Shown: positions 1 to 44,628 of the stretch, piece after piece
How the letters are laid out: each line of letters starts with the position of its first letter
Position numbering within the stretch: the first letter of the stretch is position 1
Source: Phycisphaerae bacterium
Lineage (GTDB): Bacteria; Planctomycetota; Phycisphaerae; UBA1845
Direction of reading: 5' to 3'
DNA length: 44,628 nucleotides
Assembly (NCBI GenBank): GCA_030429365.1
Contig: JAUIEW010000008.1
Location: 1-44,628 of the forward strand
Made by a program: the position numbers and the translations under genes
Notes under the pieces: model-generated
The model's input: the letters and a program-made list of their open reading frames with translations, nothing else
Database searches by the model: none
Told to the model about the DNA's origin: nothing

Positions 1-673
1 CCAGATTCACGTTGGCGATCACAGTGAAGTTCGACCCACCGCCGTCGTCGATGCCGATGGCGGTCCGGTCTTCATCAGCAACAACGTGATCATCGACGTG
101 CACACCTACATTGAAGGTCCGGCCTACATCGGGCCGGGCAGCCATGTGAAACCGCACACCGCCATCCGCTCCGGCACCACGCTGGGCCCCATGTGCAAGG
201 TGGCTGGCGAAATCAGCGCTTCGATTTTCTGTGGCTACGGCAACAAGGGACACCATGGCTTCATTGGCGATGCGTATATCGGTAGTTGGGTGAATCTCGG
301 AGCCGGAACGACCAATTCAAACCTGAAGAACACCTATGGCGATGTTAAGGTCCAATTGGGCCCGCGGCAGGTGAGCAGTGGTTTGCGGTTTCTCGGTTCG
401 ACAATTGGCGATTTTGCGCGGCTGGGTATCGGTCAGCTTCTGCCAACCGGCGCAGTGGTCGGGATGGGGGCGATGATCGCGACCGGAACGCTGGCGCCGA
501 AATTCATGCCGTCCTTTGGTTGGAAGACAGCTAGCGGTCATGCGGAAGCCGATTTGGAAAAGACCCTGCACACAGCCAAGGTGATGATGTCGCGGCGCAA
601 TGCCGACATGTCCGAGCCGGAAGAGGTTCTGTTTCGAAGCATCGTGCAGCGTTCGAAGGAATTCGGCGTTTAG
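1..673 (+). CDS. GlmU-like sugar-phosphate acyltransferase domain (5' partial)
   Basis: The frame is open from base 2, so the gene starts upstream of the window; the GTG at 86 is internal. The visible part is a left-handed beta-helix of hexapeptide repeats (IIDVHTYIEGPAYIGPGSHV, then GTTLGPMCKV, FIGDAYIGSWVNLGAGTTNS), as in the acetyltransferase half of GlmU. The NLGAGTTNSNLKNTYGDVKV stretch resembles the alternative bacterial GlmU family (TIGR03991 type), whose N-terminal half is a nucleotidyltransferase; that half would lie outside the window. By family, the enzyme would make UDP-GlcNAc for peptidoglycan or glycolipids in the cytoplasm. The last 60 residues are a helical tail. It converges on the next gene with a 4-base gap. 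Family call is firm; exact substrate is inferred. Confidence 0.85.
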   Translation, partial: QIHVGDHSEVRPTAVVDADGGPVFISNNVIIDVHTYIEGPAYIGPGSHVKPHTAIRSGTTLGPMCKVAGEISASIFCGYGNKGHHGFIGDAYIGSWVNLGAGTTNSNLKNTYGDVKVQLGPRQVSSGLRFLGSTIGDFARLGIGQLLPTGAVVGMGAMIATGTLAPKFMPSFGWKTASGHAEADLEKTLHTAKVMMSRRNADMSEPEEVLFRSIVQRSKEFGV

Positions 674-677
674 TCGG

Positions 678-1319
678 TTAATCCAGTTGTTCGCCAAGCG
701 CATCAAAGTCGTCAGGCGTATCGACATCGATTTGCGTGGTTTCGGATTCGATATTGACGCGATGCACCCGGGCGGCTTGCTTTTCTAAGATTCCCTGCAA
801 ACCAACGTCGTGCAACGTCTTCACTTCGTCGAGCATGCCGAACGGCACCACGATCGGATGACCGTCCTTGCCATCACGCGACGCGACCACAATGTCGCCC
901 GCGTGAAGTCGGTATTCACTCGCGCACGATTGTATCAATTCTTCTGACATCGCCGGCATGTCCCCCGGGCAGACCATAAACGCATCCGAATCGCCCGGCG
1001 TAAACTGCTTGGTCAAACGATCGAGACCCAGCAGGATGGAATCGAGCATTTCGGCGCGGGGATTGGTCAGAATTGTAGTTAGGAATCGCGGGTCCTCAGA
1101 AAGCTCCAATGCGTCTTCGATGTCGCGGTTGGTTACCACCATGAGTCCGTCGGTGCCGGCGCCGAGAATCGTTTCGATGATCGTTTCCAGAATCGTCGAA
1201 TCGCCGAACTCCAGGAGCTGTTTGGGCGTTCCCATGCGCCTGGATTTGCCGGCGGCTGGTATGACGTTGAAAACGCGCGGGGTGTTTGGGTCGTCGCGAA
1301 GTTCGTCGGATGAAGTCAT
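678..1319 (-). CDS. mocA: MocA/MobA-like molybdenum cofactor nucleotidyltransferase
   Basis: The 213-residue protein has the nucleotidyltransferase signature PAAGKSRRMGTPKQLL at about residues 21-36 and a metal-binding Asp in VCPGDMPAM near the middle, both typical of the MobA-like NTP transferase fold (GT-A). MocA enzymes add CMP to molybdopterin to make the cytosine dinucleotide cofactor used by xanthine-dehydrogenase-type enzymes. The gene starts 7 bases after the stop of the xdhC-like gene, so the two are probably one operon. That pairing favours MocA over MobA. No molybdenum hydroxylase gene is present in the window, so the client enzyme must lie elsewhere. A related nucleotidyltransferase with another substrate cannot be excluded. 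Confidence 0.82.
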   Translation of the reverse strand: MTSSDELRDDPNTPRVFNVIPAAGKSRRMGTPKQLLEFGDSTILETIIETILGAGTDGLMVVTNRDIEDALELSEDPRFLTTILTNPRAEMLDSILLGLDRLTKQFTPGDSDAFMVCPGDMPAMSEELIQSCASEYRLHAGDIVVASRDGKDGHPIVVPFGMLDEVKTLHDVGLQGILEKQAARVHRVNIESETTQIDVDTPDDFDALGEQLD

Positions 1320-1326
1320 GGTGAGG

Positions 1327-2271
1327 TCAGCTTTCTACGGTGACGGGGCCTTCCACCAGGCGTCGCGTGTTTTCGCGGCGGACGGAAATCAATTCTGCGA
1401 TGATGCTGATGGCGATTTCAGGCACGGTGACGGAGTTGATCTTGATGCCGATCGGCGCGTGCACGCGGTCGAACAATCTCGGGTCGATGCCGGCGGCTGA
1501 CAGGTCGTCGTAAATGAGTTTGATCTTGCGACGACTTCCGATCATACCGATGTAGCGGGCGTCGGATTCGATGACAGCGGCCAGCGCCTGTTCGTCGTGG
1601 TTGTGCCCTCGGGTAACGACGACGACGTACGAGTCCTTGTCGATCCTATGATTGCGAAGCGATTGTTCGATGTCGCCGACGATGATGTGGATCGGCGGCG
1701 GAAGGCGTTTTTCGTTGGCACAATCGCAACGATCGTCGATGACGGTGACGTCGAATTCAAGATCGACCGCCAGCTTCGCGAGTTCCACACCGACGTGGCC
1801 CGCACCGGCAATGACGAGTTTCGGCTCGGCTTCGATGAGGATTTTGTATTCGCACAGTGCGCCGTCGTGCATCGCCCGCATGGTGACAAACGCGTGATCG
1901 CCGGCATCGATCGCGTCGAGGATGCTGGCGAACTGGCGGCTGTCGTCTTGCGAAAGAATTGGCGAAGCGATGACATCCATCCCGCCGCCGCAGATCAGGC
2001 CATCATCCCAGCCGTAATCGTGATTGAGTTGAAAGCTGAGCAGGCCCGACTCGCCCTTATTGAGCAGTTCGAACGCCCGCTTGCGCACCTCGGCTTCGAC
2101 GCATCCGCCGCCAAGCGTACCGACTGTGTGCATTGCCTCGTCGATGAGCAAGAGTGCACCGGGCGATTGCGGTGTGGAACCGCTAGTCTTAACCACGGCG
2201 CAGAGCATGGTCCGTTTGCCCGACTTGGTGTCGGTGAGGATTTTTTCGAACAGTGGTCGATGCAGAATCAA
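1327..2271 (-). CDS. xdhC: XdhC family molybdenum-enzyme maturation factor
   Basis: The 314-residue protein has both XdhC parts: the N-terminal XdhC/CoxI segment (VVKTSGSTPQSPGALLLID, then GTLGGGCVEAEV, residues about 26-62) and a C-terminal Rossmann segment with IAGAGHVGVELAKL (about 154-167), RGHNHDEQAL and YIGMIGSRRK. XdhC proteins bind the molybdenum cofactor, promote its sulfuration and help insert it into xanthine-dehydrogenase-like enzymes. The start is a TTG at 2271, chosen because a GGGAG ribosome site lies 7 bases upstream and because family members carry about 20 residues before the VVKTSGS motif. The mocA-like gene follows directly. It is divergent from the thymidine kinase gene across about 170 bases with no obvious promoter match. 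Confidence 0.92.
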   Translation of the reverse strand: MILHRPLFEKILTDTKSGKRTMLCAVVKTSGSTPQSPGALLLIDEAMHTVGTLGGGCVEAEVRKRAFELLNKGESGLLSFQLNHDYGWDDGLICGGGMDVIASPILSQDDSRQFASILDAIDAGDHAFVTMRAMHDGALCEYKILIEAEPKLVIAGAGHVGVELAKLAVDLEFDVTVIDDRCDCANEKRLPPPIHIIVGDIEQSLRNHRIDKDSYVVVVTRGHNHDEQALAAVIESDARYIGMIGSRRKIKLIYDDLSAAGIDPRLFDRVHAPIGIKINSVTVPEIAISIIAELISVRRENTRRLVEGPVTVES

Positions 2272-2443
2272 ATGACAGCTCCCGACATTTGCATGTCAAT
2301 TTGCGCAAGTCTCATCTTGGTCGTTCGCAACAGTGTATCGTATTCGGATGGGTGCCGAATAAGCAAACGTCTTCTCGTTGGCGGTGGGGCGAATGCAACG
2401 TTAGCATGTCCGAAGGTAATCATTGGTATCTGCGACGAATCCC

Positions 2444-3028
2444 ATGGCCAACCCAGCAAATCGATCAGGCGAATCGGTCGGACGGATCGAATTGATCTGC
2501 GGTCCGATGTTTTCGGGCAAGTCGACTGCATTGATTCGCAAGCTGTCAGCCGCTGCGGACGGCGGCGCGACGGTGATCGCATGCAAGCCGGCGCGGGACA
2601 CGCGGTATGCGACTGATCGCATCGTGACCCACGACGGTGCGGGCATTACCGCGTGCGAGATCACGGGAGCCGATGATCTGCGGGAGCGGGTTCGCGATGC
2701 GGCTGTGGTGGGAATCGACGAGTTTCATTTTTTTGACATGCCGGTTGTCGAAGCGTGTACCGCGCTTGCGGGCGAAGGCAAACGCGTGATTTGCGCGGGT
2801 GTCGATCTGGACCATCGCGGCGAGATGTTTGACGTGATGGAAGCCGTTTCGAATAAGGCAGCCGATGTCGAGCGATTGACGGCGACGTGCGCGGTCTGCG
2901 GGGCGGTGGCGACATTTACGCAGCGGCTGATCGAAAGCGACGCGCGGATTGTCGTTGGTGGGGCAGGTGATTATGAACCGCGCTGCGAAAACTGCTTTGA
3001 TTGCGGCAAGGCCAAGGGTGCGAGGTGA
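2444..3028 (+). CDS. tdk: Thymidine kinase
   Basis: The protein has the type II thymidine kinase layout: P-loop GPMFSGKST at residues 20-28, the DEFHFFDMP segment that holds the Walker B and catalytic carboxylates, the ICAGVDLDHRGEMF lasso-side region, and four zinc-ribbon cysteines (CAVCG and CENCFDC). Thymidine kinase phosphorylates thymidine to dTMP in the cytoplasm. I chose ATG 2444; a TTG at 2423 in the same frame would add seven residues that homologues do not need. The nucleoside transporter gene begins 2 bases after the stop, which indicates co-translation and a shared role in nucleoside salvage. Confidence 0.95.
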   Translation: MANPANRSGESVGRIELICGPMFSGKSTALIRKLSAAADGGATVIACKPARDTRYATDRIVTHDGAGITACEITGADDLRERVRDAAVVGIDEFHFFDMPVVEACTALAGEGKRVICAGVDLDHRGEMFDVMEAVSNKAADVERLTATCAVCGAVATFTQRLIESDARIVVGGAGDYEPRCENCFDCGKAKGAR

Positions 3029-3030
3029 AC

Positions 3031-4314
3031 ATGGAATTGCATTTCGGCGGCATCATCGGGTTGATCGTGTTGCTTGGCATCGGTTTCGCGCTGTCGAGCG
3101 ATCACAAACGCGTTCCCTGGCGCATCGTGATCGGTGGTATCGCCCTTCAATTCCTGTTGGTGGTGTTGTTCTTGAAAGTCCCAGCCACCACCGTCGTGTT
3201 TGAAAAGATCGCAGCCGTCGCGACGCGTATTTTGAAGTTCTCTGACGCCGGCGCGGAGTACATATTCGGCCAGGAATTGTTCACCAACAAAGCCGTCGGG
3301 TTCGTCTTCGCGATCCATGTGCTACCGACAATCATCTTCTTCGCGTCGTTCATGTCGATTCTTTATCACATCGGTTTGATGCAGCGACTCGTGCAGGCGA
3401 TGGCCTGGGTGATGAATCGCGCCATGGGCGTCAGCGGCGCCGAGTCGCTGGCGATGGCTGCCAATGTTTTCGTGGGGCAGACCGAAGCGCCGCTGGTGGT
3501 GCGGCCTTACGTTTCATCGATGACGCGGTCGGAACTGATGACGCTGATGACGGGCGGATTCGCAACGATTGCGGGCGGTGTGTTTGCGGCCTACGTGTCG
3601 ATGCTGGGCGGCGACGATGATGCGAGCAAGCAGGAGTTTGCCAGGCATTTGTTGATGGCCTCGGTGATGTCCGCACCGGCAGCCTTTGTGATGGCCAAGC
3701 TGATGATTCCGGAGTCCGAAGTTTCCAAGTCAACCGGTGATGTGGCTCAGAATTTCGAGCGCAACACGATCAATCTCCTCGACGCGGCGACGACGGGGGC
3801 GAGCGATGGATTGCGGTTGGCCGCCAACGTCGGGGCAATGCTCTTGGCGCTGATTGCGCTGGTCAGCGGCGTGGATTTTGTCCTCGGTTGGTTCGGTGAA
3901 CTGTCTGCAATCAAGCCGATGGTGGCAGGATGCGGCATGGATTCGCTAAGCCTCAAGAGCATTCTTGGTCTGATTTTCTCGCCGCTCGCATGGACCATGG
4001 GCGTGGCTGGCGAAGACGTCCGCGCCGTGGGTAGTCTGCTGGGCGAGAAAATCGTACTTACGGAATTCATCGCCTACGACTCGCTCGGCGCGAATCTCCA
4101 TTCGGAAAATCCGATGCAAGAGCGCAGCAGCATCATCGCGACGTACGCCCTCTGCGGTTTCGCCAACTTCGGCAGCATCGCCATTCAACTCGGCGGGATC
4201 GGCGGTATCGCACCCGATCGACGCAAGGACCTCGCCAAGCTGGGTTTGAAAGCAATGATCGGCGGCGCGATGGCCAGCTTCATGACTGCCACCATTGCTG
4301 GCATCGTTTTGTAG
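3031..4314 (+). CDS. Concentrative nucleoside transporter (CNT/NupC family)
   Basis: This 427-residue, highly hydrophobic protein has the CNT family hallmarks in order: an N-terminal gating-region helix, GQTEAPLVVRPY in the middle, MTGGFATIAGGVFAAYVSML, and EFIAYDSLG toward the C-terminus. CNT proteins import nucleosides with sodium or protons across the inner membrane. ATG 3031 was chosen because a GAGGTG ribosome site lies just upstream, inside the end of tdk; the open frame back to TTG 3001 has no such support. With thymidine kinase immediately upstream it forms a two-gene uptake-and-phosphorylation module. The coupling ion and nucleoside preference cannot be read from the sequence with confidence. 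Confidence 0.93.
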   Translation: MELHFGGIIGLIVLLGIGFALSSDHKRVPWRIVIGGIALQFLLVVLFLKVPATTVVFEKIAAVATRILKFSDAGAEYIFGQELFTNKAVGFVFAIHVLPTIIFFASFMSILYHIGLMQRLVQAMAWVMNRAMGVSGAESLAMAANVFVGQTEAPLVVRPYVSSMTRSELMTLMTGGFATIAGGVFAAYVSMLGGDDDASKQEFARHLLMASVMSAPAAFVMAKLMIPESEVSKSTGDVAQNFERNTINLLDAATTGASDGLRLAANVGAMLLALIALVSGVDFVLGWFGELSAIKPMVAGCGMDSLSLKSILGLIFSPLAWTMGVAGEDVRAVGSLLGEKIVLTEFIAYDSLGANLHSENPMQERSSIIATYALCGFANFGSIAIQLGGIGGIAPDRRKDLAKLGLKAMIGGAMASFMTATIAGIVL

Positions 4315-4343
4315 CGCACTTCCTTTGATTCAAACGCCCATGG

Positions 4344-4454
4344 CTATTCGGCGTCCGGCGGCGGCAGCACCACGAACTGCGCGAACACATACAGGTCCTC
4401 GGTTGGTTTCGGATTGTCGGTCAGGTTCGGGAAACTAGACAGGTGCGCGGTCAC
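4344..4454 (-). other. Short open frame downstream of the Nif3-like gene, possible gene remnant
   Basis: On the minus strand a frame is open from 4535 down to a TAG at 4344. Its last part reads like natural protein (LSSFPNLTDN, then KPTEDLYVFAQF and a PPPDAE end). The only usable start is a GTG at 4454, which would give 36 residues, with no clear ribosome site. The frame overlaps the end of the Nif3-like gene in another register. It may be the 3' remnant of a lost gene, a very small protein, or chance. I see no other content in the 160 bases between the transporter and the Nif3-like gene. Confidence 0.2.
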
Positions 4455-4476
4455 GACGCTGACGATTCCATTCGAC

Positions 4477-5607
4477 CTAAACGGGCTGAAACGGCTCGCA
4501 ATCGGATCGGCTGACCTTGTACGAAATGCCCGACGTCAACGTGGCAAGCCGCTTGGCGAGATGCTGCAGCGTTGGGCGTTCGCTGCTCCAGTGGCCCAGA
4601 GCGATGGCATTGCACGGTTGGCGGCGGATGGTCAGGGCGTCGTGGTGGCGGATTTCACCGGTGATGATGACGTCGGTCTTGCCGAGCGGAATTGAAAACG
4701 GCAGCGAGCCCGCGGCTCCCACGACGATGACAGCGCGGGTTACTTTCTGCTTGGCGCTTCCGACGATGTGCGTGCTCGGTGCACCGGTTGCTTGCTTGAG
4801 TTTGCGGGCGAGGGTTTCGAGGGCGACCGGGCGGGGCAGTTGACCGACGCGTCCGATACCGCGCTCCATATGCGCCTGCGTGGGATACACGTCATACGCC
4901 ACTTCCTCATACGGGTGGGCTGCACACATCGCTGCGGTGACTTGCGGTACGCGACTCTGCGGGCAGACGACTTCCAATCGAACTTCGTCGACGTGTTCGA
5001 GTCGACCGCGTTTGCCCGTCGACGGGTTTGTACTGTCGGTGCCGAAGAACGTCCCTTGTCCGCTGATGCGATAGCTGCATTGCTCGTAGTCACCGATGCG
5101 GCCCGCGCCTTGTTTGAACATGGCGCTCGCGACGGATTCGACGTCTTTCGCAGGAACGAACGTGACGATCTTGCAGTCAGCCGCACCGCGCGGTGTGTAT
5201 TCAAGCGGATCGGTTTCGGTGATGCCGCAAAGGTTGGCGATGACGTCGTTGGTCCCGCCGTCAGCAGCATCGAGCGCGGTGTGTGTGCTGTAGACGGCGA
5301 TGCCGTTGGCGATGCAGCGAAAGATCGCCGCTTCCGGTCCGCCGGATTGTGCGGTCAATCGACTAACCGGTTTGAAGATCGGCGGGTGGTAGGCCATCAA
5401 GAAATTAGCGCCGGCTTTGATCGCTTCGGTTGCGACTTCGGGCGTCAGGTCGATGCAGAGCAGCGCCTTGGAAACCGGCGCGTCGGCATCGCCAGCCAGC
5501 AGTCCGATGTTGTCCCACTTTTGCGCGAGTCGGCGCGGTGCGATGGATTCGAGGGCGCTGCAAACTTCCGAGACGGTTGACGGGTGTTTCGTGATCGACT
5601 TGGCCAT
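4477..5607 (-). CDS. Nif3-like dinuclear metal-centre protein (DUF34 family)
   Basis: The 376-residue protein has the Nif3/YbgI ligand motifs split between the two ends: WDNIGLLAGD and MAYHPPIFK at the N-terminus, YSTHTALDAADGGTNDVIA around residue 110, and IALGHWSSERP near the C-terminus. Between them lies the inserted CutA-like domain of YqfO-type members (CKIVTFVPAKDVESVASAMF to HPYEEVAYDVYP). The length suits this longer subtype. Members form toroidal hexamers and bind two metals per subunit; suggested roles include metal insertion and hydrolysis, none settled. The gene follows pabC by 23 bases on the same strand and is probably the last gene of the pabBC operon. Confidence 0.9.
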   Translation of the reverse strand: MAKSITKHPSTVSEVCSALESIAPRRLAQKWDNIGLLAGDADAPVSKALLCIDLTPEVATEAIKAGANFLMAYHPPIFKPVSRLTAQSGGPEAAIFRCIANGIAVYSTHTALDAADGGTNDVIANLCGITETDPLEYTPRGAADCKIVTFVPAKDVESVASAMFKQGAGRIGDYEQCSYRISGQGTFFGTDSTNPSTGKRGRLEHVDEVRLEVVCPQSRVPQVTAAMCAAHPYEEVAYDVYPTQAHMERGIGRVGQLPRPVALETLARKLKQATGAPSTHIVGSAKQKVTRAVIVVGAAGSLPFSIPLGKTDVIITGEIRHHDALTIRRQPCNAIALGHWSSERPTLQHLAKRLATLTSGISYKVSRSDCEPFQPV

Positions 5608-5630
5608 GGTGTGGTTCTATCCCTGTGATT

Positions 5631-6503
5631 CTATCCTTGCGCTTTGCATTCCTGGTCGACGAGTTCGATGTAGAGTTGGCGCAATCGTGCCGTCATCGGT
5701 CCGGGCTTGCCTTCAGCGATGTCGGTTTTCTCGACCGAACATACCGGAACGACCTGCATGCTCGAATTGGTGATGAACACTTCGTCGGCGCCTAGAAGTT
5801 CGTTGATGTTCAGTGTCTTCTCGTGATGTTCGATGCCTTCACGCTCGGCGATTTCGAGCACGGCGCTTCGCGTGACGCTCGGCAGGACGGGCGTGTCGAG
5901 CGGCGGCGTTGCGATGGCGTTGTCTTTGACGACAAAGACGCTGCTGATGCACCCCTCTGCCAGGTAGTTTTGCGGTGTGAACCAGAACGCTTCGCCGCAG
6001 TTGAATTCGCGGGCTTTGCGAAGCGCGAGCAACCTCGGCAGGTAGTTGATCGTCTTGTGTCCGATCAACGGATCGGTCGTGGACTGCGTGTAGGTTGTGA
6101 TCATCACCTTCATCCCGTGGCGGAAAAGCTCCGGCGGATACGCGGGCAGGGATGAAGCGGTGACGCAGACGGTCAGTGCGGGTTTGTCGGACTCAACGTC
6201 CGATGGATGCATCGAACCGACGGTGACGGTCATTCGCAGGCGCGCGGTCTTGAGATCGTTTTCGGCGATGAGCTTGTCGAAGTCGTTGGCTTTCGGTAAG
6301 GACTCAAGCGTGATGGGCAGGCCCAGCGCTGTCGCCGAATTGATCATGCGATCGAGGTGCGGCTGTAAACGAAACACGTGCCCATGATCAGCTCGCATGG
6401 TTTCGAACAAACCGGCTCCGTGAAGGAAGCCGCCGTCGAAGATGCTGATCGTCGCGTCCGACGCTTTGATGAACTCGCCATTGAGAAAAACGATTGGGTC
6501 CAT
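5631..6503 (-). CDS. pabC: Aminodeoxychorismate lyase (class IV PLP enzyme)
   Basis: The 290-residue protein is a fold-type IV PLP enzyme: it begins with a LNGEFIKASDATISIFDGG strand pair, then GFLHGAGLFETMRA, the probable PLP lysine in GHKTINYLPRLLALRKA, and an AEGCISSVFVVKD segment. The fold is shared by branched-chain aminotransferases, D-amino-acid aminotransferases and 4-amino-4-deoxychorismate lyases. The start lies 2 bases after the pabB stop, which argues for the lyase: it releases pyruvate from aminodeoxychorismate to give p-aminobenzoate for folate. Substrate assignment rests on this context. Confidence 0.82.
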   Translation of the reverse strand: MDPIVFLNGEFIKASDATISIFDGGFLHGAGLFETMRADHGHVFRLQPHLDRMINSATALGLPITLESLPKANDFDKLIAENDLKTARLRMTVTVGSMHPSDVESDKPALTVCVTASSLPAYPPELFRHGMKVMITTYTQSTTDPLIGHKTINYLPRLLALRKAREFNCGEAFWFTPQNYLAEGCISSVFVVKDNAIATPPLDTPVLPSVTRSAVLEIAEREGIEHHEKTLNINELLGADEVFITNSSMQVVPVCSVEKTDIAEGKPGPMTARLRQLYIELVDQECKAQG

Positions 6504-6505
6504 GC

Positions 6506-7924
6506 TTACTGATTTCCGTTCGGGTTCAGATTGTTCTCGTGTAAGTCAAATTCGCCAATGCCCAGGGCGCGAAACATCCCCTTTGCCTTGGATAGCGATT
6601 CGTTGTACTCGTCTTCGGCGCGACTGTCGGCGGTGATGGCCCCACCGGCATACACGTGCACGCGGTCGCGTCGATGAATCATCGTGCGGATGGCGATGTT
6701 CATGTTCATCGAACCATCTGCGCCGATGAATCCGATCGCGCCGCAATACACTTCGCGCGGTGTCGGTTCCAGTTCGCGGATAATTTCCATCGCTCGAATC
6801 TTGGGGCAGCCGGTAATCGATCCACCGGGAAACATCGCCCGCAAGACATCGACGGCTGTCACGTTTTCGTTGATGCAACCAACAATCGTCGCGACCAGAT
6901 GATGCACGGTCGGATGCGTTTCGGCCTGCGCGGCATGGGTGACATCGATCGAACCGAATCGACACACGCGTCCCATGTCGTTACGCAGGAGATCGACGAT
7001 CATCGCCAACTCAGCGCGATCCTTCTCGCTGTTTTTCAATTCGTCGCGCATCGCGTCGTCGCTACCGATGCGCGGGCGCGTGCCTTTGATGGGGCGGGTG
7101 ACGATTGATCCATCGGGTGCCAGTTGCACGAACAATTCCGGTGACGCGCTGAGGATCGCTTGATCGTCGTAAGCGATAAACGCCGAGTAGTCGGCTGGGT
7201 TGACCCGCTGCAAACGCAGATAAAGATCGAGCGGATCGACGGCTGACTCGACGGTGAACCGCTGCGTGAGATTGACCTGATAGATGTCGCCGGCTCGGAT
7301 GTACTCGATCGCCCGCTCGACCTTGTCGAAGTATTCGCCTTTGGTCATGTTCGACCGGGCGGATGCGACGGTTTTTCGATCGCTGGTCTCACCCGGTTCG
7401 GTTGGCAGGTCAGCCGCCTGTGTTAGGCGACGCTTCCATAGGTCGATTCGCTCGCCTGCGGGCGTGGGGCTCTGCGGGAAATCGACGGCCATCACGGTCC
7501 ATCGGTCGGTCGCGTGATCGTAAATCGCGGCAGAGTCGTAAAGGCCGAAACGCATCGCCGACGCATCCGACAAAGCGATGCCCACGACGGCTTCTCCGGA
7601 CTCGTAGGGGATGAATCCGACCCATCCACCCACAAAGGGTAAACCGGGGTTCTCGATGCGCGGCAGAACCGAAGTCACCGCTGCCAAGACGGATAGCGCG
7701 TCGTCTTCGCCCGGGTCTATTGATTGAAGATGATGCCCAAGCTCGTCGATTGGGTTGGCGCCAACGATGCTGTAGCGGCCATAACCACCTGTGTTGCAAG
7801 AACTTTCGAGTGCGAACGACCCCGTCTCGCCCCGCAGCGACGCCAGTAGTTGAGCGACGGAGCAGCCGGTCTCGACGCTGCATGTCAGCGGTGGGCGGGT
7901 CGTGTTGGTCATGGTGCTGGTCAT
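6506..7924 (-). CDS. pabB: Aminodeoxychorismate synthase component I
   Basis: The C-terminal two thirds is a chorismate-binding domain: IRAGDIYQVNLTQRF, ADYSAFIAYDDQAILSASPE, RPIKGTRPR near residue 275, NSEKDRAELAMIVDLLRND, MFPGGSITGCPKIRAME and YCGAIGFIGADGSMNMNIAI. The lysine in PIKGTRPR is the catalytic lysine typical of PabB; anthranilate synthases have alanine there. It converts chorismate and ammonia to aminodeoxychorismate. ATG 7924 was chosen because the further open frame to 8068 is low-complexity and lacks family similarity; ATG 7912 is also possible. No PabA glutaminase gene is in the window, so ammonia supply must come from elsewhere. Confidence 0.92.
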   Translation of the reverse strand: MTSTMTNTTRPPLTCSVETGCSVAQLLASLRGETGSFALESSCNTGGYGRYSIVGANPIDELGHHLQSIDPGEDDALSVLAAVTSVLPRIENPGLPFVGGWVGFIPYESGEAVVGIALSDASAMRFGLYDSAAIYDHATDRWTVMAVDFPQSPTPAGERIDLWKRRLTQAADLPTEPGETSDRKTVASARSNMTKGEYFDKVERAIEYIRAGDIYQVNLTQRFTVESAVDPLDLYLRLQRVNPADYSAFIAYDDQAILSASPELFVQLAPDGSIVTRPIKGTRPRIGSDDAMRDELKNSEKDRAELAMIVDLLRNDMGRVCRFGSIDVTHAAQAETHPTVHHLVATIVGCINENVTAVDVLRAMFPGGSITGCPKIRAMEIIRELEPTPREVYCGAIGFIGADGSMNMNIAIRTMIHRRDRVHVYAGGAITADSRAEDEYNESLSKAKGMFRALGIGEFDLHENNLNPNGNQ

Positions 7925-8323
7925 CGGTGGGGAGTATAGCAAACACCAGCAAAGTCGGGAGATTACAGGCGATTGGCCAAATGCAATTTCACATCCTCCG
8001 CGGAACAAAACACAGGTTTGAATCGTCGAAGGGGTGGTGATCGCCATGCGGTTGCAGCTAGCCGACAAACGGTGCTTCGCAGTGTCACGCGAATGTCAAA
8101 GTGGGTTGAGTTGGTCATTGACACTGTGGCGTTGTGGGGATAGTTTTAGGCTGACGCAAGCGTTTTTTGGCCCTGCGGACTGGGATTGGCGCTGCCTCGG
8201 TTGGGTTACGTGGCAGGGCTTATCGAGACCGTGTGCCGGCGGTTGCGATTGGCTGACTTTGAACATGGTTCTCGGCTGGCCAACGATGGATCGATTCAGC
8301 AGATGCCCAAAGGATTGGATATC
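7925..8323. other. Intergenic region between pabB and the SH3-domain gene
   Basis: About 400 bases separate the divergent pabB and SH3-protein starts. The only element I can support is a sigma70-like promoter at 8118-8146 reading toward the SH3-protein gene, which would leave a leader of roughly 170 bases. Open frames that run through this stretch lack ribosome sites and family similarity. I see no riboswitch fold that I recognise and no clear promoter for pabB. Confidence 0.5.
8118..8146 (+). promoter_or_regulatory. Sigma70-like promoter for the SH3-domain gene
   Basis: A perfect -35 box TTGACA (8118-8123) is followed after 17 bases by TAGTTT (8141-8146). The match to the -35 consensus is complete, the -10 match is partial. 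It points at the SH3-protein gene whose ATG is 178 bases downstream. Confidence 0.5.
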
Positions 8324-10411
8324 ATGTCATTTCTGCGCGCCCGATTTTGCCCCGTATTTCTAGCCACCTTGTCGATTTCGCTTTGTGCGTCACATGCACT
8401 TGCCGTCGAACCGTACATCGCGTCGGTCACCGCGACGGAAGTCAACGTCCGCAGCGGACCCAGCACGAACTATTACATCGTCACCAAGTTGAAGGCCGGC
8501 GATCGCGTTGAAGTTCGTGAAGAAGACGCGGGTTGGTTTGGCATCGTGCCGCCGCCCGGTTGCTTCAGTCTGATCTCAAAGCACTACGTTGATCTGGATG
8601 GAAAAGGTGGCGGCGTCGTCAATGGCAACAACGTGCGGGTGCGTGCGGGCTCCAATTACAGCCCGAGTCGCTACGCCGTTCAGGTGAAGTTGCATGAAGG
8701 CGATGAGGTCGAAGTTTTGGAAGACGGACCCGAAGGTTTTTTGAAAATCAAATCGCCAAAAGGTGCGTACGCCTGGATTCACGGCGAGTTGGTCGCGCGA
8801 ACATCGGAGCAGTGGGTTGATTCGTCCAAGTTCGAATCAAAACCTGTTGCTTCATCAGCAACCACGTCAAACCCGCCACCCGCAATTTCAACTGCGTCGA
8901 CTTCAAAGCCGCCGGCTGCCGTCGCTGACGTAAAGCCGAAGAGCATCACCGAATCATCGCCGCGCATGAGCGAAGCCACACCACCTTCGTCAACACAGTC
9001 ATCGAGTGACGCTGCGATTCGACCGAATCGCCAGTCGGCAGCGTCGACCGATCGCGTTGCGGTCTACACGTGGAGCGAAGAGTCAGGCGGGAAGATCAAG
9101 CGAACGGATTCCAACGCGCTTGCGACCAAGTCGGGCGCGACCACGACCACGACATCGCAGGGCATGTCAATCAGCGATGACAAAGTCGCCAACGTCGGTG
9201 CGCAACCGAGTATCACGATTACAAAACCGGCTGACCGCGAAGAGGTTACAAGCACGACCTCCACTCAATCGATGACGTCGAATTCCGGGATGGCGACCAC
9301 GCCGAACATGTCTTCGACGACCACGCCGCAGCCCACCTCGCGCGGCACGCAGTTTTCGAGCGATTCGACGGGACAGGTTGCGGTCATCAAGTGGGATGAT
9401 GCCAAGCAATCGACAACGACCAGCACAATGTCGCGCCCTCAGCCAACCGTTGCGACCAACCAGCCAACTGTCGTGACCAACCAGCCGAGCACCGCGACAC
9501 CGTCGCCAAATACCCAGGCCCTGAGCGGTACGCAAGGGATGACGTCGGAGCCGATGTACGTGCAGCCGAATTCGAGTTCGACGACGTCGAGTCAGTCGAT
9601 CACCCAGATGACCAGCACCACCACCGTTTCCCCGCCGGTACAGTCAACCACAAGCATGGTGGTCACGTCGGCTCCTGTTGAGCCCACTGCTCCGACGGTC
9701 ATTCCGTATACCGGTGTCGATCCGCGTGCCGAGTTGAAACTGATCGACGACGAGATGATGCGGGAATTGGACAAGCCGCTGGAGCAGCGACAGTTCGGCG
9801 AGTTGATGGCCAAGTATCGCGGAGTCATGCAAGCCAATGTGGATGAAGCGTCGCGGCTTTACGCCGAACGACGGCTTCACCAGTTGGAAGTGCTGGCCAT
9901 CCGAATCAATGCGGTCGGGCAGATCAACAACTTGGTTTCCGAAGTTGTCGAAACGCGCCACACCGCGTCGCAACAACGGGCCACGTTCACCACAACTTCG
10001 GTCGAGCGACCCAGTGTTGGGTACGCTGCTGTCGGCGAACTGCGTGAAAGCCTGGTGTTTTCTTCGCCGGTGGGCCCGCGTCGCTATCGTTTGATTGACC
10101 CAAACGATGCGGTTCCGCGTACGCTTTGTTACGTTGAGATTCCCCGTGACTCGGCGATTGATGTCAGCCAATACCTTGGCCGGATCGTTGGCGTGAGATC
10201 GTCACGCGACTATGTCGAAACCGGCAACGTCGATCCCATTTCGGTGTTGGTGGCCAGCTCGATCGAGCCGGTCAGCGGGAATGTCAGCGCGTCGGTCTCG
10301 ACGAGCACGTCGCAGAGCGTGGCGCCAGCCCCTGGTATTACATATCCCGAAGATTCGAGCAGCACCGATCAGATTGCGATTCGCCCGATGGTGCCCACGT
10401 ACAATCCGTGA
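8324..10411 (+). CDS. Exported SH3-domain protein with Thr/Ser-rich linker
   Basis: The 695-residue protein starts at ATG 8324, behind an AAAGGA ribosome site, with a signal peptide (FLATLSISLCASHALA). Two bacterial SH3-like repeats follow at about residues 30-95 and 100-160 (ATEVNVRSGPSTNYYIVTKL; GNNVRVRAGSNYSPSRYAVQ). Residues about 165-465 are low-complexity Ser/Thr/Pro/Gln with a small tandem repeat (ATNQPTVVTNQP). About residues 467-645 form a helical then beta-rich domain I do not recognise (ELKLIDDEMMRELDKPLEQR to YLGRIVGVRSSRDYVE). Short motifs of the type DRVAVYTW, GQVAVIKW and DQIAIRPM recur. SH3-like domains often bind cell-wall or envelope ligands, so an envelope role is inferred; no catalytic motif is visible. 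Confidence 0.8.
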   Translation: MSFLRARFCPVFLATLSISLCASHALAVEPYIASVTATEVNVRSGPSTNYYIVTKLKAGDRVEVREEDAGWFGIVPPPGCFSLISKHYVDLDGKGGGVVNGNNVRVRAGSNYSPSRYAVQVKLHEGDEVEVLEDGPEGFLKIKSPKGAYAWIHGELVARTSEQWVDSSKFESKPVASSATTSNPPPAISTASTSKPPAAVADVKPKSITESSPRMSEATPPSSTQSSSDAAIRPNRQSAASTDRVAVYTWSEESGGKIKRTDSNALATKSGATTTTTSQGMSISDDKVANVGAQPSITITKPADREEVTSTTSTQSMTSNSGMATTPNMSSTTTPQPTSRGTQFSSDSTGQVAVIKWDDAKQSTTTSTMSRPQPTVATNQPTVVTNQPSTATPSPNTQALSGTQGMTSEPMYVQPNSSSTTSSQSITQMTSTTTVSPPVQSTTSMVVTSAPVEPTAPTVIPYTGVDPRAELKLIDDEMMRELDKPLEQRQFGELMAKYRGVMQANVDEASRLYAERRLHQLEVLAIRINAVGQINNLVSEVVETRHTASQQRATFTTTSVERPSVGYAAVGELRESLVFSSPVGPRRYRLIDPNDAVPRTLCYVEIPRDSAIDVSQYLGRIVGVRSSRDYVETGNVDPISVLVASSIEPVSGNVSASVSTSTSQSVAPAPGITYPEDSSSTDQIAIRPMVPTYNP

Positions 10412-10424
10412 TAAGCTTCGCGTC

Positions 10425-10443
10425 GGCCCCGCAGGTTGGGGCC
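10425..10443. other. GC-rich hairpin between the SH3-protein gene and the next small gene
   Basis: GGCCCC and GGGGCC pair across a 7-base loop. No T-tract follows, so it is not a typical intrinsic terminator. It could shield the 3' end of the upstream message or attenuate read-through into the small gene. Confidence 0.3.
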
Positions 10444-10481
10444 AACGGAAACAGTTGTTTGTGGATTGGAGTTGGCAGGTG

Positions 10482-10676
10482 ATGAAGAGAAACAATCGTA
10501 AACTGGTTAAGAGGGTCGCGGCGATCATGTCGGCAGGCGTGTTGTTCCAGACCGGGCAGTGCTCGGTGGATGGGCAGGCGTTGTTGGCGGACTTGGTCAC
10601 TTCGGTCGCGTCGGTCTATGTGACGGACTATGTTTTCGACCAGTTTAACATCAGCCAGTCTCCATTCGGATTCTAA
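10482..10676 (+). CDS. Small exported protein of unknown function
   Basis: The 64-residue frame starts at ATG 10482 with a GGAG ribosome site about 10 bases upstream. It has a basic N-terminus (MKRNNRKLVKR), a short hydrophobic stretch (VAAIMSAGVLF) and a cysteine at residue 27 in a context (TGQC) that is not a proper lipobox. The rest is a short amphipathic region ending in an aromatic tail (VFDQFNISQSPFGF). I do not recognise the family. Small Sec-type proteins of this layout are common in planctomycetes. It lies 70 bases after the SH3-protein gene, so co-transcription is possible. Confidence 0.55.
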   Translation: MKRNNRKLVKRVAAIMSAGVLFQTGQCSVDGQALLADLVTSVASVYVTDYVFDQFNISQSPFGF

Positions 10677-10774
10677 GGCGGCTGACACAACGCTCAGTCT
10701 GATTGCTGCAGCGAATCAAGGCAAACGGTACTCAACTCGCGCGTTGATTTATCGCGTCAACCAGATCGCACTTT

Positions 10775-11779
10775 ATGGCTTCAGAATGGAAGAATATCAG
10801 CGTCGTCGGTGACGGAGCGATGGGCACCGTGTGTGCGCTGATCCTCGCCGATGCAGGTTTTGACGTGATGCTCTGGAGCAATTTTCCCGAGCAAGCCGAC
10901 GAACTTCAGCGACATCGCGAGAACAAACGATTCCTCGCCGGATTCAAGTTTCCCGACAATCTTTCCGTGACGGCCGATCCAGCCGCCGCGCTCGCGAAGC
11001 CCGATCTGATTGTCTCGGCGATCCCCTGTCAATTCATCCGAAGCGTTTGGCAAAAGCTGGCCAGCTTCCACAACGCGCCAACGCCGGTCGTCGCCGTATC
11101 AAAAGGTATCGAAGTTGAAACGCTGATGGTTTCGACGCAGATCATCGAAAGTGTTTTGGCAGCAGGTACGCCGGTGGCGGCTCTTTCGGGCCCGAGCATC
11201 GCGCCGGAACTTGCCGCCAAGAAACCGTGCACCGTCGTCGTGGCCGCCGCTGATCACCAACTGGCGACGCGCATCCAGTGCGCATTTAGCAACGACTATC
11301 TCCGCGTCTATACCAATGATGACGTCATCGGTGTTGAGATTTCAGGCGCCACCAAGAATGTCATTGCGCTGGCGGCTGGCATCATCGATGGCATCGATGC
11401 CGGTTGCAACGCCAAAGCCGCGCTGTTGACGCGCGGCGTTGTTGAGATCACCCGTCTGGGCAAAGCATTTGGTGCAAAGGCGTCGACGTTTACCGGGTTG
11501 GCGGGCGTCGGCGACTTGGTGACCACGTGTATTTCGCCAGTCGGTCGCAATCGAAGCGCCGGTGAAAAGATCGGTCGCGGTATGACGGCGCGGGAAGCGA
11601 TTGCGGACACGACGTCGGTCATCGAAGGCATCGCCACCACCCACGCAGTGCTCAAACTTGCGGAGAAACATGGCGTCGACATGCCCATCACCCGGGCTGT
11701 CGGATCGGTGCTCGATCAAAAAGCCTCTCCACGCGAGGCGATCAGCACGCTTATGACCCGCGAACTCACCAACGAATAG
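10775..11779 (+). CDS. gpsA: Glycerol-3-phosphate dehydrogenase [NAD(P)+]
   Basis: The 334-residue protein matches GpsA along its length: Rossmann loop VVGDGAMGTVCALILA near the N-terminus, PDLIVSAIPCQFIR, AVSKGIEVETL, ALSGPSIAPELAAKKPC, the catalytic-lysine helix EISGATKNVIALAAGIIDG, and FTGLAGVGDLVTTC followed by GRNRSAGEKIGRG. The enzyme reduces dihydroxyacetone phosphate to sn-glycerol 3-phosphate for phospholipid synthesis in the cytoplasm. One difference is GDGAMGT where many homologues have GAGxWGT. ATG 10775 is the natural start. No operon partner is evident. Confidence 0.96.
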   Translation: MASEWKNISVVGDGAMGTVCALILADAGFDVMLWSNFPEQADELQRHRENKRFLAGFKFPDNLSVTADPAAALAKPDLIVSAIPCQFIRSVWQKLASFHNAPTPVVAVSKGIEVETLMVSTQIIESVLAAGTPVAALSGPSIAPELAAKKPCTVVVAAADHQLATRIQCAFSNDYLRVYTNDDVIGVEISGATKNVIALAAGIIDGIDAGCNAKAALLTRGVVEITRLGKAFGAKASTFTGLAGVGDLVTTCISPVGRNRSAGEKIGRGMTAREAIADTTSVIEGIATTHAVLKLAEKHGVDMPITRAVGSVLDQKASPREAISTLMTRELTNE

Positions 11780-11933
11780 TAGGCCGATGCGTTTTGGGAT
11801 GTGTCGTGTTTGCGTCCGTTTGGTAGCTGATCTGTTGTGGCCCGTGTTTCTTGGTTTGCCGTGGCGATTTCGTTACGATTGACTCCAGGCAAACTCACAC
11901 ACCAAACAAGAGCAAATAGCGGAAGGGAAAAGC

Positions 11934-13451
11934 ATGAAAATCCGTCCGATCAAGGCATCGGTTGGCGTAGCTGTCTTATCGTTGGCCCTGAACGTCGCGC
12001 ATGGCGAAACCCCCAAGGCATCCGTCGACGCAAAGCAACAATCAGCGAGTAAGGTGGTCGTCAGCGAGAGCGAGCTGGCGAACTTGACGCCGTCGCAGCG
12101 CGAATTTGTTGAGCGTCTGATGAAAGTGCCCGCCCACAAGCGGCGCGGATCGTTTTGCGTCGCGCCTGGAACGTCGCAAGACTACATCGACCTGCTCGAT
12201 CGCTTGATGTTTGAAGGGGTTGACGATTCGCAGCGCTACGTCCACACCACGCGGTGGCCGGGATCGCAGGGAAGTCCCTTTGCCATGACCTACAGCTTCG
12301 TGCCCGACGGGACCGCAGTCCCCGCGGACAGTGGCTTACCGGGCGGGAGCAACCAGATCCATTCGCTCTTTGGTGGTCTGTTTGGAAGCACCTCGGCGTG
12401 GCAAAGCATTTTCACTGAGTCGTTTGAGACATGGGGGAGTGCGTCGGGTCTCAGCTATACCCAAGTGGGCGATGACGGCGCGCCGCTGTTTGGCTCGGCT
12501 GGTTCCGGCGCCCGCGGCGACACGCGGATTTCATCCATTCCGCTTGACGGATTCAATGGGGTGCTGGCCTACAACCAGTTTCCCAATGCGGTGTTCGGGA
12601 CGGTTGGTGGGGGCGACATGGTGCTCGATGCCAATGACGGACCCAACTGGGCCGATTCTGCAAACGACTATCGATTCTTACGCAACACCATCATGCATGA
12701 GCATGGACATGGCATCGGATTGATGCACGTTTGTCCGGACAACAGCAGCAAACTGATGGAGCCCGCGATCAACCTCAATTTCTCCGGTCCTCAGTTGGAT
12801 GATATTCGGTCGGGGCAGCGCCACTATGGCGATGTGTTTGAGGCGAACGATTCGGTTGGCAGTGCGTCGAATCTTGGCACGTTTCATAACCGAACCGACG
12901 TCTACGAAGACCTGAGCATCGACGACAACAGCGACGTTGATGTGTACGCGTTTTCGGTTCCGGACAATGCGGAATTGGATGTGACGCTATCGCCGGTTGG
13001 CAACAGTTATCAGTCGGCTGAGCAGGTGTTCTTCGGTTGCCTGTTCGTCAGTCCGGTGACGGTCAACGCGCTGTCGATTCACAATCTCAACATGACTCTG
13101 CTCGACACCGACGGTTCGACGACGCTTTTGACAGCCGCCAGCAATGGTTCCGGTCAAAGTGAATCGATCAATGGTTTTTCGCTGCCTGGCGCCGGGACGT
13201 ATTACCTTCAAGTTTCCGCTTCGACGTCGACCAATGATATCCAGTTGTACGATCTGAGCATCGAAGTCGGTGTGCCTGCGGGTGATGGCGATGCCGATGA
13301 TGACAATGATGTCGACCTTGAAGACTTCATGGTCATGCAGCAATGTGTCGGGCCGGTCAGTGCCGGCTGCGGCGCGCTGGACACGGATGCCGATGGCGAC
13401 ATCGATGACGGCGATCTGGCAGGGTTTGTTGGTGCATTGGTTGGACCGTAA
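11934..13451 (+). CDS. Secreted matrixin-like zinc metalloprotease with dockerin-like tail
   Basis: The 505-residue protein has a signal peptide (about residues 1-24, VLSLALNVAHG) behind a GGAAGGGA ribosome site. The zinc motif HEHGHGIGLMH (His255, Glu256, His259, His265) is followed by SSKLMEP with the Met-turn, as in matrixins (M10). About residues 300-440 resemble a bacterial pre-peptidase C-terminal beta domain (VDVYAFSVPDNAELDVTLSP). The final 60 residues hold Asp-rich EF-hand-like loops (GDGDADDDNDVDLEDF, DTDADGDIDDGDLAGF) as in planctomycete dockerin-like modules. It probably acts outside the cytoplasm on proteins. No cohesin-type partner is seen here. Confidence 0.88.
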   Translation: MKIRPIKASVGVAVLSLALNVAHGETPKASVDAKQQSASKVVVSESELANLTPSQREFVERLMKVPAHKRRGSFCVAPGTSQDYIDLLDRLMFEGVDDSQRYVHTTRWPGSQGSPFAMTYSFVPDGTAVPADSGLPGGSNQIHSLFGGLFGSTSAWQSIFTESFETWGSASGLSYTQVGDDGAPLFGSAGSGARGDTRISSIPLDGFNGVLAYNQFPNAVFGTVGGGDMVLDANDGPNWADSANDYRFLRNTIMHEHGHGIGLMHVCPDNSSKLMEPAINLNFSGPQLDDIRSGQRHYGDVFEANDSVGSASNLGTFHNRTDVYEDLSIDDNSDVDVYAFSVPDNAELDVTLSPVGNSYQSAEQVFFGCLFVSPVTVNALSIHNLNMTLLDTDGSTTLLTAASNGSGQSESINGFSLPGAGTYYLQVSASTSTNDIQLYDLSIEVGVPAGDGDADDDNDVDLEDFMVMQQCVGPVSAGCGALDTDADGDIDDGDLAGFVGALVGP

Positions 13452-13471
13452 ACCAGCATTGTCAAAACAAA

Positions 13472-13515
13472 GAAATGGCATCCACGCGATTGGCGCGGAT
13501 GCCATTTCTATTTTG
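13472..13515. terminator. Bidirectional intrinsic terminator
   Basis: AAATGGCATCC-a-CGCG pairs with CGCGGATGCCATTT across a short loop, with a single bulged A. TATTTTG follows on the plus strand and CTTTGTTTTGAC on the minus strand. It sits between the convergent metalloprotease and DUF1579-like genes and can serve both. Confidence 0.8.
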
Positions 13516-13567
13516 TCTCGATCGTCACGCGAGTGACAAGCGTTATCGATTGAAATCGCGACGCGAA

Positions 13568-14260
13568 TTATTCAGCGTTGGCGACAGTCTTGTCACGCGT
13601 GTAAGTGATTTCCATGGTCTTCATTTCCGGCTGACCGGGCATCGTCATGTACATCTCGAACACGTGCTTGTCCTTGTCGATTTCTTTGTCGACCATTCGC
13701 GTTTTGTATTCCATGCCCGGCATCATTTGACCGCCACCAACGTAGGTGGTGGTCTTGGTGGCCTCATCATAGGTGCCTTCAGATGGCATGAAACCGGTGC
13801 TCATGTCATCAAACCAGACGGAGACGTATTTCTGTTTGGCGTTGTCATATCCATAGATGCCACGGCCATGGAAAGGCTTGCCGTCGAATTCGGAAGTGAA
13901 ATCTTCCTGGATGTAGCGGCCGCCCATGATGGACTTCACGACGGATTTTCCCTTGCCGATCACCGGCTCGCCCGGTCCCATCCAGTGCTTGAGCTCGGCA
14001 TTCCAGGTGCCGACAGCCTCTTTTAGTTTGGCGTGCTGCGGGCCAGGCTCCTGCATCTTCATCATGGCTTCATGCATCGCATCCTGCGAATGCTCGTCGC
14101 CATCTTTGTGCCCGTGACCTGCGTGACCATGATCATGCCCATCGCCGTGCTCGTGCCCATGCCCATGATCGGCTTTCGGCTCGTCAGCCACGACCGAAGG
14201 TACCATCAACGCGAATCCAAAAACGGCCATTGCTCCCAACAGATATCCAAAACGTTTCAT
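13568..14260 (-). CDS. Exported DUF1579-like protein with His-rich N-terminus
   Basis: The 230-residue protein starts at ATG 14258-14260 behind a GAAAGGG ribosome site. A signal peptide (GAMAVFGFALMVPSVVA, cleavage near residue 25) leads to a segment at residues 31-57 with ten histidines, mostly as HGH and HDH pairs, which looks metal-binding. The remainder is a beta-rich DUF1579-type domain (AVGTWNAELKHWMGPGEPV, SIMGGRYIQEDF, GIYGYDNAKQKYVSVWFDDM). The family has no settled function. The protein is exported. A sigma70-like promoter at 14348-14376 reads toward it. Confidence 0.83.
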   Translation of the reverse strand: MKRFGYLLGAMAVFGFALMVPSVVADEPKADHGHGHEHGDGHDHGHAGHGHKDGDEHSQDAMHEAMMKMQEPGPQHAKLKEAVGTWNAELKHWMGPGEPVIGKGKSVVKSIMGGRYIQEDFTSEFDGKPFHGRGIYGYDNAKQKYVSVWFDDMSTGFMPSEGTYDEATKTTTYVGGGQMMPGMEYKTRMVDKEIDKDKHVFEMYMTMPGQPEMKTMEITYTRDKTVANAE

Positions 14261-14593
14261 CTCAAGACCCTTTCGAAGTTTGATTACGGTTCCATCGCCA
14301 AGCCCGGTGTGAATGGGCAGATTGTCATTTTTTGTCTGACGCACGCAACCCTAACAAAAACAGAACAATGCGTCAAGTAAAGTATGAATTGCATCGTGTT
14401 GGCCCTATGTATTAGGCAAAAGTGCACTCTCGGCCTCGGAATTAGCGATTTCCTACGGCTTCGATTAGTACATTGTAAGGAACCCCGTAAGGCGATGCTT
14501 GATTGTTCTTGCGGAGACGGTGGAAAATGAAATCCAATTGTCGACGACACGGCGCATTTCGCGCGGCCCATCAGTTGGTGACAGGATTGCGTT
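14261..14593. other. Intergenic region between the DUF1579-like and zinc-ribbon genes
   Basis: About 330 bases between divergent genes. It holds the minus-strand promoter at 14348-14376 and a pair of 7-base inverted repeats TGACGCA (14337-14343) and TGCGTCA (14369-14375) that bracket the -10 box and overlap the -35 box, as an operator might. For the plus-strand gene I see no convincing promoter. Confidence 0.45.
14348..14376 (-). promoter_or_regulatory. Sigma70-like promoter for the DUF1579-like gene
   Basis: Read on the minus strand: TTGACG at 14376-14371, 17 bases, then TAGGGT at 14353-14348. The leader to the ATG would be about 80 bases. An inverted repeat overlaps the -35 box, which suggests regulation by a dimeric protein. 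Confidence 0.5.
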
Positions 14594-15028
14594 GTGAGCT
14601 TCTTAATTTCAAAACCATGCCAGTGTCGCGATGAACCCCAAGAGCGGGTTGTCCTGGTTGGGCTTCGCGAGATCGTTGAATTCAATCCGCGATCGACGTG
14701 GGTTGGGCTGTTCTTTATCGCCCTGATGCTCCCACTGATTCCCCTCGTTGTTGCGCTTCGAAGCAGGGCAATGATGGCCGTGTTGGGGCCAAGTCTTGGA
14801 TGGTTGCTGTACAGGTTCACGCCGCTTGCCGCGCTCGCCTGCCCGAAGTGCAAGCACCTGCACCGCATTGAGTTCAGCCGGGAAGCGCCGGCGCACTGGT
14901 ACCCTGACGAGTTTCCGGAGTCGATCTGTCAGGGATGTGGTAACTACCTGGGCGGTCTAAGGCACGCACACTGTCCCATGTGCGGTGAACATGTGCCCGA
15001 GTGCTGGCTTAACGTGGATGTAGCTTAG
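14594..15028 (+). CDS. Membrane protein with zinc-ribbon tail, unknown function
   Basis: The 144-residue frame starts at GTG 14594 without a strong ribosome site. Two hydrophobic stretches at about residues 35-75 (STWVGLFFIALMLPLIPLVV; AVLGPSLGWLLYRFTPLAAL) could form a hairpin in the membrane. The C-terminal 60 residues hold three Cys pairs (CPKCKH, CQGCG, CPMCGEH) arranged like zinc ribbons. I do not recognise the family and infer no function. Its stop overlaps by 4 bases the stop of the convergent radical SAM gene, so the two messages share their 3' ends. Confidence 0.6.
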   Translation: MSFLISKPCQCRDEPQERVVLVGLREIVEFNPRSTWVGLFFIALMLPLIPLVVALRSRAMMAVLGPSLGWLLYRFTPLAALACPKCKHLHRIEFSREAPAHWYPDEFPESICQGCGNYLGGLRHAHCPMCGEHVPECWLNVDVA

Positions 15029-16626
15029 GCGGTGCCGCGCGATGTGAAGAGCGTCTGGGGTGTTTCGATCAACGCCCGAGCCAAGCGCTTGGCAACTGCG
15101 ACCATCCCTTTCGCGCGCAACGTGTTCCATCGCGCTTTGTAGTAACGCATCCTCGTCATGATTGCCGGACCCGTCACGAAGCGCAACTTGTACGCCGGGG
15201 TGATCGTGCGATAGAAGTGAAAAGCAACGACCGCCAGCCCACCCGGTTTGTTCGCGTATCGATCGAACAGCGTCTGGTAGCGCTGCAACAAGGCGTTGTC
15301 GATGCCATCTTGTGTCAGCACCGTGCCCGAGTAGTAGTTGTCGGCAGTGTCGGATGGGTCGTACATCCCCATCTGGATGGTTTGATCGTAGAGCTTGGTG
15401 CCCTTGAGCGGATAGAAGATGCTGAACTGGGCGCTCGTCGGCATGATCTTTCGCATGATGTCCCAGGTCTTGAGCATCGAGGTCACATCCTGACCGGGCA
15501 GGCCCAGCATGGTGAATGCGTGCACCTTGACGTTGTATTTCTTGGGCAGCGTAAACGCTTCGATGAGCACGTTGACCTTGGTGCGGCGATCGAGCAGGCT
15601 CGTGCGCAGGTCCTCGTCACCGCTTTCCAGACCGATCGCGACGTAATGCAATCCGGCGTCGGCGATGATCTCGATCTTTTCTTCCGAGATGCACTCGGGC
15701 CGCTCCATGATGCTGAAGGGCGCGGCGATTTCTTTCTTGTACAGGTCGCGGAAATGCTTGAGGCGTTCGACGCCTGTCAGCCAGATTTCATCGACCCAGT
15801 AGACAAAATCCAGTGATCCAAACGCTTCGCGGAATGCGGCTAACTCTTCGACGATGCGCTCGGGTGATTTTTCGCGCCGCCAGCGACCCTGCCCCGAATA
15901 CGAATCCATCAGTGCGTGGTTTGAACAGTACGTGCAAGTGAACGGGCAGCCGCGACTTCCCTCGATGGCTGCGACCATATTGACGCCGCCCATGATGCCG
16001 GCGATGTATGAGTCGCGGAAATGAATGTCGCCGAAGATTTTCCAATCGGGCAGCGGCACCTCGTCGAGGTTGTGGATGAGGTTGCGCTTGTCGGTCTTGA
16101 CGACTTCGCCATCCACATTGACCCACGTATTCGGAATGCCGGCCAGCGGTTTGTTTTTTGCAACGGCGCGGAGAATGTCCATGATCGCGCCTTCGCCTTC
16201 GCCCAAGACGATCGCGTCGCAGTCGCCGATGGTTTCGTCCGGGGCGTGCGTCGGATGCGGTCCGCCGATGATCTGCGTGATACCGAGCGACTGCGCCCAG
16301 GCGAGCATTTTCTGAGTTAGCGGCCACTCGTTGGAACGAACGGAGTAACCGAGGATGTCGGGCTTCTCGCGTTCGACCATGGCTTTGAATGCGTCGAACT
16401 CCGTGCCACGCTTTATTCCCGTGATGTCGAACAGACAAACGTCTGCGCCGATCTGTTTCGCACAAGCCGAAAGGACAGCCACGCCCAGTTGCGGCGTGCG
16501 AACACGCTGAACGTTGGGATACACCAGCATCAATTTGACGGACGCCCCATCGGGCAGAGGCGTAAAGTCCATGACCGCATCGGGTTTGGGTTGATCCGGC
16601 AGCGACAGTTGCACGAGTTGCGTCAT
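15025..16626 (-). CDS. B12-binding-type radical SAM protein
   Basis: The 533-residue protein begins with a cobalamin-binding-like Rossmann domain (residues about 30-165; KLMLVYPNVQRVRTPQLGVA, GPHPTHAPDETIGD). A radical SAM core follows with the CxxxCxxC cluster motif at Cys227, Cys231 and Cys234 (RGCPFTCTYC). The N-terminal domain lacks a DxHxxG cobalamin motif, as in many BchE-like members, so B12 use is uncertain. A helical C-terminal region of about 130 residues follows (DNYYSGTVLTQDGIDNALLQ onward). Members modify lipids, cofactors or carbohydrates. The divergent polysaccharide-export genes make a role in glycan or lipid modification possible, but this is inference. Confidence 0.88.
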   Translation of the reverse strand: MTQLVQLSLPDQPKPDAVMDFTPLPDGASVKLMLVYPNVQRVRTPQLGVAVLSACAKQIGADVCLFDITGIKRGTEFDAFKAMVEREKPDILGYSVRSNEWPLTQKMLAWAQSLGITQIIGGPHPTHAPDETIGDCDAIVLGEGEGAIMDILRAVAKNKPLAGIPNTWVNVDGEVVKTDKRNLIHNLDEVPLPDWKIFGDIHFRDSYIAGIMGGVNMVAAIEGSRGCPFTCTYCSNHALMDSYSGQGRWRREKSPERIVEELAAFREAFGSLDFVYWVDEIWLTGVERLKHFRDLYKKEIAAPFSIMERPECISEEKIEIIADAGLHYVAIGLESGDEDLRTSLLDRRTKVNVLIEAFTLPKKYNVKVHAFTMLGLPGQDVTSMLKTWDIMRKIMPTSAQFSIFYPLKGTKLYDQTIQMGMYDPSDTADNYYSGTVLTQDGIDNALLQRYQTLFDRYANKPGGLAVVAFHFYRTITPAYKLRFVTGPAIMTRMRYYKARWNTLRAKGMVAVAKRLARALIETPQTLFTSRGTA

Positions 16627-16944
16627 GGCCTATTCCATCCATTGAACAGGTGAATCGAAATCTGGGTCGACTGTGGTCAGCCGGGCAAGCGCTGTCCTCA
16701 TCGGGCAGGCGTTTCTCAGCGCTCGCTCATGTTGTTATCGGTGCTTTCGCCGCTCCATGTAATCAAGACGCCGGATAAAGATGGGCCCTGTGATCAGTTT
16801 TCAAGGGGCAGTCGTCAACTCAAACTGAACACGTCTCGACAATGTCGGGTTTTGACCCCTACTGCCCAAAAGAACGGACTTCAAACGTCCGAAAAAGCAT
16901 TAGGAAGCGTGCATGAATTCCGCCCTCATTCGTATGGGGTCTCG
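16627..16944. other. Intergenic region between the radical SAM and ABC permease genes
   Basis: About 320 bases between divergent genes. A weak hairpin CGGAC-N7-GTCCG lies at 16875-16891, followed by AAAAAG. The plus frame is open from 16729 but that part has low-quality coding character and no family match. No promoter with good boxes is visible. Confidence 0.35.
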
Positions 16945-17805
16945 ATGCGCGCTCGTTTTTCAGTTTGGATTGACAATTGCATGCACGCAGCATCTGCGTC
17001 CAACCCGCTTGCCGAGTTGATTCGATACCGCCAGCTCATGGCATCGCTGATTTGGCGTGACCTTCGGGTGCGCTACAAGCAGTCGCTGTTGGGGATGGCT
17101 TGGGCGATTCTCCTTCCCATGTCGATGATGCTGATCTTCACGTTCGTCTTCACGCGGGCGGTCAAGGTCGTCGGCGGGCTTGATATCACCATGCCTTACC
17201 CGCTGTTCGCTTACACTGGCCTGGTACCGTGGACATTCTTTTCTGCGTCGCTGCTGGGATCGGTCAACTCGCTGGTGGCCAACCGCAACCTTGTGACCAA
17301 GGTGTACTTCCCCCGAGAGGTGTTTCCATTTTCAAGCATTGGTTCGGCGTTTGCGGACTTCTCCATTGCCGGCAGCGTCCTGGTCGGGTTGATCGCGTAC
17401 TTTCACTTCGCCACCCGGTGGACGTTCGTTCCGTCGGCCGCCCTTGCGTTCCTGCCGGTTGTCATCTTTGTACAGATGGTGTTCACCGCCGGGCTCGGGA
17501 TGTTGCTGGCGATGGCCAACCTGTTCTATCGCGATGTGCGTCAGCTTCTTGGCGTGGCGATTCAACTTTGGATGTTTCTGACCTGCGTCGTCTATCCAAT
17601 CAAGAACGATGGATCATGGTGGGGCATCGTTGCGGTGTGCAATCCGATGACGCCCATCATCAAAGCCTATCGTCAGTGCATTCTTGAAGGGACGATTCCC
17701 ACCGGTGGGGCGTTCGTATCGGCGTGCGTGACGGCTGTCTGCACGTTCGTCATCGGTTGGTGGGCGTTTCGAAAAATGTCGCACAAATTTGCGGAGTGCA
17801 TTTGA
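16945..17805 (+). CDS. ABC-2 type polysaccharide export permease (Wzm/TagG-like)
   Basis: The 286-residue protein has the layout of O-antigen/teichoic-acid export permeases: an N-terminal amphipathic region (ELIRYRQLMASLIWRDLRVR), then six predicted membrane spans including SLLGMAWAILLPMSMMLIFT, MPYPLFAYTGLVPWTFFSAS and the end span VCTFVIGWWAFRKMSHKFAE. It would form the membrane pore moving an undecaprenyl-linked glycan across the inner membrane. ATG 16945 is chosen after GGGGT; ATG 16981 is an alternative. Its TGA overlaps the ATG of the ATPase gene, so the two subunits are translationally coupled. Confidence 0.9.
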   Translation: MRARFSVWIDNCMHAASASNPLAELIRYRQLMASLIWRDLRVRYKQSLLGMAWAILLPMSMMLIFTFVFTRAVKVVGGLDITMPYPLFAYTGLVPWTFFSASLLGSVNSLVANRNLVTKVYFPREVFPFSSIGSAFADFSIAGSVLVGLIAYFHFATRWTFVPSAALAFLPVVIFVQMVFTAGLGMLLAMANLFYRDVRQLLGVAIQLWMFLTCVVYPIKNDGSWWGIVAVCNPMTPIIKAYRQCILEGTIPTGGAFVSACVTAVCTFVIGWWAFRKMSHKFAECI

Positions 17806-19079
17806 TGGCCGTTGCCGTTCAATTTTCCAATGTGGGCAAGAAGTTTCGGCGCGGTGCGGTTCATGAAAGCCTGCGCGATTTATTGGCCTCGACGGGGCGA
17901 CGGATCATTGGACGCGAGGCACGCTCCAAGCGCCAGCTGTTCTGGGCGCTTCGCAACCTGAGTTTCGAGATTGCCCCAGGCGAGGCGCTGGGCATCATCG
18001 GTCCCAACGGGGCTGGTAAAAGCACGGCGCTGAAACTCCTCGCTGGAATCCTGCGGGCGGACGAAGGCTCGATCCACGTCAACGGAAGGTTGGCTGCCCT
18101 GATCGAAGTCAACGCGGGGATGCATGGCGACCTGACCGGGATGGAGAACATCTTCTTGACCGGCGCCATCCTGGGTATGACCCGCGCCGAGATCAAGACC
18201 AAACTCGATGACATCATCGAATTCAGCGGTATCGGAGACTTCATCCACACACCAGTCAAACGCTACAGCACCGGGATGCAGGCGCGATTGGGATTTTCGA
18301 CCGCCGCCCACGTGTCGCCCGACGTCCTGCTCGTCGACGAAGTGCTTTCCGTTGGCGATGTGGCGTTTCGCCATCGCTGCGAAGAGCGGATGCGCGAGAT
18401 GGTTGCGTCGGGTGTGGCGCTGATTTTCGTGACGCACAATCTTGAGCAAATGCGCAGCATCTGTCACCGCACCATGGTACTCGACGGCGGTGAGTGCGCG
18501 TTTGTGGGTTCACCGACCGACGCGGTGGGGCACTACCTTAAAGCCACGATGACCCGCGTGGGCGAATTGTCTTACGTCGACAATCCGCGCACCGGTAAGA
18601 CCGATGGTCGCGTCATGGGGATGAAATTTCGCGGCGCGGATGGGGGCGAGGTCGAATGCGTTCGCCCCTCCGAGCCGCTTACGATGGAAATTGGGTTTGA
18701 ACTCGATCGCGACATTGAACGCCTGACGGTCGAGACGGCCATCCGGCGCGACGGCGGTGAAATGATGGTGAGTTTGAACTCGCGACACCAAGGAATCACC
18801 TTCAAAGCGCCAGCCGGTCGCCACGATGTGCGAATTGATTTGCCCGCGTTTCCGCTCGGCGGCGGTAACTACTTCGCCATCGTCAGGCTTTGGGATGCCG
18901 ATCGCACACAGTTGCTGGCTGAGACACCCTATAAGTTCATGCTGCAGGTGGATGACCAGGGCAAGGGGACCGGGCTGCTAACTTTGCCGCATGAATGGTC
19001 GGCGCTGAAAACCATCGAACCGATGCTCGCGAATCAGAAGCAGTCAGCCGACGCTGCACCTTTGGAAACCTGTCCCTAA
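17805..19079 (+). CDS. Polysaccharide export ABC ATPase with Wzt-type C-terminal domain
   Basis: The 424-residue protein has Walker A IIGPNGAGKST (about residues 64-74), a signature region YSTGMQARLGFSTAAHVSP (about 152-170), Walker B VLLVDEVLSVGD (about 174-185) and H-loop IFVTHN. The first NTD residues and the EVNAGMHGDLTGMENIFLTG block are typical of Wzt/TagH. From about residue 250 a beta-rich extension (VECVRPSEPLTMEIGFELDR to GGGNYFAIVRLWDADRTQLL) matches the Wzt carbohydrate-binding domain, which in O-antigen systems recognises the glycan end. It powers export through the upstream permease, with which it overlaps by one base. A glycosyltransferase follows after 16 bases. Confidence 0.93.
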   Translation: MAVAVQFSNVGKKFRRGAVHESLRDLLASTGRRIIGREARSKRQLFWALRNLSFEIAPGEALGIIGPNGAGKSTALKLLAGILRADEGSIHVNGRLAALIEVNAGMHGDLTGMENIFLTGAILGMTRAEIKTKLDDIIEFSGIGDFIHTPVKRYSTGMQARLGFSTAAHVSPDVLLVDEVLSVGDVAFRHRCEERMREMVASGVALIFVTHNLEQMRSICHRTMVLDGGECAFVGSPTDAVGHYLKATMTRVGELSYVDNPRTGKTDGRVMGMKFRGADGGEVECVRPSEPLTMEIGFELDRDIERLTVETAIRRDGGEMMVSLNSRHQGITFKAPAGRHDVRIDLPAFPLGGGNYFAIVRLWDADRTQLLAETPYKFMLQVDDQGKGTGLLTLPHEWSALKTIEPMLANQKQSADAAPLETCP

Positions 19080-19095
19080 GCGCAGTTACGACCCC

Positions 19096-20253
19096 ATGCG
19101 AATCTGCATCTTTGCCCATCCCGGTGCGACGCATACGAAACGCATGGTGGCTGCGCTCAACGATCGCGGCGCGACCGTGCATCTCGTCTACAAAGGTGAC
19201 CACAATCCAAAAGGCGCGACCTATGAGCGCTTTGGCGTTCCCGGTTTGAGTCTGGGCAACTCGGTGCGGCGCAGCGTTCGCCGCGCGCGGTACCTTTCCA
19301 AGTTCTTTCAAGAACATGATCTTGTCACGGTCTTCTACTTGAGTGATTGGGGCTTCCACGATGAGGCGATCGATTGCGGTCGTCTCGCGCTCTGGCCGTG
19401 GGGTTCGGACATCAACGCGCCACCGGCCGCCCCTCCGGAAACCCCGCGCCTGCGTGAGCGGCGCATGGCCATGTTCGACGGCGCCCATGGCATCGCAACG
19501 TGTAGCCATTGGTTTGCAGACCAGGTCGCCGAATACGCCGACATCGATGCGTCGGAAGTCAACGTCATTCCTCTTGGCGTCGACTTGGGCCTGTTTAAGC
19601 CAGCACGGCAACCGGTTCGCGAACCGGTCGTTGGATTCTTGAAAGGTTTCGGGCCAGCGTACGGAGCGGAGCGATTCATCGACGCAATGCCAGAGATGGT
19701 TGCCCGCGTTCCCGATGTTCGTTTCGAGATGGTTGGCAGCCGCGATCGGGCAAAGGTGCTTCGGCGGCGCATTGGTGATACCGAAGTCGCTTCGCGCATC
19801 ACCTGGATTGAACCGAAACCGCATGATGAGATTCCCAAACTGCTGAAACGGTGGCAGGTATCGGTGATTCCGTCGGTTGTTGAGAGTTTTGGTGTTGCGG
19901 CATTGGAGTCGAGCGCGTGCGGTGTTCCGGTGGTGGCTTCGAATGTAGGGGGATTGCCCGAAACCGTGATCCACGACGAAACGGGTCTGCTGACGGATGC
20001 AAGCGATCGCGAACAGTTTGCCGACACGGTGGCCGGATTGCTGGACGACGATGAGCGACGCATTGAAATGGGCAGGAAAGGCCGTGAATTTGTCGCCAGC
20101 CACTTTCAATGGGATGCCTGTGCGGATCAATGGATGCGGTTTTTTGAGGCGTCGGCCAATGGGACGAACGGGTACACCGCATGTCCGGATCAACAGCAGA
20201 CGCCGGGTATGGGGACAGGTGCCGTCGCCGCAACGACAGGTCATCATGCCTAA
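19096..20253 (+). CDS. GT4 family glycosyltransferase
   Basis: The 385-residue protein has a GT-B fold. N-terminal sugar-acceptor half: ICIFAHPGATHTKRMVAALN, then DLVTVFYLSDWGFHDEAI. C-terminal nucleotide-sugar half: VVGFLKGFGPAYGAERFIDA, RITWIEPKPHDEIPKLLKRW and the EX7E motif ESFGVAALE near residues 261-269, followed by SSACGVPVVASNVGGLPETV. It probably adds a hexose to a surface polysaccharide in the cytoplasm. It is 16 bases after the Wzt-like gene and likely completes one operon. The last 20 residues (TPGMGTGAVAATTGHH) are low-complexity. Donor and acceptor cannot be read. Confidence 0.93.
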   Translation: MRICIFAHPGATHTKRMVAALNDRGATVHLVYKGDHNPKGATYERFGVPGLSLGNSVRRSVRRARYLSKFFQEHDLVTVFYLSDWGFHDEAIDCGRLALWPWGSDINAPPAAPPETPRLRERRMAMFDGAHGIATCSHWFADQVAEYADIDASEVNVIPLGVDLGLFKPARQPVREPVVGFLKGFGPAYGAERFIDAMPEMVARVPDVRFEMVGSRDRAKVLRRRIGDTEVASRITWIEPKPHDEIPKLLKRWQVSVIPSVVESFGVAALESSACGVPVVASNVGGLPETVIHDETGLLTDASDREQFADTVAGLLDDDERRIEMGRKGREFVASHFQWDACADQWMRFFEASANGTNGYTACPDQQQTPGMGTGAVAATTGHHA

Positions 20254-20351
20254 ATCTCACATCAATAAGTAGTTAACGACATTTGCAAAAACTCAGAATC
20301 GCTGCAATCGACCATACTAATCCGGTACATCAGTATATGCCGCGAAGCCGA

Positions 20352-20381
20352 TTGACTTGTGAGTTTCGATTTCGCTAGAAT
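20352..20381 (+). promoter_or_regulatory. Sigma70-like promoter for the PEP-CTERM gene
   Basis: TTGACT (20352-20357), 18 bases, then TAGAAT (20376-20381). The boxes are good and the spacing is acceptable. The leader to the ATG would be about 125 bases and contains the hairpin at 20471-20486. Confidence 0.55.
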
Positions 20382-20470
20382 CAGCTTTAGTCGGGCGGGT
20401 TTGAGAGATCCTGCAGCACAGTCATTCTCATGTTTGACATGGGGATAAGGGCCGAGTTTTCCGGGCGAAA

Positions 20471-20486
20471 TGACCCAGAAGGGTCA
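20471..20486 (+). promoter_or_regulatory. Small leader hairpin upstream of the PEP-CTERM gene
   Basis: TGACCC and GGGTCA form a perfect 6-base stem around AGAA, 26 bases before the ATG and just ahead of the GGGGAAAG ribosome site. As RNA it could affect translation; as DNA it could be an operator half-site pair. Confidence 0.35.
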
Positions 20487-20512
20487 ATTTCTACCACTAG
20501 GGGAAAGAACTG

Positions 20513-21259
20513 ATGCGAACTCTCACCAGCGCGATACTCTTGTCTATGTTCATGGCGCTTCCTGCGTCTGCGATTAACTTTACCACGCCCATCCTGAACC
20601 ATCCCGACGGCGATGTGAATCCGCCGCCATATGGTCTTCGCTTGGACGAACTGTTCACTCAGACTCCGACTTCCGGAAGTTTGGTCGGAGGGGTTGGCGG
20701 AATCACCACGTTCTCGTTTGACCCTGCCGATGGCGCGAGCATGAGTATGACGGTTAGCGATCTTGGCGGCGATCTTGAGATCAGTATCTCGGGTGTTGCC
20801 AAGGGTGGTGTCGATGCCGGTGGTACCTACGGTTACGGTGAAGGACTTTTCGCCATCGACTTTACGTATCGCATGAATGTTGAAGGCGTCCCCGGCCCAG
20901 ACGGTGGCTGGAAGATCACTCCGAATCACGCCATGAACAATGGAACGATTACCGCCCTGGCCGGTAACACGGACATTACGGCCGGAACCGAGTGGACTCT
21001 TTGGGATCAGGTTAACGGCGACAACGATTCATTTCTCGTCATTCGTGATGAGCACCGCCTTGCTGGTCACCCCGGCGTGTTGGCGCTCGATCCATTGGTT
21101 GGTCGCGGTTGGGTGACCTATAGCCCCATTGGTCAGGACGCGCCTGGCACGCAGGATTTCCTGTTCATCGCCGATACGCCGATTCCCGAACCGGCATCGA
21201 TCATGTTGCTGGCGGCGGGCTGTGTTTTGGTGGCATCGCGTCGCAGCCGTCGCTCGTAG
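20513..21259 (+). CDS. PEP-CTERM sorted surface protein
   Basis: The 248-residue protein starts behind GGGGAAAG. A signal peptide (LTSAILLSMFMALPASA) leads to a Gly/Asp-rich beta domain without a family I recognise. The C-terminus is a classic PEP-CTERM signal: IPEPAS, a hydrophobic segment IMLLAAGCVLVA and the basic end SRRSRRS. Such proteins are exported and processed by an exosortase, often in bacteria that make exopolysaccharide; no exosortase gene is in the window. The neighbouring polysaccharide-export genes fit that link. A strong terminator follows at 21311. Confidence 0.9.
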   Translation: MRTLTSAILLSMFMALPASAINFTTPILNHPDGDVNPPPYGLRLDELFTQTPTSGSLVGGVGGITTFSFDPADGASMSMTVSDLGGDLEISISGVAKGGVDAGGTYGYGEGLFAIDFTYRMNVEGVPGPDGGWKITPNHAMNNGTITALAGNTDITAGTEWTLWDQVNGDNDSFLVIRDEHRLAGHPGVLALDPLVGRGWVTYSPIGQDAPGTQDFLFIADTPIPEPASIMLLAAGCVLVASRRSRRS

Positions 21260-21310
21260 CGAAACTCGATCGAGGTATGTGCGTACCTCTCGAGCAGCGA
21301 AACAAGACGA

Positions 21311-21346
21311 AGACCGGACGATTCAAATCGTCCGGTCTTTTTGTTT
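21311..21346 (+). terminator. Intrinsic terminator after the PEP-CTERM gene
   Basis: AGACCGGACGA pairs with TCGTCCGGTCT across a short loop, followed by TTTTTGTTT. The stem is perfect. It ends the PEP-CTERM transcript 50 bases past its stop. Confidence 0.88.
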
Positions 21347-21401
21347 GTGCGGATGCTTGGTTGCGAGTTTCCGCGTTGCCAAGCGACGATACCGCATTCT
21401 C

Positions 21402-21429
21402 CTGGATTCCCGCGTTCGCGGGAATGACG
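21402..21429. repeat. Short palindromic dispersed-type repeat
   Basis: The core ATTCCCGCGTTCGCGGGAAT is a 9-base-pair stem with a TT loop, flanked by CTGG and GACG. I recognise this as the common intergenic palindrome found scattered in many bacterial genomes. There is one copy in this window, so its dispersion here is assumed from general knowledge. Confidence 0.6.
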
Positions 21430-21465
21430 GTGTGGTTGCATCGCTGCGTTTGAACTTAAGACCGT

Positions 21466-22182
21466 TTAGTCTGCCGACTCTGCCTTGACGTATTCAGACT
21501 TACGAAATTCGTATGGTCTGCCTGCCCGTACGCTTTCCATGTCTTCGATGAGCCAGCCGTTGTTGATGTAGTTTTCAAGCACACCGGGGCACGATGTTTC
21601 GCCGGGGGCGGCATCCCGATGTCCGACGATGCGGTCGTTGGGGATGTCGAGGTCGGCCGCCAACATGACGAGCAGATCCACAAGCGAGCGATACTGACTT
21701 TCCATCAGCGGCTGCTTGGTCAGGTCACCATTGACGCAGATGCAGATGTGCCCGCGCGTGTCGTAGGTTGTGTTGGTGTCGGGGGCGTATTTCAATTCGC
21801 GTCCTTCGCGGATACAGCCGACGCGGTCGATCACGTAGTGGTAGGGAATGTCTGCCCACGGGCGCTGCTTGACGCTGAACCTGTACAGGCGGCGCATTTT
21901 CTCATCGCCCGCCACCGAACCATCATCCTTCACACCGGCATGGTGAATCGTCAGGCGATCGGGTTCATGCTCGACGAACCGCTCCATCACCGGGTTGTCA
22001 TCGGGACCAGCCCAGTCGGCACGGGCGACAATCTGAACATCGGGAACATGGACGCCGGAACAGCCAACGAGCATGCCGCTGCCGAATACGACTGCGATTA
22101 AAGCGAGTCCGGCGAACGCGCGCGGCCTGTGTTTTGAGTTCGACGTTCGATCGTTTACCGCGAGAAATCTGGGCATCATCAT
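21466..22182 (-). CDS. PGRP-type N-acetylmuramoyl-L-alanine amidase lipoprotein
   Basis: The protein is about 238 residues. A lipobox LVGC with Cys41 marks a lipoprotein. The amidase-2/PGRP domain holds the zinc ligands: His in LTIHHAGV, then His and Cys in GHRDAAPGETSCPG. YHYVIDRVGCIREGR and TTYDTRGHICICVNGDLTKQ are also typical. It cleaves the bond between muramic acid and L-alanine in peptidoglycan, here at the periplasmic side of a membrane. The start is one of three consecutive ATG codons (22174-22182) after GAAAGG; a GTG at 22185 precedes them. The SIMPL gene ends 48 bases upstream on the same strand. Confidence 0.9.
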   Translation of the reverse strand: MMMPRFLAVNDRTSNSKHRPRAFAGLALIAVVFGSGMLVGCSGVHVPDVQIVARADWAGPDDNPVMERFVEHEPDRLTIHHAGVKDDGSVAGDEKMRRLYRFSVKQRPWADIPYHYVIDRVGCIREGRELKYAPDTNTTYDTRGHICICVNGDLTKQPLMESQYRSLVDLLVMLAADLDIPNDRIVGHRDAAPGETSCPGVLENYINNGWLIEDMESVRAGRPYEFRKSEYVKAESAD

Positions 22183-22229
22183 CACCTTTCGAAGGGGATT
22201 GAAATCAGCCCGGCATGATCGCGGGTTTT

Positions 22230-22997
22230 TTACGACGCTTCAATGCCAAAAGTCGCGGTCACCACGGCGCGGACGTCTTTCTCGATCGTGTATGTGTCGT
22301 AGATGCCGTAACTGCTGACGTCAGTGGAGTCGGGTGCGGTGATTTGTAAGACGCCCATCCGTGCATCGCGCAATTCGCCAAGGCGACTCTTGGTGCTGGC
22401 TGCGATTTTCTCGGCGCGGTCGCGGGCGTCAGCCGACGCCTTGGCCATCAACTCGATCTTGAGCGGTGCCAACTCCGAATAGGTGTATTCCGGCGATTGC
22501 GAAATGACGAACACGCCCTCTTTGAGCAATTGCGTGACTTTGCCAGCCGTCCGGGCGACGCGGTTGACATCGGTGGTTCGCACGCCGAATCGTCGCTGAA
22601 GCGTGAACCCGGTGATTTCGTCGGTCTGGTTGCCCTTGGCGTCGCGGGCGTACTTGGTCGTGGTGGAGATGGCTCCGAGCCCGACCTGATCCGGCGGGAA
22701 ACCGTTCTTGGTCAGGAATTCCTGAACCCGTTCGACGCCCGAATCGAGCACTTCAAACGCCGATTGCAGGTCGACGCCTTCGCCTTTGACGACGATGGTC
22801 CAGACGGCTCGGTCGCTGCGGACGCGTTGGCGGGTTGATCCCTTGACGGTGATAGTCTGGTTTTGGCGGTGGTTGTACTTGTTTCGCCCTTCGTAGGCGT
22901 CGGCAGCGATGTACGTACTGGTGACGAAACTCGCGGCGACGGCGAGGGCGATGACGACGATGGCACTGGCAAACTGGATGCGGACACGGTACTCCAT
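22230..22997 (-). CDS. SIMPL domain protein (DUF541)
   Basis: The 255-residue protein starts behind an excellent ribosome site (AAGGAGG). An N-terminal membrane segment (ASAIVVIALAVAASFVTSTY) leads to a SIMPL/DUF541 domain: ITVKGSTRQRVRSDRAVWTI, GLGAISTTTKYARD, ELMAKASADARDRAEKIAAS and DVRAVVTATFGIEAS. SIMPL proteins are periplasmic or membrane-attached and form ring-like oligomers in some cases; a general function is not settled. A good promoter lies at 23108-23137. The amidase lipoprotein gene follows 48 bases downstream, so both may share the transcript. Confidence 0.9.
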   Translation of the reverse strand: MEYRVRIQFASAIVVIALAVAASFVTSTYIAADAYEGRNKYNHRQNQTITVKGSTRQRVRSDRAVWTIVVKGEGVDLQSAFEVLDSGVERVQEFLTKNGFPPDQVGLGAISTTTKYARDAKGNQTDEITGFTLQRRFGVRTTDVNRVARTAGKVTQLLKEGVFVISQSPEYTYSELAPLKIELMAKASADARDRAEKIAASTKSRLGELRDARMGVLQITAPDSTDVSSYGIYDTYTIEKDVRAVVTATFGIEAS

Positions 22998-23107
22998 GGC
23001 GCTCCTCCTTGAGCAGCTTTAGAGCAGATGGCTCGGGTGTAAGATAGATGTCAGCAGATTTGCAGCACCGGTGCGGCAGAAGCGAAAATCCGTTTCGCAG
23101 CGTGGCG

Positions 23108-23137
23108 ACTATAACAAAAATCACAGGTGCGATTCAA
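23108..23137 (-). promoter_or_regulatory. Sigma70-like promoter for the SIMPL gene
   Basis: On the minus strand TTGAAT (23137-23132), 18 bases, TATAGT (23113-23108). The leader to the ATG is about 110 bases. Confidence 0.55.
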
Positions 23138-23235
23138 GGCGACTTCGTGACAAAATTCTATTGGAAAAGTTTAATCCATAGAAGTTACCGACACTTGGTC
23201 GAAGCGCTTCGTGCGAACGTAGGAACAACTTGGTC

Positions 23236-23871
23236 ATGATTGATATTGAAGACGATTCACGGTCGGGCAAGAAGCGCAACTTGGCCTGGGTCATCGCGAT
23301 CTTGGCGCTGCTTTCCCTTGGGACGCTGACGTTGATTGCCCTCGCGCTGTTGATCGCTGCGTTTGACGTGGACGATTCCCAACCCAAAGTGGTCTGGACC
23401 GCTTCGAGTGGCGAACCTGTTCCGTCGGGATTTTCCTGCCTTGCGTTTCCGGTGAATGCGGAAGTTCCGCTTCTCAATCAGGATGGGTCAGCCGCGGGGA
23501 CGATGCTGACCCGTGCCTTGGCCTGCGGGAAATCCGAGCGCGAAGAGGGCGACTACATCGACGTATGGGAATCGGACCGCGAACTGAAAGTGGCCAAAAG
23601 CCAATTGACGTTTGTGCCTGACGTTCCCAACGCCCAATTGCTCGTTGCCAATTGGAAGGATACCGTGAAGGGATGGCGCGAGGATGTCAGCGACTATCGA
23701 TCGGTCGATGCTTCGTGGGATGTGACGGGTAAGGATACCTACCGCGTGACGCTTCAAATGACGAATCGAAAGGGCAGTCAATACGACTATGTGTACTCGG
23801 TGTCGGATGGCGTTTTGAAACCGGAATCGTACTCAATTCACATGAACATAGCCGCTAATCTCGGTCGCTGA
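23236..23871 (+). CDS. Membrane-anchored protein of unknown function
   Basis: The 211-residue protein starts at ATG 23236; a TTG two codons earlier is possible. After an acidic/basic N-terminus one strong membrane span follows (residues about 17-40, LAWVIAILALLSLGTLTLIA), and the rest should be outside the cytoplasm. That part is mixed alpha/beta (LTFVPDVPNAQLLVANWKDT, TYRVTLQMTNRKGSQYDYVY). I do not recognise a family. It is divergent from the SIMPL gene and 98 bases ahead of the AtoE-like gene. The N-in, one-span layout is the only robust inference. Confidence 0.65.
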   Translation: MIDIEDDSRSGKKRNLAWVIAILALLSLGTLTLIALALLIAAFDVDDSQPKVVWTASSGEPVPSGFSCLAFPVNAEVPLLNQDGSAAGTMLTRALACGKSEREEGDYIDVWESDRELKVAKSQLTFVPDVPNAQLLVANWKDTVKGWREDVSDYRSVDASWDVTGKDTYRVTLQMTNRKGSQYDYVYSVSDGVLKPESYSIHMNIAANLGR

Positions 23872-23969
23872 TTGGTGCCCGCCACCCATTTTCCCAATCG
23901 GAACACGCCCAAGTTGGCTCGCCAGATGTTTGAAGATGCGTCGGCAGCGAATTGCAGTAACATGGACGC

Positions 23970-25442
23970 ATGCGTCGACTGGGTGATTTCTTTACGAATC
24001 TTACGCAGCGGTTTCTGCCCGATCCGATGGCGTTGGCTTGCCTGCTGACGCTGGGGGTGTTTGCTGTTGCGTTGCTATTTCCTCAGGACCAATCCGTCAG
24101 CGACAAAGCGTTCGGTGCGCGGACCGTGCTGTTGGGCGGGATGTGGCTGGATGCGATCTGGAACAAGGGATTTTTGACCTTTGCCCTTCAGATGTGTCTG
24201 GTGTTGCTGACCGGATTTGGATTGGCGAAGGCTCCGCTCTCTCGGCGCATTTTGACGCGCATCGCTTCGATACCCCAGACCAATCGCGGGGCTGTGATGC
24301 TCATTGCGGCTGTCTCGAGCGTCGGGTGCTGGATCAACTGGGGGTTCGGATTGATTTTAGCCGGCGTCTTGGCGTCGGAACTGCGCGGTCAATTCAAGCG
24401 TCGCGGTACGTCCTGCCAATACGCCTTGATCGTCGCCGCGGCATATGCAGGGATGATGATCTGGCACGGTGGGTTGTCCGGTTCCGCGCCGCTGAAGATT
24501 GCGTCGGAAGGGATGATGGTCAAGACGGGGAGCGGCGCTGATGAAATGTCCACGCTGATTTCGCCGATCACGATCGATCGAACGCTGCTGGGCGGGCGGA
24601 ATCTGCTGCTGACGGCTGGCTTGTTCGTGGCGATTCCGATGTTCTTCGGATTGCTGGCCCATCCGACGGGCGGGCAGATTGAAAGCGATGAGGAACTGGC
24701 TGGCGGAACAGATGATAGCGAAGCGCCTCCCAATGCAGCCACCGGTTCCAGCCGAACGCTGGCCAGCGTGATCAATGAATCACCGGCGCTACCCTGGCTG
24801 ATTGGCGGGCTGATTTTTCTCGGGTTGTATCAGCAGGTCTCGCATGCTCGGCTGGGCAACGTCGATGCCGGTTGGTTGAATGCGATCGCCCGGTCGGTCA
24901 ATTTGAATTCGGTCAATAGTCTGTTTCTGGCGCTGGGTTTGCTCCTGCATGGGAATCTGATGTCGTACTTGCGGGCGGTGGCCAGCGGGGGGACGGCGAT
25001 TGTGGGGATCGTGATCCAGTTCCCCCTGTACAGTGGCGTTCAGGGGTTGATGACGGGTGCCGGTTTGGCGGCTGCGATTTCGAATGGATTCGTCGAGGCA
25101 TCGCAGATCTTCGCGCAGATGTTCAACGTGCCGGTTGAGAGTACCTTTCCCATGGCGACGCTCATGAGCGCGGGCATCGTGAACTTTTTCGTGCCGTCGG
25201 GCGGTGGGCAGTGGATTGTGCAGGGGCCGATCATGTGTGGCGCCGCCCACGAACTGCATTTCTCGCTGGAGCGGACGGTGATGGCGATCGCGTATGGCGA
25301 CCAGTTGACGAACATGGTGCAGCCGTTCTGGGCGATCCCGCTGATGGGCATGACCAAGGTGAACGCGCGGGAGTTCATGGGGTATTGTGCGCTGCTGATG
25401 CTGGTCGCGATCCCGATCTTCGCGCTGGCGGTTGTTTTGTAA
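23970..25442 (+). CDS. atoE: AtoE-like short-chain fatty acid transporter
   Basis: The 490-residue hydrophobic protein has the AtoE/TIGR00366 pattern: LTQRFLPDPMALACLLTLGV at the start, GCWINWGFGLILAGVLASEL, MIWHGGLSGSAPL, VGIVIQFPLYSGVQGLMTGA, GIVNFFVPSGGGQWIVQGPI and LTNMVQPFWAIPLMGMTKVN. Such carriers are thought to move short-chain fatty acids such as acetoacetate or butyrate across the inner membrane. About eleven membrane spans are expected. No acetoacetate or butyrate metabolism genes are nearby, so the substrate is not fixed. The stop is followed by dispersed repeat copy A. Confidence 0.9.
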   Translation: MRRLGDFFTNLTQRFLPDPMALACLLTLGVFAVALLFPQDQSVSDKAFGARTVLLGGMWLDAIWNKGFLTFALQMCLVLLTGFGLAKAPLSRRILTRIASIPQTNRGAVMLIAAVSSVGCWINWGFGLILAGVLASELRGQFKRRGTSCQYALIVAAAYAGMMIWHGGLSGSAPLKIASEGMMVKTGSGADEMSTLISPITIDRTLLGGRNLLLTAGLFVAIPMFFGLLAHPTGGQIESDEELAGGTDDSEAPPNAATGSSRTLASVINESPALPWLIGGLIFLGLYQQVSHARLGNVDAGWLNAIARSVNLNSVNSLFLALGLLLHGNLMSYLRAVASGGTAIVGIVIQFPLYSGVQGLMTGAGLAAAISNGFVEASQIFAQMFNVPVESTFPMATLMSAGIVNFFVPSGGGQWIVQGPIMCGAAHELHFSLERTVMAIAYGDQLTNMVQPFWAIPLMGMTKVNAREFMGYCALLMLVAIPIFALAVVL

Positions 25443-25451
25443 CGCAAGGTA

Positions 25452-25509
25452 GGGTGGGCCGTGCCCACCATGTCGTTCGTTCGCAAACGGCGGTGGGCAC
25501 GGCCCACCC
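25452..25509. repeat. Dispersed inverted repeat, copy A
   Basis: A perfect 18-base inverted repeat: GGGTGGGCCGTGCCCACC at 25452-25469 and its reverse complement at 25492-25509, with 22 bases between. Each arm is itself partly palindromic (GGGC/GCCC). It is 10 bases after the atoE stop. Two relatives are at 28356 and 33435. As RNA it would form a very stable hairpin at the 3' end. Confidence 0.9.
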
Positions 25510-25529
25510 AACGGGTTAATGACGTCGCG

Positions 25530-26246
25530 ATGGAAATCGAATTCAAGAACCAGACCGTGGCGCTGCTGTTCGCGAAGTATCCAACACCCGGCGCGGTGAT
25601 GACGCGATTGTGCCCACCGCTTTCGCCCGAAGCGGCTGCCCGGGTTCAACGTGCGTGCATGCGGCACATTTGGTCGGAACTGACGGCTGGTGATTGGTGC
25701 CTTCCGATTTTGGTCGGATCGCCGGATGACGCGCTCGGGCGTTTTCCTTCACTACTCAATCCGGACACGACGGGCGATGCGCCGGTATTTTGCTGGCCAC
25801 AGGGCGACGGCGATCTGGGGGAACGATTGGTCCGTGCGTCGAAGTTGGCGTTTGATGGCGGGGCGCGGGCGGTGGTATTTCTCGGTGTCGATAGTCCGAT
25901 GCAGGATTGGGATGTGATTCGTGGATTGTCTGGTCAGTTGACTAATGCAGATGTCGCGATCGGACCGTGCGCCGATGGCGGTTATTATTTTCTGGCGACG
26001 CGGCGACACATTCCGAAGTTGTTTGCTGGCGTTGATTGGGGAACGCCGCGCGTGTTTGAGCAGACGTGCGACATCGCTGAGCGGTTGAATTTGTCGGTCT
26101 GGCGTGCAGAATCGGGATACGACATCGACAGGGTTGAGGACTTGCATCGGGCGCTGGGTGATCTTGAACCGGATAGCGAGTTGGCCCGTACGATCAGAGA
26201 AGTTCTGGCAAAGTCAAATCAGATAACCACGAAAGATCCAGCATGA
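25530..26246 (+). CDS. TIGR04282/DUF2064-like glycosyltransferase
   Basis: The 238-residue protein has the DUF2064 pattern: ALLFAKYPTPGAVMTRLCPP at the start, VVFLGVDSPMQDWDVIRGL in the middle and IGPCADGGYYFLATRRHIP toward the end, a GT-A-like fold with Asp motifs for metal and nucleotide. One group is annotated as an arsenosugar biosynthesis glycosyltransferase, but many members occur in other settings. ATG 25530 was chosen; the open frame back to 25461 only runs through the dispersed repeat. The last bases overlap the next gene as ATGA, so both are translationally coupled. There is no arsenic gene in the window. Confidence 0.85.
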   Translation: MEIEFKNQTVALLFAKYPTPGAVMTRLCPPLSPEAAARVQRACMRHIWSELTAGDWCLPILVGSPDDALGRFPSLLNPDTTGDAPVFCWPQGDGDLGERLVRASKLAFDGGARAVVFLGVDSPMQDWDVIRGLSGQLTNADVAIGPCADGGYYFLATRRHIPKLFAGVDWGTPRVFEQTCDIAERLNLSVWRAESGYDIDRVEDLHRALGDLEPDSELARTIREVLAKSNQITTKDPA

Positions 26247-26887
26247 CACAGTCGGGCGACGCGAAGCTTATTGATATGACCCTGTCGGGTTTCTTCGACG
26301 TGGTAGCCGCACGGGTTTCGACGCCCGGTGGCGGGGCGGTTGCAGGGGCAGCCGGGGCGCTGGCTGCGACACTTGCGCGGATGGTCGCGGCGTATTCGAT
26401 GGACAAGGACAAGCAGTCGGACCAGGGAAACCCGGTCTGGCCGATCGCCGATCGGTTGCGTCAGCTTGATGAAGCGCTTCGAAAGTCCATCGACGACGAT
26501 GCAGCCGCCTACGGCGCGTACGTTGCGGTGTCGAAAGACAAATCGGGTACGCCTGAAGCGAGGGAGAAGCGACAGCAGGCCACGCGCCAATCGATGGGCG
26601 TGCCGATGGAGATTGCTGCAAAGTCGAGCGATGTGCTCGAAGCGCTGGAATCGTTGGTGGGGTTGGGAAATAAATGGCTACTGAGCGACCTGGAGGCGGC
26701 TGCGATATTGGCTGAGGCGACAGTCCGCTGCGCCGGTTGCAGCGTTCGGGTGAATGCGAATATGTTGTCTGACTCGGGTGAGGCCAGCGAAGCACGTTCT
26801 CGTTTGGATGCGTTGGAACAGGGGGCCAAGCTGCGGTTATCGAGCATTCTTCAAGCGTTGAATGAGCGGTTGAAGGGTGGGGCTTGA
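26243..26887 (+). CDS. fchA: Formiminotransferase-cyclodeaminase-like folate enzyme
   Basis: The 214-residue protein matches the stand-alone cyclodeaminase/cyclohydrolase domain (FTCD_C): LSGFFDVVAARVSTPGGGAV near residues 14-33, AGALAATLARMVAAYSM, and a long helical C-terminal half with KSSDVLEALESLVGLGNKWL and RCAGCSVRVNANMLSD. Members act on formimino- or methenyl-tetrahydrofolate. The ATG lies inside the stop of the glycosyltransferase gene (ATGA), and the next gene overlaps its stop too. The pairing with a DUF2064 protein is not one I can explain. FTCD_C call is firm; the reaction is inferred. Confidence 0.85.
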   Translation: MTQSGDAKLIDMTLSGFFDVVAARVSTPGGGAVAGAAGALAATLARMVAAYSMDKDKQSDQGNPVWPIADRLRQLDEALRKSIDDDAAAYGAYVAVSKDKSGTPEAREKRQQATRQSMGVPMEIAAKSSDVLEALESLVGLGNKWLLSDLEAAAILAEATVRCAGCSVRVNANMLSDSGEASEARSRLDALEQGAKLRLSSILQALNERLKGGA

Positions 26888-27147
26888 GGCTGCCGATACA
26901 GTCCTTGATGAATAACGATCCCGATTTTGTGGTTGATATAGAAGGACTCAGCGAGCCGGACGCGTGCGAGACGTCGCCCAAGCGTTCGTGGATCGGCGTC
27001 CATTTTGAATGTTGCGATGTTTATGTTCGGATTTACAAGAACCCGGCTGGCACAGCGTATGAAGGCCGATGTCCGCGATGCCTGCAAAAGGTTCGCGCCC
27101 GCGTCGGACCGGAAGGCACCAGCGCTCGGTTCTTTTCCGCCAGCTAA
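26884..27147 (+). CDS. Small zinc-ribbon-like protein, unknown function
   Basis: This 87-residue frame begins with TTG 26884 that overlaps the previous stop (TTGA) and is preceded by AAGGGTGGGG, a strong ribosome site; ATG 26908 is an alternative that lacks one. The core WIGVHFECCDVYVRIYKN, AYEGRCPRCLQKVRARVG and GTSARFF has two Cys pairs (CC and CPRC) as in a zinc ribbon. It resembles a small protein I associate with planctomycetes, without assigned function. It is coupled to the cyclodeaminase-like gene. Confidence 0.65.
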   Translation: MRLPIQSLMNNDPDFVVDIEGLSEPDACETSPKRSWIGVHFECCDVYVRIYKNPAGTAYEGRCPRCLQKVRARVGPEGTSARFFSAS

Positions 27148-27190
27148 GTCTGCGCAGTTTCCCCATTCCAAATTTCGCGAATTTGTTGAA

Positions 27191-27220
27191 TTGTCCGGTG
27201 TCGCCATGCGTGGTTATAAT
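27191..27220 (+). promoter_or_regulatory. Sigma70-like promoter for the cation antiporter gene
   Basis: TTGTCC (27191-27196), 18 bases, then the perfect -10 box TATAAT (27215-27220). The leader to the GTG start is about 47 bases. Confidence 0.6.
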
Positions 27221-27267
27221 CTGCGACCCTCGCCAGAGTCCCCCAGGCGAGTCTTCGAGGCGAACCC

Positions 27268-28338
27268 GTGCTGACGCAATGGCTTTACCCCAACAACGTA
27301 ACCACGCCCATGCTGTTTGGCGAGATGCTGATCGCCGGTGCCATCGTCGTACTCATCGCCATCCGACTGACCAAGTTGGCCGACCGCTTTGCGGATGAAT
27401 GGAATCTGGGGCGTGCGTTTGTCGGCATGCTTCTGTTGGCGACGGTGACGAGTCTTCCGGAAGTGGTGGCTGGTGCGACGGCGGCTGCGATCGGGTCTGT
27501 GGACATGGCCTTTGCGGCTGTCTATGGCAGTTGCTCGTTCAATATCGTCATCATCGTGATCATGAATCTGGCGCTAACGAGCGGTGGTTCCGTATTGCGC
27601 GAAGCCCGCCCGGCACAATTGCTTAACAGTTCGTTCGGCATTGTGATGATCGTGTTTTCCATCAGTGCGATTGCCACAGTGCAGAAGTTCGCGGGCAGTC
27701 CGATCATTCAACAGACGATCGAAATCGTGTCTTCGCTTTCGATCATTGTGACGTACATCTGGTTCATGACGCTGTCGCAGCGTTTCGAGAAACGCGACGC
27801 CGTAGCGACAGAATTAAGTGAAACCTCAAAACGATCGATGGGAATTGTCGTGGCGCTTGTTGTCGTTTCCGCGCTGACGGTCATGTCGGCATGGTGGTTG
27901 ACCAAAACCGGCGATGTGCTGGCCGAACACCCCATTGAATACCTCGGTCGCCCGTTGGGCAAGACGGCGATTGGCATATGCTTTTTGGCGGTGGCCACAT
28001 CACTTCCGGAAATCGCCACGAGCCTGACAGCCGTTCGGATCAACAATCTGGACATGGCCCTTGGCAACGTCTTCGGCAGCAACATGTTCAACATGCTGGT
28101 CGTACCAGTGATCAAGGTGGCGGCTTGGTGCTCGGGCGATTCGCTTTGCATGTATGGCGAGAATTTCTCAGCCAACCTGAACATGCTGGCCGGTTTGTTC
28201 GCGGTGATGATGATGGCGATTTCGGTGGCTGGCATCGCCTACCGCACGCAACGCCGGGTGCTGCGTCTCGGCGTGGATTCGGTCGTACTGCTGCTGGTCT
28301 ACGTCGCGGGGATGGCCGTTCTACTCACGCAACAGTGA
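27268..28338 (+). CDS. Sodium/calcium exchanger-family cation antiporter
   Basis: The 356-residue protein carries the two inverted CaCA repeats: MLLLATVTSLPEVVAGATAA with YGSCSFNIVIIVIM in the first half, and FLAVATSLPEIATSLTAVRI with GNVFGSNMFNMLVVPVI in the second. The TSLPE glutamates are the ion-binding residues. About ten membrane spans are expected and the product is an inner-membrane antiporter for Ca2+ or another cation. The first repeat has SCSFNI where most have GSNIFN, a mild deviation. The GTG start at 27268 has GAGG 7 bases upstream. The stop is followed by dispersed repeat copy B. Confidence 0.92.
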   Translation: MLTQWLYPNNVTTPMLFGEMLIAGAIVVLIAIRLTKLADRFADEWNLGRAFVGMLLLATVTSLPEVVAGATAAAIGSVDMAFAAVYGSCSFNIVIIVIMNLALTSGGSVLREARPAQLLNSSFGIVMIVFSISAIATVQKFAGSPIIQQTIEIVSSLSIIVTYIWFMTLSQRFEKRDAVATELSETSKRSMGIVVALVVVSALTVMSAWWLTKTGDVLAEHPIEYLGRPLGKTAIGICFLAVATSLPEIATSLTAVRINNLDMALGNVFGSNMFNMLVVPVIKVAAWCSGDSLCMYGENFSANLNMLAGLFAVMMMAISVAGIAYRTQRRVLRLGVDSVVLLLVYVAGMAVLLTQQ

Positions 28339-28355
28339 GCGGTTGTAAGCGTGTC

Positions 28356-28414
28356 GGGTGCGCGGTGCCCACCGCCGTTCGACTGTTTTACGGATTGGTG
28401 GGCATGGCCCACCC
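28356..28414. repeat. Dispersed inverted repeat, copy B
   Basis: Left arm GGGTGCGCGGTGCCCACC (28356-28373) differs at two positions from that of copy A. Right arm GGTGGGCATGGCCCACCC (28397-28414) differs at one position. Loop 23 bases. It sits between the antiporter stop and the convergent aminopeptidase gene. Confidence 0.8.
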
Positions 28415-28439
28415 TGCGGGCCGATCGGTTCCACGTGTC

Positions 28440-29849
28440 CTATACGATTGTGCCGTCGATGATCGCCGACACGACGTCCGGATCATTGGGCAGGCCTGCG
28501 GTCAACACTTCTGGGCCGCTGAAAGACTCCCCACAAACAGCGACGTCTTCCTCTATTCGAATGCCGCCGAATTCATCGCGCAGCAAGGCGTCGACAGCCG
28601 ATCGATTGACCACATCGGCAAACGGTTTGACCAGCGCATCGCGTTCCCAAATTGATGGGACCAGATAGATGCCAGGTTCGATGGTCACCACCATGCCCGG
28701 CGCGAGATCACGATCCAAACGCAGGAAGCAATCGCCGAACCGCTCGGGACGCGAACGACCTTTCGCATACCCAGCGAGGTCGCCGAAATCCTCAAGATCG
28801 TGAACGCCCATGCCAAGAAGGTGTCCAACGCCGTGCGGGAAAAATAACCCGTACGCCCCCCGGTCGGCCAGGTCAGCAGGCTCGCCCTTGAGCAGTTCAG
28901 CTTCAACAAGGCCTTCGCAGATAATCTGGGACGCCAACCGATGGATTTCGAGGTAACGTTTGCCAGGCAGGCACGCCTTGATGGCTGACTGCTCGGCCCG
29001 CAGAACCGTCTCGTAGAGATGACGTTGCACCGAGGTCCAGATTCCGTCCACTGGATAGGTCCGTGTCATGTCGCTCGTGTAGCAGCCAGGCTCCTCCGCG
29101 CCAGCATCGACTAGAACAAGCGACCCTTTTGCAAGATTTCGTCCGGCGCATTCGCCGTGCAATACCTCGCCGCGAATGGTGCAAATCGACGAAAAGCTTT
29201 CCCGGCAGTTGTATCGTGCAAGTTCGGCGACCAGGGCAGCTTGCACGTCAGTTTCAGAATTGCTCGAACGCGCCGCGCGCATGGCCGCAAAGTGAGCGGC
29301 GACGCCCGCCTTCGCGGCGTAGCGCATTGCTGATAGTTCATGCTCGTCTTTGATCAATCGCAGGTTGATGATCGCGAGAGATTCCTCTTCCGTGGGCTTG
29401 TTGAGCTTGAGTTTGCAGGCGTGCGCCAGAGTTTCGGGATGGGGTGGCGTGATGCAAGAAACGTTTCCACCCGCCGTGGCGGATTCGAGAGTGTCGTAGT
29501 CTTTGATCTGTGAGGCATCAATACCGATTGCGGTTGCACATGTCGTATCAGACGGAGTCGGCCCAAGCCACAACGGATCGTCGGGACCCGGAGGTGTGCG
29601 AAACCAGGTGCAGCCTGATTGTCCGTCACTGCCCGGTTCGATCATCAACGCCGCGTGTTCGAGCGGCGGACCGCCGAAGTAGAGGTAGCAACTTTCCGCA
29701 CGAAACATGTGCGGGTTCGATGCGTAGGAGCGGGCCAACGCGTGCCCCGAAAAAATGACCATCGGGCGGGTAATGTTCTTAGCCAAAGCGGCCCTTCGTT
29801 GTTGGTAGGCCGCTGCCGGTGAGGTGAGGTGCAATTCTAGGTCGGACAT
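28440..29849 (-). CDS. pepP: M24B aminopeptidase P (Xaa-Pro aminopeptidase)
   Basis: The 469-residue protein has an N-terminal creatinase-type domain (AAAYQQRRAALAKNI, MVIFSGHALARSYASNPHMF) and a C-terminal pita-bread catalytic domain. Metal ligands: Asp in LVLVDAGAEEPG, Asp in YTSDMTRTYPVDG, His in GVGHLLGMGVHDLEDFG, Glu in VVTIEPGIYL and Glu in GGIRIEEDVAV. It removes an N-terminal residue when proline is second and works in the cytoplasm. ATG 29849 has an AAGGCGAG ribosome site upstream. The gene is convergent with the antiporter and separated from it by repeat copy B. Confidence 0.94.
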   Translation of the reverse strand: MSDLELHLTSPAAAYQQRRAALAKNITRPMVIFSGHALARSYASNPHMFRAESCYLYFGGPPLEHAALMIEPGSDGQSGCTWFRTPPGPDDPLWLGPTPSDTTCATAIGIDASQIKDYDTLESATAGGNVSCITPPHPETLAHACKLKLNKPTEEESLAIINLRLIKDEHELSAMRYAAKAGVAAHFAAMRAARSSNSETDVQAALVAELARYNCRESFSSICTIRGEVLHGECAGRNLAKGSLVLVDAGAEEPGCYTSDMTRTYPVDGIWTSVQRHLYETVLRAEQSAIKACLPGKRYLEIHRLASQIICEGLVEAELLKGEPADLADRGAYGLFFPHGVGHLLGMGVHDLEDFGDLAGYAKGRSRPERFGDCFLRLDRDLAPGMVVTIEPGIYLVPSIWERDALVKPFADVVNRSAVDALLRDEFGGIRIEEDVAVCGESFSGPEVLTAGLPNDPDVVSAIIDGTIV

Positions 29850-29904
29850 CGGTGTTCTCGCCTTGCCAGAAGAAGATCAAATTGTTGACGGATTGATTCG
29901 GAGA

Positions 29905-30546
29905 CTAGTTGTCGGATGACTCGGTCTCGGTCGACTCCGTTTTCGCCGGCTCCGACTTGGGCTCAGCCAGCGCCCTGTCGATGGCCTCTCCGATTTCCTT
30001 GCTCTCAGGGTTGGTGCGAGGTCCGAATTTTGCAATCACTTTGCCACTGCGATCAACGAGGTACTTTTGGAAATTCCATTTGACTTCGCCCGCGATATCC
30101 TTGTTTGGATGATTGATCAGGAACTTGTAGAGATCGCAGCAATCGTCACCTTTGACAGACACCTTGGCGAAGAGCGGGAAGCTGACGTTGTATTTTTCGC
30201 AGAACTTGGCGATGTCCTTGTTGCTGCCCGGTTCCTGTGACAGGAAGTTGTTGGCCGGGAACGCCAGAATCTCAAAACCCTTGTCCTTGTACTTCTGGTA
30301 GAGCGGTTCGAGTTGTTCGTAATTTTGCTTGGTGAGTCCGCACTTCGACGCGACGTTGACGATGAGCAGCACATCACCGCGGAATTTTTCAAGCTTGATG
30401 TCTTCGCCGCTGATTGACTTCATTTCAAAATCGAGAATTGATTTCTTCATGTTGGTTTCTTCGGTGGGCGCGTCGGTATCGCCAGCGCGCAGCACGTGCG
30501 CCCCTGCGAACATCGCAATCATCATGCAAATCGTTGTTGTCTTCAT
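29905..30546 (-). CDS. Exported glutathione peroxidase-like thiol peroxidase
   Basis: The 213-residue protein starts at ATG 30546 behind GAAGGA with a signal peptide (ICMMIAMFAGAHVLRAG). The GPx domain has the peroxidatic Cys69 in NVASKCGLT, the Trp157 of WNFQKYLVD, and a second Cys116 in KFCEKYNVSFPLF that can act as resolving Cys. The usual catalytic Gln of FPCNQF is Asn100 in FPANNF, and the first Cys is Ala. It reduces peroxides, most likely with thioredoxin-like donors in the periplasm. A Ser/Thr/Glu tail ends the protein. Confidence 0.92.
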   Translation of the reverse strand: MKTTTICMMIAMFAGAHVLRAGDTDAPTEETNMKKSILDFEMKSISGEDIKLEKFRGDVLLIVNVASKCGLTKQNYEQLEPLYQKYKDKGFEILAFPANNFLSQEPGSNKDIAKFCEKYNVSFPLFAKVSVKGDDCCDLYKFLINHPNKDIAGEVKWNFQKYLVDRSGKVIAKFGPRTNPESKEIGEAIDRALAEPKSEPAKTESTETESSDN

Positions 30547-30681
30547 GTCAATCTATCCTTCGCCGTAAGAGGTTGCCGGCCAATTTGGTTGCAGCGTTTG
30601 GTTTTGCGATTGCCATTTCGTGCAATCGGTGAGCCCGGATTGTAGGCGGGGTTGGCGTTTCAATCCAACGGGTGGGGAGCG

Positions 30682-31878
30682 TTAATTCGAGTGGATGCTG
30701 TTGAGCAATTCGAGGATTTGATTGCGGCGCGAGTGGCCGCCTGGTGCGTCAAGTGAGGCTTGTAAATGCTGGGCGGCGAGATCGCGCTCACCGGCTTCCA
30801 GATAGGCGATGGCGAGGTCATAGTGCCCCTCTGCGTCATCAGGGCGTTCTGCGAGAAAGTCTTTGAGATATTTCGTGTAGTGGGGCAAATCACCGCGTTG
30901 CTTGAATCGGTCGGCTGCCTGGCGATACGCGGGCGCCAACCACTGGTCGGATCGCTTGGGATCAAGCGTTGCCGCTTGTTTGACGAGGGCAACAAATCGC
31001 TCCATGTCGTCGAGTCCGTAAGCGGTTTTTGAATAGACAAGGTACGCATCTGCACGAATCGACGGAGGAATCTCATCGTTTTCGAGTTGATTCTTGATGC
31101 GCAGGCAGATGGCTTGAGCCCGGTTGAATTCGCCGCGGCGCATCCAGACTTCGGCGAGTTCCATGTTGACGTCGAGGCGCTTCACCGCTTTGCTCACGGC
31201 CAACTCGAGTTGGTAGACGGCCGACTTGCGTGGGGCGGCTTCAAACGTACCGAGCACGACGCCGCTTCGCTTGATCAGATACCACTGGTCGGTGGCTTGC
31301 CCCGGTTCGCCAGTGGCGAGGTCGATCGTACGAACGTGGCCGAAATCGCGTCCGATGCGGGCATAGGCGAGTCCGAGTTCGGCATGCAATTGCGGATCGT
31401 CGAATCCGAGATCGTCGGCTTGCTCCAGGTGTTCAAGGGCCATCGTGTGGCGACCTTCAGTAACGAGGAGGCGTCCAATGTGGAAATGATCTTCGGGGGT
31501 CGCATCATAGGCCAGCGCTTTGCGCAGATGCTTGATCGCCGATTCGAGTTGATGGTGCGCTTCGAACAGGCCGGCCAACTTGCGATGGGTGATCGCCGAA
31601 CGGGGGTTGGACCGCACGATGCGGTCGGCGACTTCGTTGGCTTCTGCCGGTTTCTCTTCGGACAGCAGCGATTCGACGCGCTGGTACAGGGCTTCGGTGG
31701 AGACGTGCGCCGAGTCGTCCACATCGTCAGCTGCGATGAATGCGTAGATGAATATGAGCAAGAGGCGAATCAACACGAGCCATCCAGGTTGGGGCAGTTG
31801 AACTGCCGATTTTGATACCCGTGAAGTTATAACTTGCGTCTGGATTCTGTCGAGAGGACAAGCGGTTGGGCCACGCAC
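30682..31878 (-). CDS. Exported TPR protein
   Basis: The protein is built of tetratricopeptide-like helical pairs: TEALYQRVESLLSEEKPAEA, NPRSAITHRKLAGLFEAHHQ, DDPQLHAELGLAYARIGRD, AEGHYDLAIAYLEAGERDLA and more up to the C-terminus. The N-terminal segment LVLIRLLLIFIYAFIAADD looks like a signal anchor. The start is uncertain: GTG 31878 gives 398 residues, but GTG 31776, just before the hydrophobic stretch and after a GGATGG, gives a more usual N-terminus. TPR proteins are scaffolds; no partner or function can be named. It is divergent from the M28 peptidase gene. Confidence 0.8.
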   Translation of the reverse strand: MRGPTACPLDRIQTQVITSRVSKSAVQLPQPGWLVLIRLLLIFIYAFIAADDVDDSAHVSTEALYQRVESLLSEEKPAEANEVADRIVRSNPRSAITHRKLAGLFEAHHQLESAIKHLRKALAYDATPEDHFHIGRLLVTEGRHTMALEHLEQADDLGFDDPQLHAELGLAYARIGRDFGHVRTIDLATGEPGQATDQWYLIKRSGVVLGTFEAAPRKSAVYQLELAVSKAVKRLDVNMELAEVWMRRGEFNRAQAICLRIKNQLENDEIPPSIRADAYLVYSKTAYGLDDMERFVALVKQAATLDPKRSDQWLAPAYRQAADRFKQRGDLPHYTKYLKDFLAERPDDAEGHYDLAIAYLEAGERDLAAQHLQASLDAPGGHSRRNQILELLNSIHSN

Positions 31879-31942
31879 GTGCCCCCGTTTGAGTGAATGG
31901 ACCGACTGGGCTAAGATTTTCGCTCGGGCCTAGGGTGGCAAG

Positions 31943-31970
31943 AATTGGGTGGCACGACCGGTCCCCAATT
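31943..31970. promoter_or_regulatory. Leader hairpin before the M28 peptidase gene
   Basis: AATTGGG (31943-31949) pairs with CCCAATT (31964-31970) around 14 bases. It is about 30 bases before the TTG start. The arms recall the GGGTGG core of the dispersed repeats, but similarity is limited. Role unknown. Confidence 0.35.
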
Positions 31971-32000
31971 TGCGAATCAGTAATCTTGGAGGGTTTTTTC

Positions 32001-33431
32001 TTGAAAAACGTTTACACGCGAAGGCTTGCCGTGCAGGGACTCCTGACGCTTATCACGATCATATCCGGTGTCGCCACGACTGCGGCAGGACCGATTGCAG
32101 ACGCCTATCGTGATCGGGCCAACCGCATCATCGATGCCGCAATGACAAGCGACGACGCCTATAAGAAGTTGCAGTTCCTCTGCGACGACATCGGGCATCG
32201 CATTTGCGGATCGGAGGCGCTAGATCGGGCCATTAAGTGGGCGTCGGACGAGTTGCGTCGTGATGGGATGAGCAATGTCCACACCGAACCTGTTGAAGTG
32301 ATCAAGTGGGTGCGGGGCAGGGAGTCGTGCGAGATGATTGCGCCGCGCCGCGAAGCCATGGTGATGCTCGGGTTGGGCAAGTCGGTTGGTACGCCCGCGG
32401 GAGGGATTACCGCGCCGGTCGTTGTGGTTGCTGACGAAGAGGAGCTTGAAAATCTGGGCGATGGCGCGAAGGGCAAGATCGTCCTCTTTAACAACCCGAT
32501 GCCGCCATACGATCATGAGAAGGGTTCGGGTTATGGACATTCGGTGCGGTTTCGCACGAACGGTGCGCGGCTGGCGGCTGAGAAGGGCGCGGTGGCGTGT
32601 CTGATTCGTTCGGTTACCGCCCATAGCCTGCGCACGCCCCACACCGGGACGATGAATTACAAAGATGCGCCGGTTCAGATTCCAGCCGCCGCGGTCTCGG
32701 TGGAAGATGCGGAGGCCATTGCCCGGATGACCCGGCGCGGCATTGAGGTTGTGCTGAAGGTCAAAATGGATGCCAAGAACCATGGGCCTGCGATGTCGGC
32801 GAATGTCATCGGTGAGCTGCCGGGTTCGACGCATCCGGAGCAGATCGTGGTCATCGGCGGGCACATCGATTCGTGGGATGTCGGTCAGGGCGCGCACGAT
32901 GACGGTGGTGGATGCATCATGGCCATGGCGGCTGTCAAACTGCTCAAAGACCTCGGACTTCAACCCAAGCGTACAATCCGTGTGGTCCTCTGGACCGGTG
33001 AAGAGATCGGACTATACGGAGGAAAGCAATACGCCAAGGACCATGCCGACGAGTTGGCCAATCACGTCGCGGCGCTGGAATCAGACAGCGGGGCGTTTGC
33101 GCCGCGGGGTTACGGGGTCGACTGCAAGGACAAGGTCCGCATGAAGGTCGCCGCCGACCAGTTGCGCGACATCCTCACGCTGACCGGGAAGTTTGGGGCG
33201 TCGGATGTAAGCGAAGGGCACGGTGCTCCGGATGTGAGTCCCTTAAAGCCGGAGGGCGTCATCGTGATGGGCCACATGGTTGAAGGGGCGACATACTTCG
33301 ATTACCACCACACACCTGCGGACACGATCGATAAGGTTAATCAGGTCGAACTCAGGCAGAATGTGGCGCTGATGGCCACGGTGGCCTATGTGCTGGCGGA
33401 CATGCCGCAGCGTTTGGGTGAAAATGACTGA
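32001..33431 (+). CDS. Exported M28 family carboxypeptidase (CPQ-like)
   Basis: The 476-residue protein starts with TTG 32001, chosen because GGAGGG lies 7 bases upstream; the open frame upstream to 31893 has no ribosome site. A signal peptide (AVQGLLTLITIISGVATTAA) leads to a PA-like insert at about residues 130-260 and the catalytic domain. Zinc ligands: His288 in GGHIDSWDVGQGAHDDGG with Asp300, Glu334/Glu335 in WTGEEIGLYG, Asp near 363 in ESDSGAF and His near 437 in YHHTPADT. The family removes C-terminal residues from small peptides or dipeptides, here outside the cytoplasm. Repeat copy C follows. Confidence 0.93.
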   Translation: MKNVYTRRLAVQGLLTLITIISGVATTAAGPIADAYRDRANRIIDAAMTSDDAYKKLQFLCDDIGHRICGSEALDRAIKWASDELRRDGMSNVHTEPVEVIKWVRGRESCEMIAPRREAMVMLGLGKSVGTPAGGITAPVVVVADEEELENLGDGAKGKIVLFNNPMPPYDHEKGSGYGHSVRFRTNGARLAAEKGAVACLIRSVTAHSLRTPHTGTMNYKDAPVQIPAAAVSVEDAEAIARMTRRGIEVVLKVKMDAKNHGPAMSANVIGELPGSTHPEQIVVIGGHIDSWDVGQGAHDDGGGCIMAMAAVKLLKDLGLQPKRTIRVVLWTGEEIGLYGGKQYAKDHADELANHVAALESDSGAFAPRGYGVDCKDKVRMKVAADQLRDILTLTGKFGASDVSEGHGAPDVSPLKPEGVIVMGHMVEGATYFDYHHTPADTIDKVNQVELRQNVALMATVAYVLADMPQRLGEND

Positions 33432-33434
33432 TGA

Positions 33435-33515
33435 GGGTGGGGCGGGCCGTGCCCGCCTTGTCGTTACTGCCGCAGAATTCCAACGCCCGTGAGGAGTGGT
33501 GGGCATGGCCCACCC
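33435..33515. repeat. Dispersed inverted repeat, copy C
   Basis: The left arm at 33435-33457 has GGGCGGGCCGTGCCCGCC, close to that of copy A. The right arm GGTGGGCATGGCCCACCC (33498-33515) is identical to that of copy B. The loop is longer, about 40 bases, and its start shares TGTCGTT with copy A. It lies between the convergent M28 peptidase and lipoprotein genes. Confidence 0.8.
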
Positions 33516-33526
33516 TACAACGGCGC

Positions 33527-34072
33527 CTATTGGCCGGTGGTCATGACCCTGACTTTGTCGAGTAGTTCGCGTTCAGCGCGCTTGTCGCGGCGAAGGGTCC
33601 GCCAGACAGAGTTTTGTTCAGTGGTGGTGGCGGCTTCTCGGTCGGCTGGGGTGGCCGTCGCCGTGTCGTCGCGCTGCATGTCGTGAATGAACAAGTTGTG
33701 TTCGTTGGACTCGTTGCGTTCGATGGCGACGCGGCACCAGGCTTCGGCGTTTTGGTCGTCGCCGGTGACGTAGGCCGTCACGACACGCCGCACCGTGCGG
33801 GGAACGCCGACGAGATCGCCCACCCTTGGCGTTGTCGCTTCTTCTTCAGATTCCTGCGGTACGCTATGAAGCATCCACTGGTCGCGGTCGATTGTGGCGA
33901 TGTCGTGGTTTTCGCGCAACGCTTCAGCCGCAGCGCTGAATGCACTTGACCGATCGACGCCGGGAAGGCGAACGTAGCTGAAAGTCTTGGTGGTCGGCCC
34001 CGATGTTTCACAACCTGTGGCCATCAGGCCCGCGAAAATCACGCCGATTAGTTTCAATCCGTGTGTGTTCAT
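33527..34072 (-). CDS. Lipoprotein of unknown function
   Basis: The 181-residue protein starts at ATG 34070-34072 with a GGAG site 8 bases upstream; the long open frame beyond it is not supported. A lipoprotein signal LMATGC with Cys21 is clear. The rest (SYVRLPGVDRSSAFSAAAEA, DIATIDRDQWMLHSVPQE, PRTVRRVVTAYVTGDDQNAE) is an alpha/beta domain I do not recognise, then an acidic/Thr-rich segment and a charged helix. It is convergent with the M28 peptidase and divergent from the TPR protein. Role unknown. Confidence 0.75.
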   Translation of the reverse strand: MNTHGLKLIGVIFAGLMATGCETSGPTTKTFSYVRLPGVDRSSAFSAAAEALRENHDIATIDRDQWMLHSVPQESEEEATTPRVGDLVGVPRTVRRVVTAYVTGDDQNAEAWCRVAIERNESNEHNLFIHDMQRDDTATATPADREAATTTEQNSVWRTLRRDKRAERELLDKVRVMTTGQ

Positions 34073-34172
34073 GTGGAAATCTCCGTTGCGGGATGTTAGG
34101 TTGCGCCTCCGCATCTCGCAAGGGAAATCGAGGCGCACGGTTGGTCTGGTTGCATCGGGAAGTGTCTGTCGC

Positions 34173-34691
34173 ATGAATCGAATGCCCAAAGTATTGCTGT
34201 TAAACGCACTGGTACCCGGCGCCGGGCTGGTGGTATTGCGACGTGAATGGTTGGGATTGGCGACCTCGATTCTATTTGCCGTGTTCGCGCTTATCTTCAT
34301 ATTCTCTCGGTGGATCACGCCATCCGACATTCCCGGATGGGCATCTTATCTGGCGCTAATCGGATTGGTCTTGGTCTGGGCAGGCTCGCAGGCGTTTGTG
34401 GTGCAACGCGGGCGGTTCCTCGGCGATCCGGATCTTGTCGCGGAAATCGCGCACTTGCGGCAGGAAGGTGAAGCTGCGATTGGGGCCGGAGACTTGCAGG
34501 AAGCGCATCGCGTGTTGCTGGTGGCGCTGAATCTGGATGATGAAGATGCGGAAACCTGGTTGCTCTGGTCGCAGTTGATGGAGCAACAAGGCAATTTAAA
34601 GGCGGCTCGTACTGGCTGGAAACGCGTGCTGCGCCTGGGCCGGAAGGAAGAACACCGCACACTCGCAAATCAGAAACTCAACCGCAACTAG
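34173..34691 (+). CDS. Membrane TPR protein
   Basis: The 172-residue protein starts at ATG 34173 or 34182. Three membrane spans occupy about residues 1-75 (VLLLNALVPGAGLVVL, LATSILFAVFALIFIFS, ASYLALIGLVLVWAG). A tetratricopeptide-like pair follows (EGEAAIGAGDLQEAHRVLLV, DAETWLLWSQLMEQQGNLKA). I know no function. It is separated by 165 bases from the next gene, which has its own promoter. Confidence 0.7.
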   Translation: MNRMPKVLLLNALVPGAGLVVLRREWLGLATSILFAVFALIFIFSRWITPSDIPGWASYLALIGLVLVWAGSQAFVVQRGRFLGDPDLVAEIAHLRQEGEAAIGAGDLQEAHRVLLVALNLDDEDAETWLLWSQLMEQQGNLKAARTGWKRVLRLGRKEEHRTLANQKLNRN

Positions 34692-34742
34692 GGTAAACAC
34701 CGCGCGAGCCTGGTAAGTTCGATTCGGAGATCAGGATCGCAC

Positions 34743-34772
34743 TTGTCGATTTGCAGCGCAAACGGTTAGAAT
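34743..34772 (+). promoter_or_regulatory. Sigma70-like promoter for the large membrane protein gene
   Basis: TTGTCG (34743-34748), 18 bases, TAGAAT (34767-34772). The leader to the chosen ATG is about 85 bases. Confidence 0.5.
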
Positions 34773-34856
34773 CCAAGTGATCTGGCGTTCGGCGTGAAGG
34801 CATATTTGAACGCAGGGAACGGAATCCCGCTGCCGAGAACGCGAGCTTGATTGGGC

Positions 34857-37094
34857 ATGAGGCCCAGTATGTCGCAGCCAACCACCAACCCCCATCTTAT
34901 CACGCGACTGATCGGTCACCTGGGAGTGCCGGTCGCCGTCGTCGCCATGCTGGCAGGCATGTCGTTGGTCATGCTATGCGCCGCGTTCACTGAATGCGCA
35001 TACTTGGCGATGGATACATCTCCGCTGACGTTTCGGCTCGCGGTTGCAGCATCGCTTCTCGCAACTGCGATGGGCCCGATCGTCCTGGCCCGCATCGTGC
35101 AGTTACTCAGAAATGTGACGCTGAAGACGACCAAAACGGTCGACAATGCTGCGTCGCGCCAGACTCGAATATCACAGCAACATGCCGAAGACCACGAGTT
35201 GCGCTGGATCGTCACGTCCGTGGTCGCCTTGATCGGGTGCGTGATTGTTGTTGGATTGCCCGAGATTTTTGGATTGGTTCATCAAATCAAAGCAAGCGTT
35301 GTGCAGCAGTTTCTGTGGGCTGGCTTCTCGGTTTCGGTATTTGAGGGTTTGATTCTGTTCGTGATCGCCGTGCTGCCATTTTCATTCTTGGGCCTGTTGG
35401 TGCGATGCGTGCATCAGGTATCGGAGTGCGACGGGCGTTGGCGTTTGGCGGCGGGGGCTTGGCTGCTCGTTGGCGCAGCGCTTGGCTGCGTGTTGTTTCC
35501 ACTGATGACGCAGGTTTTGAGCGACCGTTTCCTGATGATGCGCCTCGCTTGCGGACCGCTGGCGTTGGCTGCACTGATTTCAACCTGGCAGGTCTCGCGG
35601 AAAAAGAGTCGGGTCGAATGTCGGGACGTGGACCGCTTGACCGAGCCGGAGTACGGGCAGCGTTGGCCGACCGTCTTACGCTTGGCGATTGCTGCGCTGT
35701 TGGCGTCGGTGGCGTGCGCTGGTTTTGTTTGGATATACGTGGCCAGCACCGTTCGCCTGGATCAAGACATCGCGACGTTCGCGTGTTCGGGGCTGTTCGT
35801 CTCGGCTGCAGTTGGCGTGCTTCTGGCCAGTCGGCGCGCCCGGGACGAGAGCGAACTGCTTGGCGTCTTCGGACAAAGCGCTGTTGCCGCGGGCATTGCG
35901 CTCGCTGCGGCCGTCGCCGGTTTCAATCTGGTTCTGCGCGCATGCGATGCGCCGTTCGTGCAGTCGCTTGGATTTGTGTTGCTATGGGGCGTGTGTGGAT
36001 GCGCTCCGGTGATTTTTGGTAGTTATGCGATCGGCGTCGGATCGATTTCGCTGCTGCGTCGCTACGCATACCGAGGGCACCAAGGGGCGACGTTGCTTTG
36101 GATGAGCCTTGTCGTGGTCGCGTTGGTGTTGCTGTTTGTTGGCCCCAGCATGATGCGGAGTCTCGGGAGTTTCGCGACGTTGACAGCCGCTGCGCTGTGC
36201 ATGGTGGCGACGGGCGGCATCTTGATCATCCACGGGCCAACGGGGCGGCAGGGCCAGCATCGGGCTCGGCTGGTCGGTGTGTTTGCGGTTGTGCTGACGA
36301 TGATGTGGACGATGCCGCACTTCGGACGCGGTTGGCTTTCGGATCAACAGCATTCGCGCGAACTCATCGCCGAATCAACCTGGATGTCGTATTACTTCGA
36401 TTCGGCGGGCCATGAGAGGCCGATTCACGAAAGCGATGACGAGCGTCGCGATCGACTTCGCGCACCGCAATCGTTTTCGCTTCGCGGGTTTGACCGTGTG
36501 CGTGAAGTTCGGGTTGGCGTGCTCGATCTGACCGGCGCCGGTTTCGAATTGCTACCGCCGAGTCTTGCGGACAACGTCGATGCGTATTCGTTCGATTTGC
36601 ACCTTCGCGAGCGGATCACGGGGCGGAGTGATGATGCCTCACCAGTCATGTCGTGGTCGCAATTGCGCTCCAGTCCCGATGCCTACGATCTGCTCGTCGT
36701 GTCGCTCTCAGAACTGCCGCCCAGGGCGCTGCGCAGAACCGTCAATCCATGGTTTCTCGAAACGGCAATGAACCGACTCAGCGGTGACGGCGTGCTGATG
36801 CTCGTGCTTCCGTTGGAGCAAGCTGACATCGTGAGTCGATTCGGGGTGTTGGCTGACTCCTTTGGAAAGGCACGGTGCTATTGCGGGGTGTCTGCGGTTG
36901 AAGCCCAGGGCAAGACCATGGTGTCGATCTTCATGGGCAAGGGGGCAAACGCCGAAGCCAACATTCGCAATCTTTCACCAAGCCCAATTCATGAGCCCCG
37001 CGTACTGTTCAACTTCGGGGATTTGCAACGAACCCGATTGTCCCGCGTGGATATGCCCGTCCGATCGACGCCAAGGTTGGCCGTCGCCGAATAG
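34857..37094 (+). CDS. Large multi-span membrane protein with synthase-like C-terminal domain
   Basis: The protein is about 745 residues (ATG 34857; ATG 34869 also possible). Roughly the first 500 residues hold around a dozen hydrophobic spans (VPVAVVAMLAGMSLVMLCAA, WIVTSVVALIGCVIVVGLPE, TVLRLAIAALLASVACAGFV). The last 240 residues are soluble (ESTWMSYYFDSAGHERPI, VREVRVGVLDLTGAGFELLP, DAYDLLVVSLSELPPRALRR). The layout recalls fused transporter-like/spermidine-synthase proteins of planctomycetes, but I see no intact nucleotide-binding GxGxG loop, so catalysis is doubtful. It is directly upstream of the pilus cluster by 260 bases. Confidence 0.6.
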   Translation: MRPSMSQPTTNPHLITRLIGHLGVPVAVVAMLAGMSLVMLCAAFTECAYLAMDTSPLTFRLAVAASLLATAMGPIVLARIVQLLRNVTLKTTKTVDNAASRQTRISQQHAEDHELRWIVTSVVALIGCVIVVGLPEIFGLVHQIKASVVQQFLWAGFSVSVFEGLILFVIAVLPFSFLGLLVRCVHQVSECDGRWRLAAGAWLLVGAALGCVLFPLMTQVLSDRFLMMRLACGPLALAALISTWQVSRKKSRVECRDVDRLTEPEYGQRWPTVLRLAIAALLASVACAGFVWIYVASTVRLDQDIATFACSGLFVSAAVGVLLASRRARDESELLGVFGQSAVAAGIALAAAVAGFNLVLRACDAPFVQSLGFVLLWGVCGCAPVIFGSYAIGVGSISLLRRYAYRGHQGATLLWMSLVVVALVLLFVGPSMMRSLGSFATLTAAALCMVATGGILIIHGPTGRQGQHRARLVGVFAVVLTMMWTMPHFGRGWLSDQQHSRELIAESTWMSYYFDSAGHERPIHESDDERRDRLRAPQSFSLRGFDRVREVRVGVLDLTGAGFELLPPSLADNVDAYSFDLHLRERITGRSDDASPVMSWSQLRSSPDAYDLLVVSLSELPPRALRRTVNPWFLETAMNRLSGDGVLMLVLPLEQADIVSRFGVLADSFGKARCYCGVSAVEAQGKTMVSIFMGKGANAEANIRNLSPSPIHEPRVLFNFGDLQRTRLSRVDMPVRSTPRLAVAE

Positions 37095-37354
37095 CCTCGC
37101 AGCATCTCGTCATTTGCCCCACCGCGTCTGATATTTCTGAACCCCATGCAGGAAAGCCTGCCAGCCGCCGCCTATCGGACGCCGAATATCCGTCATTTCG
37201 CGCATATCGAACAATGTTCAAAATACCTTTGGAGTGGTCGTCAAGTTCGTTCACGCCCAATCCGATATTCCAAGAAGTGCCGGAGGCAGACCATACGATC
37301 AGTTTGCGGACGCAGACTGTTCAGGGAAATTGAAGAACTCTAGGAGAGTGCCGA

Positions 37355-37783
37355 ATGTCCAGACTACGAGCCAAGACCAAAGCGTTTACGTTGGTCGAAG
37401 TCTTGATTGTTGTCATCGTGCTTGGAATCCTTGCTGCGATTGTTGTTCCGCAGTTCTCGACGGCATCGGGTGACGCCAATCTCAGTGCACTCACCACGAA
37501 CCTCCAGACGATCCGCGCTCAAATCGAACTCTATCGATTGCAGCACAACGATACCTATCCGACGCTGGCGAGTTTTGTAGCCCAGATGACGGCAGGTACC
37601 AAGGTGGACGGAACGGCTGGCACGGATTTCGGACCGTATCTGCTGTCGATTCCTCCCAACCCTTTCAGCGGTGTCTCGACGGTGACCAATACAGGTACGC
37701 CGGCATCCACGCTGGGGTGGTACTACAATGAATCGACGGGTCAGTTCGCCGCGAATGACTCGGTCGCCCACAAAGCGCTCTAG
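37355..37783 (+). CDS. Type IV prepilin / GspG-like pseudopilin
   Basis: The 142-residue protein starts behind the strong site AGGAGAG. The class III signal reads KTKA|FTLVEVLIVVIVLGIL: prepilin peptidase cleavage would follow Ala10, and Glu15 is the conserved Glu5 of the mature pilin. The -1 residue is Ala rather than the usual Gly. The long N-terminal helix continues to residue 60, followed by a small C-terminal domain (NTGTPASTLGWYYNESTGQF). It would be the major subunit of a type II secretion pseudopilus or a pilus. The 260 bases ahead of it hold no element I can support. Confidence 0.92.
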   Translation: MSRLRAKTKAFTLVEVLIVVIVLGILAAIVVPQFSTASGDANLSALTTNLQTIRAQIELYRLQHNDTYPTLASFVAQMTAGTKVDGTAGTDFGPYLLSIPPNPFSGVSTVTNTGTPASTLGWYYNESTGQFAANDSVAHKAL

Positions 37784-37975
37784 CATCGCCTGGCGTTCAA
37801 TCAATCATCGTGCCGCAGCCAACCCGGCGTTTCCTTTGTCAGGATCGCGCCAAGTTGGCGGCGGCATTTTTTGTAAATTGGCAGGTTCTTCTCTGAACAA
37901 TACGGGCGGCGGATGGTGTCGTGTCGCCCGGATCGTCCGAATGGGGCCACAACCTGTGGTGGGAGGCGTTTAACG

Positions 37976-38275
37976 ATGACAGAACAAACGAAGCGACCGG
38001 GTCGGCGATTTTTGCGCGTTTTGCTGGGCGCGGTTCTCGTCGCAACGTGCGTGAAAGTCTGGTTGGGACCCTCAACCGCGATTCCAACCGCCCAAGCCCA
38101 GATTCCCAATGCCGGAAATCAGCGGCTTCAGTTGGTCAACGAGGTCCGAAAATCAAACGAGTTATTGGCTCAAATCGCCCTGATTCTGAAGTCGCAGACG
38201 CTCAAAGTTGAAGTTCAGGGTACCGATAAAACCAATGTAGGTCGATTGCGCCGACCAACGGGTCAGCGCCCATAG
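37976..38275 (+). CDS. Small exported protein in the pilus cluster
   Basis: The 99-residue protein starts at ATG 37976 with GGGAGG 9 bases upstream. A basic N-terminus and hydrophobic stretch (FLRVLLGAVLVATCVKVWLG) are followed by a helix with Leu/Ile heptads (QRLQLVNEVRKSNELLAQIA, LILKSQTLKVEVQ) and a basic tail. I have no name for it. Similar small proteins with a NEVRKSNELL-like helix occur in planctomycetes as hypotheticals. Its position between prepilin and PilM suggests a part in the machine, perhaps periplasmic. Confidence 0.65.
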   Translation: MTEQTKRPGRRFLRVLLGAVLVATCVKVWLGPSTAIPTAQAQIPNAGNQRLQLVNEVRKSNELLAQIALILKSQTLKVEVQGTDKTNVGRLRRPTGQRP

Positions 38276-38324
38276 TGCGCCGCAGATGTATTTGTGCATT
38301 TGTTTTGATTGAAAGCGAATTGTC

Positions 38325-39413
38325 TTGAGAGGCCGCTCATACAACGCGGGTCCAATTGGCTTGGATATCGCTGCGCGCGCTATACGGGCTGTCCAACTCA
38401 AACGATCGCGCTCAGGCTTTGAACTTGTTGCCCACGCCCAGGTCGACGTCAACCCAGCCGACATCGAAGACGAAGATCGCGTGCATGAACATATCAAATC
38501 GATCCTCGCCACTCGGGGATTCGTGGGGCGCAAGGTTGCGATCTGCATTCCGGATCGGTCGCTCGAAGTCAAGAATCTGCGGATGCCTCAAATGCCGGAA
38601 TCCGAACTGGCAGATGCCGCCCTCTTCGAAGCTCGCGAACGGTTCGTCAATCTGCGCAATGGCTACATGATTCGTGCGTTGCCCGCCGGTCTGGTCGGGG
38701 CAGATTCAAATGCGCAGCAGGAATTGATCGTGTTGGCCGCGCCCGAACAGGCCATCGAAACGCGATTGAAAACCATGATGAAGCTGGGGGTGCAGGTCAC
38801 CAGCATTGAACCGACCGCCACTGCCTTCTTCCGCCCGTACGAACAATCCCTGCGCCGAAGTTCCGACGCCAACGTGCCCAACGCATTTGTCGACATTGGC
38901 GAATGGAATACGCGCGTTTTGATTTCGTGCGGCGATGACATTGCGTTCTTGAAGATTTGCCCGATCGGAGGATCTCACTTCGATACGGCGATCGCGAAGG
39001 ATCTGGTGTTGCCAGCGCCCGACGCAAGCAAGGCGCGACTGCAACTACTGACGAGCGGTGATCCGCAACACGCGGACTCAGCCACCCAAGCAGCGCGAGG
39101 GGCGATCAAGACGGTTGTGGAGCAACTGGCGAAGGAGATTTCGCTTTGTCTGCGGTACTACTCGGTGACTTTCCGGGCGGAACGACCGGAGTACGTGACC
39201 ATCGCCGGTGATTCGGCAAACCCGATTGTCGCAGAACTCATGACGGAATCGCTGCGCGTACCGGTTCATGTAGGGAAAGCGTTTAGCGCGGGCTCGTGTG
39301 CTTGTGCCGTTGAATCGATGGACCTGGATTCGGGATTGCCTCAGTGGACCACAGCGCTGGGCTTGGCGATGAACGACGACCGCGTGGGGGCAGGGCGGAA
39401 GGTGGCGTCATGA
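38325..39413 (+). CDS. pilM: PilM-like pilus assembly protein
   Basis: The 362-residue protein starts with TTG 38325, the only usable start in this frame. It is an actin-like ATPase-fold protein: GPIGLDIAARAIRAVQLKR at the start, RKVAICIPDRSLEVKNLRMP, APEQAIETRLKTMMKLGVQV, PNAFVDIGEWNTRVLISCGD and PEYVTIAGDSANPIVAEL. PilM sits in the cytoplasm and binds the PilN tail in type IV pilus systems. Its TGA overlaps the ATG of the next gene (ATGA). Confidence 0.85.
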   Translation: MRGRSYNAGPIGLDIAARAIRAVQLKRSRSGFELVAHAQVDVNPADIEDEDRVHEHIKSILATRGFVGRKVAICIPDRSLEVKNLRMPQMPESELADAALFEARERFVNLRNGYMIRALPAGLVGADSNAQQELIVLAAPEQAIETRLKTMMKLGVQVTSIEPTATAFFRPYEQSLRRSSDANVPNAFVDIGEWNTRVLISCGDDIAFLKICPIGGSHFDTAIAKDLVLPAPDASKARLQLLTSGDPQHADSATQAARGAIKTVVEQLAKEISLCLRYYSVTFRAERPEYVTIAGDSANPIVAELMTESLRVPVHVGKAFSAGSCACAVESMDLDSGLPQWTTALGLAMNDDRVGAGRKVAS

Positions 39414-40021
39414 GGTCCATCGACTTTACACCGCAGTGGTATCTCGACGTCCGCCGCGAGTACCGTTCGTCGCGCAGTCGCGTGATTGGACTGCTCGTCG
39501 TCTTGGGGCTGGTGATATCCGGCGGGGTACTCGCCGCTTCAGATTCGAAAGCGGCGATGGCCGACCTGACCGTGCTGCGTCAAAGCTATTACGCCCAGTC
39601 CGGATTGGTTGAGCGTCTCGACGCGTTGGATCGTAATCACGCTGCAAGCGCCCACCGCGCTGACATGCTTGACGATGCCGCTGGCGGCGTACTCGTCGCG
39701 CAGGTATTTCGCGAAATTGCCCAGTTGATGCCCGAGGCGCTGAGCGTTCGGCGGGTCGTTCTGCACAAGTCGCCGCGATTCAGCGTGAAGTTGGATGAGT
39801 TGACTGAGATTCCCAAGGATATCGATCGAGTGCCTGAAGTGACGCGCCTCGAGATTTCGGGATTCGCACAAAAAGGACGCGACATCGGAAGTCTGGTCAG
39901 CCAGATGAGCCGGTCGGCTCTGTTTTACGACGTTCAGTTGCGATACGAGCGGTCCAATCGTGAGTTCGGTGTGGAAGTTGTCGAGTTCGTGGTCGACTGC
40001 AAGATGCCGGTGTTTGAATGA
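39410..40021 (+). CDS. pilN: PilN-like inner-membrane pilus assembly protein
   Basis: The 203-residue protein has a short cytoplasmic tail (SIDFTPQWYLDVRREYRSSR) that would be the PilM-binding part, one membrane span (residues about 25-44, VIGLLVVLGLVISGGVLA), a coiled-coil-like stretch and an alpha/beta C-terminal domain (VREIAQLMPEALS-like region, VTRLEISGFAQKGRDIGSLV). The ATG overlaps the pilM stop and the gene overlaps pilO in the same way. The order PilM-PilN-PilO supports the name more than sequence does. Confidence 0.8.
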   Translation: MRSIDFTPQWYLDVRREYRSSRSRVIGLLVVLGLVISGGVLAASDSKAAMADLTVLRQSYYAQSGLVERLDALDRNHAASAHRADMLDDAAGGVLVAQVFREIAQLMPEALSVRRVVLHKSPRFSVKLDELTEIPKDIDRVPEVTRLEISGFAQKGRDIGSLVSQMSRSALFYDVQLRYERSNREFGVEVVEFVVDCKMPVFE

Positions 40022-40560
40022 TGCAAGACAAGAAGCTTGTCGGAAAGCCCATTCACATTGCCCTGGGTACGATCGCCTTTGCGGCGATCTTTGCAGCCGG
40101 GGTCGTGGCACCGCACGTGCGTCATATGAGATCGGTCAAGCAGGGCGTCGCAACAGTGCAGGCTGATTTGCTGGTGCTGGGTTCGCGCATTGATCGAGCC
40201 CGAAAGGTATTTGAGGCGACGCGCGACAAGAACAAGGCGATTGCTTCGTTCGACGCCGCGATTCCCGACCGAGTTCAGCTCGGCGAATTCTTGGAGGCGG
40301 TCGATCGGTTGGCGCAGGAAGCCGGGGTGTCGGATAAGGACGTGACGCCGGCGGACGCCATCATGCAAAAGGACTTTGGATGTCTGCCGATTCAGATTCG
40401 ATTTACGGGCAAATTCGCCGCGGTGTACGAGTTTCTCGACAAGGTAGAGCGGTTGCCACGCGTTGCACGGATTCAGCAGTTGGAGTTGAGCGCGGATGAC
40501 GATCTGCCGGACGAGCTCGTTTCGACCATGACGCTACACGTTTACTTCAGGAACAGTTAG
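40018..40560 (+). CDS. pilO: PilO-like inner-membrane pilus assembly protein
   Basis: The 180-residue protein has one membrane span near the N-terminus (HIALGTIAFAAIFAAGVVAP), a coiled-coil (KQGVATVQADLLVLGSRIDR) and a C-terminal domain (CLPIQIRFTGKFAAVYEFLD, LPRVARIQQLELSADD) typical of PilO/GspM-type proteins, which dimerise with PilN in the periplasm. Two consecutive ATG codons (40018 and 40021) are possible starts; the first overlaps the pilN stop. The fold is inferred from pattern and order. Confidence 0.8.
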   Translation: MMQDKKLVGKPIHIALGTIAFAAIFAAGVVAPHVRHMRSVKQGVATVQADLLVLGSRIDRARKVFEATRDKNKAIASFDAAIPDRVQLGEFLEAVDRLAQEAGVSDKDVTPADAIMQKDFGCLPIQIRFTGKFAAVYEFLDKVERLPRVARIQQLELSADDDLPDELVSTMTLHVYFRNS

Positions 40561-40574
40561 GCGAGAGAGCGCGC

Positions 40575-41096
40575 GTGCCCAACGCTGGCGGAAACATCAA
40601 AGCAGTCGTCGTGACCAACCTGAAGGCTTCGCCTGCCAAGTCGGCGATCCTGTTGGCGGGTATTGTTGTGTTGGCCGTACTGATTGCGAGGCAAGTGTGG
40701 GGCGGTCCCAGCGAGGCGGAGGCGGAGATTGCCGCACCCGGGGTGACCTTGGTCGATCCCGACACGGTCGAAAGCAGTGAACCTGTCGTCAAACCAGTGG
40801 TTCGCGTGCCCAAGCCCCGCATCGTTGAGGCCCTGGTTCGCGACCCCTTTGCGGTCGACTGGCTGGATCTCAGCAAGCTGGTGCTCAGTGAAGAGGAAGT
40901 CGAAGCCGAAGACGACGTGCTTCAGTTGCAATTGACGTTGACGGGAACAGATGAGGACGGGCAAGCGACAGCCGTCGTGTCGGGAACGGTCGTCCATGTG
41001 GGTGACCGAATCGCCGGATTTGTGATTGATCGAATAGGCAAACGCTCCGTGGTGCTGCGTAAGGGCTCGGAGAAACTCAAGCTGCGAATGCCGTAA
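40575..41096 (+). CDS. PilP/GspC-like periplasmic linker protein
   Basis: The 173-residue protein begins with GTG 40575 behind a GAGAG site. A membrane span (residues about 22-40, KSAILLAGIVVLAVLIARQV) is followed by a linker with many Glu/Pro/Val residues, then a small beta domain (LQLQLTLTGTDEDGQATAVV, GTVVHVGDRIAGFVIDRIGK) like the HR/PilP domain that binds the secretin in other systems. It is 14 bases after pilO. A GspC-type function, linking inner membrane and secretin, is likely. Name is by order and domain. Confidence 0.65.
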   Translation: MPNAGGNIKAVVVTNLKASPAKSAILLAGIVVLAVLIARQVWGGPSEAEAEIAAPGVTLVDPDTVESSEPVVKPVVRVPKPRIVEALVRDPFAVDWLDLSKLVLSEEEVEAEDDVLQLQLTLTGTDEDGQATAVVSGTVVHVGDRIAGFVIDRIGKRSVVLRKGSEKLKLRMP

Positions 41097-41166
41097 GTGC
41101 CGAAGGGCTGACAAAGCCCGGACATGCGAATGGAACTCGCGAAACAATCAGTAAGGAGACGAACCG

Positions 41167-43134
41167 ATGGCAAGAAGACATCGGTGGTTTTGGAACGGAA
41201 TCCTGACCGCACTTGGTTTGTCGATCATGATGATCGACGTAGCCAGCGCAGAAGAGCCTCCGGATCCGATCGCCCAGACCGTCAAGAAGTTGATGGACTC
41301 AAACCAAACTGGCGACGGCGATGATGATCGACGCCCGGGTGGGACACCGTCCCGAACGGGCCAAGAGACATTGACCGGTGATCCCTTGCCCCAAGCGACG
41401 AGTCAGCCCGTCGATGTGTCGGCGGCGGAAGTGTCGGTGTCCGATTCGGGCACAGTGACGCTGAACATCGTGGACCTGCCACTGAACACGGTGCTGCGGG
41501 TGCTGTCGCTGGAGACGAATCGCAACATCATTGCGACGCCGTCGGTGCAGGGAACCGTCAACGCAAGCCTTCACAACGTCACATTTGAAGATGCCCTCGA
41601 AGCAATCCTGGCGATGAACCAGGCATCGTTTCGCGCGCAAGGCAACTTCATCTACGTCTACACGCAAGCGGAGTTGGATGAAATCATCGCATCGGAGAAC
41701 CCGCCGATTTCGCGCGTGTTTCGTCTCAACTATGCAAGGGCTGCGGATATTGAACCCGCGATTACATCGCTTCTGTCGTCTGTCGGAACACTGTCGGCAT
41801 CAGCCGAAACCGAGACTGGAATCGGCACAGACAGTGACAATGCCGGGGCGATGTCGCTGGCTTCGACCGACTACATTGTCGTCCACGACCGCCAGGAAAA
41901 CATCGACCGCATCGAGCAGGTGATTCGCGAGTTGGATGTTCGACCGCGCCAGGTTCTGATTGAAACCACCATCCTCAGCGCGGAACTGACCGACGATAAC
42001 GCATTGGGTATCGATTTCGCGGCTGTCGGAGGCGTGGACCTGGAACTGCTGGGATCAACGTCGGTGGCCGTGCAAGACATCAATATCGGTCAGCTTCCGA
42101 CCGATCGCTTCGAGAAATTCAATGCCAACATCTCAACGGACCTGACGGGCAACGTGCCCAATGGTGGGCTTTCAATCGGCGTGATCAAGGATCACGTCGC
42201 CGTTTTTGTCCGGGCGTTGGAGCAGATCACCGACACGACGGTGATTGCCAACCCGAAAGTGCTCGCCCTCAACAAGCAGAAGGGCTCGGTTGTCGTTGGC
42301 CGGCGCGACGGTTACATCACGACGACGGTCACCGAGACGCAGGCGATTCAAACGGTTGAGTTTCTTGTGACCGGTACGCAACTTCGCTTCCGTCCCTTCA
42401 TTGGTAACGACGGCTTCGTGCGCATGGAGCTTCACCCCGAAGACAGCACCGGTGGACTCAACGCAGCCAACTTGCCCTTCGAGCAGACCACCGAAGTCAC
42501 CACCAACGTCATCGTGCAGGATGGACAAACGATTCTGATCGGTGGACTGTTCCGCGAAACCGATACGGACACGCGCTCGCAGCTTCCGGGTCTGGGCGAT
42601 ATCCCAGGTGTTGGCGAGTTGTTCAAATCGCGTTCCGACTCAATGACACGCCAGGAAGTCATCGTGCTGCTGACGGTCAAAATCGTCAAGGACTTCGATG
42701 CGTACGCCCGCCAGAGCTGGGAACAAGCCGAAGACATCGAGCGGCTTCGCGTTGGGCTCCGTGAGGGGCAGATGTGGCATGGCCGCGAGCGGTTGGCGCA
42801 AAACGCTTACAAGACAGCGTTGGAGTGCTTCGCTGCGGGTGATTACGACGACGCGTTGTGGCACGTGCGCATGGCGCTGCATCACTCACCGCGCATGTTG
42901 TCGGCGATCAAACTTCAGGAAGAGTTGCGGGGCATGCGCGACTGGGACGATGACGGGACCGCGACGCGCAGCTTCATTCACGACGCGATCATGCAGGATC
43001 GTGGGGTTCGCATGCCGATGTACGATCGGCCCGCGCCGCCATTTGTCCGACCCGAAGCGCTACCAGAACCGGACGAATATGAACCAGTCGATGACGAGAT
43101 GGGAATCATGATCATGGAGGCGATCGATGAATAG
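41167..43134 (+). CDS. Secretin with TPR-like C-terminal extension
   Basis: The 655-residue protein starts behind AAGGAG. Residues 1-26 are a signal peptide. N-terminal short domains follow (VTLNIVDLPLNTVLRVLSLE; RVFRLNYARAADIEPAITSL), then the secretin core to about residue 508: RQVLIETTILSAELTDDNAL, GALEQITDTTVIANPKVLAL-type pore region, VTTNVIVQDGQTILIGGLFR, QLPGLGDIPGVGELFKSRSD and RQEVIVLLTVKIV. It forms the outer-membrane channel. Unusual is the 147-residue C-terminal part after the core, with a TPR-like pair at 546-575 (AYKTALECFAAGDYDDALWH) and an acidic end. The PilP-like gene is upstream, the TPR lipoprotein overlaps it. Confidence 0.93.
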   Translation: MARRHRWFWNGILTALGLSIMMIDVASAEEPPDPIAQTVKKLMDSNQTGDGDDDRRPGGTPSRTGQETLTGDPLPQATSQPVDVSAAEVSVSDSGTVTLNIVDLPLNTVLRVLSLETNRNIIATPSVQGTVNASLHNVTFEDALEAILAMNQASFRAQGNFIYVYTQAELDEIIASENPPISRVFRLNYARAADIEPAITSLLSSVGTLSASAETETGIGTDSDNAGAMSLASTDYIVVHDRQENIDRIEQVIRELDVRPRQVLIETTILSAELTDDNALGIDFAAVGGVDLELLGSTSVAVQDINIGQLPTDRFEKFNANISTDLTGNVPNGGLSIGVIKDHVAVFVRALEQITDTTVIANPKVLALNKQKGSVVVGRRDGYITTTVTETQAIQTVEFLVTGTQLRFRPFIGNDGFVRMELHPEDSTGGLNAANLPFEQTTEVTTNVIVQDGQTILIGGLFRETDTDTRSQLPGLGDIPGVGELFKSRSDSMTRQEVIVLLTVKIVKDFDAYARQSWEQAEDIERLRVGLREGQMWHGRERLAQNAYKTALECFAAGDYDDALWHVRMALHHSPRMLSAIKLQEELRGMRDWDDDGTATRSFIHDAIMQDRGVRMPMYDRPAPPFVRPEALPEPDEYEPVDDEMGIMIMEAIDE

Positions 43135-44419
43135 AGAAACATCCACCATCCGATTGGCGGTATTTGTCTCCGTTGGAATGGTCGTGGCGCTGGCGGGGGG
43201 ATGCACGGCGAACCATCAGGCCCGTCGCGTCCAAGCCGAACAGCACTGGAACGAAGTGCGCGGCAAGATCAAACTCCAGTTGGCCCGACAGCAATTCGAA
43301 CACGGCCTTGTTGATGAAGCGGTGAGCTATCTCGAGGAATCACTCGGATGGGACACCAAGAATGTTGAAGCGTTCATGCTGTTGGCCGAATGCCGATTGT
43401 CGCAAGGTCGCATCCAGGCGGCGGAGCGAGCGATCGAGCACGCCTACGAGTTGGACAGTCAAAATGCCAAAGTGCTGTCCGTTCGGGCGATGATTGCGGA
43501 GCGGACCAAACGTTTCGCCGATGCGCTTCGGGATTATCGATTGGCCCGCGAGATCGACGACACGGAAGTCAGTTATCTCATTGCGGAAGCCGAATGTCTC
43601 GTGGAGATGGGGCAGGCGGATGAGGCGCTGCGACTTCTCGAAACGACCAAGCTCTATTACGACAACAATCCGAGCCTGCTGGCGCTGTCCGGTGAGATTG
43701 CCCTGAAACTCGGGGACCGGGATTCGGCGGAGCAGGCGTTCCGCGCCGTATTGGCTGCCGGGCACTACACACCGGTGATCGCCGAAGAGTATGCGCTGCT
43801 GGCAGTGCGGTCCCATCGGTTTGCCGAGGCACTCACTGTGTTGCAACCGCTGTTTGACAAACACGGCGATCAGTTGGCGCCGTCGGTTATTCGGGCGGTG
43901 GCCAAGTGCATGCTCGAATTGAATCGACCCGAAGCCGTCAAGATGACGTTGCGCGGCGTGCTCAAGAACAACCCGGACGACTACGCGGCTTGGATTTTAT
44001 TGGCAAAAGCCGGCATCAAGTCGGGCGATATGGGTTCGGCACGCCGCGGCGCGAGTAATGCAGAGCGCTTGGCGCCGAGCGACCCGCAAACGCTTTTGAT
44101 TTCGGCGTACGTCAAACTGCGCCAGAAGAATTATGTGGCGGCCAGTCGGGCGCTGGACAAACTCATCGCGCAAAATGATCGCGACGTATTGGCCCATTGC
44201 CTGCTCGGTTTGGTTTCGTTGAAGACGAAAGACATCGACAAGGCCCGGGCATCCTACGAGCGTGCGTTGGCGATTGATCCCGACTGTCATTGGGCGCGAA
44301 CTGCATTGCAGCGATTGTCAGCTCCCACCCACGTTGAGCCTCCGATTGACGCGTATGGCCAAAAGGACAGGCAGAGCAACGATCACAACGAAGTCGCGAT
44401 GGGCATGAATATCCAATAG
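43127..44419 (+). CDS. TPR lipoprotein of the secretion cluster
   Basis: The 430-residue protein starts at ATG 43127, 8 bases inside the secretin gene, with GGAGG just upstream. The lipobox is LAGGC with Cys26. At least nine tetratricopeptide pairs follow (FEHGLVDEAVSYLEESLGWD, AFMLLAECRLSQGRIQAAER, YLIAEAECLVEMGQADEALR, CLLGLVSLKTKDIDKARASY). By position and layout it matches PilF/PilW-type lipoproteins that help secretin assembly. The end is a low-complexity tail. Confidence 0.85.
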   Translation: MNRETSTIRLAVFVSVGMVVALAGGCTANHQARRVQAEQHWNEVRGKIKLQLARQQFEHGLVDEAVSYLEESLGWDTKNVEAFMLLAECRLSQGRIQAAERAIEHAYELDSQNAKVLSVRAMIAERTKRFADALRDYRLAREIDDTEVSYLIAEAECLVEMGQADEALRLLETTKLYYDNNPSLLALSGEIALKLGDRDSAEQAFRAVLAAGHYTPVIAEEYALLAVRSHRFAEALTVLQPLFDKHGDQLAPSVIRAVAKCMLELNRPEAVKMTLRGVLKNNPDDYAAWILLAKAGIKSGDMGSARRGASNAERLAPSDPQTLLISAYVKLRQKNYVAASRALDKLIAQNDRDVLAHCLLGLVSLKTKDIDKARASYERALAIDPDCHWARTALQRLSAPTHVEPPIDAYGQKDRQSNDHNEVAMGMNIQ

Positions 44420-44441
44420 TCAGGCGACAAGTGAGTGAACC

Positions 44442-44628
44442 ATGACCAACAAAACAATGCGCGACAACGTATGCGTCCTCGCAGTCGAGGGTGAACTCAA
44501 CAAGGCCACGGTGGATCAGTTCCGCGAGTTGGTGGATTCAGCCGTGGCGGAAAGCGCCCACGATTTTGTGATCGACTTTGCGGATTGCACGGGCGTCGAC
44601 AGCATTGGATTGGAAACGTTGACCCAAC
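44442..44628 (+). CDS. STAS-domain protein (3' partial)
   Basis: ATG 44442 begins 22 bases after the TPR lipoprotein stop; a weak GTGAGTG sits upstream. The visible 62 residues form the start of a STAS domain: VCVLAVEGELNKATVDQFRE, AVAESAHDFVIDFADCTGVD and SIGLETLTQ. The SIG serine is at the position that is phosphorylated in anti-anti-sigma factors such as SpoIIAA. It could be a regulatory partner of an anti-sigma factor or a kinase. Fusion to another domain beyond the window is possible. Co-directional with the secretin operon. Confidence 0.75.
   Translation, partial: MTNKTMRDNVCVLAVEGELNKATVDQFRELVDSAVAESAHDFVIDFADCTGVDSIGLETLTQ

Follow-up and report, generated by a model that had tools for sequence, protein, structure and literature searches.

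Why should a secretin end in a segment that resembles a tetratricopeptide repeat (TPR), directly in front of a gene for a TPR lipoprotein? The question is raised by a gene near the end of the stretch of DNA analysed here (the window: 44,628 nucleotides, contig JAUIEW010000008.1 of the Phycisphaerae bacterium assembly GCA_030429365.1), for which an original prediction made from the sequence alone had suggested a built-in pilotin-like arrangement of the two products.

A PilQ-type secretin behind pilus genes

The gene (41167..43134; this and the other window features described here lie on the forward strand) encodes a protein of 655 residues, identified from its ORF, Pfam and NCBIfam. Matches to PF00263, PF03958 and PF07660, all above their Pfam cut-offs, give it a secretin core together with N0 and N1: the N0 or STN region spans residues 99-166 (41461..41664; Pfam STN at 120-166, with a sub-threshold GspD N0 match at 99-148), Secretin_N (N1) spans residues 182-262 (41710..41952; Pfam), and the core spans residues 350-508 (42214..42690; PF00263, E 5.1e-38, model positions 1-169 of 169). 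The core thus ends where it had been placed originally, at the full length of the Pfam model, and the 147 residues from 509 to 655 therefore remain as the extension that had been described. The best of all NCBIfam models was IV_pilus_PilQ (TIGR02515), whose 211.7 bits are below its curated cut-off of 284.35; we therefore call the protein PilQ-type rather than PilQ. A search of the PDB gave PilQ chains as the closest solved structures, and a full-length AlphaFold2 model matched, among the Foldseek matches listed, secretin and secretin-domain structures only.

The protein has N0, N1 and the secretin core in common with the type IVa PilQ of Neisseria, Pseudomonas, Vibrio and Myxococcus, and PilM/N/O-like genes lie upstream. 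In contrast to PilQ, no AMIN domain was found in it by Pfam, and matches to solved PilQ chains stop where the extension starts (profile position 423-428 of 564). Upstream, in order, are genes for a type IV pilin-like protein or pseudopilin (37355..37783; N_methyl, E 1.2e-6), PilM (38325..39413; PF11104, E 5.3e-18), PilN, with an uncertain start (39344..40021; PF05137, E 9.3e-8), PilO (40018..40560; PF04350, E 2.9e-11) and a 173-residue PilP/GspC-like inner-membrane protein (40575..41096; sub-threshold T2SSB, Y4YQ_C and GspC matches); PilM, PilN and PilO all exceed their Pfam cut-offs. Domains and a PilM-PilN-PilO-PilP-like-PilQ gene order together identify the product, at the level of sequence, as the predicted outer-membrane secretin of a type IV pilus-type machine in a planctomycete. 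The interval from the pilin gene to PilM contains a 120-residue ORF (37913-38272, +) that has relatives in same-genus loci and some others, and no Pfam match.

Fold of the C-terminal extension

The TPR-like helix pair originally described in the extension did not emerge from the single sequence, for which no Pfam TPR model reached its cut-off (Fis1_TPR_C gave E 0.25 and 12 bits against 25.3). Because these single-sequence matches were sub-threshold we used family profiles, and here the helix pair was supported, as it was by AlphaFold2 and by superposition. A profile of 68 aligned extensions (A2; of the 69 untruncated rows, A1 and A2 include all but L030, which is close to L025) matched TPR proteins among PDB sequences down to E 3.7e-30; the lowest E-values came from designed TPRs with many repeats, and the natural TPR protein O-GlcNAc transferase was matched at E about 1e-10. 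These matches fall at profile positions about 38-82 and provide the TPR profile hit that had been named beforehand as a check. A separate profile of out-of-class tails (A3; 46 of 52, leaving out the near copies L113, L118, L121 and L153 as well as L134 and L147, whose tails are the least TPR-like) also matches TPR proteins, and A2 and A3 align with each other over 103 columns at a probability of 98. Among individual sequences, TPR_14 was found at E <=0.1 in 8 of the 68 extensions of the A2 set, and TPR_2 at E <=0.01 in 6 of the 46 out-of-class tails.

In the AlphaFold2 model made from the family alignment, the extension begins at residue 509 after a strand at 488-506, which makes it a segment behind the last barrel strand, as S-domains are. 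Helices are predicted at residues 510-533, 540-556, 560-573 and 578-588, and the same helices appear when the extension is modelled alone. The first (42694..42765; AlphaFold2 and alignment) carries the conserved residues E525, R528, G530 and R532; the second and third form the putative TPR helix pair (42784..42885; AlphaFold2, TPR profile matches and VIA-align to TPR structures), which the fourth would cap (42898..42930; AlphaFold2). Block means of pLDDT are 86-96 for residues 541-590, while the C-terminal end is of low confidence: residues 593-655 (42943..43131; block means 42-66) make up a variable, mostly low-confidence acidic tail that differs between relatives. The acidic end noted at the outset is real in the window, with 12 D/E against 2 K/R in the last 40 residues, and is poorly conserved far outside the genus, its length and sequence varying among relatives. 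Conservation is strongest instead at R528, G530, R532 and R540, ahead of the TPR and at its start; R532 does not vary among the 68 rows of A2, and R528 is conserved at 0.93.

Using VIA-align, model residues 29-86 superpose on TPR structures, best on 7y4i_B (Z 10.3; 57 residues at an rmsd of 0.8 angstrom) and also on PilW (2vq2; Z 8.9; 53 residues at an rmsd of 1.5). These Z values are in the range for which the tool urges caution with helical repeats, and Foldseek gave no match to the extension model at E <=0.001 (E-values 0.67 or worse); it is for this reason that the sequence profiles carry the TPR argument. Profiles and models agree on a predicted architecture in which a single TPR is flanked by helices and followed by a loose tail, rather than on a solenoid of several repeats.

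Distribution and constraint of the extension

The search of relatives returned a secretin match in 100 of 100 genomes (own genome, genus, family and order). Among the aligned relatives 69 of 71 have the extension, the other two, L027 and L077, being cut by contig ends; homologues with the same core and no extension throughout the clade, the observation that was to count against the original prediction, were thus not what we found. Within the genus, extension residues 509-592 are about as constrained as the core (dN 0.028-0.092 against 0.012-0.086, with dS saturated in several pairs). We considered and rejected the extension as a single-genome trait or a frame artefact, given its presence in these relatives and its core-like dN.

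A phylum sample contained 41 genomes of the window's class, of which 35 have a close secretin relative (E < 1e-90); the extension is matched in every one of them (E 1.6e-10 or better), and the remaining 6 have distant secretins only. Across all fetched loci, a tail of at least 80 residues is present in 149 of the 151 with a core score of at least 170 bits and an extension-model match (E up to 1) in 137 of them, against 7 and 3, respectively, of the 29 with lower core scores. Loci L082-L127 were picked by extension match and are therefore unusable for its frequency; in a fairer set picked by the whole-secretin model (L132-L171), whose ranking is not fully independent because that model contains the extension, 38 of 39 secretins with a core score of at least 170 bits have a tail of at least 80 residues, and 25 of 39 have an extension match at E <=1. 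Two secretins with high core scores stand out, L147 with a 56-residue tail and no recognisable TPR, and L134 with a tail that is cut by the contig end and not TPR-like in its visible part. No extension match was found in 20 distant phylum secretins (L172-L191) or in the five other secretins, paralogues, of the own genome. In a quick tree of the core sequences of 104 secretins, which has long branches and an unsure outer part, one branch (SH-aLRT 93) comprises 78 rows, every one of them with a tail of at least 80 residues and 69 with an extension match. The extension marks one secretin clade across Planctomycetota.

The same searches brought up secretins of other kinds. The own genome (C74) encodes a giant secretin of 1731 residues in which a single Secretin domain accompanies 13 Secretin_N stretches (L192:8975-14167, -), and two same-order relatives encode proteins of 4461 residues with 32 Secretin_N (L204:1937-15319, +) and 4928 residues with 26 Secretin_N (L205:760-15543, -); frames of about 4300-4900 residues with a secretin match are open in several further members of the order. 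By their domain content these proteins would point to a stack of periplasmic rings of quite exceptional length. A 767-residue GspD-like secretin of the own genome (L196, C113), with a T2SSE ATPase gene downstream, apparently belongs to a separate type II secretion system. N-terminal TPRs instead are found in secretins L128 and L195; the latter (L195:8012-11317, +; own genome, C330) is a 1102-residue protein with N-terminal TPR matches and a C-terminal core, the layout of Akkermansia Amuc_1098 as far as the accessible account of that protein shows. One record titled 'Alphaproteobacteria bacterium' (L008) has a secretin 84-90% identical to that of the window, and its title is probably wrong.

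The adjacent TPR lipoprotein and the role of the tail

The gene that follows the secretin (43127..44419) encodes a candidate partner, a 430-residue protein with multiple Pfam TPR models and a signal peptide containing LAGGC, which we take to be a lipobox; against NCBIfam PilW it scores 83.8 bits, below the cut-off of 154. Its ORF overlaps that of the secretin by 8 bases, as had been stated from the window alone, and the same overlap occurs in four same-genus loci (L007-L010). The pairing itself is co-conserved with the extension far beyond the own genome: a relative of this lipoprotein gene lies directly downstream of the extended secretin in all 24 named loci and in all 44 loci of the order for which downstream DNA is available, usually with a lipobox, whereas a TPR gene adjoins only 3 of 19 short-tailed secretins, counts that are not independent trials because the samples are related by descent. 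Further class and phylum hits have the downstream TPR gene in 24 of 26 cases; at one of the two exceptions only 303 bases remain, and at the other the reading frame is ambiguous. Outside the class, TPR models match the downstream ORF at 32 of 40 loci, and the tail is kept where the downstream gene is instead one for a STAS-domain protein (5 of 40) or QueG (one locus). STAS-like genes follow the pilus secretin in place of the TPR lipoprotein at L122, L125, L163, L165, L169 and L173, in several out-of-class lineages.

For the downstream proteins we assembled a set (A4) of 40 of 49 ORFs, omitting four near copies and five that looked non-coding. In a profile comparison of extension and lipoprotein, the best match was to the lipoprotein's TPR1 (residues 46-93; probability 90.8). 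A distance correlation of the mirror-tree type gave a partial r of 0.32 for extension and lipoprotein given the core, which does not exceed the 0.37 for core and lipoprotein given the extension. No secretin-lipoprotein fusion stood out on inspection of the ORF lists of the fetched loci.

A C-terminal segment behind the core is likewise found in GspD of type II secretion, whose S-domain works with PulS/AspS pilotins; matches to solved GspD chains extend to profile positions 435-448, slightly beyond the core end, and none reaches the TPR part. According to the accessible part of one study, S-domains bind pilotins, the pilotin recognises the terminal alpha-12 helix of the 62-residue S-domain of EpsD (588-649), and in the GspD-type ExeD the contacts that a helix behind the core makes with the adjacent monomer matter for assembly (PMC6532946). 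A secretin C-terminus and a TPR lipoprotein also form a pair in the Tad system, where, in the accessible text, TadD pilots RcpA by taking its unstructured last residues into a groove (PMC10499894); the end of the window secretin differs in being itself a TPR. The TPR lipoproteins PilF, PilW and Tgl, needed for PilQ multimers, act on a PilQ without a TPR tail, for which the available sections of a further paper propose the beta-lip as partner region, stating that pilotin recognition of the secretin in type IV pili is unknown (PMC10653833). A partial precedent is Akkermansia Amuc_1098, a PilQ with fused TPRs that the accessible text likens to pilotins (PMC4960237), although they are N-terminal there and C-terminal in the window secretin. 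The original remark that no description of the arrangement had been seen holds for the C-terminal arrangement, of which we found none in the literature searched, a body from which subscription papers were largely missing; TPR-PilQ fusions and their likeness to pilotins had already been reported for the Akkermansia N-terminus.

We propose that the folded domain behind the last barrel strand (a long helix, one TPR and a capping helix, followed by a disordered tail), at the position that is the end of proteobacterial PilQ and the site of the S-domain in GspD, would most likely work like an S-domain: it may be the docking site for the TPR lipoprotein of the next gene, which would bind the secretin monomer, help to bring it to the outer membrane and help it to multimerise there. 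Docking is the most economical reading because the tail starts where PilQ matches end and the GspD S-domain sits, S-domains bind pilotins and TPR lipoproteins pilot RcpA and PilQ, as far as the accessible accounts go; the conserved neighbour, the TPR1 match and the core-like constraint on the tail also argue for it. A periplasmic position of the tail, its contact with the lipoprotein and a pilotin role for the latter are each plausible, and we give the proposal as a whole roughly even chances. It has to accommodate the lineages that keep the tail beside STAS or QueG genes, L147 and L134 with their high core scores and no recognisable TPR tail, the three short-tailed secretins that adjoin a TPR gene, and the reports, in the accessible parts of the papers cited above, that known TPR pilotins bind an unstructured peptide, or else the beta-lip, rather than a folded TPR.

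A TPR on its own as a rule requires something to pack against, and the conservation at R528, G530, R532 and R540 is not a generic TPR pattern. Both points suit a ring scaffold, in which the single TPRs of 12-15 neighbouring subunits would pack together, or on another envelope protein, and brace the pore, while the lipoprotein would have another site of action, such as the beta-lip that has been suggested for Tgl. Room for such a scaffold is left by the tail's persistence beside STAS and QueG genes and by a co-divergence signal no stronger than the core's, and the ExeD contacts are in keeping with it; it leaves the near-constant TPR neighbour unexplained, and we consider it possible if rather unlikely. 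A built-in pilotin in the strict sense, with the tail itself replacing a separate pilotin, draws on the PilW-like fold and on the lineages in which the adjacent lipoprotein is absent, yet the tail has one repeat only and no lipid anchor, and almost all relatives retain the separate lipoprotein; this form of the idea is improbable. Least credible by far is an unconstrained C-terminal tail with a chance likeness to TPRs: the sub-threshold Pfam results and the poor Foldseek E-values would fit, but the dN values, the invariant R532 and the agreement of A3 with A2 already contradict it for residues 509-592, which leaves it tenable only for the last part, residues 593-655.

Returning to docking, a more specific and doubtful version would see a Planctomycetota secretin subtype with TPR-on-TPR pilotin recognition, in which the secretin's single repeat, related to the lipoprotein's own first repeat, completes or caps the solenoid of that neighbouring protein, having arisen once by gain of a repeat in the phylum's ancestral pilus secretin. 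The repeat type shared by the secretin end and the neighbouring lipoprotein offers a direct candidate interface for pilotin recognition, and the extension lets the pilus secretin be recognised from its sequence in planctomycete genomes, which have several secretins.
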